Source: Tetragenococcus koreensis
GTDB lineage: Bacteria; Bacillota; Bacilli; Lactobacillales; Enterococcaceae
NCBI RefSeq assembly: GCF_003795145.1
Contig: NZ_CP027786.1
Coordinates: 2,418,001 to 2,482,000 of the forward strand
Length of the DNA: 64,000 bases
Reading direction: 5' to 3'
This document shows, piece by piece, positions 1-64,000 of this stretch. The notes under the pieces are model-generated. The model searched no databases and was not told the DNA's origin. It was given only the letters and a program-made list of their open reading frames with translations. Position 1 is the first letter of the stretch. The number at the start of each line of letters is the position of its first letter. A program made the position numbers and the translations under genes.

Positions 1-59
1 ACTTTATTTCGATATTTTGCAATATTGGGCCCTATTTCGTTCAATTGTATTAAATCCAT
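1..59 (-). CDS. N-terminal fragment of a divergent regulator-like protein
   Basis: Reading leftward from an ATG at 59, the first 19 codons are open and leave the window. The start MDLIQLNEIGPNIAKYRNK follows a good ribosome-binding site (GGAG on the minus strand, near 66-70). The IGPNIAKYR segment resembles the opening of many XRE-type helix-turn-helix regulators, but 19 residues are too few to assign a family. The gene diverges from the PTS-transketolase operon, so a regulator of that operon is a reasonable inference. A different small gene is equally possible. Confidence 0.4.
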   Translation of the reverse strand, partial: MDLIQLNEIGPNIAKYRNK

Positions 60-125
60 ATTTATTCTCCTAATGAATACTTTCTATAAATCAATTATAG
101 AGAGGAATCGCTATGGTATGTAGTT

Positions 126-184
126 ACTTAAAGTAAAAACGTTTTTAATATTTATTTACTTTAAGTTGTTAAACGTGCTATAAT
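126..184 (+). promoter_or_regulatory. Promoter of the PTS-transketolase operon with a 12-bp inverted repeat
   Basis: An extended -10 (TGC then TATAAT, 179-184) lies about 17-18 bp after a weak -35 (TTACTT, 156-161). A perfect inverted repeat, ACTTAAAGTAAA at 126-137 and TTTACTTTAAGT at 155-166, overlaps that -35. A second palindrome, AAAAACGTTTTT, sits between the arms at 135-146. The layout suits an operator for a dimeric or tetrameric regulator, possibly the divergent gene at the window edge. Regulator identity is inferred. Confidence 0.6.
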
Positions 185-302
185 TTATGTAGGTAATGAA
201 ATCGCATTATCTGTTTTTATTTGTTTAAGAAGTAAAGAAGGTGATCGATGATTTAGTTATCGTTTATGGGAACTTATAAAAGATATTTTTAGGGAGGTTA
301 AA

Positions 303-761
303 ATGTTAGAAAAATTAATTACTTCAGACACATACCAGTATACAGAAACAGATCTCGATTGGAAGGAAGCTATAAGGTATGCTTCTGAACCATTACTTGC
401 TAAGGGCTATATTACGAATAAATACATTGAAAAAATGATTGATAATGTCGAAAAATTAGGTCCATTTATTTACTTAGGAAAAGGGATAGCTATCCCTCAT
501 GCTAGACCAGAATTTGGAGTAAACGAAACTTCAATGAGTGTACTACGAGTTAAAAAACCCGTACTTTTATTAAATGATTCTGAATACGCAATTAAAACTT
601 TTATTGTACTCGCTGCCGGAGACAATGATAAACATTTGGAAGCTTTAAAGCAGCTAACGAATATTTTAACGGTAGATAAATATGTAGAGAAAATAAACAA
701 TTCAAATAATTTTTCCGATATAGAAATAATCTTAAAAGAAAATAATGGAGAGGAAGAATAA
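303..761 (+). CDS. PTS EIIA component, fructose/mannitol-like fold, ascorbate/galactitol-type system
   Basis: A 152-residue cytoplasmic phosphocarrier that takes phosphate from HPr and passes it to EIIB. The phospho-acceptor is visible as His66 in GKGIAIPHARPE, the typical EIIA signature (PTS_EIIA_2). Length is normal for a free-standing EIIA. The start ATG follows GGGAGG at about 292-297. EIIB follows after one base and then EIIC, so the three form one transporter. The closest logic is the Ula/Sga (L-ascorbate) class, but the substrate cannot be fixed from sequence. The transketolase further on hints at a pentose or pentitol. Confidence 0.85.
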   Translation: MLEKLITSDTYQYTETDLDWKEAIRYASEPLLAKGYITNKYIEKMIDNVEKLGPFIYLGKGIAIPHARPEFGVNETSMSVLRVKKPVLLLNDSEYAIKTFIVLAAGDNDKHLEALKQLTNILTVDKYVEKINNSNNFSDIEIILKENNGEEE

Positions 762-762
762 T

Positions 763-1053
763 ATGTTACGAATAGGAACAGCCTGTGGATCTGGGTTAGG
801 TTCAAGCTTTATGGTGGAAATGAATATTGAAAAAATATTAAAGAACAAAAATGTTGATATGAGTGAAGTAAAAGTTGACCATTACGATTTAGGAAATGCA
901 TCAAGAGGAGATGCAGATATTTGGATCGTTGGAAAGGACCTTGAAAATTCAGTCAGTCATTTAGGAGATGTCCGCTTTTTAAATAGTATCATTGACCTAG
1001 ACGAACTGGAAGGCGTAGTAGATCAAATTATCAAAGAGAAAGATTTAGGATAG
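763..1053 (+). CDS. PTS EIIB component, lactose/cellobiose-like fold (SgaB type)
   Basis: About 96 residues. The start ATG at 763 is chosen over an upstream ATG at 745 because GGAGAGG (747-753) is well spaced for 763 and EIIA ends at 761. The N-terminus MLRIGTACGSGLGSS carries the phosphorylated cysteine Cys8 followed by the glycine/serine P-loop of EIIB proteins. It accepts phosphate from EIIA and passes it to sugar bound by EIIC. Length and order (A-B-C) match ascorbate-type PTS operons. Confidence 0.87.
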   Translation: MLRIGTACGSGLGSSFMVEMNIEKILKNKNVDMSEVKVDHYDLGNASRGDADIWIVGKDLENSVSHLGDVRFLNSIIDLDELEGVVDQIIKEKDLG

Positions 1054-1064
1054 GAGAGAACTAA

Positions 1065-2420
1065 ATGAATAATTTTTTAGCAGTCATAACTGATATTGCA
1101 AGTACGCCGGCTATACTGGTAGCTATAATTGCAATACTAGGATTAGTACTTCAAAAAGCTTCCTTAAGTGATACAGTCGTTGGAGGAATAAAAACTTTTG
1201 TTGGTTTTTTAGTCTTATCAGCAGGCGCCGATGTTGTGAGTGGATCATTAGAGCCTTTTGGAGAAATGTTTCAAGAAGCGTTTAACATGCAAGGAGTTAT
1301 TCCTAACAATGAAGCGATTATTGCCACAGCTTTAGGTGAATATGGCTCTATTTCGGCCTTAATTATGCTAGTCGGTATGATTTTTAATATTTTAATTGCA
1401 AGGATCACAAAGTATAAATATATTTTTCTAACAGGACATCACACCCTTTATATGGCTGCAATGATTGCCATCCTTTTGACAGTTGTAGGTTTTGACTCAA
1501 CGCCAATGATTATTGTCGGAGGGTTAGCTTTAGGACTTATTATGACTCTTTCTCCAGCTATAATACAAAAATTTGTTGTAAAAACAACTGGACAAGATAA
1601 TATTGCTTTAGGACATTTCGGTGCAGTCGGGTATATGTTAAGCGGTTTTATTGGCAGTAAATTAGGGAAAAATTCGAAATCCACAGAAGACATAAACTTT
1701 CCTAAGGGACTTTCATTCTTGCGTGACACTACTGTAAGTATCACGATTACGATGGGTGTTACTTATCTGATTGTTGCGTTGTTCGTTGGTCCTTCTTATA
1801 TTCAAGAAGCTTTAAGTGATGGAACAAATTATATCTTATATGCTTTAATTTTAGCCGGGGAATTTGCAGCAGGGGTAGCTATTATTCTCCAAGGAGTCCG
1901 TTTAATTTTAGGTGAGATTGTTCCAGCATTTAAAGGAATTTCTGAAAAATTAGTTCCAGATTCTAAACCAGCGTTAGATTGTCCTATTGTATTCACTTAT
2001 GCACCTAACGCTGTAATCATAGGTTTTCTATCGAGTTTTGTTGGTGGAATTATAAGTATGCTATTAATGGTAGTCATCGGAGGGGTTGTCATATTACCCG
2101 GAGTAGTAGCGCACTTTTTCACTGGCGCTACAGCTGGGGTCCTCGGGAATGCTACCGGTGGTATTAAAGGAACGACGATTGGGTCGTTGGCTAATGGGAT
2201 TTTAATTAGCTTCTTGCCTTTAGCCTTAATGCCATTAATGGGGGACTTAGGTTTTGCTGGCGCAACATTTTCAGATGCGGATTTTATATTTGGAGGTTTC
2301 TTCTTAGGTTACTTAGGACAATGGGGAGGCCCTGTGCTGGTAACTATTGGAGTAATAGCGGTATTAGCTATTATGATAGCACTGTCATTGTTCAGGCCAC
2401 ATAAAAAAATGAAAGCTTAA
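1065..2420 (+). CDS. PTS EIIC permease, UlaA/SgaT family
   Basis: A 451-residue polytopic membrane protein of the UlaA/SgaT type, the translocating subunit of this PTS. Long hydrophobic stretches alternate from the N-terminus, as in AILVAIIAILGLVLQ near residues 16-30. A glycine-rich region is visible near the C-terminus, and the protein ends in a basic tail (RPHKKMKA). Length is normal for the family. It lies 11 bp after EIIB with its own GGAGAG site. L-ascorbate is the archetypal substrate, but the ascorbate catabolic genes (ulaD, ulaE, ulaF, ulaG) are absent. With transketolase as the only enzyme in the operon, another pentose-like substrate is plausible. Confidence 0.85.
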   Translation: MNNFLAVITDIASTPAILVAIIAILGLVLQKASLSDTVVGGIKTFVGFLVLSAGADVVSGSLEPFGEMFQEAFNMQGVIPNNEAIIATALGEYGSISALIMLVGMIFNILIARITKYKYIFLTGHHTLYMAAMIAILLTVVGFDSTPMIIVGGLALGLIMTLSPAIIQKFVVKTTGQDNIALGHFGAVGYMLSGFIGSKLGKNSKSTEDINFPKGLSFLRDTTVSITITMGVTYLIVALFVGPSYIQEALSDGTNYILYALILAGEFAAGVAIILQGVRLILGEIVPAFKGISEKLVPDSKPALDCPIVFTYAPNAVIIGFLSSFVGGIISMLLMVVIGGVVILPGVVAHFFTGATAGVLGNATGGIKGTTIGSLANGILISFLPLALMPLMGDLGFAGATFSDADFIFGGFFLGYLGQWGGPVLVTIGVIAVLAIMIALSLFRPHKKMKA

Positions 2421-2468
2421 CTAAACATATATTTTATAACGAATTTTTAAATTGAGAGGAAGAAGAGA

Positions 2469-4463
2469 ATGTTTGATAAAACAGATCAATTAGCAGTAAA
2501 TACCATACGTACACTAAGTATAGATCAAATCGAAAAAGCGGGTGCAGGTCATCCTGGTTTACCAATGGGAGCAGCTCCTATGGCCTATGTTCTTTGGACA
2601 AAACATTACAAGTATAACCCTAATAATCCGAAATGGTTTAATAGAGACCGCTTTATTCTTTCGGCAGGACATGGTTCTGCTATGCTATACAGTTTACTTC
2701 ATCTGTCGGGGCTTGATGTTTCCATTGAAGAACTAAAACACTTTAGGTCACTAAAAAGCAAGACTCCTGGGCACCCTGAAACTCATATTACGGAAGGAGT
2801 AGAAGCAACCACAGGGCCATTAGGACAAGGAATTGCCAATAGTGTTGGTATGGCAATGGCAGAAGAACATATTGCTTCATTATATAATAAGGAAGATTAC
2901 AACCTAACGGACCATTACACTTACGTGTTATGCGGGGATGGTGATTTACAAGAAGGGATCTCATATGAAGCGGCCAGTCTAGCTGGACACTTGAAATTAG
3001 GGAAATTAATTATTTTGTTTGATTCAAATGATGTTCAATTAGATGGCGATTTAAATAAGACGTTTAGTGAAAACATTCAACAAAGATTTGAATCTTTCCA
3101 ATGGGATTATTCGAAGGTTGAAGATGGAAACGACTTAGATGAAATTGACAAAGCCATAACAAGAGCAAAGAATGTTTCAGACAAACCATCCATTATAGAA
3201 ATTAAGACAGAGATTGGTTATGGTTCACCAACTGCTGGAACTTCTGCTATGCACAGTGATCCAATTGGTGATGAAGCTGTGAAAACTACAAAAGATTTCT
3301 ATAAGTGGGATTATAATGACTTTGAAGTTCCTCAAGAAGTATATGACCGTTTTGATGATACTTTAGGCGCTAATAATGCTACTGAACAAGAATGGAACCA
3401 ATTGTTGGAGGACTATAAAAGGGATTTTCCAGAATTAAGTGACGAGATTACGAATGTGATTAACGGAAAACTTCCTGAAGATTGGGAAGAAAGTCTGCCT
3501 TCGTATGAGTCTGATTCTAAAGGATACGCAACAAGAAATATTAGCTCAGAGCTTTTGAATAAAATAGCCAAGGTTGTACCTAACTTTTGGGGTGGTTCAG
3601 CTGACTTAGCTTCTTCTAATAAAACTATGATAGATGGAGCGAAAGATTTTCTTCCTGGACAGTATGAAGGGAAAAATATTTGGTTTGGCGTACGAGAATT
3701 TGCAATGACGGCTATAAATAACGGAATTTTGTTACATGGTGGAACCTTCCCATATATTGGTACATTCTTTGTATTTTCAGATTATGCACGCCCAGCCATT
3801 CGTTTAGCGGCTCTTTCTAAGCTACCAGCAATTTATGTATTTACCCATGATTCCATTGCGGTTGGTTTCGATGGTGCAACACATGAACCTATCGAACAAT
3901 TAGCAAGCTATCGGGCGATGCCTAATATAACATTGTTTAGACCGGCAGATGCAAATGAGTCAGTAGCAGCTTGGAAACATGCATTGAACTCAGAAGATCA
4001 TCCTACAATCTTAGCCCTATCGCGTCAGGCTTTACCTGTACTTGAAAATTCTGAAGAATTAGCACCTGAAGGCGTTGAAAAGGGTGCATATACTATCTCT
4101 CCAGCAAAAGATAAAGCTGAAGGACTGTTATTAGCAGCAGGCTCTGAAGTGGCAATTGCAGTAGAGACACAAAAAAGGTTATTAGAAAAAGGACATGATG
4201 TCTCAGTAGTCTCATTCCCAAGTTTTGATTTGTTTGATAAACAATCAAAAGAATACAAAGAAAGTGTTTTGCCAAAAGAGGTGAAAAATCGGCTGAGCAT
4301 TGAGATGGGAGCAACATTTGGCTGGGATCGTTATGTTGGTTTAGATGGCGAGATATTTGGTATCGATAGATTTGGCGAGAGCGGATCTGGCGATGACGTT
4401 ATTAAGTATTTTGGTTTTACGGTTGATAATATAGTTGATAAGTATCTTTCAATGGTGGAATAG
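2469..4463 (+). CDS. tkt: Transketolase
   Basis: A 664-residue thiamine-diphosphate enzyme that moves two-carbon ketol units between sugar phosphates in the pentose phosphate pathway. The N-terminal substrate segment (GHPGLPMGAAP) and the ThDP/Mg motif beginning GDGDLQEG near residue 157 are visible. The pyrimidine-binding domain carries VREFAMTAI, and a C-terminal domain follows. Length is typical (about 660). It sits 48 bp after EIIC behind GAGAGGAAGAAG and is followed by a strong terminator, so it is the last gene of the PTS operon. A transketolase in a PTS operon suggests that imported sugar enters metabolism as a pentose or pentulose phosphate. Confidence 0.95.
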   Translation: MFDKTDQLAVNTIRTLSIDQIEKAGAGHPGLPMGAAPMAYVLWTKHYKYNPNNPKWFNRDRFILSAGHGSAMLYSLLHLSGLDVSIEELKHFRSLKSKTPGHPETHITEGVEATTGPLGQGIANSVGMAMAEEHIASLYNKEDYNLTDHYTYVLCGDGDLQEGISYEAASLAGHLKLGKLIILFDSNDVQLDGDLNKTFSENIQQRFESFQWDYSKVEDGNDLDEIDKAITRAKNVSDKPSIIEIKTEIGYGSPTAGTSAMHSDPIGDEAVKTTKDFYKWDYNDFEVPQEVYDRFDDTLGANNATEQEWNQLLEDYKRDFPELSDEITNVINGKLPEDWEESLPSYESDSKGYATRNISSELLNKIAKVVPNFWGGSADLASSNKTMIDGAKDFLPGQYEGKNIWFGVREFAMTAINNGILLHGGTFPYIGTFFVFSDYARPAIRLAALSKLPAIYVFTHDSIAVGFDGATHEPIEQLASYRAMPNITLFRPADANESVAAWKHALNSEDHPTILALSRQALPVLENSEELAPEGVEKGAYTISPAKDKAEGLLLAAGSEVAIAVETQKRLLEKGHDVSVVSFPSFDLFDKQSKEYKESVLPKEVKNRLSIEMGATFGWDRYVGLDGEIFGIDRFGESGSGDDVIKYFGFTVDNIVDKYLSMVE

Positions 4464-4504
4464 GAAGATATTTATTTAGAAAAATTTATTTTAAAGGGTA
4501 AGAG

Positions 4505-4559
4505 CCGCTCTCTTTATTGTAAGGTTGATATAAACCATAGCGATAAGGAGGGCGGTTTT
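4505..4559 (+). terminator. Rho-independent terminator after transketolase
   Basis: A 15-bp stem with a few G-U pairs (arms 4505-4519 and 4541-4555) is followed by TTTT. It ends the PTS-transketolase operon. From here to about 5000 the sequence is very AT-rich and shows no convincing gene. A TATAAT at about 4672-4677 could start transcription of the next gene. Confidence 0.8.
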
Positions 4560-4999
4560 GTGTGTTATTTTTTTAAGTGTAAGATGAATAAGTAAAAGAA
4601 AACCTAATAAAGAATATCTTTGTGACAAATATACATATTTATATTTAAAGTAAGAAAGAATTTTTCGCCTATAATAGATATTAAAAACTGGTTAACTTTT
4701 TATAGAACAGAAAAAAGAATTTATAGGTTATATTAAGCATGAAAATACTTGATCTATATCTTTTTTTCAGACTACTATTAAAATTTATAAAAAAGGGTGT
4801 TATGCTAAAATTATACAAACCAGTAAAATAATTGATATATACGAAAAAAGAAATATATAGTGAGATATTCTAGACGTAATTTTTTGAAAAGTTTTTTAAA
4901 GAACAAACGCTAATAAAAAGCAGAATAAATGGATCTTTAGATTACTTTTATAAAGATTATTTTGATGAAAATATGAGTCATGGGATGTGGAAGAATTAT

Positions 5000-5932
5000 A
5001 TGACAGATAATAACGAATACACACAAAAATTGGCAATTTTTTTACATAAAGAAACTGTGAAAGAGTATGAACAATGTATAAAGGATAGTGCAATTGAGGA
5101 ATCAAAAATCTATGATGTAAAAGAAGCGATTGGTTTGTCTGGGAAAATATTTTTGTATAATACAATTTATAAATTTCCGTCATGGCGAGATTCATTGTTA
5201 AAATTAGCTGAGGAAGAAACAGTTGGGATTGGGAAGAACGCTTCGAATAAAGCGGCGGTGGTTTTTAAGCATGAAGGACGTTTTTTTAGTATTACGTTTG
5301 GCTATGGGAAATCTATGCTAGATGATACAACTATTACTCGAAATTTTGGATTGTTTGTATCGGCAAATTTAGTTGATCCAAGTAAGATAAGAAGTCTTAA
5401 TTCGATGATGATAGAAGATACTTTAGTTGCTACTCAGAAACAAGCTATGACACTTACTACACAAGAAAACCTTCAGGTTGACCCAGAAAAGGAAATATTA
5501 AAATCAATATCAGGTTCGCCAGAACAAGAAAGTACAGCTAAATTTTTAGTTGGAACGGATTCCTTAATAGCTACTAAAAAAATGAAAATCGAAGACATCA
5601 AAGAATCTATAGTATTTTTTTATTCTAAATACAAAGATACAAAATATAAAGAAAACGGTTTTGGCTGGTTAGATAATATTCACCAAGAGAACGATAAAGC
5701 CGTTAAAGCTAGCCTAGATAAAAAACTATCAGAGGATATTTTAGACTCAGAAAAAAATATTGTAATAGGTCCAAATCATGTTTTAAATTGGGAAGATATA
5801 AATGGTTTTTACTTTTCCGGAATGCAGAATAAGTGTCCAGTTTCAATTGATCTTGAATATGAGTTATATTTGAATTACATACAGACTCATAAGAATAATA
5901 TAAAAAACTCAAGTTTCGCACATGTAAAATGA
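5000..5932 (+). pseudogene. DUF6119/TIGR04141-type protein, N-terminal part, cut by an IS element
   Basis: The reading frame starting MTDNNEYTQKLAIFLHKET carries the N-terminal pattern of the sporadically distributed TIGR04141 (DUF6119) family: an N-terminal strand-helix unit, a PSWRDSLLKL segment, then SITFGYGKSMLD followed by RNFGLFVSANL. The start at 5000 is chosen over 4973 because the family begins about here; the frame is open further upstream. Native sequence ends at 5907, and the last eight codons to the stop at 5932 come from the IS end. Joining 5907 to 9087 keeps the frame and restores about 543 residues, the usual family length. Function is unknown; such genes occur patchily in accessory DNA. 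Confidence 0.7.
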
Positions 5933-6114
5933 TACTAAACAACGGTTTCGTCAGCTCTTGAGCCGGAAAAATTATAGACTTGACTTCTTATCTTCTTATA
6001 CAAAAAGAACTCCTTTTGTTTTATAATTGATTTAACCACAAACCAAAAACAAAGGAGCTCTTACCCTTATGGTACACTTAAAAGACGTTAAAAATCAATT
6101 ACCGAATGAAATAA

Positions 6115-7756
6115 GTATGTGTCAAATTTTTTGAGGTTGAATAAAAAATGACCTTTGGGACAGACACTTTTTGTATTTTTTTACCTCACGTTCGTTCGGT
6201 TAGACCTCATGATATCTAACAAAAACAAGTTTTTATTAGATATAATTCGGTGTCGTTATTAATTGCTCCAATCCTTTGGCAAATTGGCCTAAAGGGGCAC
6301 TTTTAGCTTTTCCTTCACCAATTTGGCCCTTAAATGCCCCTTCATGCGTTTGAAAGTTAGGCTTTTTCTGTACCCAACGTTTCATGGCTTTCCAACGCTT
6401 TTCCTGGGCGAGTACATCATTCGGTAAGGCTTCATATTGGTTCAACCAACCGTCAAATTCTTGGTTTCTTAAACTATCAATGACACGAATCATGGCCTGC
6501 GCCCCTGTTTTTGTCCATAAACGACCTTGGCGCTTCATCCGGTAGGTCATCTTCCGATGGGTACTTTCGATTGTGCCAATACAAGCTTTGGGATCCACGA
6601 TCCCTCGGGCTTTCCGAGGTTTTAAATACGGCCAATTCCTTTGAAGATAATGATGGAGTAAGCGCAATTGTTCCAAGAATTCGGCTTCCTTTTCTTCGAT
6701 CAAACTTTCCGAGGTGTCTAAGACAAGCTGGACCTCTTGCCAATCATAATGTTGAATCGCCTGGATCATCCGATTTTGAAGTTGCGGGACAAAAGACAGA
6801 CGTTCTTTGATTTTCCGATGGACATGATACCGATCACGAAAGTGTTCATGACGTAAACAGCCTAAGGAAAGTTCATCAAACACAGCTTTTTCATAGCCTG
6901 AACCCCCATCACTATTGGAAACGACAACGGTATTTGTTAGATCATAATGCGCTTGAATATAGTTCATTATTTCTTTTTGCGCTTGTTGTCGATTGAGATG
7001 ACTGACAAAGTGAGGAGCGATCATTTCCGAGCGATGCCCGACTTTCTGGCTCCCTTCACTTACTTGAAAACGATGGATTTCCAGCGACTGCTTCTTCTGA
7101 CCGCCAATCTTCACTCCGTCGCCTTCTAGATATAAGTAGGGCACTTTTTTCTTAGAAATGTCCCCCTCGTAACGACTTTCATGGGTACTTCGTGTCTGAA
7201 CCAGTTCTTCGGTTTTGACCACCAGTTGTTGCACATTTTGATGGCTCATACGCCAAGAAGTCAAACAGTCGATCGCTTGGGAGACGTGACGGTAGACCAT
7301 CGTTGTCCCCAATTGGGAAACGTTGCGTAGCACAAGAGAGCTATAACGGAGGCTCTTCCGAATACCCAGAAATTCATCCAAAGGATAACGAATTTCATTG
7401 GCTTGATTTTTCATTCGGCGGCGAACATAGGTCACGGTGCCAAATAAGAAAGTCACCGTTCGTTCACTTTTACGGTCCACTTGAAAGCCTTCCTTTTTGC
7501 ATTGGGCCGAAACCTCCGCATCGAGAATTTGGAAGGCAAGTTGTGTTATCGTCGCTAGGAGTTGGGCAAAAAAGACCATCATGGCTTTTTCTCTTGCTAA
7601 AAAATTCGTTTCCTTCTTCATTACTTCAACTAAATCTGTTACAATAGACTCCATAAGAAACCGCCTCTGTTATTAGTGCCTGTCACAGCCCAATAACTAG
7701 AGTAACGGTTTCTTTTTTATTCGTCTAGCATTAACCTCAATAAATTTTACACTTAG
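6115..7756 (-). mobile_element. ISLre2-type insertion sequence nested in the IS4 element
   Basis: The element is about 1,642 bp with imperfect 24-bp terminal repeats (about 20 of 24 matching, sharing TTGAGGTT at the inner end). It is flanked by a 9-bp duplication ATGAAATAA at 6106-6114 and 7757-7765. A 9-bp duplication and a single UPF0236-like transposase are typical of ISLre2. Intact ends, an open transposase and clean duplications suggest a recent event that came after the IS4 insertion. Confidence 0.85.
6236..7654 (-). CDS. ISLre2 family transposase (UPF0236-like)
   Basis: A 472-residue uninterrupted protein on the minus strand, normal length for the family. Diagnostic segments include VTFLFGTVTYVRRRM near residue 70, YLYLEGDGVKIGG near 170, VVVSNSDGGSGYEKAVF with an acidic catalytic candidate near 245, and the Arg/Lys-rich GTIESTHRKMTYRMKRQG near 360. 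The start ATG at 7654 is preceded by AGAGGCGG on the minus strand. The gene fills nearly the whole element and carries no cargo. Confidence 0.9.
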   Translation of the reverse strand: MESIVTDLVEVMKKETNFLAREKAMMVFFAQLLATITQLAFQILDAEVSAQCKKEGFQVDRKSERTVTFLFGTVTYVRRRMKNQANEIRYPLDEFLGIRKSLRYSSLVLRNVSQLGTTMVYRHVSQAIDCLTSWRMSHQNVQQLVVKTEELVQTRSTHESRYEGDISKKKVPYLYLEGDGVKIGGQKKQSLEIHRFQVSEGSQKVGHRSEMIAPHFVSHLNRQQAQKEIMNYIQAHYDLTNTVVVSNSDGGSGYEKAVFDELSLGCLRHEHFRDRYHVHRKIKERLSFVPQLQNRMIQAIQHYDWQEVQLVLDTSESLIEEKEAEFLEQLRLLHHYLQRNWPYLKPRKARGIVDPKACIGTIESTHRKMTYRMKRQGRLWTKTGAQAMIRVIDSLRNQEFDGWLNQYEALPNDVLAQEKRWKAMKRWVQKKPNFQTHEGAFKGQIGEGKAKSAPLGQFAKGLEQLITTPNYI

Positions 7757-9086
7757 ATGAAATAAAAGCCCTTTTTTCTGAATTAAAAGTCACACAATTT
7801 TTAAAACAAGCCCATATTAGTAAACAAAAAGGGTACTCGGTGGCTGTCCTCTTCACTTTTCTCTTTAGCCTCGTTTTTAAAGGAAAAACTTTAAATCAAG
7901 TGCTTAGCGGACGGGAAGGGGACCAATATATGAAAAAAGATATCGTTTATCGATGGATGAATGACCCACATAACAACTGGCGTCTGTTTTTACTTCGGTT
8001 TAGTGCCTCTGTCATCGAAAAGCTTCATGCTTTAACGGATACGAAGACCCATCTTCGTACGTTGATTCTGGATGATTCGACCTTTTATCGTAACCGCAGC
8101 CAAGAGGTGCCGGGTTTGGCTCGTCTTTGGGATCATGCGCTCAAACAAGGTTACAAAGGGTATCGTATGCTTACTTTAGGCTTTTCCGATGGCTATTCTT
8201 TTATTCCGATTGATTTTGGTTTGCTTTCCGGCCAGAAAAAAGTTAACCAAGCCATAACAGAAAAAGACCAACGAACCGTAGGAGCGAAACGGTTCAAAGA
8301 ATCCAGTCAAAAGATGCCAGAAGTGGCCCTTGAGATGGTTCAACGTGCCTTGGACCAAGGGATTTACGCCACCCATGTGTTGATGGATAAATGGTTTACC
8401 TCTCCTAAAATGATGGATCAACTACACGAAATGGGCATTCACACCATCGGGATGGTGAAAAATGGAAAAACCCAATATCTTTTTCACCAACGTTTATACA
8501 AATTGGAAGAACTTTATGCGAAATCTACAAAAGAATATACACAAGAAGCGATTATTTCCTCGATCGTGGTGAAACCCAGTTCTGGCAAAAATCCCGTCAA
8601 AATCGTTTTTGTCAAAAATCATAATAAGAAAAGTGCTTGGTTGGCGATTATGACCGATGATCTGGATTTATCTTCTCAAGAAATTGTCAAAACCTATTCG
8701 GTCAGATGGGACATCGAAACATTTTTCAAGGCCTCAAAATCACTGCTTAATCTAACCAAAGAAACGCAAACACGGCATTATCAAGCCTTGATTTGTCATA
8801 CCACCATTGTATTCACGCGGTACATTTTATTAAGCTGGCAACAGCGCTGTGCCAATGACGAGCGGACTTTAGGCGGTTTATTTTATGAACTGGGCGATCA
8901 AATAAAAGAGCTCGATTGGTCCGCCGCCCTTATCGAATTGGTTCATATTATCCAAGTGGTAAGCGAAGAGTCTGGAAAACAATTACAAGATTTTATTACA
9001 AGTCAACTCCAACACTGGGTGGATACTCTGCCTCATTATATCAAGGCTTATCTCCCTAATTTGGTGTGCGAAACTTGAGTAAAAAA

Positions 9087-9810
9087 TATAATAAGAAAAT
9101 TAAAAAAAGATTGTGTATACGCTAGTGTTGATAATCAAGAGGAACCAATACTTATATCGAGGGTGTATGACGGAATACTTTACGAGTTAGTTCATGAAGG
9201 GAAACGTTATATGCTATGCTATGGTAATTGGTATCAAATTAATAATGATTTTTATTCAAATATAAGGGACAAAGTAAATAACGCTCCTTTATCAGAGCTA
9301 GAATTACCTGATTGTGGAGAAAACATGCATGAAGGAACTTATAACGAAATAGCAGCTCTTTCCTCGGTTAATTTTGTACTTTTGGACAAGAAAGATTATC
9401 TTGTCCCAAGATATGGGACAAGCAGAATAGAACCTTGTGATATTATTACTCAAAATAAAGAATTGATCCATATAAAAAAGAATGATTCGTCATCTAAGCT
9501 GAGTCATTTGTTTGCGCAAGGATTGGTATCAGCAAAATTTTTGAATGGGGATTTAGGTTTTAGAAATTATATTAATGGTTTAGTTAATGAAAGTTTTGGT
9601 GAGAATTTTATTACAGAGGAAGATTCAAATGAAGATTTTGAAATTGTATTTGCGATTATCGATAAAAAAGAGGGGACGTTAGTTGATAATTTACCTTTCT
9701 TTTCTATGGTAAATTTAGCCCAAATATTAGAACAATTGAAATCCATGGATTATAAGTATTCATTAATTAAAATTAACGTAACGAAACAAGAGCAATTAAG
9801 TCTTTTTTAA
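9087..9810 (+). pseudogene. DUF6119/TIGR04141-type protein, C-terminal part
   Basis: This is the continuation of the gene cut by the IS4 element. Codons from 9088 (IIRKLKKDCVYAS) join in frame to position 5907 of the first part. A GTG at 9163 could start a 215-residue fragment. Recognisable C-terminal family features are YELVHEGKRYMLCYGNWYQI, the acidic NMHEGTYNE, and HIKKNDSSSKLSHLFAQG, reminiscent of a conserved basic motif near the end of these proteins. The end is intact (QEQLSLF, then stop). A free C-terminal half is unlikely to be functional. Confidence 0.7.
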
Positions 9811-10112
9811 AATAAAAAGTAGTATTGGCTGAAAATAGTTACTAAGAGGATTAAAATTATACAATTATGTAATAAACGAACGCACGTATTTTTGACTAAT
9901 TATTTGAGCTAATTACTGATTAAATTAAAGGCAATACCTTAGCCTGAAATTCTGTAAAGGTTAGAAGAGGAGAAGAATTTTGTAAATGCTGTAAAACAAA
10001 AACGAGAGCTTTTATTGATTCTGCTATGCATGTAAAGCTAGCGTCTATCCAAATACACTCAATATTACCAACAATTTAGTAAGTTTTTATTATAATAAGG
10101 AAGGATAATATA
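9811..10112. other. AT-rich intergenic stretch without a recognised gene
   Basis: About 300 bp between the split gene and a small membrane protein. I see no credible reading frame or strong terminator. The AAGGAAGG ribosome-binding site of the next gene lies at its right end (about 10098-10105). It may contain decayed coding sequence, but nothing is recognisable. Confidence 0.4.
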
Positions 10113-10775
10113 ATGGAAAAACAATCACAGACAAACTCAGAGGATTTTTTTAATGAAATTTATAAATTTAGTTGTAGCCATTTTTTAACGTTGCATTTTT
10201 TTGTTCTTTTAACCACTGCAATATTACCACCCCTTTTGCCAGTGGCGGTTTCATTTATACTCACAGCAAGTAATGTTACTTTTAATATAATTGTAAAAGT
10301 TATATTGTTGGCTTTATATAGCTTATGTATAGGAAACGTTAGTTTAATGTTTATTCGCGATAAATTCTTTGGAAGAAATGAAAAATACAAAAGGAAATTA
10401 CTCAATAAATTTAAACAAAATCATATTTTTAAAGCTAGTCAAGTGAAACAATTAATAAAAGAAAAAGATTATTTATTAATTAAAAGTAAAAAAGAGAGAA
10501 ATCTAATTTTGAAAATACTTGTAAATTTTTTTAAATTGATAATCGTTCCAGCAGCTTTATCTTTATATAATTTGTTAACACCGTATCGTGCACTTATGGT
10601 TTTAACGTTTTTATTTCTTATTTCAATAGAATTTTTTATTTTTTGTTGGAAGAATTTTGACTATATGAAGTTAATAGGAATAAAAAATATATATAAATAT
10701 ACTCAAGTACAATATGAATTGGAATTTGCTGAAGAAAGTTTTAAACAGGAAGAAGAAAAACTCAAAATTAAATAA
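10113..10775 (+). CDS. Hypothetical multi-pass membrane protein
   Basis: A 220-residue protein I cannot assign to a family. It has about four hydrophobic segments, near residues 22-50, 57-80, 130-155 and 160-182. Between the two pairs lies a strongly basic loop (FGRNEKYKRKLLNKFKQ near 87-105), suggesting that this loop is cytoplasmic. The tail is charged and helical (LEFAEESFKQEEEKLK). Start choice is supported by AAGGAAGG 7-8 bp upstream. It is a single gene followed by a hairpin, in AT-rich accessory DNA beside the disrupted DUF6119 gene. No function is proposed. Confidence 0.6.
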   Translation: MEKQSQTNSEDFFNEIYKFSCSHFLTLHFFVLLTTAILPPLLPVAVSFILTASNVTFNIIVKVILLALYSLCIGNVSLMFIRDKFFGRNEKYKRKLLNKFKQNHIFKASQVKQLIKEKDYLLIKSKKERNLILKILVNFFKLIIVPAALSLYNLLTPYRALMVLTFLFLISIEFFIFCWKNFDYMKLIGIKNIYKYTQVQYELEFAEESFKQEEEKLKIK

Positions 10776-10808
10776 GAACGAGTGAAAGTATAAAAATAAA
10801 TGTTTTCC

Positions 10809-10864
10809 ATGCCTCTCAAAATAAACTATTTCAATCAACGCGTTTATATTTTATTTTGAGGCAT
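10809..10864. terminator. Hairpin after the membrane protein gene
   Basis: Arms near 10809-10825 and 10850-10864 pair as ATGCC...AAAATAAA with two bulged bases on the left. No clean T-run follows, so this is a likely but imperfect terminator separating the gene from the ribose operon. Confidence 0.45.
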
Positions 10865-10937
10865 AGAAATTGCTTTTGTTAAGTTAATTTTGGAAACGTC
10901 TGATTCATTTTTATAGAAACAATATATTATAAAAGTA

Positions 10938-10986
10938 TTGACTAATGTTTATGTACATATTATGCTTACTTTGTAAGCGATAACAA
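10938..10986 (+). promoter_or_regulatory. Ribose operon promoter with LacI-type operator
   Basis: TTGACT (10938-10943), a 17-bp spacer and TATGCT (10961-10966) form a good sigma-A promoter. Directly downstream, TTGTAAGCGATAACAA (10971-10986) is a pseudo-palindrome with the central CG of LacI-family operators. It is well placed for repression by RbsR, the first gene of the operon, which implies autoregulation. Confidence 0.7.
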
Positions 10987-11033
10987 TATTGCTGGGAAAA
11001 TAAATACAGGAAAAATTTAGAGTTGGTGGACAT

Positions 11034-12020
11034 ATGGCAACAATTAGAGAAGTAGCTGACAAAGCTGGAGTATCTGTGGCAACTGTTTCTAGAGCAATTA
11101 ACGATAGTGGATACGTTGGTAAAGAAGCTAAACGCAAAATAATGAAAGCGGTTAAAGAACTAAATTACAAGCCAAATGAGGTAGCTAGAAGTTTATATCA
11201 AAAATCTTCCAAAATGATCGGTTTATTATTACCAGATATAGCAAATCCTTTTTTTCCCTTAATTGCAAAAGGTGTAGAAGATGTAGCGCAGGAAAAAGGT
11301 TATATGGTGTTGTTGGGAAATGTGGAAGGGGATTCACATAGAGAACAAAAGTATATCGATTTCTTTTCGCAGTATAATGTTAGTGGCGTTTTATCGGCTA
11401 GCAGTGAAGCCCAAACTTTTGGTAAGGGGATTCCTATCGTATTTTTGGATAGAGTTAAAGATAGGAAAAATTTCTTTGTTACAGTAGATCATTTTAAAGG
11501 AGGACAATTAGCAGCCCAAACAATATTGAAAAGTAAACCTCGTAAAGTAGTCATCATGGTTGGACCACGACACGTGGATGTAGCAGTTGATCGTTTGCAA
11601 GGTGCAGAATCAATATTAAACGAGAGCCAGATCGACTACGAATTATTTGAAACAAGAACTTATCAGGCGGAAGATGCAGAAAAAACAGCAGAAGAATTAT
11701 TAAACAACTTTGAAAATATTGATTCAATCATCGCAAATAATGATATTTTTGCGCTTGCGATTATTAAAGAAGCTCTTAAGAGAGGATTAAGGGTTCCTGA
11801 AGATATCCAGATTATAGGATATGATAATACGCCATTCAGCAATTTTATGAATCCACAATTAACCACTGTTGCTCAGCCCGGCTACGAGATCGGATACGAG
11901 GCTGCACAAATTTTATTTAAAATCATCGATAAAGAAACTGTTCATAAAAGCGTATCATTGGAACCATATGTTATTGAAAGAGAATCGTTAAGAAAGGTAG
12001 GAGAACAAAAGAATGGCTAG
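11034..12020 (+). CDS. rbsR: LacI-family ribose operon repressor
   Basis: A 328-residue regulator with the LacI helix-turn-helix at the N-terminus (TIREVADKAGVSVATVSRAI), the hinge segment NEVARSL, and a periplasmic-binding-protein-like effector domain (IGLLLPDIANPFFPLIAKG to the C-terminus). It should bind the operator just upstream and release on binding ribose or a ribose phosphate. Its stop overlaps the start of rbsK by 8 bp, so it is co-transcribed with the genes it controls. The start follows GGTGG. The assignment to ribose rests on the operon. Confidence 0.9.
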   Translation: MATIREVADKAGVSVATVSRAINDSGYVGKEAKRKIMKAVKELNYKPNEVARSLYQKSSKMIGLLLPDIANPFFPLIAKGVEDVAQEKGYMVLLGNVEGDSHREQKYIDFFSQYNVSGVLSASSEAQTFGKGIPIVFLDRVKDRKNFFVTVDHFKGGQLAAQTILKSKPRKVVIMVGPRHVDVAVDRLQGAESILNESQIDYELFETRTYQAEDAEKTAEELLNNFENIDSIIANNDIFALAIIKEALKRGLRVPEDIQIIGYDNTPFSNFMNPQLTTVAQPGYEIGYEAAQILFKIIDKETVHKSVSLEPYVIERESLRKVGEQKNG

Positions 12021-12921
12021 AATTACAGTTGTTGGAAGTATTTCTACAGATTTTGTGGTTACAGTGTCAAGGCGACCTGAACTAGGAGAAACAATTGAAG
12101 GAGAATTATTCGAAACTAATTTTGGAGGGAAAGGAGCTAACCAAGCAGTTGCTGTTGCTAGATTAGGCGCCAAAACAAATATGGTTGGCGCTGTAGGGAA
12201 TGACGATTTTGGTGATTTACTTATTGCTAATTTAATCGAAGAAGGTATCTCTGTTGAAAATGTGGAACGGGTTACAGAACAACCATCTGGTGCGGCTTTT
12301 ATTAATATCGAAGCCAATGATAATTCGATTATTTATATTCCAGGAGCTAATGGAGAAGTAACAAGAGATTCAGTTAACCGAGCGCGTGCTGCATTTGACC
12401 AAAGTGATTTTGTCTTGATTCAAAACGAGGTTATTCAAGAGGTCGTGGAAGAAGTAATTGCCTACTGCTTCGAAAATAGGATACCTATTTTACTGAATCC
12501 AGCGCCTGGAAGGCCTCTTGGCGATGGTTATATTAATAAAGTAACTTATTTAACCCCTAATGAGACTGAATTTTCTATTTTATTTCCTGATGAAAAAATG
12601 GAAGATGTTATGAAAAGATATCCGAATAAATTGTTTGTCACATTGGGAGCTCAAGGCGTCAAGTATCATGATGGAAATGAAATAGTAAAAGTGGATGCAT
12701 TTGAACCGCAAGAAATTATCGACACCACTGGCGCAGGAGACACCTTTAATGGGGCTTTCGCTGTTGCAATTACTAAAAAATTATCCATTAAGGATTGTGT
12801 TGAATTCGCCAATTTAGCAGCTTCTCTTTCTATTCAGAAACATGGTGCACAAACTGGGATACCCTTATTAAATGAAATGAAGGACAGTGAATATTATGAA
12901 AAAAAATGGAATATTGAATAG
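12013..12921 (+). CDS. rbsK: Ribokinase
   Basis: A 302-residue PfkB-family sugar kinase that phosphorylates ribose to ribose 5-phosphate after ABC import. It shows the N-terminal signature [18 protein letters not shown] (residues about 36-53) and the C-terminal catalytic motif [13 protein letters not shown] (near 237-249), whose Asp is the catalytic base. Length is standard. It overlaps rbsR by 8 bp, and rbsD begins inside its last codons, consistent with translational coupling. Confidence 0.94.
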
Positions 12922-13294
12922 TGAAATAAGCAAAGTGTTATCTGATTTGGGACATACAGATCAGATAGTGATTGCTGATGCTGGGTTACCTGTGCCTGAG
13001 GGCGTCAAAAAAATCGATTTGGCGTTAACTGCTAACATGCCGACATTTGTGAATACTCTTAAAGCAGTTTTAGATGATATGGCAATTGAAAAAGTCTTCC
13101 TTGCTGAAGAGATCAATACCAAAAATAGAGATTTAGAAGAAGAAATTTTTGGTTTAATGGATAAGGATGTAGCGTACAACTATGTCTCTCATGAAGAATT
13201 TAAAAATTTAACAGAAGGTGCTAGGGCAATTATTCGCACAGGTGAATGTACTCCTTTTGCTAATATAATCCTTCAATCAAAACCAATTTTTTAG
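12896..13294 (+). CDS. rbsD: D-ribose pyranase
   Basis: A 132-residue protein that interconverts beta-pyranose and beta-furanose forms of ribose, supplying the form used by ribokinase. The N-terminus [22 protein letters not shown] is the family hallmark and holds the catalytic His20. The C-terminal [13 protein letters not shown] is also conserved. The start at 12896 is preferred over 12887 because homologues begin MKK and AAGGACAG precedes it. It overlaps the end of rbsK. Confidence 0.93.
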
Positions 13295-13305
13295 GAGGCG
13301 TCACG

Positions 13306-14790
13306 GTGGAGATTAGACTAGAAAATATAAAAAAGACATTTGGTGATAATGTTGTACTTAGTGACACAAATTTTGACTTAAAAACAGGAGAGGTCCATGC
13401 TCTAGTTGGGGAAAATGGGGCCGGTAAGTCAACTTTGATGAATATTCTTACAGGTCTACATGAACAAAACGAAGGGAAAGTTCTGGTTGATGGAGTAGAA
13501 ACTAAATTTTCAAATCCCAGCGAAGCAGAAGAAAATGGGGTCAGTTTTATTCATCAAGAAATGATTACATGGCCTGATATGACCGTTTTGGAAAATATGT
13601 TTATGGGAAAAGAGATCAGAAATACAATTGGCTGGGTCAATAATAAGGAAATGACTAAACAAGCGACAAAAGTTTTCGAGGAACTTGGTTTTTCTATTGA
13701 TTTGAATCGTGAAATGCGTACCTTAAGTGTGGGACAACAACAACTGATTGAGATTTCCAAGACACTTTTAAATGATGCAAAAGTGATTATCATGGACGAA
13801 CCAACAGCTGCTTTAGCAGGAAAAGAAATCAATATGTTATTTGGTATTATAAAAAAATTGTCTGCTGAGGGCGTTTCAATCATTTATATTTCCCATCGAA
13901 TGGAAGAAATATTTGAAATTAGCGATCGAGTGACAGTGATGCGTGATGGTGTCACGGTAAGCACTAAGTTAACGAAAGACACAGATAATGATGAAATTGT
14001 TAAACAAATGGTTGGAAGAGATATAGAAAATTATTATCCAGATATGAACATCGAAAAGGGAAATGTCATATTGGAAATAGAGCATTTAACCAGAAAAAAT
14101 GTTTTTGAAGATGTTTCTTTTCAATTGCATGAGGGAGAAATACTTACCTTTTCTGGATTAATGGGTGCAGGCAGGACTGAAATTATGAGATCCATCTTTG
14201 GCGCAGACTCGTCCAGCTCGGGGCGAATAGTAGTCAACGGTAATGAAGCGAAAATAAAAAGCCCTTTTGATGCCATCAAAGCAGGAATAGGATTTGTGAC
14301 AGAAAATCGAAAAGACGAGGGGCTTATTCTTGATTTTTCAATACGGGATAATGTAAGCCTTACCGCTTTAAATGAGTTTTCGAAAGGAGGATGGATCAAT
14401 CGAAAAGAAGAAGGAGAATTTGTTGACTTATTGGTAAAGAGGCTAAGTGTAAAAATGACAGATATCAATCAACCAGCGCTTTCTTTGTCGGGAGGTAACC
14501 AACAGAAAGTGGTTTTAGCAAAATGGATTGGTGTGGGTCTAAATGTTCTGATTTTGGATGAACCAACCCGTGGAGTAGACGTTGGCGCCAAAAGAGAAAT
14601 TTATGAATTGATGAAGGAATTAGCCCAACGAGGAGTAGGCATTATTGTTGTTTCGAGTGATTTACCTGAAGTTATTGGTATCAGTGATCGAGTTCTTGTC
14701 GTTTACGAAGGAACTGTCACTGGCGAGTTGAATAAAGAAGAACTGACTGAAGAAAATATCATGACATATGCAACAGGAGGTTCCAAATGA
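13306..14790 (+). CDS. rbsA: Ribose ABC transporter ATP-binding protein
   Basis: A 494-residue tandem ATPase energising ribose import. The first nucleotide-binding domain has Walker A GENGAGKST (near residue 34), signature LSVGQQQLIEI and Walker B VIIMDEPTAAL. The second half has the degenerate P-loop GLMGAGRTEI, signature LSGGNQQKV and Walker B LILDEPTRGVD. This asymmetry is typical of RbsA. The start is GTG at 13306 behind TAGGAGG. The end overlaps the start of rbsC by 4 bp. Confidence 0.95.
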   Translation: MEIRLENIKKTFGDNVVLSDTNFDLKTGEVHALVGENGAGKSTLMNILTGLHEQNEGKVLVDGVETKFSNPSEAEENGVSFIHQEMITWPDMTVLENMFMGKEIRNTIGWVNNKEMTKQATKVFEELGFSIDLNREMRTLSVGQQQLIEISKTLLNDAKVIIMDEPTAALAGKEINMLFGIIKKLSAEGVSIIYISHRMEEIFEISDRVTVMRDGVTVSTKLTKDTDNDEIVKQMVGRDIENYYPDMNIEKGNVILEIEHLTRKNVFEDVSFQLHEGEILTFSGLMGAGRTEIMRSIFGADSSSSGRIVVNGNEAKIKSPFDAIKAGIGFVTENRKDEGLILDFSIRDNVSLTALNEFSKGGWINRKEEGEFVDLLVKRLSVKMTDINQPALSLSGGNQQKVVLAKWIGVGLNVLILDEPTRGVDVGAKREIYELMKELAQRGVGIIVVSSDLPEVIGISDRVLVVYEGTVTGELNKEELTEENIMTYATGGSK

Positions 14791-15752
14791 AAGATACTGC
14801 AGAAAACAAAACAAAAAAAGAACTAAAACGAAGTGAGTTTTATCGAAAACTTGGTCCTTTATTAGCTTTAATTGTTCTTATTATTCTTGTAACAGTTATG
14901 AATCCAAGCTTTATAACCCCTACGAATTTACTGAATCTATTACGTCAAGCATCTGTCAACGCTTTAATCGCTTTTGGGATGACATTTGTCATAATCACAG
15001 GAGGTATCGATTTATCTGTGGGTTCAATCTTAGCCCTCAGTGGTGCGTTAACAGCTGGTTTAATAGCAGAGGGACTCCCTCCTATTGTCGGAATTATTGG
15101 AGGCCTTTTCTTTGGCGGGATTATGGGGCTATTTAATGGATTTCTAGTAACAAAAGGAAGAGTAGCTCCATTTATTGCAACACTAGCAACTATGACAATT
15201 TATCGGGGTTTAACACTTATTTACACTGGTGGCAACCCAATTACAGGATTTGGCGGAGGATATTTATTTCAATTTGTAGGTAGAGGGTATTTGTTTGGAA
15301 TCCCTTTTCCAGTCATTATCATGTTTCTAGCATTTGCTCTCCTTTATTGTTTATTGCATAAAATGACATTTGGTAGAAAGACGCTTTCAGTAGGGGGAAA
15401 TGAAGACGCCTCTTTCATAGCAGGTATTAAAACCGATCGAATCAAAATGGCTGTGTATTCAATATCCGGTGTTCTTTCGGCTGTTGCAGGATTGATTTTA
15501 GCCTCTCGTTTGAATTCAGCGCAACCAACAGCAGGTACAACTTATGAATTAGATGCTATTGCAGCGGTTGTTATTGGAGGAACAAGTTTATCAGGAGGAA
15601 AGGGGAGATTATTTGGAACATTTGTCGGTGCTTTGATTATGGGAACATTGAATAATGGGTTGAACTTATTGGGCGTATCAAGTTTTTATCAGCAAGTAGT
15701 TCAAGGAATTGTGATTATTATCGCCGTATTAATTGATCGTAAAGGAAACTAA
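14787..15752 (+). CDS. rbsC: Ribose ABC transporter permease
   Basis: A 321-residue membrane permease with 8-10 hydrophobic segments. It carries the conserved FVIITGGIDLSVGSILALSG block (near residues 68-88), which is characteristic of sugar permeases of the RbsC/AraH type, and the C-terminal VIGGTSLSGGKGRLFGT that faces the ATPase. It overlaps rbsA by 4 bp, indicating translational coupling, and is followed 15 bp later by rbsB. Confidence 0.94.
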   Translation: MKDTAENKTKKELKRSEFYRKLGPLLALIVLIILVTVMNPSFITPTNLLNLLRQASVNALIAFGMTFVIITGGIDLSVGSILALSGALTAGLIAEGLPPIVGIIGGLFFGGIMGLFNGFLVTKGRVAPFIATLATMTIYRGLTLIYTGGNPITGFGGGYLFQFVGRGYLFGIPFPVIIMFLAFALLYCLLHKMTFGRKTLSVGGNEDASFIAGIKTDRIKMAVYSISGVLSAVAGLILASRLNSAQPTAGTTYELDAIAAVVIGGTSLSGGKGRLFGTFVGALIMGTLNNGLNLLGVSSFYQQVVQGIVIIIAVLIDRKGN

Positions 15753-15767
15753 CTAAGGAGGAGACTA

Positions 15768-16733
15768 ATGAAGAGATTTGGTTTAAAAAAACAACTATTA
15801 CTCATGGTAACAATGATTTTTGCATTTATATTGACAGCCTGCGGTAATGCAGCAAGGTTAGAGGGCGAAGGTGGCGATGAAGGTGAAACTGAAGAATTAG
15901 CTCCTGAAGATATCACTATTGGTCTGTCTGTCTCTACTTTGAATAACCCATTCTTTGGACAACTAGAAAAAGGCGTAGTAGAAACAGCAGAAGAGCAAGG
16001 TTCAACCGTTCAAACCGTTGATGCACAAGATGATACGGCAACGCAAATTAACGATATTGATGATTTGATTCAACAAGATGTTGATATTTTGCTTATCAAC
16101 CCAGTAGATTCTGATTCGATTGTACCAGCAGTAGAATCTGCTAACGACGCAAATATCCCTGTTATTACATTGGATCGGTCAAGTTCTGATGGGGAAGTAA
16201 TAACTTTGATTGCTTCTGACAATGTTGAAGGTGGGGAAATGGCTGCAAAATATATCGTTGATTCTGTAGGAGAAGATGCTAATGTTGTGCAGATTGAAGG
16301 GGTTCCTGGAGCATCAGCAACTAATGAACGTGGTGAAGGATTTAATAATGTTGCTGAAGATCAACTGAATGTTCTTGAATCGCAATCGGGAAACTTCAAT
16401 CGTTCAGAAGGACTAGATGTGATGGAAAACTTATTGCAATCCCATTCGGATATTGATGCAGTGTTTTCACAAAATGATGAAATGGCATTAGGTGCTATTG
16501 AGGCCTTAGAGTCTGCTGGATTAGACGATGATGTTATGGTCATTGGCTTTGATGGAAACGATGATGCTATCCAGTCAGTAGAAGATGGTGATTTGGATGG
16601 CACTGTTGCCCAACAACCTTATGATATGGGTGAACTGGGCGTAGAAGCTGTCTATGACCATTTCTCTGGCGAAACAGTGGAAGAAGAAATTTCTTCACCT
16701 TTAGAATTAGTTACGGCTGAAGATGAAGATTAA
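15768..16733 (+). CDS. rbsB: Ribose-binding lipoprotein of the ABC transporter
   Basis: A 321-residue extracellular binding protein anchored by a lipidated cysteine. The signal peptide MKRFGLKKQLLLMV and hydrophobic core end in the lipobox ILTAC with Cys25. An acidic linker rich in Glu and Gly follows, then a type I periplasmic-binding domain (ITIGLSVSTLNNPFFGQL). The protein is strikingly acidic throughout, which could reflect a salt-tolerant lifestyle (inference). It is the last gene of the operon and is followed by a terminator. Confidence 0.93.
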   Translation: MKRFGLKKQLLLMVTMIFAFILTACGNAARLEGEGGDEGETEELAPEDITIGLSVSTLNNPFFGQLEKGVVETAEEQGSTVQTVDAQDDTATQINDIDDLIQQDVDILLINPVDSDSIVPAVESANDANIPVITLDRSSSDGEVITLIASDNVEGGEMAAKYIVDSVGEDANVVQIEGVPGASATNERGEGFNNVAEDQLNVLESQSGNFNRSEGLDVMENLLQSHSDIDAVFSQNDEMALGAIEALESAGLDDDVMVIGFDGNDDAIQSVEDGDLDGTVAQQPYDMGELGVEAVYDHFSGETVEEEISSPLELVTAEDED

Positions 16734-16772
16734 TAAGGTTTAACTTAAAAGTGTTTGTTTTAAAATTAAAAT

Positions 16773-16826
16773 CATCCCTACTTGTTCTAGCGCGCGTCTA
16801 GTTTGATATACAAGTAGGGGTGTTTT
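16773..16826 (+). terminator. Terminator of the ribose operon
   Basis: A 13-bp stem (CATCCCTACTTGT at 16773-16785 with ACAAGTAGGGGTG at 16810-16822, one G-U pair) is followed by TTTT. It also lies beyond the 3-prime end of the convergent ROK gene, so it could serve both strands. Confidence 0.85.
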
Positions 16827-16862
16827 GTTATTAAGGCGTTTTAAAAAATAACCAAAAACTTG

Positions 16863-18014
16863 TTATATGTTTATTTTAAATTTGATCCTATTTAATTTTA
16901 AAAACTGTCTAATAACGAGCGAAATACAACCAAATAATGTAGTTTTACCTTCTAAAGAAGTATTTTGTATGTGGACATTGCTGCTATTCCTACTTGTTAA
17001 ATGTTTTTCTATAATGTTAATTAAATCCGGAATTTTACGGTAAAGTTCATTATTTATAACTACTATTTCAGGGTCATACATACTAACGATGTTGTTTATT
17101 CCTATACTTAATAATTTAGCGTTATTTTTTAATAGTTGTACAATTTCCTCATCATTATACCAATAGTAGGCAATATTATGAAGATTACAGATCTCTATCT
17201 TCTTTAGTTGGGAGATTTCTCTATATAATACAGATGTTGAAGCGTATTGTTCTAAACAGCCATGGTTACCACACGGACATAATCTACCATCAGGATATAA
17301 GGTCGTATGTCCAATCTCACCAGCGTTACCATTTTTTCCGTTATATAAAGTTCCTTTTTCAACAATGCCAGCGCCTATACCATCTTGGATGCTAATACTT
17401 ATTAAATTTTCTGAGTTAGAAGTGAAGGTGTACTCTCCTAGCGCGCTTGCATTGGCTTCGTTAATTAAAAAAACTGGTAAATTTATATTAGAGCTTAATT
17501 TTTCTTGGAGTTCAATTTCATCTATGTCAGAATATGGAACGAAAGTTATCCTATTTTTGTAAACACTTCCATGAATAGCCACACCAACTCCAATAATTCC
17601 ATAACTGGTTCTTGGCGAATTTTTACATAATTGTTGGATTATTTGAGACAAAATATCAATAATATTATGTTGATTGATTGTTATGTGTACATAATTTTTT
17701 TCTTTTATTAACTTACCGTTTATATATGATAAACCGCTTTTTATATAGTTTCGACCGATTTCAATGCCGATAGCTAAAGCACTACTCCCATTGAATTTTA
17801 AATAAATGGGACGGCGTCCACCAGAAATAGTGGAGTTGCCTACTTTACTTTCATAGATGATTTCTTTATCTATTAAAGTTTTAGTTATATCTGAAATAGA
17901 AGATTTGGTAAGGTTAGTAATTTTGGTTAATTTTGCTCTAGAAATTTCTTGATAGTTTATAATATCTTCTAACACGAGAGATTCACTTTGATGGGTTGGG
18001 TTATAAATTTGCAT
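16863..18014 (-). CDS. xylR: ROK-family transcriptional repressor, probably the xylose repressor
   Basis: A protein of about 383 residues. The start ATG at 18014 (MQIYNPTHQSESLVLEDIIN) has a strong AAGGAG on the minus strand; an upstream in-frame ATG at 18086 lacks one. The N-terminal winged helix (ISRAKLTKITNLTKSSISDIT) binds DNA. The ROK core contains GGRRPIYLKF, an ATPase-like GIGAGIVEKGTLYNG, and the zinc-binding CPCGNHGCLEQYAS. The gene faces away from xylA across a region holding a palindromic operator, so repression of the xylose operon with xylose as inducer is the likely role. Confidence 0.85.
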   Translation of the reverse strand: MQIYNPTHQSESLVLEDIINYQEISRAKLTKITNLTKSSISDITKTLIDKEIIYESKVGNSTISGGRRPIYLKFNGSSALAIGIEIGRNYIKSGLSYINGKLIKEKNYVHITINQHNIIDILSQIIQQLCKNSPRTSYGIIGVGVAIHGSVYKNRITFVPYSDIDEIELQEKLSSNINLPVFLINEANASALGEYTFTSNSENLISISIQDGIGAGIVEKGTLYNGKNGNAGEIGHTTLYPDGRLCPCGNHGCLEQYASTSVLYREISQLKKIEICNLHNIAYYWYNDEEIVQLLKNNAKLLSIGINNIVSMYDPEIVVINNELYRKIPDLINIIEKHLTSRNSSNVHIQNTSLEGKTTLFGCISLVIRQFLKLNRIKFKINI

Positions 18015-18352
18015 TATTGAAACTCCTTTTGTATTTAATAATTTTAAGGGGGCTGTTTTTATTAGTTTAATATTGAATGTGTTCAAATTTAGGAATAGGA
18101 TTTGTCAACAAAATTTATTTTATCTTGAATAGATTTTTAAGTAGCTAAACCATCTTGGGTTAGGCTTGGGTGAGCTGAAGATATAAAAAGTAAAATTAGC
18201 AAAGCTAAAGCATAATCAGTAATAACTAACAGAAAGGAAACTTCAACGGTTACGTTACACGAATCATAAACACTTTGCAATCCAATCTAGGCTTTTCATA
18301 TAGTAATTATGCTATTAAAATTTCATTTTGTCGAAACAAACGAAATATATTC

Positions 18353-18426
18353 TGAAAGCGCTTGACAACATAAAATTAGCATTGTAGAATGATTTTAAAC
18401 AGTTAGTACGAGTTGCGTACCAACTG
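18353..18426 (+). promoter_or_regulatory. xylA promoter with cre site and palindromic xyl operator
   Basis: TTGACA (18362-18367) and TAGAAT (18385-18390) are spaced 17 bp. A near-consensus cre box, TGAAAGCGCTTGACA (18353-18367), covers the -35, pointing to CcpA repression. Just past the start site, an 11-bp inverted repeat with one mismatch (CAGTTAGTACG at 18400-18410, CGTACCAACTG at 18416-18426) is the likely XylR operator. A minus-strand TTGACA at 18108-18103 may serve the divergent repressor. The remaining 18115-18350 stretch shows no gene. Confidence 0.82.
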
Positions 18427-18446
18427 AGAAGAAAGGTGGAAAATAA

Positions 18447-19754
18447 ATGAATTATTTTGAAAGCGTTCCAAAAATCAAGTATGAAGGTAAAGATACAGAT
18501 AACAAATATGCATTTCGGCATTATAATCCAGAAGAAATTATTTTAGGTAAACCGATGAAAGACCACTTACGTTTTGCAGTTGCCTTTTGGCATACGATGA
18601 CAGAAGACGGTTCTGATCCTTTTGGAGACGGGACTTATCAGAGAAACTGGGAAGGTAACAGCCCAATGGACACAGCTAAGAATCGTGTTGATGCATTTTT
18701 TGAAATATTGGAAAAATTGGATGCTGAGTACTTTTGCTTTCATGATGTTGACATAGCACCTCAAGGAGATTCCTTAAAAGAATTTTTTGAAAACATTGAT
18801 GTTATAACGGATTACATTAAAGAAAAAATGGATAAAACAGGAATTAAATTATTATGGAATACTGCAAATATGTTTACACATCCAAGGTTTGTTAACGGAG
18901 CAGCAACAACGAATAATGCTGATGTTTATTCTATTGCAGCGGCACAAGTTAAAAAGGGGTTAGACGTTAGTAAAAAACTAAATGGTGAGAATTATGTTTT
19001 TTGGGGCGGTAGAGAAGGCTATGAAAACCTATTGAATACAGATATGAATTTTGAGTTAGATAATTTAGCGCGTTTTTACCGAATGGTTATTGATTATGCA
19101 AAGAGCATTGACCACCAACCTCAATTCTTAATTGAACCAAAACCAAAGGAACCAACCAAGCACCAATATGATTATGACGCAGCTACTGCGATGGCATTCA
19201 TACAAAAGTATGAATTAGAAAATGATTTTAAACTAAATCTTGAAGCAAATCATGCAATTCTTGCTGGTCATACATTTGAACATGAGATAAACGTCGCAAG
19301 AAATTATGATTCATTGGGTTCGTTGGATGCAAACCAAGGAGATTTATTACTTGGTTGGGATACTGACGAATTTCCTACTGATATATATACTGCTACTTTA
19401 GCCATGTATGAAGTCTTAGAAAATGATGGCATAGCACCCGGAGGAATTAACTTTGATGCAAAAGTTAGAAGAACGTCATTTGAAATGGAAGATTTAGTTC
19501 TAGCACATATTGCAGGAATGGACACGTATGCTAGGGGGTTGCGTTCAGCAGCCAAAATGAAAAACGATAAATTTTTTGAACAAATTATTGAAGATAGATA
19601 CGCAAGTTTTTCCGCTGGAATTGGAAAACAAATTATCGAAAATAAGGAAGATTTAGAATCGTTAACTAAATATGCTTTGTCACTTAATGAAGTAGAAAAT
19701 AAATCTGGACACATTGAACATATCAAGTCACTCATGAATGATTATTTAGTGTAG
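18447..19754 (+). CDS. xylA: Xylose isomerase
   Basis: A 435-residue TIM-barrel metal enzyme converting D-xylose to D-xylulose. Conserved motifs include the active-site histidine region [24 protein letters not shown] (near residue 185-195), and the metal-ligand segment [18 protein letters not shown] with its Glu. Length is that of class II enzymes. The start follows AAGGTGG. It is the first gene of the operon, directly under the cre and palindrome-controlled promoter. xylB follows 18 bp later. Confidence 0.96.
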
Positions 19755-19772
19755 AAAGTATAGGTGATTGAA

Positions 19773-21263
19773 ATGAGCTATGTATTAGGTTTAGATTTAG
19801 GGACTAGTTCACTAAAGGGGAATCTACTAGATGAAACAGGCAAAACTATTTGTATAGAGTCAGTAGAATATGAACTATTAAATCCCAAAAGCGGTTATAA
19901 CGAACAAAATCCAAATGATTGGATTCAAGCCTGCTATCATTTATTTGGAAAATTTTCAAAGTCGGTTAGCGATTTTACCAGGAACTTAGAAGGAATTAGT
20001 TTTTCTGGCCAAATGCATTCATTAGTGTTAGCTGATCATAATGGAAATGTACTAAGACCTGCAATCCTCTGGAATGATGTACGTACTACAAAACAGTGTA
20101 AATATATAACAGGTACTTTTGGCGAAGAGATTTTGAAAATTACTAAAAATGTTGTTTTAGAAGGCTTTACATTACCTAAAATATTATGGGTGCAAGAAAA
20201 TGAACCTGAAGTTTGGAAGCAAGTAAGGAAAATATTTTTACCAAAAGATTATCTCAGGTATTCTTTAACTGGAAAATTTCATATGGATTATTCGGATGCT
20301 GCAGGTACTTTGTTGATGGATATAAAAGAAAAAAAGTGGTCGCCGACTATTTTAAAACAGTACAACATTCCTATAGAGTACCTGCCAAAATTAGTGAATT
20401 CATTTGAGTTTATTGGAAACCTAGATGAAAACATCAAAGAAAGATATGGATTTAAAAATAATATAAAGGTATTTGCTGGTGGCGCTGATAATGCCGTCTC
20501 TTCTCTAGGAGTGGGGTTGGCTGATCCTGATACTGCGATAGCAAGTATTGGTACTTCGGGTGTTTTTCTATCTCTTGAAGACAGTATCCATGACAAATAC
20601 AAGGGAAGTGTCCATTTATTTAATCATGTATTGCCAAATAAGTATTATTCAATGGGGGTAACGTTATCTGCAGGACATAGCGTTTCTTGGTTTAAAAATC
20701 TTATAGATAAAGAACAATCGTATGATAAGTTTTTAAGTAATATATCAGATGTTCCAATTGGAAGCAACGGCTTATTGTTTACTCCCTACATTTCAGGAGA
20801 AAGAACTCCTTATTTTGATAGCCAAATTAGAGCTTCATTTATTGGATTAAGCCATGATCACACATTAACTGATTTAAAAAGAGCAGTCATTGAAGGAGTA
20901 ACTTTTTCTTTAAAAGATTCCCAAGTATTAATGGAATCTCTAAGAAAAAAGAACTTTAATAGAATAATATCCATTGGCGGCGGGGCAAAGAATAAAGAAT
21001 GGCTACAAATTCAAGCTGATATTTTCAACACGCAAGTTGTTAACCTGGAGGCTGAGGAAGGGCCTGGACTAGGAGCAGCGATGATTGCGGCAATGGGCCT
21101 TGATTGGTTTGAAACATTTGAAGATTGCATTGGACGTATAATAAATTATGTCGATAAAGTTGACCCAATTCCAGAAAATGTGGAGAAATATAAACGAATT
21201 TATGAATTGTATACTAAAGTTTATAAATCTACAAAATCTATTACTCATAAACTGAGATTATGA
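19773..21263 (+). CDS. xylB: Xylulokinase
   Basis: A 496-residue FGGY-family kinase that phosphorylates D-xylulose to xylulose 5-phosphate. It shows the N-terminal phosphate-binding loop LGLDLGTSSLKG, the catalytic-site segment ISFSGQMHSLVL with QMH, and the C-terminal ATP site SIGGGAKNKEWLQIQAD. The start at 19773 has AGGTGA 5 bp upstream and fits homologues better than a TTG at 19764. It is operonic with xylA and the downstream GH31 genes. Confidence 0.95.
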   Translation: MSYVLGLDLGTSSLKGNLLDETGKTICIESVEYELLNPKSGYNEQNPNDWIQACYHLFGKFSKSVSDFTRNLEGISFSGQMHSLVLADHNGNVLRPAILWNDVRTTKQCKYITGTFGEEILKITKNVVLEGFTLPKILWVQENEPEVWKQVRKIFLPKDYLRYSLTGKFHMDYSDAAGTLLMDIKEKKWSPTILKQYNIPIEYLPKLVNSFEFIGNLDENIKERYGFKNNIKVFAGGADNAVSSLGVGLADPDTAIASIGTSGVFLSLEDSIHDKYKGSVHLFNHVLPNKYYSMGVTLSAGHSVSWFKNLIDKEQSYDKFLSNISDVPIGSNGLLFTPYISGERTPYFDSQIRASFIGLSHDHTLTDLKRAVIEGVTFSLKDSQVLMESLRKKNFNRIISIGGGAKNKEWLQIQADIFNTQVVNLEAEEGPGLGAAMIAAMGLDWFETFEDCIGRIINYVDKVDPIPENVEKYKRIYELYTKVYKSTKSITHKLRL

Positions 21264-21302
21264 GTAATTTATAGAAAACTTTCAAAGTACTAGGAGGCTG
21301 TA

Positions 21303-23381
21303 ATGATTAAAGTTGAAGATAACTATATTGAAAAGCGATACGACAATGAACTGTTGATAATTGAACCTTGGGGAGCTAATTCTTTACGAGTGCGGTCCTT
21401 TTTAGACCAAAAAAAGACCGAACGTAAAAATGCACTTACTGAAGAGGCTCAGTATGATGTTTCTAAAGTAAAGACTTTCTTTAATGATGAAAAGGCTACT
21501 ATTGTTAATGGAAAGATAAAAGCTACTCTTGATCACAGAGATCGGCTTACTTTTTATAATGACAAAGATGAAATATTGTTAGAAGAATTTATTCGACTAA
21601 GAGCAGTGAAACATGATGATGGCAGTGAAGATGTTGGCACAGTTGAAATCACAAAAGATTTTAACTCGACTTTAAAATTAAAATCGCGGGAATATAGGGC
21701 AAATAACGATGGACCAAATTTTCATACTAAAGTTCGTTTTGAGTCAAATAAAAAAGAAAAAATTTATGGTATGGGTCAATACCAACATCCATATCTAGAT
21801 TTAAAAAATACGATGCTTGAGTTAGCGCAAAGAAATTCACAGATGTCTATTCCTTTTTATGTTTCAAGTAAAAACTATGGATTTTTATGGAATAACCCAG
21901 GTATTGGTAAAGTCACTTTTGCTAAAAACCTTACTGAATGGGAGATGTTTGGAACAGATTACATTGATTATTGGATTACTGCAGGAGAAACGCCAAAAGA
22001 AATAACTGAACAATATACAAGTGTAACTGGGAGATCTCCGGAAATGCCTGAGAATTTATTAGGGTTATGGCAAAGCAAACTAAGGTATAGGACTCCAGAA
22101 GAAGTACTGGAAGTTGTGGAAGGGTACCATAAGAGAGGCATTCAATTATCAACGATTGCCATCGATTACTTCCATTGGCCAAAACAAGGGGAATATCGTT
22201 TTGATAAAGATTTCTGGCCAGATCCAGAAAGTTTAATTAGAACACTAAAGAAAGACTATGGCGTGGAGCCTGTTATTTCAATTTGGCCAACAGTTCAATC
22301 GGATGCTTATAATTACGAAGACTATTTGCAAGGCGGTTATTTAGTTAAAGTTAATCGTGGTATTCGATTAACAATGCAAATCCAAGGAAACACGGTCTAC
22401 TTAGATACGACAAATCCAGAAGCTAGAGATTATGTTTGGAGCTTAATCAAAAAAAATTATAAAGATATTGGCATTGATTATTATTGGGTAGATGTTGCAG
22501 AACCTGGCTATGCAGTTTATGACTTTGATAATTATAGATATTATGCAGGAACAGCTTTAGAAGTTGGAAACTTGTATCCAAATGAATATTTGAAAATGGT
22601 TTATGAGGGAAATAAAGATACCAATGATGCTGTTGTCACATTAGTTCGTGGGTCCTGGGCAGGAGCACAAAAATATGGCGCTTTAGCCTGGTCTGGAGAT
22701 ATTGATTCAAGTTTTGAAGCTTTTAATAATCAAGTAAATACAGGCTTAAATATGGGAATGGCAGGTATTCCGTGGTGGACTACTGATATAGGTGGCTTCC
22801 ATGGTGGGAATCCAAAAGATCCCGAATTTCAAGAATTAATGGTTAGATGGTTTCAATATAGCACCTTTTCACCTGTGTTAAGGATGCATGGGGACCGTTT
22901 ACCACATAGCGAGCCGCTTTCAGATTCGGGTGGCGGGTCTATGCCAACAGGTGAGCCCAATGAAATTTGGTCCTATGGTGATGAAGTAGAAAATATTTTA
23001 ACGAAGTATGTTGAAATCCGTGAATGCTTGAAAGATTACTTATCTAAAATTATGGAAGAAGCTCATAAATATGGGTATCCAGTGATGAGAACGTTATTTT
23101 ATGAATTTCCTGAAGACGAAAATTCCTGGGAAGTTGATAATACTTATCTATTAGGGTCTGACATATTAGTTGCGCCGATCATGAATTATGAAGATAGAAG
23201 TAGAAAAGTATATCTTCCAGATAATGAAAATTGGATACACTTATATTCAGGTCAAGAATTTGAAGGTGGATCAAGCTATGACATTGAAGCTTCATTAGAA
23301 CAAATTCCGATTTTTATTAGGAAATCGGCAAGTGGACAATTTAAAGAACTACTGGCGTATGCAAAAAATAATTTTAACTAA
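21303..23381 (+). CDS. GH31 alpha-xylosidase-like enzyme (first copy)
   Basis: A 692-residue glycoside hydrolase of family 31 without a signal peptide, hence cytoplasmic. The nucleophile is expected at Asp397 in YYWVDVAEPGY, and the acid/base at Asp466 in ALAWSGDIDSSF. The substrate-cleft segment GIPWWTTDIGGFHGG follows. Its position directly behind xylA-xylB suggests release of xylose from alpha-xylosides such as isoprimeverose. Alpha-glucosidase activity cannot be excluded from sequence. It is 39 bp after xylB with an AGGAGG site. Confidence 0.85.
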   Translation: MIKVEDNYIEKRYDNELLIIEPWGANSLRVRSFLDQKKTERKNALTEEAQYDVSKVKTFFNDEKATIVNGKIKATLDHRDRLTFYNDKDEILLEEFIRLRAVKHDDGSEDVGTVEITKDFNSTLKLKSREYRANNDGPNFHTKVRFESNKKEKIYGMGQYQHPYLDLKNTMLELAQRNSQMSIPFYVSSKNYGFLWNNPGIGKVTFAKNLTEWEMFGTDYIDYWITAGETPKEITEQYTSVTGRSPEMPENLLGLWQSKLRYRTPEEVLEVVEGYHKRGIQLSTIAIDYFHWPKQGEYRFDKDFWPDPESLIRTLKKDYGVEPVISIWPTVQSDAYNYEDYLQGGYLVKVNRGIRLTMQIQGNTVYLDTTNPEARDYVWSLIKKNYKDIGIDYYWVDVAEPGYAVYDFDNYRYYAGTALEVGNLYPNEYLKMVYEGNKDTNDAVVTLVRGSWAGAQKYGALAWSGDIDSSFEAFNNQVNTGLNMGMAGIPWWTTDIGGFHGGNPKDPEFQELMVRWFQYSTFSPVLRMHGDRLPHSEPLSDSGGGSMPTGEPNEIWSYGDEVENILTKYVEIRECLKDYLSKIMEEAHKYGYPVMRTLFYEFPEDENSWEVDNTYLLGSDILVAPIMNYEDRSRKVYLPDNENWIHLYSGQEFEGGSSYDIEASLEQIPIFIRKSASGQFKELLAYAKNNFN

Positions 23382-23412
23382 TGAATACGATGATTTCTGG
23401 AGGGAATCTTAG

Positions 23413-25479
23413 ATGTATTTTCAAAAAGAAATAGAAATCACCTCAAACTCTATCATTGTTAAAGATAGAGACCAATTCTTAATAATAAAAGAATGGGGCG
23501 AAAATTCCGTTAGAGTGATTAGTGCTCCAGACCATAACTTTTCGTTAAGTAATAAGTATGGGATAGAAGAGTTAGAAAAAAATAATGATGTTAAAGTTTC
23601 AATTAATAAAAAAGAAGAGTTAGTTGAGATGATAAATTATAAATTAAAGATAGTTTACGATGGAGAAAAATTAGTATTCTACAATAAAAACCATAAAATC
23701 TTAGAAGAAATATCTAGAAGACAAAGCAATGTAAGAAGAACCACAGGTATTGATGACCATATACCTATTAAGGATTTGCCAACGTCGTCTTTAAATATTT
23801 CGCCAAGAGAATTTAACTTTAAATCTGATAACTCTTATGAAGCTATTCTAAGATTTGAAGGAGACACTTCAGAAAAGATGTTTGGTCTAGGCGGCTATCA
23901 AGAAGGAAATTTAAATAAAAATTTCGGCACTTATGAATTAATGCATCGGAATTCGCAAACTTCAATACCATTCTATATTTCAAATAAAAATTATGGGTTT
24001 ATTTGGAATAATTCTTCAATTGGTGAAGTTACATTTAGTCGTAATCAAATAATTTGGAAAAGTAATAATACTCAGTGCATTGATTATGTTGTAACTGTTG
24101 GAGATAATCCTAAACAATTACTTACTAATTTTACTACTATGACGGGAAAACCTCCTAAATTAGATAAAGATTTGTTAGGTTTGTGGCAGAGTAAGTTAAG
24201 ATATCAAACGCTTAATGAGATAAAAGAAATATATAACGGTTATAAAAAAAGAAAGATAAATTTATCTGTACTAGTTATTGACTATTTTCATTGGACAGCA
24301 GACGGAGATTTTGAATTTGACTTAAAATATTGGAATGGCATTAACCAATGGGCTAATGTTTTAAAAGCTAATAATATTAAACTAATGGTTTCATTGTGGC
24401 CAACAGTGACCTCCGAAAGTAAATACTATGATTATTATAAAAATAATCAAATGTTAATTAGATCTGCTTACAAAAAAGATAACATGTTTGAGGGAAAAGA
24501 AATATTGGATTTTTCAAACCCCTTAACGGCCAAACACTTACAAAAATTGTTAAATCATAACTACCGTGAATTGGGAGTTGATTTGTTTTGGGCTGATCAA
24601 GCAGAACCGGAGATGACAAATTATAATCACAAAGAATATTTAGTTTATGATGGTAGTTTAGAAAAATACGGAAACAAATATCCTTATCATTATATTAAAG
24701 CGGTTAAAAATAATAATTTAAATGTTTATGATCAAACATTCCCAGTACTGATTAGATCAGCATGGTTTAATTCACAAAAATATGGTGCACTTGCTTGGTC
24801 AGGAGATATTGAAAGTTCATTTAACTCTTTAAAAAGGCAAATTCAAATTGGTATTAGTATGGGATTATCAGGCATACCTTGGTGGACAAGTGATATTGCT
24901 GGATTCCATAGTGGAGATAGTTCCACAGAAAATTTTAGAGAATTAATGATTAGATGGTTTCAATTTGCAGTATTTAGTCCTATTTTACGGATGCACGGAG
25001 ATAGGCAACCACATACTATTAGAATCGGGGAAAATGGTGGTGGATTAAGAACGAGTGGTGGACCAAACGAAATTTGGTCGTTTGGAAAAGAAGTGGAAGA
25101 AATACTAACCAAGTTTATATGCATTAGAGAAAAATTGGCAAAATATATTGAAACCCTGTACGACGAAAGCGCCAAAGTTGGTTATCCAATCATAAGAAGT
25201 TTATTTTTTGAATTTCCTTATGATTCAGAAACCTGGAATGAAACTACAAATTATATGTTTGGGAGCGATTTATTGATTGTTCCAATTGTTGAAGAAAAGA
25301 CTACCAAAACTGAAGTATATCTACCTAAAGGATGTAACTGGACTGAAGTATTTTCAGGCATCAGTTACGAAGGAGGAAGAAATTACGAAATAATAGTATC
25401 GCTAGACACATTGCCAGTATTTTGTAAAGAAGGTTCAGTATTAGAGAAAAATATCGAAAATATATTTAAGGAAAAATAA
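23413..25479 (+). CDS. GH31 alpha-xylosidase-like enzyme (second copy)
   Basis: A 688-residue paralogue of the preceding gene, 31 bp downstream. It shares the same architecture: nucleophile Asp395 in LFWADQAEPEM, acid/base Asp465 in ALAWSGDIESSF, and GIPWWTSDIAGFHSG. It differs from the first copy across much of its length, so this is an old duplication rather than a recent one. Two cytoplasmic copies side by side suggest different linkages or phosphorylated against free substrates (inference). Lysine-rich and AT-biased codon use is stronger here than in the first copy. Confidence 0.83.
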   Translation: MYFQKEIEITSNSIIVKDRDQFLIIKEWGENSVRVISAPDHNFSLSNKYGIEELEKNNDVKVSINKKEELVEMINYKLKIVYDGEKLVFYNKNHKILEEISRRQSNVRRTTGIDDHIPIKDLPTSSLNISPREFNFKSDNSYEAILRFEGDTSEKMFGLGGYQEGNLNKNFGTYELMHRNSQTSIPFYISNKNYGFIWNNSSIGEVTFSRNQIIWKSNNTQCIDYVVTVGDNPKQLLTNFTTMTGKPPKLDKDLLGLWQSKLRYQTLNEIKEIYNGYKKRKINLSVLVIDYFHWTADGDFEFDLKYWNGINQWANVLKANNIKLMVSLWPTVTSESKYYDYYKNNQMLIRSAYKKDNMFEGKEILDFSNPLTAKHLQKLLNHNYRELGVDLFWADQAEPEMTNYNHKEYLVYDGSLEKYGNKYPYHYIKAVKNNNLNVYDQTFPVLIRSAWFNSQKYGALAWSGDIESSFNSLKRQIQIGISMGLSGIPWWTSDIAGFHSGDSSTENFRELMIRWFQFAVFSPILRMHGDRQPHTIRIGENGGGLRTSGGPNEIWSFGKEVEEILTKFICIREKLAKYIETLYDESAKVGYPIIRSLFFEFPYDSETWNETTNYMFGSDLLIVPIVEEKTTKTEVYLPKGCNWTEVFSGISYEGGRNYEIIVSLDTLPVFCKEGSVLEKNIENIFKEK

Positions 25480-25493
25480 AGGAGAAGATTGAT

Positions 25494-25967
25494 ATGGGAG
25501 TAGCTATTGCAAGAATTGATCAAAGATTAGTCCATGGAATCGTAGTTACACAATGGGCTAGTTCAGTAAAAGCCAAAAGAATCATGGTAGTAAATGATGA
25601 AGTAGCAAAAGATGAACCACGAAAAGCTACAATGCGTTTAAGTAAACCAGCAGGAACAGGAATGTCTTTAATTAATACAGAGACTGCTATCACAAATTTT
25701 AATGCAGGTAAATATGTTAGTCATAACGTATTATTAGTTGTAGATAATGTAGAAACTTTATTAACTTTAGTAAAAAATGGTGTTGAGATACCGAAAGTAA
25801 ATATTGGAATTATGTTAGATAAAGAAGGACGTACAAAATATGCCAAGAATTTTGCAGCTTCAGATAAAGAAATGAAGCAGTTAGAAGAGCTTTCTAATAT
25901 GGGGATACCAGTTTCATACCAATTTGTTCCTTCAAATAAAGAGGAACAGTTGTCTAAATTTTTATAA
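25494..25967 (+). CDS. PTS EIIB component, mannose family
   Basis: A 157-residue cytoplasmic phosphocarrier. The start AIARIDQRLVHGIVVTQW contains the phospho-acceptor His14 in the R-L-V-H-G motif that defines mannose/fructose/sorbose EIIB proteins. It begins 14 bp after the second GH31 gene behind AAAGGAGAAG, so it belongs to the xylose and alpha-xyloside operon. It is part of a four-gene set in the order B-C-D-A. Confidence 0.9.
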   Translation: MGVAIARIDQRLVHGIVVTQWASSVKAKRIMVVNDEVAKDEPRKATMRLSKPAGTGMSLINTETAITNFNAGKYVSHNVLLVVDNVETLLTLVKNGVEIPKVNIGIMLDKEGRTKYAKNFAASDKEMKQLEELSNMGIPVSYQFVPSNKEEQLSKFL

Positions 25968-26027
25968 ATAAGATGGCCCTGAATAATTATTATGGCTTAT
26001 TTAGGGATGACAAAGAGGAGAATTTTT

Positions 26028-26819
26028 ATGCCAGATTTATTACAGAACATTCTGATCATATTACTACCGATGTATGCTTTGATTGATAACCGTGGGATTA
26101 CTGTTATGAACCATTGGCCAGTAACTGTTGGTCTCTTTGCTGGTTTAATTATGGGAGATTTTCAGTCAGCGATGGTAATAGCTGGTACGTTCCAATTAAT
26201 GAGCTTAGGTGTTGCTGCTTTAGGAGGTTCATCTGTACCAGATTATGCATTGGCAACCGTCGTTGCGATTTATTTAAACGCACGTACAGGAGTAGGTACT
26301 GGTACGTCGATTGCAGTAGGTTTACCAGTGGGGATTTTAGCAATTAACTTAGACGTTTTAACTCGGACTTTAAATTCATTTGTTACAGCTAGGTCCAAAA
26401 AATATTTAGAACAAAGAGAGTTCAAAAAAATGCAATTAGTTAACCTTATTAGTGTTCTGTTTGTTGCTTTACAAGCATTCGTTCCTATGGTTATTTTAGT
26501 TGTATTTGGTCCAGCTACAGTTGAGACAATTATTGACTGGATACCAGATTGGGTAACAGATGGCTTGAATATTGCAGGAGGAATGTTACCAGTGGTAGGG
26601 GTTGCTATGCTAATGCGCTATATGCCAACGAAACGTTATATTTGGTCTCTATTAATCGGTTTTGTGATGGCAGCGTATTTAGAATTAGATATTTTAGCGA
26701 TTTCAATTATAGGTTTTGCTTTAGCTATTTATACTTATAACAGGTTAATAAGTCAAAAAGTAGCAGTTTCAGCTAGTGGAAGCGCAGAGTATAGTGAAGG
26801 AGATGATTTTGATGAATAA
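26028..26819 (+). CDS. PTS EIIC component, mannose family
   Basis: A 263-residue membrane subunit. The start ATG at 26028 is preferred over 25992 because AGAGGAG lies just before it and the protein then begins MPDLLQNILIILLPMYALID, like other family members. Motifs VTVGLFAGLIMGDFQSAM and AALGGSSVPDYALAT are typical. Several hydrophobic helices are followed by an acidic tail (EYSEGDDFDE). It overlaps EIID by 8 bp. Confidence 0.9.
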   Translation: MPDLLQNILIILLPMYALIDNRGITVMNHWPVTVGLFAGLIMGDFQSAMVIAGTFQLMSLGVAALGGSSVPDYALATVVAIYLNARTGVGTGTSIAVGLPVGILAINLDVLTRTLNSFVTARSKKYLEQREFKKMQLVNLISVLFVALQAFVPMVILVVFGPATVETIIDWIPDWVTDGLNIAGGMLPVVGVAMLMRYMPTKRYIWSLLIGFVMAAYLELDILAISIIGFALAIYTYNRLISQKVAVSASGSAEYSEGDDFDE

Positions 26820-27654
26820 TGAACACAAAAGCCAAACTAATAGTTCTCAGGTAAATAAATTATCAAAGAAAGAACTTCGCCGTGCTGCTTGGAGATGGAC
26901 AGTTATTGGAAGCAATAATATTAACTACGGAACGCTTCAAGGGACTGGCTATGCTTGGGCACTTGCTAATACGCTACGTAAAGTGTATCCAAATGATGAT
27001 GACTATGTTGAAGCAATGAATGTTGAATATGAATATTTCAATATTACTCCGTATATGGCTCCCTTAGTTATTGGTACTGACGTTGCGATGCAAGAACAAC
27101 AAGGCACAGAATCTTTAGAAGCTGTAAGATCTATTAAAACTTCGTTAATGGGACCATTATCTGGTATTGGAGATTCATTATTGTGGGTGCTCTATCCAAC
27201 AATTATGGGTTCGATCAGTGGCTATATGGCGTTGGATGGTAATCCTCTTGGTGCTATTGCTTGGATAGTTTTAAATCTATTATTAATTTGGTTCCGGTTA
27301 AAATTATTTGATCTTGGTTATAAATCTGGTGCACGTCTAATCACGGATCTGTCAGATCGTTTAACAGCAATTACTGAAGGAGCTTCTGTAATGGGGCTTA
27401 CAGTAGTGGGTAGCTTAATTGCTACTGTTGTAGAAGTTCATACACCTTTAGAATTTACATTTGGTGAAGTAACACTTGGTCTACAAGAAGAGGTCTTTGA
27501 TCAAATCCTCCCGGCCTTATTACCAGTAATTTTAACTGGTGTAGTCTACTATCTAATGGAAAAGAGAAAATGGGGATTCTTAAAAATTATTTTTGCAATA
27601 ATTATTCTTTCATTAGTCGGTTCGTATTTTGGAATATTGGGGGTAGAATCGTAA
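26812..27654 (+). CDS. PTS EIID component, mannose family
   Basis: A 280-residue membrane subunit found only in mannose-family PTS. The ATG at 26812 follows AAGGAGATG and overlaps the EIIC end; the upstream 26776 start has no such site. The N-terminal half has LRRAAWRWTVIGSNNINYGTLQG and SLMGPLSGIGDSLLWV, both characteristic. The C-terminus has two or three hydrophobic helices. With EIIC it forms the translocation channel. Confidence 0.9.
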   Translation: MNNEHKSQTNSSQVNKLSKKELRRAAWRWTVIGSNNINYGTLQGTGYAWALANTLRKVYPNDDDYVEAMNVEYEYFNITPYMAPLVIGTDVAMQEQQGTESLEAVRSIKTSLMGPLSGIGDSLLWVLYPTIMGSISGYMALDGNPLGAIAWIVLNLLLIWFRLKLFDLGYKSGARLITDLSDRLTAITEGASVMGLTVVGSLIATVVEVHTPLEFTFGEVTLGLQEEVFDQILPALLPVILTGVVYYLMEKRKWGFLKIIFAIIILSLVGSYFGILGVES

Positions 27655-27689
27655 TACTAAAATAACTTAAAAAATATGGAGGGAATTTA

Positions 27690-28109
27690 GTGCAAAAGAT
27701 TATAATAGCATCACACCGTAAATTAGCAAGTGGACTAAAAGATACATTAGAATATTTAGCTCCAAATACCGTAGAAATTATCGATACTAGTGCGTATCTC
27801 GATAACGTTCCTTTTAAATTGGAAGTTGAAAAAGTTCTAAAACAATTTGAAAAAACAGAACAAATATTTGTATTTACAGATTTACTTGGAGGTTCAGTTA
27901 ACCAGGAATTTGCGAATAAAATATCTGAATATAATATTGAATTGATTTCTGGAGTGAACCTTCCTATCTTATTGACTTTGGTATTAAACATGGATGGAAA
28001 AGAAATAACAGCTGATACCATTCGTCAGGCGATAGAAGAAGCAAAAGAACAAATAGTATATGTCAATGATAGTTTAAGTAATCAAGAAATTGATGAGGAA
28101 GATGAATAA
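27690..28109 (+). CDS. PTS EIIA component, mannose family
   Basis: A 139-residue phosphocarrier with the phospho-acceptor His9 in KIIIASHRKLASGLKD and the FTDLLGGSVNQEFA segment typical of EIIA-Man proteins. The start is GTG behind TGGAGGG. It is the last gene of the operon starting at xylA, and a perfect hairpin terminator follows. EIIA, B, C and D are all present, so the transporter is complete. The substrate is not determined; the setting suggests an alpha-xyloside disaccharide. Confidence 0.88.
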   Translation: MQKIIIASHRKLASGLKDTLEYLAPNTVEIIDTSAYLDNVPFKLEVEKVLKQFEKTEQIFVFTDLLGGSVNQEFANKISEYNIELISGVNLPILLTLVLNMDGKEITADTIRQAIEEAKEQIVYVNDSLSNQEIDEEDE

Positions 28110-28128
28110 ATAATTTAGACTATAATAG

Positions 28129-28182
28129 CCAATAAACATAGAGAACAGTTTGTTATTTCTATGTTTATTGGAATTTATTTTT
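28129..28182 (+). terminator. Terminator of the xyl-GH31-PTS operon
   Basis: A perfect 14-bp stem, CCAATAAACATAGA (28129-28142) with TCTATGTTTATTGG (28158-28171), is followed by AATTTATTTTTT. The third GH31 gene beyond it is therefore transcribed at least partly from its own promoter in 28183-28282. Confidence 0.88.
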
Positions 28183-28282
28183 TAAATAGTATAATTAGAC
28201 TATTTAAGAAATACTTTTAAAAAGTTGTTGTTTGAAAATCGGTTAGTTAAAAAATGTAATAATTTTTTATAAAAGGAGAATA

Positions 28283-30667
28283 ATGATGTATAAAATTAAG
28301 TATGATCAATATGATCCTGTTGCAAATTCTGATGCTATTGTGCAAGGAGATAAGTACCGTTTTACTATATTAACTTCAAAATTGGTTCGGATTGAGTATT
28401 CAGAAAGTAATCAATTTGAAGATGCACAAACAAAAATGGTGTTAAATAGAAATTTCCAAACACCGGATTATAAAGTTTATGATTCAGAACACTCCCTAAA
28501 GATCGTGACAAAAGATTTAATCGTTAAATATAATAAGAGAGAATTCTCTCCCTATGGCTTAAGCGTTGAATTAAACGGAGAAGTCTTCCATCCATACAAA
28601 GGAATTTGGCATTATGGAGACAAACTAGATAATTTAAAGGGTACGAAACGTACGTTAGATTTTATTAATGGAAGTACGGAATTAGAACCAGGACTCATGT
28701 CTAAATATGGTATCAGTGTGATCGATGACTCGGATTCACCGGTATTTTTAGACGATGGCTGGTTTCAAGAAAGACAGTCGAATCAAGAAGATTTGTATGT
28801 CTTTGCCTATAAGAGAAATTATTTAGAAGCTTTAAATGATTATTATGAATTAACAGGACATCAACCCAAATTACCAAGATATGCGTTAGGAAACTGGTGG
28901 AGCCGGTATTATCCTTATTCTGAAGAATCGTATTTAGATCTTATGAATCAATTTGAAAATGAAAAGATTCCTTTTTCTGTTGCCGTCATTGATATGGACT
29001 GGCATTTAGTCGATATTCCTGAAAAATATGGAAGTAAGTGGACTGGATATACCTGGAATAAAGAACTATTTCCTAAACCAGAAAGATTTTTAAGGAAACT
29101 AAAAGACAAAGGATACGCTACTACATTAAACATTCATCCTGCTGCAGGAGTAAGGCCCTTTGAAGATATGTACAAAGAGATGGCCGAAGAATTAAATATT
29201 GATTGGGAAAATGAAGAGTATATTGATTTTGATCCTTATTCAGAGAATTTTCTTGAAGCGATGTTTAAATATATCTATCATCCTAATGAAAAAATAGGAG
29301 TCGACTTTTGGTGGATGGATTGGCAGCAAAGCCCTCATCAATTGGATGAAAATAATGATCCATTATGGATATTAAATCATTATCATTATGGCGATAATCA
29401 AAAAAATAATCACTTGGGGCTAACGTTTTCAAGATATTTTGGACCAGGAAGTCATCGATATCCAATTGGTTTTTCAGGAGATACAGTCATTAGCTGGGAA
29501 ACATTAGATTTTCAACCTTACTTTACAGCAACAGCTTCTAATATCGGTTATGGTTGGTGGAGCCATGATATAGGTGGCCATCGCCATGGAATAAGGAACG
29601 ATGAATTGATGCTACGGTGGGTACAGTTTGGCGTATTTTCTCCAATCAATCGGCTGCATAGTGCAGATTCACCATTTTTAATGAAAGAACCTTGGAACTA
29701 CAATTCTCCTTACGATGAATTGATGAGAAAATATTTAAGATTGAGGCATAAATTAATTCCTTATCTTTATACGATGAACGTTCTTTCAAGTGAAGATAAT
29801 TTGCCTTTGATTCAACCAATGTACTATAAACATCCTTACGATAATAATAGTTACAATGTGCCGAACCAATATTATTTTGGAACAGAGTTAATTGTTTGCC
29901 CATTAACTGAAAAAACGAACAGCGAAACATTAAATAGTCATTTTAAAGCATGGCTGCCGGAGGGAAACTGGTATGATTTACAAACTGGATTAAAATATGT
30001 TGGAAATAGAATGATGGATATCTATCGAACAATTGATAAAATGGGGCTGTTTTTAAAAGAAGGTTCGATTATACCTTTAACAGATACGGACATCTTTACA
30101 GATTCTATCGATAATCCAGAAGATCTAAGTTTATTGATTGGGTATGGAAATTCTGGTGAATTTTTATTACGTGAAGATTTTGTTGGGAAAGAAAAAACAG
30201 AGGAAAGTTCTCAAACAAAAATAGCATTTAATCAAGAAAAAGATCAAATTATTATTCATGCGGCAGAAGGCAATCTCGATGCTATTCCTGAACAACGTTC
30301 ATGGAAAGTGAAACTATATGGTGTTAAAGTAAAAAATGCTACTGTAAAAAGTAATAGTGATGTCTATGAAGTGAGCGGTAACTATGTTAGCAGTTTAAAT
30401 TGTACAATTATTGATGTTCCTAAAACATTAGTAAACGAACAGATTGTGGTTCAACTAAATGATTATGAAGTGCCCGATCAAGCAGAGTTTAAGTTGGGCA
30501 AAATCCTAACTTTCTTGAAAAATGCACAAACTTATAATCTGGATAAAGAGGCTTTATATGCAATTTGCAATTCTGGTAAAGGTAAGTCTCAAATTTTAGC
30601 GGAAATTAATAGTTTTTCTGCGGATACTGATGTGTTAAATGCTATTATGGAGATAATTTTGGCATAA
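28283..30667 (+). CDS. GH31 family glycoside hydrolase (third, divergent)
   Basis: A 794-residue GH31 enzyme of a different subgroup from the two upstream copies. The predicted nucleophile is Asp346 in the unusual FWWMDWQQSP, and the acid/base is Asp400 in GFSGDTVISWE, followed by GYGWWSHDIGGHRHG. A C-terminal beta domain and an extra tail of about 200 residues follow. There is no signal peptide, so it is cytoplasmic. Activity may be alpha-glucosidase-like or on another alpha-linked sugar. It has its own AAAGGAG site, and the upstream terminator makes it a separate unit. Confidence 0.83.
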   Translation: MMYKIKYDQYDPVANSDAIVQGDKYRFTILTSKLVRIEYSESNQFEDAQTKMVLNRNFQTPDYKVYDSEHSLKIVTKDLIVKYNKREFSPYGLSVELNGEVFHPYKGIWHYGDKLDNLKGTKRTLDFINGSTELEPGLMSKYGISVIDDSDSPVFLDDGWFQERQSNQEDLYVFAYKRNYLEALNDYYELTGHQPKLPRYALGNWWSRYYPYSEESYLDLMNQFENEKIPFSVAVIDMDWHLVDIPEKYGSKWTGYTWNKELFPKPERFLRKLKDKGYATTLNIHPAAGVRPFEDMYKEMAEELNIDWENEEYIDFDPYSENFLEAMFKYIYHPNEKIGVDFWWMDWQQSPHQLDENNDPLWILNHYHYGDNQKNNHLGLTFSRYFGPGSHRYPIGFSGDTVISWETLDFQPYFTATASNIGYGWWSHDIGGHRHGIRNDELMLRWVQFGVFSPINRLHSADSPFLMKEPWNYNSPYDELMRKYLRLRHKLIPYLYTMNVLSSEDNLPLIQPMYYKHPYDNNSYNVPNQYYFGTELIVCPLTEKTNSETLNSHFKAWLPEGNWYDLQTGLKYVGNRMMDIYRTIDKMGLFLKEGSIIPLTDTDIFTDSIDNPEDLSLLIGYGNSGEFLLREDFVGKEKTEESSQTKIAFNQEKDQIIIHAAEGNLDAIPEQRSWKVKLYGVKVKNATVKSNSDVYEVSGNYVSSLNCTIIDVPKTLVNEQIVVQLNDYEVPDQAEFKLGKILTFLKNAQTYNLDKEALYAICNSGKGKSQILAEINSFSADTDVLNAIMEIILA

Positions 30668-30917
30668 ATAAGAAATTAGTAAACTTCCTCTGCGCTTTTT
30701 CTTTATGTAAGTAAATTCTCTTGAATATAAAATTTAAATTTCCTTAATGTAATCAATTATAGACACTTTGAAACGTTTCTTTGAATGAGTTTTAACAACT
30801 TTATTCTGAGAGCTTTCAAGGTGTCCGATTATTTATAAAGTTGATTTAAGTAATTTCAACTATTTAGTAAGGAAATTGTTTAAAAAAGGTTCTTTTCAGT
30901 TAAGGTTTTTGTTAGTA

Positions 30918-32485
30918 ACTAAAACTTGAAACCTCTTTTTACAGTCTTATCCCTTGCTATGCAGGCATTTTCTAAAGGAAAATTAACTTGTCCCCGTCCC
31001 TTTGAGTTGATTTTGGACCGAAGAGGGAAGCTTGGCAAGAAACTGCTCGATAATGTTATTTAAAACCGTCTCATCTAAGACATATTCGTTGGCGAAAGCT
31101 TCTTGAAATAAATCCAATAACTGCAAGATTGCTTCGGCCACGGAAAACTCGGAAAGCTCATCGAGTAGAAGATAAAACAACTCCCCCAACGTGCGGTCGT
31201 CTTTACTCTCACGTTCTTGAACGGCTAAAATCATATAGGCAACTGCAACGAGCGTGGTATGAGCGAAAATGCCATCATAGGAAAGGCCTTGGTATTTCGC
31301 TAATTTTAGGTATTGTTTACACATTTTAAAGTAAATTTCAATATTCCAGCGTCGGGAATAAAGCTGAATGATTTCGTCTTCGGTTAAGGCTGGATCTGTG
31401 GAAGCCAAAACGAGATACTCATTGCGCTTATTGCGATTTCGAATATAGACTAATTTTATCGGCAATCTCTCGTTGTCAACCAGGGCTTCCACTTGGACGC
31501 TTAGGAGATAACGTGAGCGGCCGCGACGCTTTTTATTGGCTTGAAAGATTTGTTTGACATCCATCATTTGTCCTTGATAACGATAATGCACCTTCTTTGA
31601 ACGTTTGATCATGGCGACGCAGTGGCATTGCAAGGTGCGAATCTCTTGAAACATTTTAGGACTCGAAAACCAGGTATCAAATAAGACATAGTCGGCTTGG
31701 ACGCCTTGTTTCAGCGCCTCACGTAAGAGTTCTACCGTTACTTCTGTTCCTTTGCGGAAAGCCTGTGCGCGGCGTTTTCCCGCGTTTGTCCGTTGGTCCC
31801 CAAGGGGTTATTTGATTGGATTTTTCGCTTTCCTGAAAGCAGCGAAAAAGCGACAGGGATAAAGCTATTGCCGTCACTCCAGCCTAACTGTAAATAGCGA
31901 AAGCCTTTCAAATATTTCTTTTGGGCGTGATCATATTGGAGTGCTGCACATTCGACTTTTTGAGCATTTAAGCGTGTGTACATGGAATCATCGATGATAA
32001 AGGTCGTTTTCCGATCTTGACTTGTTAGCGGACGTAAAAAAGCCAAGACCGCTTTTGCAATCAAAATCTGAAGTTTTTGCCAGTGGATCCGTGGATCATT
32101 TAACAAATTTCGAAACGTTTTATCGGAAAAGGGGAGTTCTTCTTTTTGTTTTCGATAAGAGCGATAGGTCGAGCCATGGGTAAAAATCGAAGCCAGTAAA
32201 AAAGAAAAAATAACAGAAACTGGATGCCCTTTCTTGTGCTTTGCGTTGGATTTTTTCAGCGCATCAGAAAGATGGAAACGATGGAAAAAGTTCGATATGG
32301 AATGCGAAAATTCTTCCGAAGTTGAGTTTGTTTGTGTTATAATTGACATAGCATGAACACTCCTTGGTTAGTGGTTTTTGGTTAACTCTATTATACCAAG
32401 TTTGAGATCGTTCATGCTATTTTTTTGTTAAATTTGTCTGATTTATCAAGGGATCAACGCTATTTTGGTCCTTTCAAGTTTTAGT
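30918..32485. mobile_element. IS4-type insertion sequence (about 1.57 kb)
   Basis: Terminal inverted repeats ACTAAAACTTGAAA (30918-30931) and its complement at 32472-32485 bound the element. A 5-bp duplication TAGTA flanks it at 30913-30917 and 32486-32490. The single transposase is related to that of the element at 5.9-9.1 kb, but the termini and sequence differ enough to be a separate IS. Confidence 0.8.
30983..32349 (-). pseudogene. IS4-family transposase, frameshifted
   Basis: Two overlapping minus-strand frames form one transposase. The N-terminal 203 residues (31738-32349) hold FIIDDSMYTR with the first catalytic Asp. The C-terminal part (about 30983-31800) holds YVLFDTWFSS with the second Asp and the YREK signature YSRRWNIEIYFKMCK. 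The frame changes near 31795-31805, in a C/G-rich stretch on the minus strand, by a one-base indel. IS4 transposases normally come from one frame, so this copy is probably dead unless the indel is a sequencing error. Confidence 0.82.
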
Positions 32486-32490
32486 TAGTA

Positions 32491-32854
32491 AGTGTAGCTA
32501 TAATATAGAATAAATTTAAGTATATTTTATACACTTTGATACGTATTTTAGGTATGAAACTAATAAACAACATTAAGATTGAAAAAATACTTCTTATTAT
32601 ACAAGTTGTTAAATTATTGGTAATTGTAAGTTTTGCAACCTATCAAAAGAATTTGAACTGAAATGTCTTATAAATAATGGACTTTTCGAATAAATTGGTG
32701 GGAGAAAAAAGGCCCTTTGAAGCATTTGAAGTGGACACTAAAGGTACTTTTTTTCTGAATTTGCAATTGAAAAATACCCCCCTAAAAAGAAAAAAATGAT
32801 TTCCGGAGCTTCTTTTCAGTAAATTCGATATAGGCGGTAACTTGGTAAAATAAG
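32491..32854. other. AT-rich intergenic stretch without a recognised gene
   Basis: About 360 bp between the IS4 element and the next small gene. No start with a ribosome-binding site and sustained frame is visible. A string of stops in all frames and a C-rich run at about 32777-32783 suggest decayed sequence, of unknown origin. Confidence 0.35.
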
Positions 32855-33121
32855 CTATTGGTTTTCCTGTGCTTTAACACCTAAGAAAATATTTTGTATG
32901 GTTTTCCGTTGCTTTTGACTCATAGTGTGTTGATCAAGGCAGTGTAGGGCAATGGTATAAGCAGGAAATTTATGGTTAGGGACAAAATTGTCCATTTCCT
33001 GTTGATCAGCACAGTTGGTAACGATTTGACAAAAGGTATCATTATCTAAAGGGCTTAAATACTGTTTTAATTTTTCCGGATCACTTGTCGCATCAATTTT
33101 TACTTTTAAATCATTATCCAT
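32855..33121 (-). CDS. Small hypothetical protein
   Basis: An 88-residue acidic soluble protein I do not recognise. It begins MDNDLKVKIDATSDPEKLKQ behind a strong AAGGAG on the minus strand and has several Cys and His residues (FCQIVTNCADQQ, ALHCLDQHTM). These are spaced irregularly, without an obvious metal-binding motif. The ribosome-binding site and normal codon use support a real gene. It stands alone between an IS element and a toxin-antitoxin locus. Confidence 0.55.
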   Translation of the reverse strand: MDNDLKVKIDATSDPEKLKQYLSPLDNDTFCQIVTNCADQQEMDNFVPNHKFPAYTIALHCLDQHTMSQKQRKTIQNIFLGVKAQENQ

Positions 33122-33292
33122 GAATAGGTCTCCTTGTTCATTAAGAAATTTTTGCGAATGTTTTTCGAACGATAGTAAATGATTATTGTATAATATAGTG
33201 TATCATTTCATTGAAAATTGCTATAGCAAAGTCTTTCTTTGGCTGATTCAAGGAAAAAGAGTTGCGATATAAGTCTCCTTGATAATAGATAT

Positions 33293-33409
33293 ACGAACTA
33301 TAGAGGGTTCACTCCTGCGGCTACTTGTCGCACAAAGTATTGCTTCTGCGCTCTAGTGGTTCCTTGTCGAAAATTCATTATAACCAGTGAAACCCACCAA
33401 ATATAGTTC
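33293..33409. repeat. Long imperfect inverted repeat (about 117 bp)
   Basis: The ends read CGAACTATAGAGGGTTCACT on the left and, on the opposite strand of the right end, CGAACTATA followed after a short insert by GGGTTTCACT. The arms would fold into a long interrupted stem with a middle part of about 70 bp. This could be a small non-autonomous mobile element or a structured RNA. No frame is coded inside. Confidence 0.4.
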
Positions 33410-33574
33410 GGATATTTGACCTTGTTTGTACTTATGTCCCAGTCTTAGATGAGACGCATTGGATATGTCCGTAAAAGCATTGTTCTTGATTTTTTTACCG
33501 AGTAAAATGAAAAATTTTTTTATTTTGTCTTCTTAAGGAAATCGTCCAAGGAAAATAGACAACCTAATAAAAAA

Positions 33575-33604
33575 TTGAAATTTTTTTAGAAGACATGCTA
33601 TAAT
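33575..33604 (+). promoter_or_regulatory. Promoter of the antisense RNA
   Basis: TTGAAA (33575-33580), an 18-bp spacer and TATAAT (33599-33604) preceded by TG (33596-33597, extended -10). Transcription should start near 33611 and run into the toxin gene's 3-prime end. Confidence 0.7.
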
Positions 33605-33610
33605 ACAAAC

Positions 33611-33727
33611 AAAGAGAGGGACCGCATTAACAATCCCTCTAGTAACAGTACCGGTTAAGACGGTGGCATGGTTTAATTATTTATAAAAAATAACCGTAAC
33701 TCGCCAAAGTTTGACGGTTATTTTTTT
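33611..33727 (+). ncRNA. Antisense RNA antitoxin of a type I toxin-antitoxin pair
   Basis: A strong promoter at 33575-33604 leads into about 115 nt without a frame. The stretch ends in a hairpin with arms AAAAATAACCGT (near 33689-33700) and ACGGTTATTTTT followed by more T. That hairpin lies across the stop codon of the convergent small membrane peptide, so the two transcripts overlap at their 3-prime ends, as in TxpA/RatA and Fst-type loci. The RNA would pair with the toxin mRNA and promote its decay or block translation. Exact ends are estimates. Confidence 0.65.
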
Positions 33728-33819
33728 GTCTTTTTCACGGCATCTAGAATACCAAAGATTACCGTAGCGATTAAAGAACCGAACGCAATCATTAGCCCTA
33801 GAGCTTCCGCAATGGACAA
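33718..33819 (-). CDS. Holin-like small membrane toxin of a type I toxin-antitoxin pair
   Basis: A 33-residue peptide starting with TTG (MSIAEALGLMIAFG) on the minus strand, with GAGGAG 5-6 bp upstream. It has one hydrophobic helix (about residues 8-25), then Asp and a Lys-rich tail (DAVKKTKK). This fits putative holin-like toxins and TxpA-type peptides of Firmicutes. Its 3-prime end overlaps a convergent RNA with its own promoter and a shared terminator. Overproduction would damage the membrane; normally the antisense RNA keeps it silent. Family membership is inferred from shape and layout. Confidence 0.65.
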   Translation of the reverse strand: MSIAEALGLMIAFGSLIATVIFGILDAVKKTKK

Positions 33820-33935
33820 AAGGCTCCTCGCCTTACTATAAAAATGGTTCCTAATGTTTAGCGATAGGGTTTTATTAATAATATAAGTACATTTGTATTG
33901 AAACCATCTTTCATAAACTAATCAAAAAATAAACG

Positions 33936-33964
33936 CTTGACAAACCTCTAAAAATTCTCTAGAC
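33936..33964 (+). promoter_or_regulatory. Promoter of a leader upstream of the MFS gene
   Basis: TTGACA (33936-33941), a 17-bp spacer and TAGACT (33959-33964) make a good promoter. It lies about 335 bp before the MFS start, and a terminator interrupts the leader at 34097-34129. Confidence 0.6.
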
Positions 33965-34096
33965 TTATAACAATCTAAGATTCTTTAATTGTGTACTGTG
34001 ATACATAAAAGAATGTAATCATCTGGAGTTGACTTTCATCTAGAAATAATTGTGGAAATTTTGGGGGAGTCTTCTTATACATATATTCTTTTTTAC

Positions 34097-34129
34097 GATC
34101 AGCAGGCACAAAGCTTGGTGGTCTTTTTT
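34097..34129 (+). terminator. Terminator inside the MFS leader
   Basis: An 11-bp stem with one mismatch (34097-34107 and 34113-34123, loop ACAAA) is followed by six T. It would give a transcript of about 160 nt from the 33936 promoter, either a small RNA or an attenuated leader. A weak 39-codon frame (34169-34288) follows, but it lacks a well-spaced ribosome-binding site. Confidence 0.6.
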
Positions 34130-34299
34130 GTGAGCAATAAGGGGGGACGATAAACGATATTAATCACAATGGCTAAAAAACTAAAATTACCGGAGAAAGC
34201 CAAATACGTGAGCCATGCCACTAGGTTTTTAACACCTTATAAACAACATATGAACAAATTAATAAAGTGTGACGAGAGCACACATTAAGGAGAAAATAA

Positions 34300-35529
34300 A
34301 TGAATAAACTAAGCTCGAACGACAAAAAAGCACTTTTTGCTTCCATTTTTGCATCTGGTCTAGATGACCTGAATGTCATGTTCCTATCATTTACTCTGGG
34401 TTCTATTATTTCATCTTTAGGATTAACTGGGGTAGAAGGTGGTTGGATTTCGACAATCACCAATCTAGGAATGCTGACAGGTGGACTTGTGTTTGGTGTA
34501 CTAGCTGACCGCTATAATAAATTTAAAGTCTTTAAATTGACGATTCTTGTCTTTTCAGTAGCCACTGGAATGATTTTCTTTACTGAAAGCAGCGGTTATC
34601 TATATCTGATGCGCTTTATTGCTGGAATCGGAGTCGGCGGGCAGTACGGTGTAGCCATCTCGATCATGGGTGGTATTGTCCCAAGGAATAAATTAGGCCG
34701 GGTGAGTTCTTTAAACGGCATTATGGGACAGCTGGGATCTATCGGCTCAGCACTTCTTGCTAGTTTAATTGCGCCTTTTTTCGGCTGGAAAGGGCTGTTT
34801 CTCTTTGGTTTACTACCTATAATATTCGTTGTATGGATGCATTTTGCGATTGATGAAAAAAGTATTACAGATCGTGATGCAAGTATTCTTATCGATGAAA
34901 GAAAAGGAAAAGCAAGTATCAAGGAACTATTTGCTAACAAAAAACTTACGCACCAAACACTTGCTTTAATGATCATGACAACCGTTCAAATTGCTGGCTA
35001 TTTCGGATTGATGAACTGGCTGCCGACCATGATGCAGCAATCATTAGGTATCGAAGCAGATTCTAATATATGGATGGTCTCTACGATTTTGGGCATGTGT
35101 GTTGGCATGCTGGTATTTGGAAATATACTGGATTACTTCGGTCCACGTTTAGCTTTCGGGATTTTCTTAGTTTGTTCCATGTTGTCTGTTTATTGCTTTA
35201 CTTATGTGTATTCAATGGTCACATTGTTGGTTGGAGGAGCCATTATGGGCTTCTTTGTAAATGGTATGTTTTCAGGTTATGGCGCCATTTGTACTCGTCT
35301 ATATCCCCATCGTATTCGCACGATTGCTAATAACACCATTTTGAATGTAGGTCGTGCAGTTGGAGGGTTTTCATCTGTAGTTATAGGTTTTATTTTAGAT
35401 AACGCCGGTGTAGCTCAAGTTCTGCTGTTTGTCGCCAGTTTGTATGTTATAAGCTTTGTAGCGATGATGAGCATTCCAGCTTTACGTAAGAAAAACTATA
35501 AAGCAACAGAAATCGTTCAAGTGAATTAA
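34300..35529 (+). CDS. MFS transporter
   Basis: A 409-residue major facilitator protein with about 12 hydrophobic helices. The family loop motif between helices 2 and 3 is visible as GVLADRYNKFKVFKL (near residues 66-80), and RFIAGIGVGGQYGVAISIMG resembles the helix-4/5 motif of the sialate and aromatic-acid:proton symporter groups. A second copy of the loop motif (GNILDYFGPRLAFG) lies in the C-terminal half. The substrate is unknown. The start follows AAGGAG, and it is a single gene with a terminator after it. Confidence 0.87.
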   Translation: MNKLSSNDKKALFASIFASGLDDLNVMFLSFTLGSIISSLGLTGVEGGWISTITNLGMLTGGLVFGVLADRYNKFKVFKLTILVFSVATGMIFFTESSGYLYLMRFIAGIGVGGQYGVAISIMGGIVPRNKLGRVSSLNGIMGQLGSIGSALLASLIAPFFGWKGLFLFGLLPIIFVVWMHFAIDEKSITDRDASILIDERKGKASIKELFANKKLTHQTLALMIMTTVQIAGYFGLMNWLPTMMQQSLGIEADSNIWMVSTILGMCVGMLVFGNILDYFGPRLAFGIFLVCSMLSVYCFTYVYSMVTLLVGGAIMGFFVNGMFSGYGAICTRLYPHRIRTIANNTILNVGRAVGGFSSVVIGFILDNAGVAQVLLFVASLYVISFVAMMSIPALRKKNYKATEIVQVN

Positions 35530-35583
35530 AACGAATCATAGCAATGCATTAAAAACATAGATAACAGAGTAGCTATCTCTTAT

Positions 35584-35610
35584 AACAGAGTAGTTACTCT
35601 GTTTCTTTTT
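35584..35610 (+). terminator. Terminator after the MFS gene
   Basis: A perfect 9-bp stem, AACAGAGTA with TACTCTGTT and a 2-nt loop, is followed by TCTTTTT. Confidence 0.82.
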
Positions 35611-36246
35611 TGGTAAGTTAAAGCATGAAAAATAAACTGGAGTTCTGCTTAATCATGACTACTTGGTTTCCGCACATGTAAAAGAAATGAGGGACAAAGA
35701 AATAATAAAGTACTACCCAAAAAAGGCGAAAATTTGATTAAAAGGATAAAATCACTCAAAGATGGATAAAGAAAAATAATTAGAAACTGTATAAGCTCAT
35801 ATTATTGTATGGTTGTATAAACTTTTACTGGTTGATTTACCTGTCACATGAGGCTTGAGAGAGTGTTTTTGTCAACACTTTTGTTTTACGTTTGGAAAAC
35901 GAAGTAGTGTTACCTCCTAAACTTACGCAAGAGCATGAGATGATCTATGTGATTGAAGAAGTTAAATGAAAAAATGTTGTTTCTTCGTTTAATGATGCCC
36001 AGCATTTAATTGATTTGTAGTTGAAACTTTCAAATTTTTCGTATACGATTCATCAATTTTGATGAACCAATTTTTTGTCGTTAATACTTTGCTGGAAAGG
36101 TGTAGCATTTAAAACTTTTTTATGGACTGTAGTCTTACTTCTGAAGAACTTTTATAGTAAAATTTCCTAAACTTTAAGCACGAAACTCGTAATTTTTTCA
36201 AGCTTTGCTTACAATACTTCTTAGCAAAAAAATGAGGAGGAACTCT
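35611..36246. other. Intergenic stretch with possible decayed coding sequence
   Basis: About 630 bp without an intact gene. Around 35885-35968 a short open frame reads LENEVVLPPKLTQEHEM and ends IEEVK. This resembles the start of some transposases, and stops and frame changes follow. It is most likely debris of an old insertion sequence. The identity is not firm. Confidence 0.3.
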
Positions 36247-36849
36247 ATGGCTCGCAGTATACGTTGTATTCTTGCGCTAATTATTTCAACAGTCTTGGGC
36301 ATAGGCGTGATTCAATATCTTGCCTATCCGACGCTATTACAGTATGACCGGTTTGCAAATGTAATGAACCGTTTTGGGTATACAAAAGAAACTTTAATTC
36401 TATTTGTAGTACTAAGCTGCTGGCTCTTATATTTACAAATTGAGTTTCGACATTTTTCTATTATTTATCTTTACTTATTTTATAGCGTCTACTTGTTTTT
36501 ACTTTTTGTCGTATTGTTTACAAAAGCTCCCGAATATCATACTTTTAATGGCGATTTATTTGATTTTCTTGTTTGGGACAGAGGAACTTTGATAGAAGCA
36601 TTGCTAAATTTGGTATATTTTATTCCATTAGGTGGGCTTTACGGGTTGAGAGCAAACTGGCTTGAGTTTGGCTTGATTTCGTTATTAACAATTACAGGCA
36701 TCGAAACTATACAATACGTTTTTTACATTGGGACCTTTTCTGTAAGTGATATTTTATTGAACTTTCTAGGCTGCTTGGTTGGCTATAGTATTTGTTTGGT
36801 ATTGAGAACATATATGGATAAAAATGTAGTACAAAAAAGAACTAGCTGA
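36247..36849 (+). CDS. VanZ-like membrane protein
   Basis: About 200 residues with five hydrophobic helices. The ATG at 36247 is chosen because GAGGAGG precedes it; the longer 36205 start has no such site. The VanZ-family pattern is seen in ALLNLVYFIPLGGLYGLR (near residue 124-141) and the later GIETIQYVFYIGTFSVSDIL, the conserved glutamate and Asp region before the last helix. VanZ homologues are widespread in Firmicutes and seldom linked to glycopeptide resistance; here no van genes are near. It is a single gene followed by a terminator. Confidence 0.75.
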   Translation: MARSIRCILALIISTVLGIGVIQYLAYPTLLQYDRFANVMNRFGYTKETLILFVVLSCWLLYLQIEFRHFSIIYLYLFYSVYLFLLFVVLFTKAPEYHTFNGDLFDFLVWDRGTLIEALLNLVYFIPLGGLYGLRANWLEFGLISLLTITGIETIQYVFYIGTFSVSDILLNFLGCLVGYSICLVLRTYMDKNVVQKRTS

Positions 36850-36905
36850 TCGTTTAAGGGGCGTTAGTAGAAACGAATTGCATGGCGTAAAAAGAATATT
36901 AAGTG

Positions 36906-36948
36906 AAAAAAGCGGTAAAACAATTCCTAAAAGTTTTACCGCTTTTTT
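36906..36948 (+). terminator. Terminator after the VanZ-like gene
   Basis: A long stem, AAAAAAGCGGTAAAAC (36906-36921) with GTTTTACCGCTTTTTT (36933-36948). The A and T tracts make it work in both directions. Confidence 0.85.
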
Positions 36949-37199
36949 GATATATAAAGTTTTTCTATCGATTAATGAATTAATCCTATTGGACAGAAAA
37001 TAAAAGGCGGTTTACATTTAATTATGGATATTGTTAAAAATGTAACAAGGCTTGCTGATCACCTCTAATAACAGCTTTAATGGGGGACATAGCAACTAGA
37101 TTCTTAGTTGCAGGTGAGCTGTGTTACGTCAGTTGTGATAGGACCAACAATCTTGATATTGTGAGAAAAATTTTGTACTCAATGAAGGAGTGGGAACAG

Positions 37200-38914
37200 A
37201 TGGATAATAAACGAAAAATTAACGCACAAGCAATGGGACATAATGGTCCGATTGCTTTCGAAGTGAGTGTTGATAACAATCAAGTGACTGATTTAGAAAT
37301 TAAACGACATTCAGAAACTTCAGGGATTTTCGACCAAGTCGCTGATAAATTAAGAAAAGATGTTTTAGAAAATCAGAGCTTTGAAATTGATGCTATTAGC
37401 GGGGCAACAGTCATGAGCGAAGCCATCTTAGAGTCGGCGGATCAAGCATTGAAAAAAGAAGGCGTACAATTACCTGATAAAGCTAAAGCGCAAGAACGAT
37501 ATGAAGAAGAACTCCAAGCAGACGTTGTTGTCATTGGTGGCGGTGAGGCCGGTTTAGTAGCTGCTGCTAAGTTATTAACGGCTGGTAAAAAAGTTGTTCT
37601 GTTAGAAAAAAATGGCTATTTGGGTGGCGCAACGATTTTAAATGGCTCCAATGTAACGGCTACAGGTTCGAAAACAGCCGAAAAAATTTTTGGTGAAACA
37701 GCCAAAAAAGATTCTCCCAAGCATTTGGCAGCAGATGTTAGGAATGAAAGTTTACAAACCAATGATGAAACTTTAACCAAACTCATGACGGAAAACATTG
37801 GGGTAGCGATTGATTTTATCAGTGATTTTGCAGGACTAAATTATGGCAAAGCACAAACACAAACACCAGAACATTCGATTGATCGCCAAATTGAATTGCC
37901 TTCTTCCAGTAGTTACGAGTTGGTTAAGAAAGTTTCTGAAACTTTTACCAAAAAGGCGGTCAGATTTTTCTAGATGCTCGAGTAGAACACATTCTTCAAG
38001 ATGGCAATGGTAAAGTTATAGGAGTCGTAGCCGAGGGTCGTAAACGAAAACTGACTGTACGTGCAGATGCTATTATATTGAGCTCTGGTGGTTATGGCGC
38101 TAATTTAGAGATGCGAGGTAAAGAGAGCCAAGGGTTAGACTATTATGGTCCTCAAACATCAACGGGTGACGCGTATAAGTTTTTGGCACCATTAGACCTT
38201 CAGACTAAAAATATTGGTTGGTACAAAGTATATCCGCATGGCGTGGAAGTTGAACCAGGCATAGCGAAGCTAACCACTTATGCCTCTAAAAAAGCCACTG
38301 ATATGGGCGCTATTTATGTTAACCGAGAAGGTACTCGTATCGTTGATGAATCAGATGTCTATGCAACATTGAGAAATGCAGTGTTAAAACAAACAGATAA
38401 AGTTGCCTTTTTAGTGATGGATAAACGAACATGGGAAGAGTTTTATAACCTGTTAGTATTGCATGACTTTACAAAAGAAGAAATCCAACAGTATTTTGCA
38501 AATGATGGGCAAAAAACCCCTGTTTTTGTTCATGGAAATTTAAAAGAGGTTGCACAAAAAGCAGGTATTGATGCTCAAACTTTACAAGAAACATTAAATA
38601 ATTACGAAAAATATGTTACTCAAGGAAAAGATGAAGAATTCGGCAGAGATCCGCAATTCTTGCACAGTTATGAAAGTGATGAGCTTTATGTCGTCGAACA
38701 AAGAGACCGTTTTGCTACAACACTTGGGGGATTCGTGGCTGGTTCGAACCTGAAATTACTAGCTAAAGACGGCGAAGAAATCCCTAATGTTTGGGGCGCA
38801 GGAGAAGTTGTTGGTGGTGCTAATGGTCACGATTCAATGCCAAGTATGATGAATACATGGAGTATTTCATCTGGATTTGTAGCCGCCAATAACGTACTTT
38901 TGGGATTGGAATAA
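37200..38914 (+). pseudogene. Flavin-dependent fumarate reductase-like protein (FMN-binding plus FAD domain), frameshifted
   Basis: An N-terminal FMN-binding domain holds the SGATVMSEA motif whose Thr carries the covalent FMN. It is followed by a FAD-binding-2 domain starting VVIGGGEAGLVAAAKLL. The first frame stops at 37973; the second carries on from the same domain (LSSGGYGANLEMRG) to GAGEVVGGANGHDS near the end. One base is missing in an A-run at 37950-37954; adding one A restores a protein of about 570 residues. The start at 37200 follows AAGGAG. Intact relatives reduce fumarate or similar enoates in the cytosol. This copy is inactive unless corrected by slippage or if the indel is an error. 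Confidence 0.85.
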
Positions 38915-39036
38915 AAAAATGACATAGATACTTTTGAATTAGCTTAATCAATGGGATAATTGATTAAGCTTTTTCTAGTTATAACTGTTATACGATAAAA
39001 AAATGTAGTGTGATAGTTACAATGGAGATGGTATAG

Positions 39037-39258
39037 ATGTATCAAAAAGAAAAAATTTATCCATCCCGGTTACCATTTAACTGTACGATATGACTTAGAC
39101 GGTTTAACTGATAATCTCAAGTTTGACTTAGCAACAAGGGGTTTAATCTTTCCAGTAGTCCAAAAGTATACACATCAATCGAATTTTTAACCTATCCAAT
39201 GGAACAAGTTCTATCAGAAAAAGTACACACCGTTCTACTAGAAAGAGCATTATTCTAA
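39037..39258 (+). pseudogene. Relic of an AbiEii/AbiGii-type nucleotidyltransferase toxin
   Basis: Broken frames preserve order and motifs of the AbiEii family middle part: LKFDLATRGLIFP, then after a frame change SIEFLTYPMEQVLSEKVHTV and LLERAL. In intact proteins this region reads as a D-x-x-T-G-D like strand followed by YPLE-x-x-LAEK. The start, the catalytic N-terminus and the C-terminus are gone, and no AbiEi antitoxin is adjacent. It points to a former abortive-infection toxin-antitoxin system. Its end meets the convergent SWIM gene. Confidence 0.5.
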
Positions 39259-39969
39259 ATCAAATTCATCGAGGACTGAGTCATCATCAATCACACGGTT
39301 GGATTTTGTTGAATTGGCATTTTCTAAAAGGGAGTTCATTTTTTCCTCGACTGATTTTTTAATTAAAGCCGAGGTATCGATGTCTCTTAATTCAAAAAGC
39401 AAAAGGGGTTCGGCATCTAATCTAGCTCCAACAGCATAAAGAATAGCGGAAATATGTTTACACATCTTAGCACTATCGGGGCAAGTACAGTTTAATTGGA
39501 TCTCATTGATGCGAGGAAATAAGCCGTTTTCTTCGGTTAAAAATTCTTTTTCTAGGGATTTGGGAAATTTTCCCTGTGCCAATTCTTCCAGATTTTCTAT
39601 ATGACCACCGATTTGCTCGATTAAACGTTGATCTTCTATGGGATCCATATGAATACTCACGTCATATAGTTTGTCCCCGCTGCCATAGACTACGCCGTGA
39701 ATGGCGCCTTTTTGAATAAACAAATCAAAAACAAAGCCATTTTTGAGATAAGCACGTCCGCGAGGAATTCGATTATCATAATCGGCGTAATATTTTAAAT
39801 GCTTGCACCAAGCTTTTCCCCAAAAGGAACTAGCAATTTTTGTTCCTTGAATTGTGACAGGTTTTGCGCCAGGATGAGTGGCTTGATACTTTTCTAACTG
39901 GCGGCGGGCTTTTTGTTTCTTCTCGGCGACGCTTGCGTATTCGGGAAATCCTGACCTTCTTCTTGCCAT
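39250..39969 (-). CDS. SWIM zinc-finger protein
   Basis: A 239-residue protein with a SWIM domain, CTCPDSAKMCKHISAILYAVG (about residues 160-181), whose Cys-x-Cys and Cys-x-His ligands bind zinc and contact DNA or protein. Upstream is a conserved IASSFWGKAWCKHLKYY segment found in SWIM proteins partnered with SNF2 helicases. The start codon overlaps the stop of the helicase gene, so the two are translated together and probably work as a complex on DNA. The exact role is unknown; the pair is common in Firmicutes. Confidence 0.85.
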   Translation of the reverse strand: MARRRSGFPEYASVAEKKQKARRQLEKYQATHPGAKPVTIQGTKIASSFWGKAWCKHLKYYADYDNRIPRGRAYLKNGFVFDLFIQKGAIHGVVYGSGDKLYDVSIHMDPIEDQRLIEQIGGHIENLEELAQGKFPKSLEKEFLTEENGLFPRINEIQLNCTCPDSAKMCKHISAILYAVGARLDAEPLLLFELRDIDTSALIKKSVEEKMNSLLENANSTKSNRVIDDDSVLDEFDLE

Positions 39970-42503
39970 TATTTTTCCACCTCCAAAGTAAAGAGATCTT
40001 TTAATTCGTCATTACTCATTTCCGTTAACCAACTTTCACCACTTGTTTCTGTAATGATATCTTGGGAAAGTTGTGTTTTTTCTGCAAGCATTTCATCAAT
40101 TTTTTCTTCGACCGTTCCACTAGTGACAAATTTATAAATAAATACATTTTTTTCTTGGCCAATGCGAAAAGCTCGATCGGTTGCTTGGTCTTCAACAGCT
40201 GGGTTCCACCAACGGTCAAAATGAATGACGTGATTGGCTCGAGTTAAGTTGAGTCCTACGCCTCCTGCTTTAATCGAGAGCACCATGTAAGGTGTATAGG
40301 TATTTGGGTCATTGAATTCGTTAACCCGTTCGGCACGTTTCTTTGGAGGTACACTGCCATGCAAGACAGCACCTTTTTGTCCAAAAACCTCAGCCAAGAA
40401 ATCATCTAATGGATCGCACATTTCTTTAAACTGAGTAAAAATCAGGACCTGTTCGTGTCTATCACGGATGGTTTCGCAGATGTCTCGTAAAGTTTCAAAT
40501 TTCCCACTCAGTTGCGGTTTGAATTCTTGGTTGCCCAAATATTGATCGGGGTGGTTACAAATTTGTTTGAATTTAGAAATGGCTGTTAACACGAGCCCCT
40601 TGCGCTGAATACCTTCACTTTCTTCCAGCGATTCAGCCATTTTACGTTGCACTTCTTTATACAAGGCCACTTGCTTTTTAGAAAGTCCGGTGTATTCTTT
40701 TTGTTCGTTCTTTGCGGGTAAATCTGTAATAATTTGCGCATCCGTTTTTAAGCGGCGCAAAATAAAGGGAGAAATCAATTGTCGTAATTTACCATAGTCG
40801 ACGCCCTTTTTGGTCTGTTGCTTAAATTCTTTTTTGCTTCCCAAAAGGCCACGATTTAAAAAGTCAAATACACTCCAAAGATCCGCTAGACTATTTTCGA
40901 TGGGTGTGCCTGTCATGGCGATTTTGGCGTGAGCATTTAGGGATTTAACGCTTTTCGTTTGTTTGGTTGCTGGATTTTTAATCGCTTGGGCTTCATCTAA
41001 AATTAATAGGTCGAAAGTTTCTTCTTGTAAGGCTTCAATTTTAGCGACCATACCATAAGTTGTAATGAATAAATCGGCTGAAGAGTTTTGCAAGTCGATA
41101 TATTTCCCATGCAAAATTTTAACGCTTAAATTGGGGGCAAATCGCTCGGTTTCTTTTTTCCAGTTTTCGATCAAGGAAGCTGGGATAACTAAAAGTGTAC
41201 GAGCGTTCTTTTTCCGCAAAAAATCCAATAGCGCTAGGATTTGAATAGTTTTGCCTAAGCCCATGTCATCTGCCAACAAAGCGCCTAATGATTGTCCTTG
41301 CATAAATCGTAACCAGTTAAATCCTATCTGTTGATAAGGACGTAGGTCGGCTTGAAATGTGTTAGATGGTTTTTCTTGTTCGATTTTTTGCGGCGTTGTC
41401 ATTTGAGTGAAAAATTGCGATAACCAGGTGCCATGGGTAGTTTCAACCCATTCTTCGCTGTCTGGCTTAGCGGATGTTTCTTGATACCGCAAGGCTTCAA
41501 AAAGAGACCACTGACTATCTGCCTGTTTTTCAAAAGTGTCGAGTAAATTTTGCAGTTTTTCGTGATTAACTTCCACCCATTTCCCTTTTAAAAAGGCTAA
41601 ACCTTCGTCTTGTTGGAGTAGTGCTTCAATTTCAGCCTTTGAATAGCGTTCTTCGCCTAAATACATTTCGGGCTGGCTAGAAAGCAATGCTTCCATACCA
41701 ACTTTGCTGGGCTTTTTGTCGCCGATCGTTACTTTAACAGACGGCTTTTGTTTTTTCTTCCAAAAGTCCGGAATGCGACAAATAACGCCATTTTCTTCGT
41801 AAAGAGGCGTTTCTTTTAAAAATTGATAAGCTTCTTGTTCGTTAAAACTTAGAGGAGAAAACAATTCTCCGGTGTCCATGAGTTGCGCGATGAAATCTGA
41901 CTCTCTAGCGACTCTTTCTACTGCAGAGAGTAAGGAAAAAATTTCGGAGGTATCATCAAATTCAACCAGCGCATTTTTTAATGGCGTGTGCTTGACCTTT
42001 CCGTGACGAGAGGTCGCATAGGTAGCCAAAAAGGCAAAAGGCTCGACTGCCTCTTTTCGTTCAATCAGATGAAAATAAACTCTGCCGGCGGTAATTAAAT
42101 CTGCATTTTTTGATTGGATGTATTCCGCTACACTTCCTGAGAAATGTTGAATTTCTTCTGTGAAAATTGCAGCTAACCTTTGATGGATCGCTTGTAGCCA
42201 AGACACAGTAACAAATTCATAGCCAATGACAAAAGGAACTTGCTCCGCCAACGTTTGATAGAAATACTCTGAAGGAGGTTCAAATTCTTTTGTTACTTCA
42301 ATTTCTCCGTTATTTTTTAATTCAGTGACAAACCCTTGAGCGACTTGTAACAAATAATCAATTGAAGGAGAAGTGTCGTTTCTTTTATTTGCAAATCCTT
42401 GTTCATAAAGCGTTTGATAAGGTTGTTTTTGTAAGTTATATTCAAATTCTGTTGTTGGTTGTTCAATGTAGAATCCTTTTTCTAAAAAAATTGCTTGCGC
42501 CAT
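39969..42503 (-). CDS. SNF2-family DEAD/DEAH-type helicase
   Basis: An 844-residue Swi2/Snf2 ATPase. The N-terminal third is a family-specific region. The motor domain begins at LRPYQQIGFNWLRFM with Walker A in ADDMGLGKTIQ, motif II as LILDEAQAIKNP, then MTGTPIENSLADLW. The helicase C domain has IFTQFKEMCDPLDDF and ends in the signature FDRWWNPAVEDQATDRAFRIG. Such proteins move along double-stranded DNA. It is first in a two-gene operon with the SWIM protein. Housekeeping DNA maintenance or defence are both possible; the adjacent AbiEii relic and CRISPR locus are only suggestive. Confidence 0.92.
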   Translation of the reverse strand: MAQAIFLEKGFYIEQPTTEFEYNLQKQPYQTLYEQGFANKRNDTSPSIDYLLQVAQGFVTELKNNGEIEVTKEFEPPSEYFYQTLAEQVPFVIGYEFVTVSWLQAIHQRLAAIFTEEIQHFSGSVAEYIQSKNADLITAGRVYFHLIERKEAVEPFAFLATYATSRHGKVKHTPLKNALVEFDDTSEIFSLLSAVERVARESDFIAQLMDTGELFSPLSFNEQEAYQFLKETPLYEENGVICRIPDFWKKKQKPSVKVTIGDKKPSKVGMEALLSSQPEMYLGEERYSKAEIEALLQQDEGLAFLKGKWVEVNHEKLQNLLDTFEKQADSQWSLFEALRYQETSAKPDSEEWVETTHGTWLSQFFTQMTTPQKIEQEKPSNTFQADLRPYQQIGFNWLRFMQGQSLGALLADDMGLGKTIQILALLDFLRKKNARTLLVIPASLIENWKKETERFAPNLSVKILHGKYIDLQNSSADLFITTYGMVAKIEALQEETFDLLILDEAQAIKNPATKQTKSVKSLNAHAKIAMTGTPIENSLADLWSVFDFLNRGLLGSKKEFKQQTKKGVDYGKLRQLISPFILRRLKTDAQIITDLPAKNEQKEYTGLSKKQVALYKEVQRKMAESLEESEGIQRKGLVLTAISKFKQICNHPDQYLGNQEFKPQLSGKFETLRDICETIRDRHEQVLIFTQFKEMCDPLDDFLAEVFGQKGAVLHGSVPPKKRAERVNEFNDPNTYTPYMVLSIKAGGVGLNLTRANHVIHFDRWWNPAVEDQATDRAFRIGQEKNVFIYKFVTSGTVEEKIDEMLAEKTQLSQDIITETSGESWLTEMSNDELKDLFTLEVEK

Positions 42504-42637
42504 CGAAGTTCCCTCTTTTTAATGGTAATTTTTCACTTTAAACCTTATCATATTTTGCTAGAAAGATGAACTTTAAAAACATTAAAGGTATTGCCATTTC
42601 TATTTAACAAAACTACAAAAATTCATTATTTATGCAT

Positions 42638-42669
42638 AAATTTGAAGTTAACTTCAAATTTGCTATAAT
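42638..42669 (+). promoter_or_regulatory. Promoter with a 24-bp perfect palindrome upstream of the ATPase gene
   Basis: A perfect palindrome occupies 42638-42661 (half-site AAATTTGAAGTT). Its right part holds the likely -35 TTGAAG (42642-42647), 16 bp from TATAAT (42664-42669) with an extended TG at 42661-42662. A further half-site-like AACTTCAAA precedes the ribosome-binding site. This looks like a repressor operator. The regulator is unknown; the ATPase itself lacks a clear DNA-binding domain. Confidence 0.6.
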
Positions 42670-42707
42670 ATAGAAGAAATAGAGCCTAACTTCAAAGGAG
42701 AGAGAAC

Positions 42708-43901
42708 ATGTTCCAAAGACCTGTTTATCTTAACCAACTTATACAACTTCAAGATTCTGATTTCATAAAAGTTATCACGGGCGTACGACGTTCTGGCAAG
42801 TCTGTTTTATTAATGCTATATAAAGAATATTTAAAAAAAGAAAATATTGCGGAAGATCATATCATTTATATGAATTTTGAAAGTTTTGAATATCAGACAA
42901 TAACAACTGAAGAAAAGTTTCGACAACAACTAAGTGAACTTATACCAAAAGATGGACAAAGAATCTATCTATTATTGGATGAAATTCAAGCTGTTGATGG
43001 TTGGCAACGCGTTGTTAATGGGATCCGAGTGAGCTTTAATAGTAATATCGTAATCACGGGTTCAAATGCAAGCATGCTTTCAGGTGAGCTTGCTACGCTT
43101 TTAAGCGGTCGTTATATTGAAATTCCTATTTATCCATTTTCTTTTGCTGAATTTTTAAACGTGAAAGGAATTGAACCGAACTCTCGTAAAGTAGATAGCG
43201 CATATAACGAGTATGAAAAATATGGCGGATTTCCTAGTGTGGTTATTGCAGAGGAGTCGATTAAAGATACGATCTTGTCAGGCATTTTTGATACCATTGT
43301 ATTAAATGATGTCGCATTGAGAGCGGGCGTCAAAGATGTGGTGGTTTTGAAATCAATGATTCGTTTTTTAGCAGATAACGTAGGTCAATTAGTGAATGCC
43401 TCTAAAATTGTGAACACTCTAAAAAATGAAGGAATAGAAACGACCATTCATACCGTTAATCGTTATTTGGACTTGCTTGAAAATGGCTATTTATTCTATC
43501 GTGTAAAACAGTATGATATTCGAGGACGTGAATATCTTAAAACAAACGGAAAATATTTTATCGTAGATAGTGGATTGCGTAGAAATGCAGTTGGAAGAAA
43601 AGATGGCAACTACAGTAATCGTTTAGAAAATATTGTTTATATAGAGCTACTACGCAGAGGTTATACAGTAGACGTGGGGAGGCTTGATAGTAAAGAAATT
43701 GATTTTATCGCCAGAAAATTGGATGAAACACTTTATGTCCAAGTGGCATACGAATTGCCAAATAATACGCATGAAACTGATAACCTTTTAAAAATCAAAG
43801 ATAATTACAAAAAAATAATCATCACAGGTAGATATTATGAGGTAGAACAAGTAGAAGGTATACCAATTATTTATATTGTGGATTGGTTATTAGAAGAGTG
43901 A
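42708..43901 (+). CDS. AAA-family ATPase with DUF4143 domain
   Basis: A 397-residue protein with Walker A GVRRSGKSVLL (near residue 26-36), Walker B IYLLLDEIQ (near 90) and the DUF4143 C-terminal module (YFIVDSGLRRNAVG and later IDFIARK, a PD-(D/E)XK-like core). Such proteins are common in bacteria and archaea, often in accessory regions; their function is poorly known. The start follows GGAGAGAG. It lies directly before the decayed cas2 end and array 1 and may have replaced a cas operon that once stood there (inference). Confidence 0.85.
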   Translation: MFQRPVYLNQLIQLQDSDFIKVITGVRRSGKSVLLMLYKEYLKKENIAEDHIIYMNFESFEYQTITTEEKFRQQLSELIPKDGQRIYLLLDEIQAVDGWQRVVNGIRVSFNSNIVITGSNASMLSGELATLLSGRYIEIPIYPFSFAEFLNVKGIEPNSRKVDSAYNEYEKYGGFPSVVIAEESIKDTILSGIFDTIVLNDVALRAGVKDVVVLKSMIRFLADNVGQLVNASKIVNTLKNEGIETTIHTVNRYLDLLENGYLFYRVKQYDIRGREYLKTNGKYFIVDSGLRRNAVGRKDGNYSNRLENIVYIELLRRGYTVDVGRLDSKEIDFIARKLDETLYVQVAYELPNNTHETDNLLKIKDNYKKIIITGRYYEVEQVEGIPIIYIVDWLLEE

Positions 43902-44004
43902 TACCAAGGCAAATTGAAAGTAAAGAAACTTTTATCTTGCGTTCAGTATGGGCGGACCGTGGTAAGTATTTGCAATGACGGAAAAATTGAAGAAAGTTTG
44001 GTTT

Positions 44005-44115
44005 GGTTATTTCGATTTTATGCTTTATTTATTAGGAAAAAACTGGCAGAATAGAATTAGATAAATAGGAAATAATAATAATTATGTCTCTGAAGGAAAT
44101 GATTTGTTATTATAA
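44005..44115 (+). pseudogene. Relic of the cas2 3-prime end
   Basis: Despite frameshifts and a stop, the stretch reads FRFY, then LLGKNWQNRI, then GNNNNY and a final DLLL before stop. This follows the C-terminus of the intact Cas2 (FYLLGKNWQNRVEQMGNND to VLLL). The leader that follows is also nearly the same as that after the intact cas2. A second cas operon therefore once preceded array 1. Confidence 0.8.
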
Positions 44116-44264
44116 TATGTAATTTGGCGCGAACCGAGGTCACACATAAAATACTAAGTTGGTTCGCGCAAAATTGGTACTATTTTATGAAAAATTACTC
44201 GCTTTTTCCGATTTATTAGGTGATTTTCTAAAATGAAAGTAGTACAAAGCCGCGTATTTTCCGC
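44116..44264 (+). promoter_or_regulatory. Leader of CRISPR array 1
   Basis: About 149 bp closely matching the leader of array 2 (56754-56902), with shared blocks such as AAATACTAAGTTGGTTCGCG and CCGATTTATTAGGTGATTTT. It holds an inverted repeat, GCGCGAACC (44127-44135) with GGTTCGCGC (44161-44169). It should contain the array promoter and the sites used by Cas1-Cas2 for new spacer entry. Confidence 0.75.
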
Positions 44265-47200
44265 GTCGCTCTCTTCATGAGAGCGTGGATTGAAATCGGT
44301 TTCAATTTGCGAATGATGGCAGTGGAAACTTTCGTCGCTCTCTTCATGAGAGCGTGGATTGAAATAAAACAAATTGGCCTTCTGACGTTTTGAAAAAGGT
44401 CGCTCTCTTCATGAGAGCGTGGATTGAAATTGGTAGCGAAATTTATACTGCGTTACGAGGTTATGTCGCTCTCTTCATGAGAGCGTGGATTGAAATAGAT
44501 ATGCCCATGTTGAATTTAAAATATCCGCCGTGCGTCGCTCTCTTCATGAGAGCGTGGATTGAAATCTTTATTGAAGAATTTGTTCGTACACAAATTAATG
44601 TCGCTCTCTTCATGAGAGCGTGGATTGAAATTAAAAAGTCCTTTATTGCTAAAACCATAATGACTTGTCGCTCTCTTCATGAGAGCGTGGATTGAAATTG
44701 GTAGCGAAATTTATACTGCGTTACGAGGTTATCGTCGCTCTCTTCATGAGAGCGTGGATTGAAATCCATTATCGCTAACAGTGAGCAGCAAGCCATGCGT
44801 GTCGCTCTCTTCATGAGAGCGTGGATTGAAATGATACGTTAAAAGCTCGAATTGATGCCGGAGAAAAGTCGCTCTCTTCATGAGAGCGTGGATTGAAATA
44901 AGGAAGTAGTAAGCACCCTATTCGGTTTATTTACGTCGCTCTCTTCATGAGAGCGTGGATTGAAATGTTGGTTATTTATAATACCAATAGAAAAGGTCCG
45001 AAGTCGCTCTCTTCATGAGAGCGTGGATTGAAATTTTAATAATAGCAATTGGAAAAATTCTATAGCGCGTCGCTCTCTTCATGAGAGCGTGGATTGAAAT
45101 CGCTTTGACGTAAAACAAGCCGACCAAAACGCTGGCGTCACTCTCTTCATGAGAGCGTGGATTGAAATAGCACTTTTTTCTAAAGCTTTTAGTATATTTC
45201 CATGTCGCTCTCTTCATGAGAGCGTGGATTGAAATCTTTGTTATCTGCCATGAGTGTTTCTCTCCTTTGTGTCGCTCTCTTCATGAGAGCGTGGATTGAA
45301 ATTTTACTACTCTTTTTGTGATAAAGAGCGGTGGACGGTCGCTCTCTTCATGAGAGCGTGGATTGAAATAAGAGCTGTTCGTACTTTCGGGTCGCCCGAA
45401 TCTTGTCGCTCTCTTCATGAGAGCGTGGATTGAAATTATTTAACGACTCTTTTGGCGAACCTGTCATTTGGTCGCTCTCTTCATGAGAGCGTGGATTGAA
45501 ATTTATGCAGGGAAGAAAACAAGCTCTTTCAGATATAGTCGCTCTCTTCATGAGAGCGTGGATTGAAATAATTTATAAGTTAGCCCATGCTACACTCAAA
45601 CAAACGTCGCTCTCTTCATGAGAGCGTGGATTGAAATTGTTATATAAAAATAATACAAACCTAAACTACCAAGTCGCTCTCTTCATGAGAGCGTGGATTG
45701 AAATAAGATGTCGAGCCGAAAAATCCCGTAAAAGGCCAAGTCGCTCTCTTCATGAGAGCGTGGATTGAAATAAGATGTCGAGCCGAAAAATCCCGTAAAA
45801 GGCCAAGTCGCTCTCTTCATGAGAGCGTGGATTGAAATACTAATAGATGACGAACTTTTTCTGCCTAATTTTGTCGCTCTCTTCATGAGAGCGTGGATTG
45901 AAATCGTGTTGTCGCTTAAGTCATTTACACTGTTGGAGGTCGCTCTCTTCATGAGAGCGTGGATTGAAATAAGATGTCGAGCCGAAAAATCCCGTAAAAG
46001 GCCAAGTCGCTCTCTTCATGAGAGCGTGGATTGAAATTTTACTACTCTTTTTGTGATAAAGAGCGGTGGACGGTCGCTCTCTTCATGAGAGCGTGGATTG
46101 AAATTGTCGAATTAATTGAATCTCATAAATCAAAAGCGGTCGCTCTCTTCATGAGAGCGTGGATTGAAATGATTCGGAAAAGGAAGCACAATTTTATATC
46201 CGATGTCGCTCTCTTCATGAGAGCGTGGATTGAAATAGAAAACATAAACAATGGCTTCGGTGAAGACCAGTCGCTCTCTTCATGAGAGCGTGGATTGAAA
46301 TAAGCCAGTCAGATGACGCCCAAACGTCTTTAAACTGTCGCTCTCTTCATGAGAGCGTGGATTGAAATTTGCACGCCATTGCCGTTTGCCCCTAAGACCA
46401 AATGTCACTCTCTTCATGAGAGCGTGGATTGAAATTTTATAACTATTGTAGATTAATTTTATATTCTTCGTCGCTCTCTTCATGAGAGCGTGGATTGAAA
46501 TTTTTGCCATATTTAAACATCTCCTATATATTGTTGTCGCTCTCTTCATGAGAGCGTGGATTGAAATACTCTTTACAATGACTAGTCGCCCCACAATAGG
46601 TGTCGCTCTCTTCATGAGAGCGTGGATTGAAATGCTATCCCTTTACGAACCTGGCAAGATTGGGAGGTCGCTCTCTTCATGAGAGCGTGGATTGAAATGA
46701 AAATGTTCGCTTGCAAGAAATAAAACCTTATAGTCGCTCTCTTCATGAGAGCGTGGATTGAAATAAATCGTATGTTTAAATAGTTTTCTCTTGGGTCAAT
46801 GTCGCTCTCTTCATGAGAGCGTGGATTGAAATTATGGTAGGCACAGGAATAATGGGAATTATTACTGTCGCTCTCTTCATGAGAGCGTGGATTGAAATAA
46901 CATTTTCTGTGCCTTATTTTTTGCTTGATTCGAGTCGCTCTCTTCATGAGAGCGTGGATTGAAATATCGGATGTATAAACCACATAAACTAATGGTAGAT
47001 GTCGCTCTCTTCATGAGAGCGTGGATTGAAATTAAAAAACTCTTGAAATAGGAGTCACGGTAAGGGGGTCGCTCTCTTCATGAGAGCGTGGATTGAAATT
47101 TAGCATCCTCATAAAACTGGAGCCAAGCTCGTGTTGTCGCTCTCTTCATGAGAGCGTGGATTGAAATATCCAAGCGTCCTAACGCCATACCTTGCCGTTT

Positions 47201-47557
47201 GAGTCGCTCTCTTCATGAGAGCGTGGATTGAAATAAATCGTATGTTTAAATAGTTTTCTCTTGGGTCAATGTCGCTCTCTTCATGAGAGCGTGGATTGAA
47301 ATTATGGTAGGCACAGGAATAATGGGAATTATTACTGTCGCTCTCTTCATGAGAGCGTGGATTGAAATAACATTTTCTGTGCCTTATTTTTTGCTTGATT
47401 CGAGTCGCTCTCTTCATGAGAGCGTGGATTGAAATAATATCATTTACACGTTGTTGGATTTGTTCTTTAAGTCGCTCTCTTCATAAGAGCGTGGATTGAA
47501 ATAAACTAGATAATCCTAGTGACAGTAGGTCCAATATGGTCACTCTTTTCATAAAAG
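44265..47557 (+). CRISPR. CRISPR array 1, type I-C repeat (49 repeats plus one broken)
   Basis: A 32-bp repeat beginning GTCGCTCTCTTCATGAGAGC and ending GTGGATTGAAAT occurs 49 times (44265-47502), with 48 spacers of about 33-37 bp. A 49th spacer and a truncated, mutated repeat follow at 47539-47557. The stem CGCTCTC/GAGAGCG and the TGGATTGAAAT handle match type I-C. Variants: A for G at repeat position 4 in the copies at 45137 and 46404, and an altered loop in the last (47471). Several spacers occur more than once, including a three-spacer block (46765-46933 and 47235-47403). Leader side is left, so the newest spacers are on the left. Confidence 0.97.
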
Positions 47558-47700
47558 TAAATGTAAAATTTATTGAGGTTCCCTAACTAATGAATAAAAA
47601 AACCGTACTTTTTGTAACCAGATTGATGAGCGCTAACGACAAAGGTAGTTTCCTATGGATTCTATCAGAGTCTGGTGGGAAGAACCTTTTTATATTATAA
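47558..47700 (+). other. ISLre2-like end and short homologous remnant after array 1
   Basis: Within 47564-47582 a 19-bp stretch, TGTAAAATTTATTGAGGTT, is identical to the right terminal repeat of the ISLre2 element at 6.1-7.8 kb. It is followed by a short frame reading MNKKTVLFVTRLMSANDKGS and FLW. The same arrangement follows array 2 (57893 onward; MDKKRTFAASLTD and SYLW). It interrupts the last repeat of the array. Either a decayed IS end or a small gene with such an end upstream is possible. Confidence 0.5.
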
Positions 47701-47791
47701 CATTACCAGATAATTCAAAATCATAGAATAAAGACAGACAGTAAAACGCCAATTGGTTCTCTGTTTAGTAGGGTGAGGTTTATGTTCCTGT

Positions 47792-48067
47792 TTTTTCGGA
47801 TAAAGTTTTCCGATTCCTTTATCCATGATTGGATTCTCGTAGAAAGAATTCCTGATCTATTATCCATCTTTTTATTTTCGGATAAGGGAATGCCAAACTT
47901 TTATTCGTTATCAGCTATTTAAGAGCGTTTAACCGCTATTTTTCCTATTTTCGGATAAAGTTTTTCGATTCCTTTATCCATGATTGGATTCTCGTAGAAG
48001 GAATTCCTGATCTATTATCCATCTTTTTGTTTTCGGACAAGGGAATGTCGGACTTTTATCTGTCATT
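47792..48067. repeat. Pair of about 120-bp direct repeats before cas3
   Basis: Copy 1 (about 47792-47912) and copy 2 (about 47949-48067) share long blocks such as CCTTTATCCATGATTGGATT and GAATTCCTGATCTATTATCC. They differ by scattered substitutions and are separated by about 35 bp. No intact gene is seen. Their origin is unknown; they may be a tandem duplication inside decayed coding sequence. The short open frame on the minus strand through them (47974-48207) is not convincing as a gene. Confidence 0.7.
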
Positions 48068-48136
48068 TGTTTGTCCACTAGGAAATCAAATAACTGTTTA
48101 CTCCTTGTCTTTGCCGCATAGTTTTGAGCTGTCTGA

Positions 48137-48225
48137 TATTTATAGCTTACGGGGGCGCGGATTGAAATAGGTTTTCCAACTGGATCATTATCAGCTTTTT
48201 TTGTCATCCTTTTCAGGAGCGAAAT
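48137..48225 (+). repeat. Two decayed CRISPR-like repeat units upstream of cas3
   Basis: 48137-48168 ends GCGCGGATTGAAAT, one change from the repeat's 3-prime handle, though its stem no longer pairs. After a 34-bp gap, the normal spacer length, GTCATCCTTTTCAGGAGCG (48203-48221) resembles the first half of the repeat with changes and a lost base, then AAAT. This is probably a remnant of an older array; a degenerate guide unit is possible. Chance similarity cannot be excluded for the second unit. Confidence 0.4.
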
Positions 48226-48266
48226 GCGTTGTTATTCTATGTTCAAATTGTGTCATTTTGAATCCT

Positions 48267-48306
48267 TCCTTTATAGATTGTGTGTAGTCTACAGTTCTAT
48301 AAAGGA
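48267..48306. promoter_or_regulatory. Nested inverted repeat upstream of cas3
   Basis: TCCTTTATAGA (48267-48277) pairs with TCTATAAAGGA (48296-48306), and inside it TGTAG pairs with CTACA. No T-run follows, so an operator or RNA hairpin is more likely than a terminator. Confidence 0.4.
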
Positions 48307-48400
48307 TTTCGTAATGGCGTTTTTTTATGCTTGTGATTGGTTAAAGATATAATGAAAGCTGGAAAAAATTTTTGAATTTTCAAGCAAAAAAGTAAAAATC

Positions 48401-48409
48401 TGGTATAAT
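48401..48409 (+). promoter_or_regulatory. cas3 promoter, extended -10
   Basis: TGGTATAAT (48401-48409) is a full extended -10. No strong -35 is seen 17 bp upstream, which is usual for this promoter class. It lies about 125 bp before the cas3 start. Confidence 0.5.
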
Positions 48410-48535
48410 ATATTTTAAATAACGCTTACAATTGATTGCCAGCTAGGATTAGAGATTAAATAATCAAGGCCAAAGAAATAAGTTTGCTATTTGGACATTG
48501 AAACACAAAAATTATGCAGAGAGAAGGGTGAAGTA

Positions 48536-50977
48536 TTGTATGCACACTATGACAAACAAACTGGAAACACTCAATCCTTAGATGTTCATTTATTCAACGT
48601 AGCTCAAAGCGCGGCAGAGGAAGCTAAAGAGATCGGTCAACAAGATGTGGCATTTCTTTGCGGACTTTTTCACGATTTAGGCAAGGCTGATCCAAAATTC
48701 CAGGATAAAATCATTCATCAACGACAAACACATGTAGATCATTCGACTGCCGGGGCAAAGTTTTTATTAGAAAAAATGGGACAAATTCTACAAAAACAGG
48801 TAATAGATAAAGAGAAAATGGAATATTGTGAACCCTTTATTGAGACGGTTTGCTATGTTATTTCCGCGCACCATGGGTTATTTGATATCCCATTAAAAGA
48901 AAATTCGGATTTTACACAGGATGACAAAATAGGTAAGTTATTCAAGAGAATTTCAAACAACTTGGATAAGCATTATAATTTTGAGACAGTTGTGCTGGGC
49001 TTTGCCTCAGAGTTGGAAAAACAATTAAAAAAAGAAAATCAAATGACACTTGAGCAATTGATCTTAAAAGCATTTAATAATTTTTTGTCACTTTGGCAAA
49101 AATTAAACCCTCAAGATGATTCAGAAAGAGATTTTTATACCACATTAATCGTGCGTTTATATCTATCTTTACTTAAGAATGCAGATATTCTTGATACGAT
49201 TAATGCTTATACCAATATCATCGAACCTATGTCGGCACATACATATAGCAAACTTTCTACTCACTATGTAGAGTCTATCGAATGGGTATATGAAAATTAT
49301 CAAAATCCGACGACAGAAATTAATAAAATTCGTACATCTATCGCTAATGAGGCTAAAAAACGTGGTTCGAAAGATTCATCGGGCATCTATCGCTTGAATT
49401 TACCAACAGGCGCTGGAAAAACGCAGCTGAGCATGCGTTATGGGTTTCATCAAATGAACAAACAAGGTAAGCACCGTTTTATTTATATCGCTCCTTATCT
49501 ATCCGTCCTCGAACAAAATGCAGCGGAAATTGAAAAAGTTGTTGGAACAGAGGGCATTTTGGAACATCATTCAAATGTGGTAGATACAGAGAGCAAAGAA
49601 GATGTAGATGGTGATGAAAAAGCGACTGCTTACAAAGACTATTTGATTGATACTTGGGATAGCCCAATCGTTCTCAGTACAATGGTTCAATTATTTCAAA
49701 CATTTTTTAAAGTGAAGTCAGGCAATATTCGGCGCTTTGCTCACTTGATTAATAGTACGCTTATCCTCGACGAAGTCCAGTCTCTACCTCTGGAAGTAAC
49801 CACTTTGTTTAATCTAACGATGAATTTTTTAAGTAGGATTATGAAAGTCAATGTCGTACTTTGCACAGCGACACAGCCCGTTTATGACTCTAGTGGGATC
49901 GATCATCGTATATTGTATGGTGGGTTAAAAAACGAGCCGGCGGATATTATTAACTTGAATGAACAACAGCGACAAGTTTTTGAACGAACAGAAGTTTATA
50001 AGTTTAATGAAGATAATGAAATAGCAAATATTGAAGATATTGCAGATGAAATTGCCAAGCATGAAGATGACTCAATTTTAATCATTTTAAATACTAAAGC
50101 AGCCGTTAAATATTTATATGACTTGGTTAAAGATCGAGATCCACGGCGGTGTTATCATCTATCAACTAATATGTGCGCTAAACATCGCTTGGATATTATT
50201 AAGAATATTAAGGACGAGATTTGTCGAAAAGAGCCAATTATTTGCATCAGTACACAATTAATTGAAGCAGGCGTGGATTTGGATTTTAATCGAGTGATTC
50301 GTTCTTATGCAGGAATTGATTCAATCGTTCAAGCAAGCGGTCGCTGTAATCGTGAGGGGGATAGAGACAAAGGAATTGTACAATTAGTTGATGTAAATAA
50401 TGACCAAGAAAATTTATCTTATTTGAAATCAATAAAAGTTAAAAAAAGAGTGACAGAACAAATTATTGAAGACTTATCTTCACCGGTAAATATTGAGCAA
50501 TTAAATGATGAATTTTTCGAACGTTACTTTGCAGATAGTAAAAAGGAAGATCTTGACTATCCTTTGGGAAAAGATGAACCTACTGTCTATGGTCTGTTAT
50601 CTACAAACGAGAGTCATAACGTAGAATATGTGTCATTGAAACAATCCTTTAAAGAAGCAGGCATAAAAATGGACTTGATTCAAGATCATTCTAAGGGAGT
50701 CATTGTTTATTATGATGCAGATGAGAAATGCGTGCCGCTGATTGAAAATTTGATTGAAACAATTGATCTATTTCAAACTGAATATAATATAGATGATTTA
50801 AAAAGAGTAAAAAACTTATTAAACCAGTTGCAACCTTATACGATAAATATGCGGGTTTCCGATGAAAAGCAGAATGCTCTGATGAGCTACATGGACGGAG
50901 AAATTCTGATTTTACAGCAAAATTTTTATGATAATGAAGTTGGTATGATGGAGAATATGAATGAGTTTATACTATAG
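48536..50977 (+). CDS. cas3: Type I-C CRISPR nuclease-helicase Cas3
   Basis: About 813 residues. The N-terminal HD nuclease domain shows LFHDLGKADPKF and ISAHHGLFD. The helicase domain shows Walker A LPTGAGKTQL, motif II LILDEVQSLP, then CTATQPV and the C-terminal STQLIEAGVDLDF with ASGRCNREG. It unwinds and cuts DNA marked by Cascade. The TTG at 48536 is chosen because GAGAAGGG ends 7 bp before it and homologues begin about at YAHYDKQTG; a TTG at 48491 would add 15 residues without a ribosome-binding site. It is separated from cas5c by a 320-bp regulatory gap, unlike the overlaps of the other cas genes. Confidence 0.94.
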   Translation: MYAHYDKQTGNTQSLDVHLFNVAQSAAEEAKEIGQQDVAFLCGLFHDLGKADPKFQDKIIHQRQTHVDHSTAGAKFLLEKMGQILQKQVIDKEKMEYCEPFIETVCYVISAHHGLFDIPLKENSDFTQDDKIGKLFKRISNNLDKHYNFETVVLGFASELEKQLKKENQMTLEQLILKAFNNFLSLWQKLNPQDDSERDFYTTLIVRLYLSLLKNADILDTINAYTNIIEPMSAHTYSKLSTHYVESIEWVYENYQNPTTEINKIRTSIANEAKKRGSKDSSGIYRLNLPTGAGKTQLSMRYGFHQMNKQGKHRFIYIAPYLSVLEQNAAEIEKVVGTEGILEHHSNVVDTESKEDVDGDEKATAYKDYLIDTWDSPIVLSTMVQLFQTFFKVKSGNIRRFAHLINSTLILDEVQSLPLEVTTLFNLTMNFLSRIMKVNVVLCTATQPVYDSSGIDHRILYGGLKNEPADIINLNEQQRQVFERTEVYKFNEDNEIANIEDIADEIAKHEDDSILIILNTKAAVKYLYDLVKDRDPRRCYHLSTNMCAKHRLDIIKNIKDEICRKEPIICISTQLIEAGVDLDFNRVIRSYAGIDSIVQASGRCNREGDRDKGIVQLVDVNNDQENLSYLKSIKVKKRVTEQIIEDLSSPVNIEQLNDEFFERYFADSKKEDLDYPLGKDEPTVYGLLSTNESHNVEYVSLKQSFKEAGIKMDLIQDHSKGVIVYYDADEKCVPLIENLIETIDLFQTEYNIDDLKRVKNLLNQLQPYTINMRVSDEKQNALMSYMDGEILILQQNFYDNEVGMMENMNEFIL

Positions 50978-50996
50978 AAAATTCTATAGTATAAAC
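50965..50996. repeat. 15-bp perfect inverted repeat over the cas3 stop codon
   Basis: GTTTATACTATAGAA (50965-50979) and TTCTATAGTATAAAC (50982-50996) are exact complements with two bases between. The cas3 stop (50975-50977) lies in the left arm. As RNA it would be a stable hairpin on either strand, without a T-run. It may protect or end both the cas3 mRNA and the minus-strand crRNA-like transcript. Confidence 0.75.
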
Positions 50997-51041
50997 GTCA
51001 TTAAATGTAATATAATTTCAATCCACATAGTTTACTATGAT
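50966..51041 (-). ncRNA. Putative single-unit crRNA-like RNA (CreA/CreR-like) between cas3 and cas5c
   Basis: On the minus strand an extended -10, TGGTATAAT (51056-51048), predicts a start near 51041. The RNA then opens with a hairpin, CATAGT-AA-ACTATG (51039-51026), and TGGATTGAAAT (51025-51015), identical to the last 11 nt of the CRISPR repeat. The repeat stem CGCTCTC/GAGAGCG is replaced by another sequence that still pairs, so structure is kept while sequence is not. The pseudo-spacer begins TATATTACATTTAAT (51014-51000) and runs into the hairpin at 50965-50996. Its first 15 nt match 14 of 15 at a TTC-flanked site over the nearby promoter. By analogy with CreA and CreR RNAs, Cas5c would process it and Cascade would use it to repress that promoter. 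Confidence 0.6.
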
Positions 51042-51091
51042 GAAAAAATTATACCATAAAAAGGTTGCTGTAAAAAATGTATTCACAGTTG

Positions 51092-51125
51092 TTGATTATT
51101 TTTTTATATTAAATATAATATAGAA
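51092..51125 (+). promoter_or_regulatory. Promoter facing cas5c, overlapped by a PAM-flanked target of the crRNA-like RNA
   Basis: TTGATT (51092-51097), a 16-bp spacer and TATAAT (51114-51119). On the minus strand, TTC (51125-51123) is followed by TATATTATATTTAAT (51122-51108), which matches the pseudo-spacer start at all positions except 8 and diverges after 15. TTC is the known type I-C PAM. Binding of Cascade here would cover the -10. Downstream lie two very short overlapping frames (MQKNF at 51144 and an 11-codon frame at 51161) and then cas5c. Confidence 0.6.
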
Positions 51126-51297
51126 GATAATAAAAAACGGTTAATGCAAAAGAATTTTTAATGAAATTAAGAGTAGGTTTTTTGTTAGAAATTTAACGTT
51201 TAAATTCTTTATACGTTACCGAAAAAACTAATTTTTAGTCTTTTCGAAATTTTTATGAAGTTTACTTTATTTCTATGTTAAAAGGAAGGTGGATAAA

Positions 51298-52029
51298 ATG
51301 TTTAAATCACGAGAATTTTTCGTGAAGTTAAAAGGGAATTATGCTCTTTTTACTAATCCTTCAACGAAAGGAGGCGGTGAAAAAGCAACTTACACTTTAC
51401 CAACTAAACAAGCATTGCAAGGTTGCGTAGATAGTTTGTATTTTAAGCCAACATTTAGAAATGTCATTACTGAAGTGAAAGTGATAAATCAAATCCAAAC
51501 TGAAGTAATTGGGACTAGGGCTTTGCTGGGAAGCGGGAAAGTAAATACGGCAGATCTTAACTATGTTTCATATCTTACTAACGTAGAATATTTGGTGCGT
51601 TTTTACATGACATGGAATGAAGAACGTCCTGATTTAATCAACGATCGGAATCAAAAAAAGCACGAAGCTATTATGGAACGCTCGATTAAAAAAGGAGGTC
51701 GTCGTGATATTTTTCTGGGGACCAGAGAATGTGTAGCTACAGCAGAGTATCTTACCCGGGAAGAATATGAACAAGCAGAAAGTGAGTACGACGGAAAAAT
51801 TCTTTCAATGGGGATTATGTTTCAAGAATTTGAATATCCTACAGAAGATAATCAGCCTCTAAAAAGCTATTTTGCAGATGTGGTAATGAAAGATGGTGTG
51901 ATTCAATTTAAAAAGAAAGAAAATTGCGAAATTGTAAACACACTATCAACCTATAATTTTAAGAATCAACAAGAAATCAAATCAGTTGATAAAGAATTAG
52001 AAGAATATGACGAAATGGAAACGAGGTGA
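51298..52029 (+). CDS. cas5c: Type I-C Cas5c, crRNA-processing and Cascade subunit
   Basis: About 243 residues. In type I-C, Cas5 replaces Cas6: it cuts the pre-crRNA at the base of the repeat hairpin, leaving an 11-nt 5-prime handle, and stays in Cascade. It has the RAMP-like N-terminus REFFVKLKGNYALFTNP, followed by YTLPTKQALQGCVDSLYF, and a Gly-rich IKKGGRRDIFLGTREC segment. ATG 51298 is preferred over GTG 51289, with AAGGAAGG upstream. It leads the cas5c-cas8c-cas7c-cas4-cas1-cas2 operon, likely read from the promoter at 51092-51119. Confidence 0.93.
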   Translation: MFKSREFFVKLKGNYALFTNPSTKGGGEKATYTLPTKQALQGCVDSLYFKPTFRNVITEVKVINQIQTEVIGTRALLGSGKVNTADLNYVSYLTNVEYLVRFYMTWNEERPDLINDRNQKKHEAIMERSIKKGGRRDIFLGTRECVATAEYLTREEYEQAESEYDGKILSMGIMFQEFEYPTEDNQPLKSYFADVVMKDGVIQFKKKENCEIVNTLSTYNFKNQQEIKSVDKELEEYDEMETR

Positions 52030-52034
52030 GGAGA

Positions 52035-53918
52035 ATGGATTTTTTAACGGCTTTGCTACAAGCGTATGACACGAGCACAGAACAAGGATTGGTAGACAAG
52101 CAAGAGGGAAACAATACTATTCTTTTACCTTTATATCACACGAATATGAAATCGCGCGGCAACGATATTATTCAAATTTATTTAACGAAGCAAGGAAAAT
52201 TATCACAGGCAGAGTTTTTGCCTGAAAAAGAGATGACTATTTTTCCAGTTACTAGTGATTCGATCGCACGTTCTGGAAAAAATCCGCCAAGTCATCCCTT
52301 AGTAGATAAAATAAGTTATATTGCTGCAGAAGACAAAGATTTGCATCAGTTATATCTCAATGAATTCAATCGTTGGTATCAAGAAGTAACTGATACAAAA
52401 GTGAAAGAGTTTTTGACGATTATTAAACAATTCATTAGTAAAGAATATTTTCTCGATGAAATTTTAGATAAATTATACGGAAAAGAAAACTATACTCGCA
52501 ACCAATTAGAAGTTCATTATACTGAGGGCAAAAAAAGTAAAAAAGCGGACTTAACTAAGGTCTTTCTAACTTTTGCGATCAACGACTTTAGTGGTTATCA
52601 GACAATAAGTGTGACTAATTTTGTGAAATTACATGAAAATTATATTCGGTATGTGGAAGCACAAGATAGCCCCAGAGGCATTTGTAATATTAGTGGTGAA
52701 GAGCAACAATTAACAACTAAACACCGCGGGCTGCTTGGTAATGCGAAGTTAGTTTCTGTAAGCAATAATAAAGAAACTTATCAAGGCCGCTTCAAAAATG
52801 GAACAGATATTATCCAAATAGGCTATAAAACATCTGAAAAAGTTCATTTGATGTTGAAATATCTACTTGAAAATCAAAATAGCCGGCGCTGGTTAGGCGG
52901 ACAACAGTATTTAGTGAATTGGTTTAGCGATGATATCGCAAATGACAGTCAGTTTGATATTTCTGTTCCAAGTATTGTACCTTTTCCAACTAATCAATCA
53001 ACGAAGCCTAAGGTCGTTTCTTTAGCAAATAAAGAGGTGGGACGATCGTTTATTCTTGGAGAGCAAAAATTTAGCAAAGATGCCAACTATTATGCAGCAA
53101 TTATTGATAAAGCGAGCAATGGTCGTATCTCATTAAAATTTTTCCGGGATTTACAAGCTTCACAATTATTAAGAAACTTGCAGAAATGGCAAATAAGGTA
53201 TTCGTGGGAACGTTATAGTGTACAAGATGAAAAAATACATCCAACAACGCCTTCTCTATGGCAATTTTTGCAAACGGCTTATGGGGTAGAACGTAACGGT
53301 CGGCTTGAGGTGGATAATGATAATTTTAAAAAAGACCAATTTCAAAAACTGGTGGTTAGCTTGATCGATGGTCGTCTACTTCCAGCAAATATTTCTACTG
53401 CTTTGAAAGCCAACATTCGGAAACGTATGAATTACGAGAAAACATGGTTACAAATACAATTTACAACATTAGCAGTTTTTAGTCATAAAAATGGAGAGGA
53501 GCAATTACCAGTGTTAGATAGAGAAAATACCGATCGTTCATATCTCTATGGACGGTTACTGGCAGTATTAGATCGGACAGAAGGAGCAACTTATAATCGG
53601 TCGGAGCCTGATAAACAACGTGTAACTAATGCACAAAAGTTTTGGACTTCTTATACCAACCATCCGGCGAAGACTATGCAAACGTTAATTGAGAAAACAA
53701 AAAGTTATGAAAAAGCGTTAAGAAGCGCTAATCCAGGGCTTTTATTTAAATTAAACAAGGAAAAACAAGAGATTATAAATATACTAAATGATCATTACTT
53801 AAATTCAGCGGATATCAATAAAGCGCTCGATTTTCATTTTATTTTTGGTTACTATGCGGAAACACAATTTTTATTTACTAAAACTGAAAGTGAGGAAGTA
53901 GAAAATGTTAACGAATAA
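52035..53918 (+). CDS. cas8c: Type I-C Cascade large subunit Cas8c (Csd1)
   Basis: About 627 residues, normal for Csd1. This subunit recognises the PAM and recruits Cas3; in type I-C an internal start in its gene is known to give a small Cas11 subunit. Visible segments include SRGNDIIQIYLTKQGKL near the start, RGICNISGEEQQLTTKHRG mid-protein, and FLQTAYGVERNG. ATG 52035 follows GAGGTGAGGAG and lies 5 bp after the cas5c stop. The end overlaps cas7c by 14 bp. Confidence 0.93.
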   Translation: MDFLTALLQAYDTSTEQGLVDKQEGNNTILLPLYHTNMKSRGNDIIQIYLTKQGKLSQAEFLPEKEMTIFPVTSDSIARSGKNPPSHPLVDKISYIAAEDKDLHQLYLNEFNRWYQEVTDTKVKEFLTIIKQFISKEYFLDEILDKLYGKENYTRNQLEVHYTEGKKSKKADLTKVFLTFAINDFSGYQTISVTNFVKLHENYIRYVEAQDSPRGICNISGEEQQLTTKHRGLLGNAKLVSVSNNKETYQGRFKNGTDIIQIGYKTSEKVHLMLKYLLENQNSRRWLGGQQYLVNWFSDDIANDSQFDISVPSIVPFPTNQSTKPKVVSLANKEVGRSFILGEQKFSKDANYYAAIIDKASNGRISLKFFRDLQASQLLRNLQKWQIRYSWERYSVQDEKIHPTTPSLWQFLQTAYGVERNGRLEVDNDNFKKDQFQKLVVSLIDGRLLPANISTALKANIRKRMNYEKTWLQIQFTTLAVFSHKNGEEQLPVLDRENTDRSYLYGRLLAVLDRTEGATYNRSEPDKQRVTNAQKFWTSYTNHPAKTMQTLIEKTKSYEKALRSANPGLLFKLNKEKQEIINILNDHYLNSADINKALDFHFIFGYYAETQFLFTKTESEEVENVNE

Positions 53919-54747
53919 AGTAGATTTTATCGCAACAATTGAAGTACAGAATGCTAATCCAAATGGAGATCCACTCGCTGGTAATATGCCAAGAACTGAT
54001 TCAAACGGTCACGGATTAATTAGCGATGTAGCAATCAAACGTAAAATTCGCAACCGGATGCAAGATCAAGGAAATGAAATTTTTGTAAAATCAAGAGATC
54101 ATGCGGATGATGGGTTTAATTCACTGCAAAAAAGATTTGAAAATGAATTTAACAAAGAGCCAGATGAAGAAGTGGAGAAAAGGTCAAATGAAAAGTGGTT
54201 AGATGTTCGTTCTTTTGGCCAAGTGATCACTTATCAAAACAGATCAATTGGTATTCGTGGCCCTGTCTCTGTTTCCATGGCCAAATCCTTAGATCCTATT
54301 GAAATTACAAGCATGCAAATTACCCGTAGTGCAAATAGTATGGAGCCTAAAGCAGGTTCTAGTCGTTCTTCTGATACCATGGGGACCAAACATTTTGTGG
54401 AGTATGGCGTCTATGTTGTTTATGGTTCGGCAAACGTCTTCTTCTCAGAAAAAACTGGATTTAATGAAGACGATTTGGCTGTCATTAAAGAATCTTTGCT
54501 GAGTTTATTTGCTAATGATGTATCCTCAGCTCGTCCAGAAGGTTCAATGGCAATAAAAGAGCTTTTTTGGTTTACACATTCTAATAAATTAGGAAATGTT
54601 TCTAGCGCAAAAATTCATGATCTACTTGAATATGATGTTTCTTCGGAACACGAAAATTATGAAGATTACCAAATTGGACTTAATCAAGAAAAATTAGCTG
54701 AGTATAAAGACAAAGGATTGCAAGTAGAAATTATTGAAGGGCTGTAA
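53905..54747 (+). CDS. cas7c: Type I-C Cascade backbone Cas7c (Csd2)
   Basis: A 280-residue RAMP protein that forms the helical filament along the crRNA. The N-terminal signature FIATIEVQNANPNGDPLAGN and the RTDSNGHGLISDVAIKRKIR segment are typical of Csd2. A glycine-rich RSIGIRGPVSVSMAKS and MQITRSANSMEP follow. It overlaps cas8c by 14 bp, and cas4 starts 2 bp after its stop. Confidence 0.95.
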   Translation: MLTNKVDFIATIEVQNANPNGDPLAGNMPRTDSNGHGLISDVAIKRKIRNRMQDQGNEIFVKSRDHADDGFNSLQKRFENEFNKEPDEEVEKRSNEKWLDVRSFGQVITYQNRSIGIRGPVSVSMAKSLDPIEITSMQITRSANSMEPKAGSSRSSDTMGTKHFVEYGVYVVYGSANVFFSEKTGFNEDDLAVIKESLLSLFANDVSSARPEGSMAIKELFWFTHSNKLGNVSSAKIHDLLEYDVSSEHENYEDYQIGLNQEKLAEYKDKGLQVEIIEGL

Positions 54748-54749
54748 CC

Positions 54750-55433
54750 ATGAGTTACGTAGAAGATGAATACTTGATGCTATCAGGTATTCAACACTAT
54801 TATTTTTGTAAACGACAGTGGGGCCTGATTCATATTGATCAGCAGTGGGCGGAGAATAGTTATACTGCGGAAGGACAGCAATTACACAAAAAAGCAGATG
54901 ATCCCTATATTAAGGAAAAAAGGAAAGATATGTTTATTTCACGGGCTATTCATGTTTCTTCAAGTTCTTTAGGTTTATCAGGAATCTTAGATGTGGTTGA
55001 GTTTTATAAAGACAAAAATGGTATCTCCTTTCAAGGGAAAAAAGGAAAATGGCAGCCATATATTGTTGAATATAAACGAGGACAGCCCAAAAAAGACAAA
55101 CGAGATGTGATTCAGCTAGTTGCAGAAGTGATGTGTTTGGAAGAAACGTTGGATTGCCAGATTTCAAATAGTTACCTCTTTTATCATAGTGTGAATAAGA
55201 AAATTAAAATAGATATCACAAAAGAATTACGCGATTTAGTTCATGATTTTTCTGCTAAAATGCATTTTTATTATCAACATAAAAAAGTACCTGATGCAGA
55301 ATTTTTTAAAAATTGTCGATTATGTTCACTATATGATATTTGCATGCCGAGAATGAACAAGAGGCCTAAAAATATTGATAACTACATTGAAAATGCTATT
55401 TATAGTGAGGCGGATGTATGCGAAAATTATTAA
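54750..55433 (+). CDS. cas4: Cas4 exonuclease for spacer acquisition
   Basis: A 227-residue RecB-type nuclease with an iron-sulfur cluster. The N-terminal cysteine is in QHYYFCKRQWGLIHID (near residue 20), and the C-terminal three are in CRLCSLYDICMPRM. The nuclease core shows the Asp of SGILDVVEF and the E-x-K of YIVEYKRGQP. It trims prespacers and selects those next to a PAM before Cas1-Cas2 inserts them. It overlaps cas1 by 16 bp. Confidence 0.94.
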   Translation: MSYVEDEYLMLSGIQHYYFCKRQWGLIHIDQQWAENSYTAEGQQLHKKADDPYIKEKRKDMFISRAIHVSSSSLGLSGILDVVEFYKDKNGISFQGKKGKWQPYIVEYKRGQPKKDKRDVIQLVAEVMCLEETLDCQISNSYLFYHSVNKKIKIDITKELRDLVHDFSAKMHFYYQHKKVPDAEFFKNCRLCSLYDICMPRMNKRPKNIDNYIENAIYSEADVCENY

Positions 55434-56446
55434 ATACATTATATATTACCCAAGAAGATTACTACTTATCACGTGAACGAGATAATATTGTCATAAAGCA
55501 AGATGGTAAAATAGTCAACCGATTTCCTTACCGGATTATAGAAAATATTATTTGTTTTTCATACCTAGGTACCTCTCCTTCACTTGTTCAACTATGTAAT
55601 GAAAATAATATAAGTTTGTCCTTTTTAACACCAACTGGTAAATTTTGTGGGCGCTTTGTTGGTATGACAAATGGTAACGTCTTATTACGACGTGAGCAAT
55701 ATAGAATTGCAGATGATGATATACGATCCATTGAATATGCTAAAAGAAGCTTGCTTGCTAAAATTTCTAGCTCGAGAAAGTATGTGTTACGATTTAAACG
55801 TGATCATAGTGGAAAAATAGATGAATCTTTATTTAATAACGTCGACAAAGAGTTATTAAAAAGTATTGAGTTAATAAAACAAGTAAAAGACAAAGATAGT
55901 TTAAGAGGAATTGAAGGGAATGCAGCTAATACTTATTTTAGAGTTTTTAATGATTTTGTATTAGTTAATAAAGATGTATTCCAGTTTAATGGACGAACAA
56001 AGCGACCGCCTCTAGACTGTGTCAATGCTATGCTTTCGTTTGGTTATAGCTTGTTAACAAATGAGTGTCAGTCTGCTTTAGAAACGGTTGGTTTAGATAG
56101 CTATGTTGGCTTTTTCCATACTGATCGTCCTGGAAGAGCGAGTATGGCTTTGGACTTGGTTGAAGAGTTTCGAAGCTATATTGTCGATCGTTTTGTTTTT
56201 TCTTTAATAAATAAGAAACAAGTGTCTAATAAACATTTTGACATAAAAGAGAACGGTAGCGTTTTTTTGAATGATAAAGGAAGAAGTATTTTTATTAAAG
56301 AATGGCAAAATCGTAAGCATACGGAAGTGGTGCATCCATTTATTAATGAAAAAGTAAAATTAATGTTGTTACCCTATGTCCAAGCGCAATTAATGGCAAA
56401 AGCTATTCGAGACGATTTACCAAGTTATCCACCTTTTATGGCGTAA
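55418..56446 (+). CDS. cas1: Cas1 integrase
   Basis: A 342-residue metal-dependent integrase of the Cas1c type. The N-terminal beta domain runs from LLNTLYITQEDYYLS. The catalytic domain has the first Glu in RGIEGNAANTYF and the His/Glu pair in VGFFHTDRPGRASMALDLVEE. It joins spacers to the leader-end repeat together with Cas2. It overlaps cas4 and precedes cas2 by 13 bp. Confidence 0.96.
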   Translation: MRKLLNTLYITQEDYYLSRERDNIVIKQDGKIVNRFPYRIIENIICFSYLGTSPSLVQLCNENNISLSFLTPTGKFCGRFVGMTNGNVLLRREQYRIADDDIRSIEYAKRSLLAKISSSRKYVLRFKRDHSGKIDESLFNNVDKELLKSIELIKQVKDKDSLRGIEGNAANTYFRVFNDFVLVNKDVFQFNGRTKRPPLDCVNAMLSFGYSLLTNECQSALETVGLDSYVGFFHTDRPGRASMALDLVEEFRSYIVDRFVFSLINKKQVSNKHFDIKENGSVFLNDKGRSIFIKEWQNRKHTEVVHPFINEKVKLMLLPYVQAQLMAKAIRDDLPSYPPFMA

Positions 56447-56459
56447 GGAGAGCAAGCCC

Positions 56460-56753
56460 ATGATGATTTTAGTCACTTATGATGTAAATACAGAGACGAA
56501 ACAAGGAAGAAAACGTCTGAGACATGTTGCAAACTTGTGTGTTGATTATGGACAACGAGTGCAAAATTCTGTTTTTGAATGTTCGGTTGTTCCAGCAGAA
56601 TTTGTTGAATTAAAAGGAAAATTAGCTGATATTATTAATCCGGAGCTTGACAGTATTCGGTTTTATTTGTTAGGAAAGAATTGGCAAAATAGAGTAGAAC
56701 AAATGGGAAATAATGATAGCTATGATCCGGATAAAGATGTTTTGCTATTATAA
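56460..56753 (+). CDS. cas2: Cas2 adaptation protein
   Basis: A 97-residue ferredoxin-fold protein that bridges two Cas1 dimers. The start MMILVTYDVNTET holds the conserved Asp, and VQNSVFECSV is also typical. The end LLGKNWQNRVEQMGNND matches the relic in front of array 1. An AAGGAG-type site precedes the first ATG at 56460. The leader and array 2 follow. Confidence 0.95.
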   Translation: MMILVTYDVNTETKQGRKRLRHVANLCVDYGQRVQNSVFECSVVPAEFVELKGKLADIINPELDSIRFYLLGKNWQNRVEQMGNNDSYDPDKDVLLL

Positions 56754-56902
56754 TATATAGTTTTGCGCGAGCCGAGGTCGCACATAAAATACTAAGTTGG
56801 TTCGCGCAAAATTGGTACTATTTTATGAAAATTACTCATTTTTTCCGATTTATTAGGTGATTTTCTAAACCGAAAGTAGTACAAAGCCGTGTATTTTCCG
56901 CG
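56754..56902 (+). promoter_or_regulatory. Leader of CRISPR array 2
   Basis: 149 bp between cas2 and the first repeat, nearly identical to the array 1 leader. An inverted repeat, TTTTGCGCGAGCC (56761-56773) with GGTTCGCGCAAAA (56799-56811), pairs with one G-U pair. This repeat may end cas2 transcription or be bound during spacer integration. Confidence 0.75.
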
Positions 56903-57803
56903 GTCGCTCTCTTCATGAGAGCGTGGATTGAAATATCCATTGATCTTTATGCTATGTCATCTGTGGGTTGTCGCTCTCTTCATGAGAGCGTGGATTGAAA
57001 TGATCTCTTTCATCCGTTTATCTATCTCAGATTTTGTCGCTCTCTTCATGAGAGCGTGGATTGAAATGATAACACCTTTACTTGTGGGGTTAACCCACTT
57101 TCCGTCGCTCTCTTCATGAGAGCGTGGATTGAAATTCTGTCTTCCATCACGTTATTCAAAGCTCCTTGTGTCGCTCTCTTCATGAGAGCGTGGATTGAAA
57201 TACCAGTTCAGCGTGCTGTCCCTCAACCTTAAATTGTCGCTCTCTTCATGAGAGCGTGGATTGAAATATAAATTTGTTGGCCATATTATGATTCATGTCT
57301 ATGTCGCTCTCTTCATGAGAGCGTGGATTGAAATGATATAGACAGTAAATGGAATCAGTGCGATTCTGCGGTCGCTCTCTTCATGAGAGCGTGGATTGAA
57401 ATAGTTTCTGTGCTTTCAGGGATTTTATCTAAACCACGTCGCTCTCTTCATGAGAGCGTGGATTGAAATCCGACGAAAGGGGATCAATAATGACACGAGC
57501 AGAAGTCGCTCTCTTCATGAGAGCGTGGATTGAAATTGTGTTTAAAATTTTGAAATTGGAATGTGTCACATCGTCGCTCTCTTCATGAGAGCGTGGATTG
57601 AAATCCTTTGAAATTGGGATCATTAGCTAAAATCGTTTCGTCGCTCTCTTCATGAGAGCGTGGATTGAAATATTCCATTTGAAGATTAACGTTCCTGTAG
57701 GACTTGTCGCTCTCTTCATGAGAGCGTGGATTGAAATACTCGTAAACCTGCATTGCGCAAGCCAATTTTAGGTCGCTCTCTTCATGAGAGCGAGGATTGA
57801 AAT
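56903..57803 (+). CRISPR. CRISPR array 2, type I-C repeat (14 repeats, 13 spacers)
   Basis: The same 32-bp repeat as array 1, starting right after the leader behind cas2. The 13 spacers are about 34-36 bp and I see no spacer shared with array 1. The last repeat (57772-57803) carries one change (GAGGATTG for GTGGATTG), the usual decay at the old end. All other repeats are uniform, so this array looks active. Confidence 0.97.
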
Positions 57804-57887
57804 AACATATTGTATGATAATCAAATATGTGTTGTTTTAGACATTAGCGTTTAATTATCGAACTAATCAGTTTTTCTTAAAAATAAA

Positions 57888-58111
57888 ACATAAGTGTAAA
57901 ATTTATTAAGGTTCACTAACGGATGGACAAAAAACGCACTTTTGCAGCTAGTTTGACAGACACTAATGCCAGAGATAGTTATTTATGGGGTCCAACAAGC
58001 TTTAGCGGAAAGAAAAAAATTATGACTGAGGAGAAAATGAACGAAATGCTCTCTATTCTTGACTTATCAGGGATTGAATTGGGAATTTATTACCTACCTT
58101 TTCGAACATAG
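57888..58111 (+). other. ISLre2-like end and small frame after array 2
   Basis: GTGTAAAATTTATTAAGGTT (57893-57912) matches the ISLre2 right end at 6.1-7.8 kb in all but one base. A 62-residue frame from 57923 (MDKKRTFAASLTDTNARD) follows; it resembles the remnant after array 1 and continues to GIELGIYYLPFRT. There is no well-spaced ribosome-binding site. It is either a decayed element or a small gene of unknown role, and its paralogue after array 1 argues that the piece was duplicated with the CRISPR locus. Confidence 0.4.
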
Positions 58112-58300
58112 GAAACCAACTGGCAGCACATCAAACGAAGTTTTACTTCTCTTGTTATGATTTTGATCTATCTGGCACAAATGCGATAAAAATAAATCTC
58201 CTCTTTTGCGTCTATTGAACATTCCTAGTATAATAACTATGTTTTTGACAGGAATATTCAGAGGTTTAAACAGAACGTACGAGATAGGAGAATATACATA

Positions 58301-59272
58301 ATGACTAATAATTTTTGGGCAGAGTTACCAAAGCCTTTTTTTGTTTTAGCACCCATGGAAGATGTGACGGATGTGGTTTTTCGGCATGTCATTAAAGAAG
58401 CTGGCGCACCAGACGTTTACTTTACTGAATTTACGAATTCAGATAGTTATTGCCATCCTGATGGCAAACAAAGTGTGCGTGGGCGTTTAACTTTTACAGA
58501 AGATGAACAGCCAATCGTAGCCCATATTTGGGGAGATAAACCAGAATATTTCCGTGAAATGAGTATCGGATTGGCAGAAATGGGCTTTAGTGGCGTTGAT
58601 ATTAATATGGGCTGTCCGGTCCGTAATGTAGTAAGACGCGGTAAAGGAAGCGGGCTGATCTTACGGCCAGAAGTAGCAACAGAGCTGATTGAAGCTGCCA
58701 AAACGGGTGGATTACCGGTTAGTGTTAAAACCCGTATTGGTTACGAGAAAATGACAGAAATGGAAGATTGGATTACCCACATATTAAAACAAGATATTGC
58801 GAATTTATCGATTCATTTGCGAACACGTAAAGAAATGAGTCGGTTTGATGCGCATTGGGATGTGATTCCGAAAATCGTAGCCATCCGTGATCGGATTGCG
58901 CCACAAACCTTGATTACGATTAATGGCGATATCCCTGACCGTCAAACTGGATTAGAACTAGTGGAACAATATGGTGTTGATGGGGTTATGATTGGGCGTG
59001 GAGTTTTTAATAATCCTTATGCTTTTGAAAAGCAACCAGAAGAGCATAGCGTGCAAGAATTAATCGATTTATTCCGATTACAACTTGATTTGCAAGATCA
59101 ATATAGCGAGTCGGTCCCTCGTCCGATTGCTGGATTACGTCGTTTCTTTAAAATTTATATCAAAGGCTTTCCAGGCGCCAGTGAATTGCGGGCACAATTA
59201 ATGGAAACAGAATCGACAGATGAAGTTCGCGAACTTCTCGCTAATTTTTTCCAAGATACAGCAATTGAGTGA
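58301..59272 (+). CDS. tRNA-dihydrouridine synthase
   Basis: A 323-residue FMN-dependent TIM-barrel enzyme that reduces uridines in the tRNA D-loop. It begins with the FMN-binding segment [17 protein letters not shown] and shows [18 protein letters not shown] with the active-site Cys (near residue 110), SVKTRIGY, and [15 protein letters not shown]. The C-terminal helical domain follows. It has its own TAGGAG site and stands alone between array 2 and the PucR cluster. It belongs to the DUS family; the modified position cannot be told from sequence. Confidence 0.93.
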
Positions 59273-59290
59273 TGACATACAAAGAATTTG

Positions 59291-59318
59291 GACACTTCCA
59301 TTTGGGAGTGTCTTTTTT
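59291..59318 (+). terminator. Terminator after the dihydrouridine synthase gene
   Basis: A stem of GACACTTCC with GGGAGTGTC, with one wobble, is followed by TTTTTT. Confidence 0.85.
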
Positions 59319-59489
59319 GTTGCTAAACATGGATAAAGAAACGAGAAAGTATTCGCCGAAAATTTTAACAATAAAATGTTAACTACTTTTGCCCCAAAAT
59401 TTTGAATTGTTTGACACTTTACTCATGACTTTGTCTCACTCTAATGCTACAATAGCGGACAAACCAAGCGTAGTTAGGAGGAAACGATA

Positions 59490-61061
59490 TTGAGTGTGAA
59501 GTTTAAAGCCCTTTTAAGCTTACCTTCTTTAAGAGAGGCAGAAGTTGTGGCAGGAGAAGCTGGATTAGAAAAGCAAGTGACCTCGATTTCTGTGCTTGAG
59601 CAATCAAATGTTACGAAATTAAATAAGGGATTGTTCAATCAAGCGGATCAATATGGCAGCGAAGTTGTGATTAGCGGCTTGATGACAATTAGTCATGACG
59701 TAGATGCGCAAGTACAAACGATTAAACATTTACATCATGAAGGAGAGATTGGCTTAATTCTTTATTATGTCGGCGTCTTTATCCCAGAAGTGGATCAGCG
59801 CTTGATTGAAATATGCAATGAATTAAATTTTCCACTCATTGTTATGCCAAAAGGAGAGCCTTCTTTACGTTACAGTGAAGTCATTTATGAGGTAATTGAA
59901 GTAATTGTAAGACAAGAAATGGAAGATGCGAGTTTCTCCAAGCAAATGCTTGAACAAATTTCGAAACTTCCTACTAGTCAACGCAATGCAGATACGATGT
60001 TGAAAATGTTAACCGATCGCACGCGGAGTTCTATTGTGTTGACGGATATAAGAGATCAAATTCTTAATACAGAAACTTGGCCGCGGATCAATACTCTTGA
60101 TTTGGTGTATATGATAAGCCAAACAACAAATTCTGACATTCAAGAAGTAGAAGAAGTTTCTATCGTTAAACGACCGATTTATCACAATGGCATGGAAGCT
60201 ATGCAGCTTTATATGTTTAAAGAAAATCAGCCGCTGACTGAAAATATGGTGAAACAAACCGCTGAAGTCGTACAAATTTTTATGAATTTGTGGGGACAAA
60301 ACCATGAAATTGTTAACACACAAGAACTGGTAAAAGCGATTTTGCATGATGAAAGCGTGAAGATGCGTCGTTTAGGCGCTATTTTGCATATAGATGTGGG
60401 AAGTATTTCTAATGTATGGTTTATTCATGTAGCCAAACCAGCTTTGCGTAATGAGGTAATGGAATGGTTAAAAGAGGAGCTATCTTTACGTTTCAATGTT
60501 TTGTTGGTTGAACTATTTGGCCCGACAATTGCGGTATTTATGGATGCGGGTAAGATGCATGAAAATATTGAAACAATAGCGTTTGAGGTTTCTCATCACT
60601 TACAAAAGGAAAAAGTTAAGCATACAATCGTTCAGTATTTGGGAATGAATACGACAACTGATGTGCAAGCCGCTTATATTAAAATGGAAGAGCATCTAGC
60701 ACAGGTAGAACTTTTGTATCCTCAACAAGTGATATTTACCCAGCTACATTTTCAATTTGCAACAGAGTGTGAAAAGATAATTGTTGAAGGGGAAAGGTCA
60801 ATTCGTCAGGCACTAGTGCCACTGCAGCCTTTAATGCAACATGAAGAATTGTTGGATACATTAGCGATCTTTCTATTGGATGCTGAAAATCATTATGCAA
60901 AAGCAGGGGAATTATTATTTGTGCATATGAATACGATCAAATATCGAATAAAAAGAATTAATGAAATCGTACATTATTCTGTGACTAAACTCCCTGAAAG
61001 TTTAACTTATTACCGTGCGATAGCGATCTGGCGTTTATTAAAAAACACAGAAAAAGGGTAA
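59490..61061 (+). CDS. PucR-family transcriptional regulator
   Basis: A 523-residue regulator. The N-terminal PucR-type sensor domain (LLSLPSLREAEVVAGEAGLE) leads to a GAF/GGDEF-like middle, and a C-terminal helix-turn-helix (LFVHMNTIKYRIKRINEIV) ends the protein. The start is TTG at 59490 behind TAGGAGG. PucR members control purine, allantoin or hydantoin use. Here it precedes a permease-DUF917-hydantoinase set, so it is most likely their activator. It ends in its own terminator. Confidence 0.87.
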   Translation: MSVKFKALLSLPSLREAEVVAGEAGLEKQVTSISVLEQSNVTKLNKGLFNQADQYGSEVVISGLMTISHDVDAQVQTIKHLHHEGEIGLILYYVGVFIPEVDQRLIEICNELNFPLIVMPKGEPSLRYSEVIYEVIEVIVRQEMEDASFSKQMLEQISKLPTSQRNADTMLKMLTDRTRSSIVLTDIRDQILNTETWPRINTLDLVYMISQTTNSDIQEVEEVSIVKRPIYHNGMEAMQLYMFKENQPLTENMVKQTAEVVQIFMNLWGQNHEIVNTQELVKAILHDESVKMRRLGAILHIDVGSISNVWFIHVAKPALRNEVMEWLKEELSLRFNVLLVELFGPTIAVFMDAGKMHENIETIAFEVSHHLQKEKVKHTIVQYLGMNTTTDVQAAYIKMEEHLAQVELLYPQQVIFTQLHFQFATECEKIIVEGERSIRQALVPLQPLMQHEELLDTLAIFLLDAENHYAKAGELLFVHMNTIKYRIKRINEIVHYSVTKLPESLTYYRAIAIWRLLKNTEKG

Positions 61062-61066
61062 AAGCA

Positions 61067-61108
61067 AAAGAGGTATTTTTGTCAAAATCGACAAAATATC
61101 TCTTTTTT
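61067..61108 (+). terminator. Terminator between the PucR regulator and the permease
   Basis: AAAGAGGTATTTTTGTC pairs with GACAAAATATCTCTTTTTT, and a T-run is part of the right arm. Confidence 0.8.
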
Positions 61109-61206
61109 CTTTTAAGTTTAGGATAAATACAAAGAGACGTTATTTCCGTATAATAGCAGGTATTCTCGAAAAAATAGTTCGAGGGAAAACGGGGAGGGAT
61201 TTTTTT

Positions 61207-62475
61207 ATGAAAGATGGAAAAACAGAACAGTCTTGGCAAAGTCTAGCGTTTATCTGGATTGGTTCAATGATCAGTGTGCCAGGATTATTACTTGGCGGCA
61301 CGTTAATTGCCGGTATGTCATTTTGGACCGCTGTTTTAACAGCCTTAGTAGGTTATGGCATCATTGTTATCGGCATGATTTTCCAAGGCATTCAAAGTTC
61401 GGATTTAAGACGGCCAACCGTACAAGTTGCCTCCCAAGTTTTTGGTGAACAAGGCGCCAAAAAAGTTATTGCTATTATTTTAGCTATTTCTTGTCTAGGT
61501 TGGTTTGGTCTACAAGCAAACGTAGCTGGTGTAGCATTCTCGCAATTTTTAGCATTATATAATTTCACATTACCGGTATGGATTTCCAGCTTATTTTGGG
61601 GGATCGTAATGTTGTTATCAGCTATTTTTGGTATTAAGTTGCTTAGTTGGTTGAATTATATTGCTGTTCCTTTTCTATTAGTTGTTATTTTTTACGCTAT
61701 CGTTGTATCTGTTTCCGGTGGGGGGTGGACAGCTATTACTAACTATCAACCCGACACACATATGCCTTTTCTCACGGGTGTCTCTGTTACGATTGGTTCT
61801 TTTGCATTAGGAGCGATTATTGCAGGTGATTACTCGCAATACGTTAGAAAGCGCTCGGGAGTTGCTAAGGCTTCATTCATTGGTGTTTTACCTGCAGGTC
61901 TTTTGATGATCGCAGCGGGTGCCATATTTGGTGTTACTTCAGATACGGCAGATATTATTTCGGTATTTACTCAACTGGGTTTTCCTGTGATTGGTGTGAT
62001 CGCTATGCTTTTGGCTACTTGGACAACCAACGCGGTGAATGCTTTTTCCGGTGGGATTGCGATTGTGAATGTTTTTAATGTGTCAAAAGAAAAAGAAACG
62101 ATTGCAGTAGCTGTTGCTGGTGGGATAGGAACGGTTCTTGCTGCGATTGGTATTTTAGATTATTTTGTTCCAATTATGAATGTATTATCTGCAATGATTC
62201 CGCCTGTTGCAGGCGTGATGATCGCTTCTTATTGGATTATTCAAAAGGGAGACCCTGCTAGCTGGCAAAAAGTTCCTAATTTTAATTGGTTAGGTGTGCT
62301 TTCTTGGTTTATTGGTGCTGCAATTGCTGCCTTGCCAGTTATTTTAGAATTTTTCCCTAATGCACCCCAATTAATCAATCAACCACTGATCGGCGTTGTC
62401 ATTTCATTTGCTATCTATTATATAGGGTACAAATTTACAGATAAAAAAGCGGTGAGAGAAAATATAGATGATTGA
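61207..62475 (+). CDS. NCS1-family permease (cytosine/purine/hydantoin type)
   Basis: A 422-residue polytopic protein with about 12 hydrophobic helices. It matches CodB-like NCS1 carriers: IWIGSMISVPGLLLGGTLI at the start, GWFGLQANVAGVAFSQF (helix 3), and ATWTTNAVNAFSGGIAIVN (near residue 275), which forms the substrate site region. It likely brings a nitrogen heterocycle such as a hydantoin or pyrimidine into the cell. The end overlaps the region upstream of the DUF917 gene. Confidence 0.87.
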   Translation: MKDGKTEQSWQSLAFIWIGSMISVPGLLLGGTLIAGMSFWTAVLTALVGYGIIVIGMIFQGIQSSDLRRPTVQVASQVFGEQGAKKVIAIILAISCLGWFGLQANVAGVAFSQFLALYNFTLPVWISSLFWGIVMLLSAIFGIKLLSWLNYIAVPFLLVVIFYAIVVSVSGGGWTAITNYQPDTHMPFLTGVSVTIGSFALGAIIAGDYSQYVRKRSGVAKASFIGVLPAGLLMIAAGAIFGVTSDTADIISVFTQLGFPVIGVIAMLLATWTTNAVNAFSGGIAIVNVFNVSKEKETIAVAVAGGIGTVLAAIGILDYFVPIMNVLSAMIPPVAGVMIASYWIIQKGDPASWQKVPNFNWLGVLSWFIGAAIAALPVILEFFPNAPQLINQPLIGVVISFAIYYIGYKFTDKKAVRENIDD

Positions 62476-62509
62476 GCAATATAAACTTAAAAGTAATGGA
62501 GGAAAAGTT

Positions 62510-63604
62510 ATGCATAAGATCGATGCTGAAGCAATTGAAAATATTGCGGTTGGCGCAGCACTGCTAGGAACAGGAGGTGGCGGTGATCCGTATATCGGCA
62601 AAATGATGGCTCTTTCAGCGATTAACGAATACGGGCCTGCTACTTTAATTTCTCCTGAGGAAGTCGACGAAAATGCAATGTATGCACCCGCTGCTATGAT
62701 GGGTGCTCCTAGCGTTTTGGTGGAAAAATTTCCTAAAGGCGACGAATTTGTCCGCGTGTTTCAAAAATTGGAAAAATATCTAGGTAAAGAAATTAAAGGT
62801 GTTTTTCCGATGGAAGCTGGCGGGGTGAATTCAATGATTCCTATCATTGTAGCAGCTCAGTTAGGATTACCTTTGATTGACTGTGATGGGATGGGCCGTG
62901 CTTTTCCTGAGCTTCAAATGGTGACTTTTCATTTAAATGGTGCCTCGTCTACGCCCATGGCAATCACGGATGAAAAAGGGAATATTGGTATTATTGAAAC
63001 AGTTGATAATGTCTGGGCTGAACGACTAGCACGGACGGCTACGGTTGAAATGGGAGCGAGTACTTTGATTAGTAACTATCCTTCCTCAGGGACAGAACTC
63101 AAACGATCTGGGATAGCCGGTATTGTTTCTCTTTCAGAAAAGTTGGGACGTATTATTCGTTCTAAAGAACTGGACAATCAAGTGAAATTACAAAAAGTAT
63201 TGGATATTACGGGCGGCTTTGATTTATTCACAGGAAAAATTGTCGATGTGTTGAGAGGTACAAAAGGCGGCTTTAATCGAGGCAAAGTGATTATCGAAGG
63301 TTTGGCTGATTATTCTGGAGAAGAAGTGGATGTCTATATCCAAAATGAAAATTTGATCGCCTTAAAAAATCAACAACCTTTAGTGTTAACGCCGGATCTG
63401 ATCTGCTTAGTCGATCTAGAAACTTTAACACCTGTTACCACAGAAAGCTTAAAATATGGCAAACGTGTGCGTTTACTTGCCTTGCCATGTAATGAACAAT
63501 GGCGTAGTTCTAAAGGAATTGAAACCGTGGGGCCACGTTATTTCGGTTATGAATATGATTATGTCCCTGTGGAAGAATTAGTGCGAAAGGAGCGAGGCCA
63601 ATAA
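62510..63604 (+). CDS. DUF917 family protein
   Basis: About 364 residues. ATG 62510 follows ATGGAGGAAA and gives the family N-terminus AIENIAVGAALLGTGGGGDPYIG; the earlier 62468 start overlaps the permease gene and has no such site. GVFPMEAGGVNSMIPI and GLPLIDCDGMGRAFPELQM are conserved. DUF917 proteins usually accompany hydantoinase/oxoprolinase subunits, so a part in amide-ring hydrolysis is probable. The stop overlaps the start of the next gene (TAATG). Confidence 0.88.
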   Translation: MHKIDAEAIENIAVGAALLGTGGGGDPYIGKMMALSAINEYGPATLISPEEVDENAMYAPAAMMGAPSVLVEKFPKGDEFVRVFQKLEKYLGKEIKGVFPMEAGGVNSMIPIIVAAQLGLPLIDCDGMGRAFPELQMVTFHLNGASSTPMAITDEKGNIGIIETVDNVWAERLARTATVEMGASTLISNYPSSGTELKRSGIAGIVSLSEKLGRIIRSKELDNQVKLQKVLDITGGFDLFTGKIVDVLRGTKGGFNRGKVIIEGLADYSGEEVDVYIQNENLIALKNQQPLVLTPDLICLVDLETLTPVTTESLKYGKRVRLLALPCNEQWRSSKGIETVGPRYFGYEYDYVPVEELVRKERGQ

Positions 63605-64000
63605 TGGAATATAAAATCGGAATTGATGTCGGCGGAACGAATACCGATGCTGTTATTTTAGATGAAAACTTAAAACTGATTCACAGTGTTAAGTATCCTA
63701 CAACCGAAGACATTGAAAGTGGTATTTTTCAAGCATTGCATTTAGTGCTCAAAGAATCAAAGATTAATAAAAATGCGGTAACTCATGCTATGCTGGGGAC
63801 AACTCAATGTACAAATGCTATTGTAGAACGAAAAAAATTAGCTAAAGTAGGTGTGCTTCGTTTAGGTTATCCGGCAACAGCTTCAGTCGCTCCTTTTACT
63901 GCTTGGCCTGATGAAATCGTACAACAACTGTCTCAGACCTACGCTTTTGCCCATGGTGGTTATGAATTTGACGGAAGAGATCTTTCCACTTTTGATGAAC
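63604..64000 (+). CDS. Hydantoinase/oxoprolinase N-terminal subunit (partial)
   Basis: The first 132 codons of a HyuA-type protein, cut by the window end. It starts MEYKIGIDVGGTNTDAVIL, the phosphate-binding loop of the ASKHA fold, and continues with MLGTTQCTNAIVERK, both hallmarks of hydantoinase A / oxoprolinase. It is translationally coupled to the DUF917 gene. The full protein should cleave a hydantoin-like or 5-oxoproline-like ring using ATP. Confidence 0.9.
   Translation, partial: MEYKIGIDVGGTNTDAVILDENLKLIHSVKYPTTEDIESGIFQALHLVLKESKINKNAVTHAMLGTTQCTNAIVERKKLAKVGVLRLGYPATASVAPFTAWPDEIVQQLSQTYAFAHGGYEFDGRDLSTFDE

Follow-up and report, generated by a model that had tools for sequence, protein, structure and literature searches.

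A putative CreR-like guide RNA in the cas3-cas5c gap of a type I-C CRISPR-Cas locus of Tetragenococcus koreensis, with paired guides and targets in related loci

Introduction

The type I-C locus of Tetragenococcus koreensis raises the question of whether the gap between its cas3 and cas5c genes encodes a crRNA-like RNA by which Cascade would repress the promoter of its own genes. The window, i.e., the whole stretch of DNA analysed here, covers 64,000 nucleotides (contig NZ_CP027786.1, positions 2,418,001 to 2,482,000, forward strand), and all coordinates below refer to it.

RNA-guided autorepression of cas genes occurs in type II-A systems through a single-guide tracrRNA, and the usual form of CreR is a two-repeat mini-CRISPR. 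Liu et al. 2023 is said to be the primary CreR paper, and Shmakov et al. 2023 (NAR) reportedly surveyed many type I loci and predicted crRNA-like standalone-repeat elements with guides to cas promoters; type I-C entries may already stand in that survey. In the accessible portions of the sources, CreR autorepression is stated for types I-B, I-E and V-A (PMC13131331) and described as widely distributed in type I (PMC12737573). No case of type I-C autorepression by a crRNA-like RNA was present among the literature matches listed, in several cases a small part of the total; this does not extend to the texts of the two 2023 papers named above and is no proof of absence.

Results

A putative guide RNA element between cas3 and cas5c

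A complete type I-C locus, with gene names after NCBIfam, is present in the window in the following order:

44265-47502, plus strand: CRISPR array 1, with 49 exact handles
48491-50977, plus strand: cas3
51298-52029, plus strand: cas5c, the crRNA-processing Cascade subunit (TIGR01876)
52026-53918, plus strand: cas8c (TIGR01863)
53905-54747, plus strand: cas7c (TIGR02589)
54750-56753, plus strand: cas4, cas1c and cas2
56903-57737, plus strand: CRISPR array 2, with 13 exact handles

Within the AT-rich cas3-cas5c gap (21% GC), direct reading of the minus strand bore out the preliminary description, which had reported a hairpin with its own perfectly paired stem and then the exact 11-nt handle:

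51048-51056, minus strand: extended -10 (TGGTATAAT) of a predicted guide-RNA promoter, whose transcription start would be near 51041
51026-51039, minus strand: pseudo-repeat hairpin CATAG-TAAA-CTATG (5-bp stem, 4-nt loop), abutting the handle
51015-51025, minus strand: 11-nt type I-C 5' handle TGGATTGAAAT, the same as in the array repeats
50997-51014, minus strand: pseudospacer of 18 nt up to the palindrome, with its target-matching first 15 nt at 51014-51000
50965-50996, strand not assigned: 32-nt palindrome 3' of the pseudospacer, overlapping the cas3 stop

The handle occurs 63 times in the window (0.18 expected), 62 copies lying within the two arrays, so that the one at 51025-51015 is the only solitary copy. 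The element thus fits the CreR criterion of a degenerate repeat that lies outside the arrays, adjoins cas genes and keeps its handle; it does not have the two-repeat mini-CRISPR form, as there is one pseudo-repeat only and then a hairpin beyond the pseudospacer. For the RNA from 51046 to 50960, the predicted fold (-25.3 kcal/mol, z -6.8) consists of two hairpins that leave the guide between them open; the repeat stem, which comes first, runs 4 pairs into the handle. The consensus promoter scan called no site, and no -35 was seen, for the guide's own promoter, while the terminator scan called no classical terminator after the guide and no T-run was present; the palindrome is probably the 3' end of the guide RNA, as a terminator-like or capping hairpin. 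The only Rfam match, a sub-threshold snoRNA, lies inside cas3 and outside the guide element.

The pseudo-repeat stem differs in sequence from the array repeat stem of the window (CGCTCTC/GAGAGCG), yet it pairs perfectly. CATAG/CTATG stems are present also in loci L004, L005 and L069, the CATAG stem being common to the window, Streptococcus sanguinis, S. henryi and L069; in the two CATAG-stem loci with an array seen (the window and L069), the array repeats are not the same, and neither set has this stem.

A single matching site over the predicted cas5c promoter

The guide matches a nearby site, for which the relevant features are:

51108-51122, minus strand: target (pseudo-protospacer), 14/15 match, with a mismatch at guide position 8
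51123-51125, minus strand: TTC PAM
51092-51119, plus strand: predicted promoter facing cas5c, TTGATT-16-TATAAT, scored 10/12 by the consensus promoter scan

The target stands 97 nt from the handle, and the -10 of the predicted promoter (51114-51119) is inside it. TTC is the type I-C PAM according to the available part of PMC7913775, and the guide, being partly complementary to a predicted cas promoter beside this PAM, fulfils a second CreR criterion. The match described beforehand, i.e., 14 of 15 bases next to TTC over the predicted cas5c -10 and lost past guide nucleotide 15, was recovered in full: none of 10,000 dinucleotide shuffles of the gap reached 14/15 (6 reached 13), and no other TTC site of the 64-kb window attains 12/15. 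Across the genome (2.73 Mb), it is the only site for PAM plus 15 nt with at most one mismatch, and two others have two mismatches. Note that one of these, with a TTC PAM, lies near what appears by eye to be transposase sequence, and the other has TTG as PAM.

The promoter scan alone is weak evidence for a cas5c promoter. The region gave 5 sites, compared with 3.4 for shuffles. Three of the 5 face cas5c, and one of these three (TTCACA-17-TATATT, 51082-51110, plus strand) scores as high as the promoter over the target, which is thus one of the two best predicted for this gene.

Survey of related loci

At family level, 22 of 105 genomes gave a Cas5c match; the counts were 31/395 for the order, 53/398 for the class and 93/398 for the phylum, in sets that overlap and with weak matches that may represent other Cas5 types. 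Within the genus, only the window's own genome among nine gave a match, and since the 8 other genomes searched had none, variation near the window is not readable. Three loci were added from named genomes (Streptococcus sanguinis SK355, S. henryi and S. thoraltensis), and 14 plasmid loci were kept from 66 records found. Excluded were 52 plasmid records, 12 class genomes with weak matches and 55 of the 89 genomes new at phylum level, most of the latter having weak matches and one being truncated at the end of its contig. The 125 loci kept, including the window, all have recognisable cas genes, some without cas3 or cas5; the same guide and target are shared within L090/L091 and within L125/L126.

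A first selection by handle and stem, partly manual, gave 44 sites, for 34 of which a TTC site of at least 12/15 was present within -250/+450 nt. The main search did not use the stem: all solitary handles with at most two mismatches outside arrays and cas genes (n = 544) were taken, and the 17 nt after each were scored, with positions 6 and 12 left out, against every site up to 600 nt away. A solitary handle and guide with a nearby TTC site at 12/15 or better were identified in 43 of the 125 cas loci, window included, giving 41 distinct guide-target pairs, 35 of them strict at 13/15. Two doubtful cases are kept in these counts, L071 (target far upstream, inside a small ORF) and L130 (two-mismatch handle, 12/15).

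Sites with at least 13/15 stood beside TTC for 37 of the 544 handles, the next best trinucleotide giving 5 and the 63 others together 41. Success at this level was 27/43 for exact handles, 5/43 with one mismatch and 3/447 with two (L091 and L126 dropped), and 1/430 for random positions nearby.

Pairing in the 35 strict pairs follows a register. Positions 1-5 match in all 35, position 6 in 8, positions 7-11 in 31-35, position 12 in 9, positions 13, 14, 15 and 16 in 34, 34, 35 and 30, position 17 in 18, and later positions in at most 13. The high rates at scored positions are partly due to selection, and the low rates at the unscored positions 6 and 12 could be background. This circularity was addressed by comparing all 136 possible pairs of masked positions: the best five, with 35-37 handles, each include 6 or 12 (median 23), so that the preference lies in the data themselves. 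In type I Cascade, every sixth guide base is unpaired, as known from type I-E structures. As far as the accessible text of PMC10097628 goes, type I-F CreA pairs with its target at 17 of 20 positions, with mismatches at 6, 11 and 18, and its function is abolished by changes at 2-5, 7-9 and 13-17.

Guides and targets change together

The nine loci with ATATA-starting guides were compared pairwise. At paired positions, a guide difference was accompanied by a target difference in 91 of 92 cases and guide identity by target identity in 394 of 412, while at positions 6 and 12 guide and target vary independently (both differ in 24 cases, guide only in 16, target only in 17, neither in 15); these counts are not independent events. 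Over all 41 pairs, a guide matched its own target, chosen for fit, at 13.3 of 14 positions on average against 5.6 for the targets of other loci. Guide and target are thus retained as a pair across related loci, a further CreR criterion. According to the preliminary description, related loci in which handle, hairpin and target vary independently would have refuted it; the comparison was run, and guides and targets co-vary, beside a TTC PAM and in a 6-nt register. Altogether, TTC dominance, the 6/12 register and the joint change of guide and target are, as patterns read from DNA, the signature of Cascade-guided recognition.

In 25 of 41 elements, a stem of 5 bp or more abuts the handle (4.1 when shuffled), this comparison serving as a control because the stems were selected for pairing; in 10 of the 41, not even a 4-bp stem is present. 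The stems vary while staying paired, pair 2 being A-T in 14 and G-C in 15, and pair 4 taking all four Watson-Crick forms.

These data bear on the possibility that the element is the relic of a deleted CRISPR array, its target match being a chance product of AT-rich sequence. The single repeat and the AT-rich gap would fit such an origin; the shuffles without a single 14/15 match and, across loci, the dominance of TTC, the positional register and the joint guide-target change would not, nor would a stem that is still paired despite a sequence unlike that of the array. We hold an array relic to be highly improbable, and count on the same side the preliminary remark that a stem replaced with its pairing kept is hard to explain as plain decay. 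For the class as a whole, chance or decay was considered and rejected on shuffles, swaps, PAM choice, masks and random positions.

Common make and exceptions

In the Bacilli-centred set (77 loci), 39 loci have an element with a target. Gaps of at least 200 nt hold an element in 22 of 29 cases, always on the minus strand (22/22), and the 17 other elements lie upstream, 10 on the minus and 7 on the plus strand. Of the 41 distinct elements, 14 have the exact extended -10 TGNTATAAT upstream of the pseudo-repeat (0.28 in single-base shuffles), and in 38 the pseudospacer is followed by a stem of 8 pairs or more (16.3 in such shuffles), which suggests a common make of promoter, one pseudo-repeat, short guide and hairpin. 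The link to promoters is only moderate, with targets at most 20 nt from the best predicted promoter in 16 of 35 tested against 7.4 expected.

The handle detector found no element with a target in 38 of the 77 loci of the Bacilli set, 31 of 34 loci of other Firmicutes and 13 of 14 plasmid loci. Another 14 solitary sites with an exact handle core have no local TTC target. When the whole fetched locus was searched, a TTC site came up ahead of cas3 in L069 (14/15, at 53 nt) and in L082 (13/15, at 122 nt). Matches of 14/15 lie beside CTC in L073 and L079 and beside TTT in L184, and L084 has a distant TTC site of 13/15 without a stem; none of the remaining sites reached 13/15 over the whole fetched locus (L104 up to 11/15). 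Finally, the element of L128 is beside a DUF3800 cargo gene and that of L097 beside a DUF4062 cargo gene.

No convincing toxin gene candidate in the window

The targeted promoter could also belong to a CreTA-like addiction module, in which the RNA would repress a small toxin RNA transcribed from that promoter and encoded within the 170 nt that precede cas5c, and loss of Cascade would harm the cell. The element has the same parts as type I-F creTA, which is likewise located between cas3 and the effector genes (PMC10097628, available part), and the leader between the predicted promoter and cas5c is long in the window. Against this, the stretch from the target to cas5c contains just two very short ORFs, of 5 and 11 codons and with no obvious strong ribosome site, as judged partly by eye, and no convincing candidate for a toxin RNA gene under the targeted promoter was found in the window. 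Fourteen relatives have the target 46-130 nt ahead of the cas5 match, leaving little space for a separate gene, and for elements in the gap a cas gene comes next after the target, barring loci with other inserted sequence. An addiction module is therefore distinctly unlikely. In the preliminary reading of a CreA/CreR-like type I-C unit, the regulator (CreR-like) half is well supported, by co-variation, TTC and the 6-nt register, and the toxin (CreA/CreT) half has nothing positive in its favour in the window, given the two tiny ORFs and the 46-130 nt spacing.

Discussion

Our results suggest, with a probability of roughly 0.84, that the window element is a type I-C CreR-like RNA repressing the effector operon; the confidence given to this and to the other readings is not shared out among mutually exclusive cases. 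What is observed are the parts of the element, the match, and the way in which it is conserved and co-varies across other loci; transcription, processing, binding, repression and feedback are inferred, the sequence offering for transcription, processing and Cascade binding only promoter-like and hairpin signals. Because dozens of related loci show this paired arrangement with sequences of their own, self-repression is very probable.

In the proposed mechanism, a minus-strand RNA would start near 51041, hold one degenerate repeat and end at the hairpin of 50965-50996. Cas5c would cleave it after the repeat hairpin, leaving the 11-nt handle, and Cas5c, Cas7c and Cas8c would assemble on this guide RNA as on a crRNA. 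The complex may then bind the TTC-flanked site over the promoter facing cas5c and block RNA polymerase. Pairing of about 15 nt would not suffice for a complete R-loop and cutting by Cas3, the predicted outcome being repression of cas5c-cas8c-cas7c and probably of cas4-cas1-cas2. Such repression would amount to negative feedback on Cascade itself, which array crRNAs and anti-CRISPRs could lift by diverting the complex.

The position-8 mismatch of the window is a real caution for this reading, as it is absent from the strict pairs and falls in a stretch needed in I-F CreA. The window copy could be a decaying member of a real autorepressor class, having lost repression. Under the 17-nt mask of the survey it scores only 12/15, among the lowest values and similar to L006, L086, L130, L137 and L204 (a level reached by 6 of 300 shuffled guides and by none of 43 guides from other loci); it is not among the 35 strict pairs, all of which match at position 8, and it alone has this mismatch among the 41 distinct pairs, within a match of only 15 nt. 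On the other side, this copy keeps its extended -10, stem, handle and PAM intact together with 14 of 15 pairs, and the target is still the best site of the genome; loss of function is thus unlikely.

Solitary repeats are also known as Racrs, RNA anti-CRISPRs, and RacrIC1 inhibits type I-C according to the accessible part of PMC10651486, so that a solitary unit brought by a mobile element and acting as a decoy may be envisaged. This is hardly credible for an element that recurs at one place within the cas operon and has a matching target, whereas a Racr is by definition a solitary repeat coded in a virus or plasmid and not associated with cas genes. Exact-pattern scans of viral contigs with two element forms gave 0 hits and 1 hit, the latter in a large phage contig, where it falls between the ORFs listed but appears by eye to be coding if TAG is read through.

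The CreR-like regulator proposed here resembles the CreR of types I-B, I-E and V-A as a crRNA-like RNA coded with the cas genes, of limited complementarity to a cas promoter and serving autorepression (PMC13131331 and PMC12737573, as far as available). It differs by belonging to type I-C, in which Cas5c processes crRNA without Cas6 (PMC7684278, accessible part), and by having one pseudo-repeat followed by a strong hairpin; two repeats are not treated as defining CreR, since a one-repeat CreA has been reported in the part of PMC9458426 at hand. With CreTA of I-F Acinetobacter and I-B haloarchaea it has in common a pseudo-repeat with a short pseudospacer and the degeneration of the repeat (PMC9458426), and with that of type I-F also its place, there the cas3-csy1 gap, and guide mismatches, there at 6, 11 and 18 (PMC10097628), both from partly available texts. 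As differences from CreTA, no toxin was identified in the window, the guide is directed at the promoter facing cas5c, and there is one repeat as against two in I-F creA. The type II-A autoregulation differs in relying on Cas9 and a tracrRNA-derived guide.

Autorepression of the CreR type is already known; what would be added here, judged from sequence alone, is its type I-C form, a one-repeat and hairpin-ended make and an unusually clear guide register. If true, RNA-guided CRISPR autorepression would extend to type I-C, which is among the commonest subtypes, and I-C cas levels are predicted to rise when crRNAs or anti-CRISPRs occupy Cascade. The natural guide-target pairs would show the pairing that Cascade needs for stable binding without cutting, the surveyed loci supply dozens of ready test cases, and natural short guides are offered for I-C based gene repression. 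In addition, promoter studies of I-C operons that ignore the element could miss a regulator.

For the type I-C loci of Bacilli in general, we regard it as an even chance that they carry a built-in governor of distinct make, namely a one-repeat, hairpin-ended guide gene whose evolution records the bases that Cascade reads (1-5, 7-11 and 13-16) and those it ignores (6, 12 and 17 onward). This gene would be placed in the cas3-cas5c gap or before cas3, and some copies, aimed before cas3 though placed elsewhere (L069, L082) or standing beside cargo genes (L128, L097), would make guard modules.

Repeats around the arrays of the window

Several repeated stretches accompany the two CRISPR arrays of the type I-C locus:
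44024-44265 and 56662-56902, stretches upstream of the two arrays, 84-93% alike
46732-46966 and 47202-47436, identical copies of a 235-bp duplication within array 1
47793-47911 and 47948-48066, 119-bp direct repeat between array 1 and cas3, 92% alike
48158-48168 (+), CGGATTGAAAT, another solitary handle-like sequence, in the interval separating array 1 from cas3

The likeness of the upstream stretches is, at the level of sequence, as would be expected for two leaders sharing an origin, and the duplication within array 1 includes several copied spacers. For the handle-like stretch, resembling the 11-nt repeat end that precedes a guide, neither a stem nor a target was found.

Targets and neighboring genes in other cas loci

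Among the other cas loci compared, some guide-target pairs lie beside a PAM other than TTC, namely CTC in L073 and L079 (mismatch at position 6) and TTT in L184 (mismatches at positions 6 and 12). In L069 and L082, the TTC site matched by the guide is located immediately before cas3 and not close to the element itself, and the regulator of these two loci may be aimed at cas3.

The pseudo-repeat of locus L128 lies ~3.9 kb upstream of cas5c. At a distance of 44 nt there is a TTC site that agrees with its guide at 15/15 scored positions, only the ignored positions 6 and 12 being mismatched. Directly downstream of this pseudo-repeat, and 1.3 kb before cas3, is a DUF3800 gene (252 aa; Pfam), which is a candidate for a cargo or toxin gene guarded by Cascade. 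In L097, the interval from the targeted site to cas5c contains an ORF of 79 aa (6511-6750 of that locus), possibly truncated, which carries a DUF4062 domain and is a candidate for another cargo gene adjoining a pseudo-repeat, besides that of L128.
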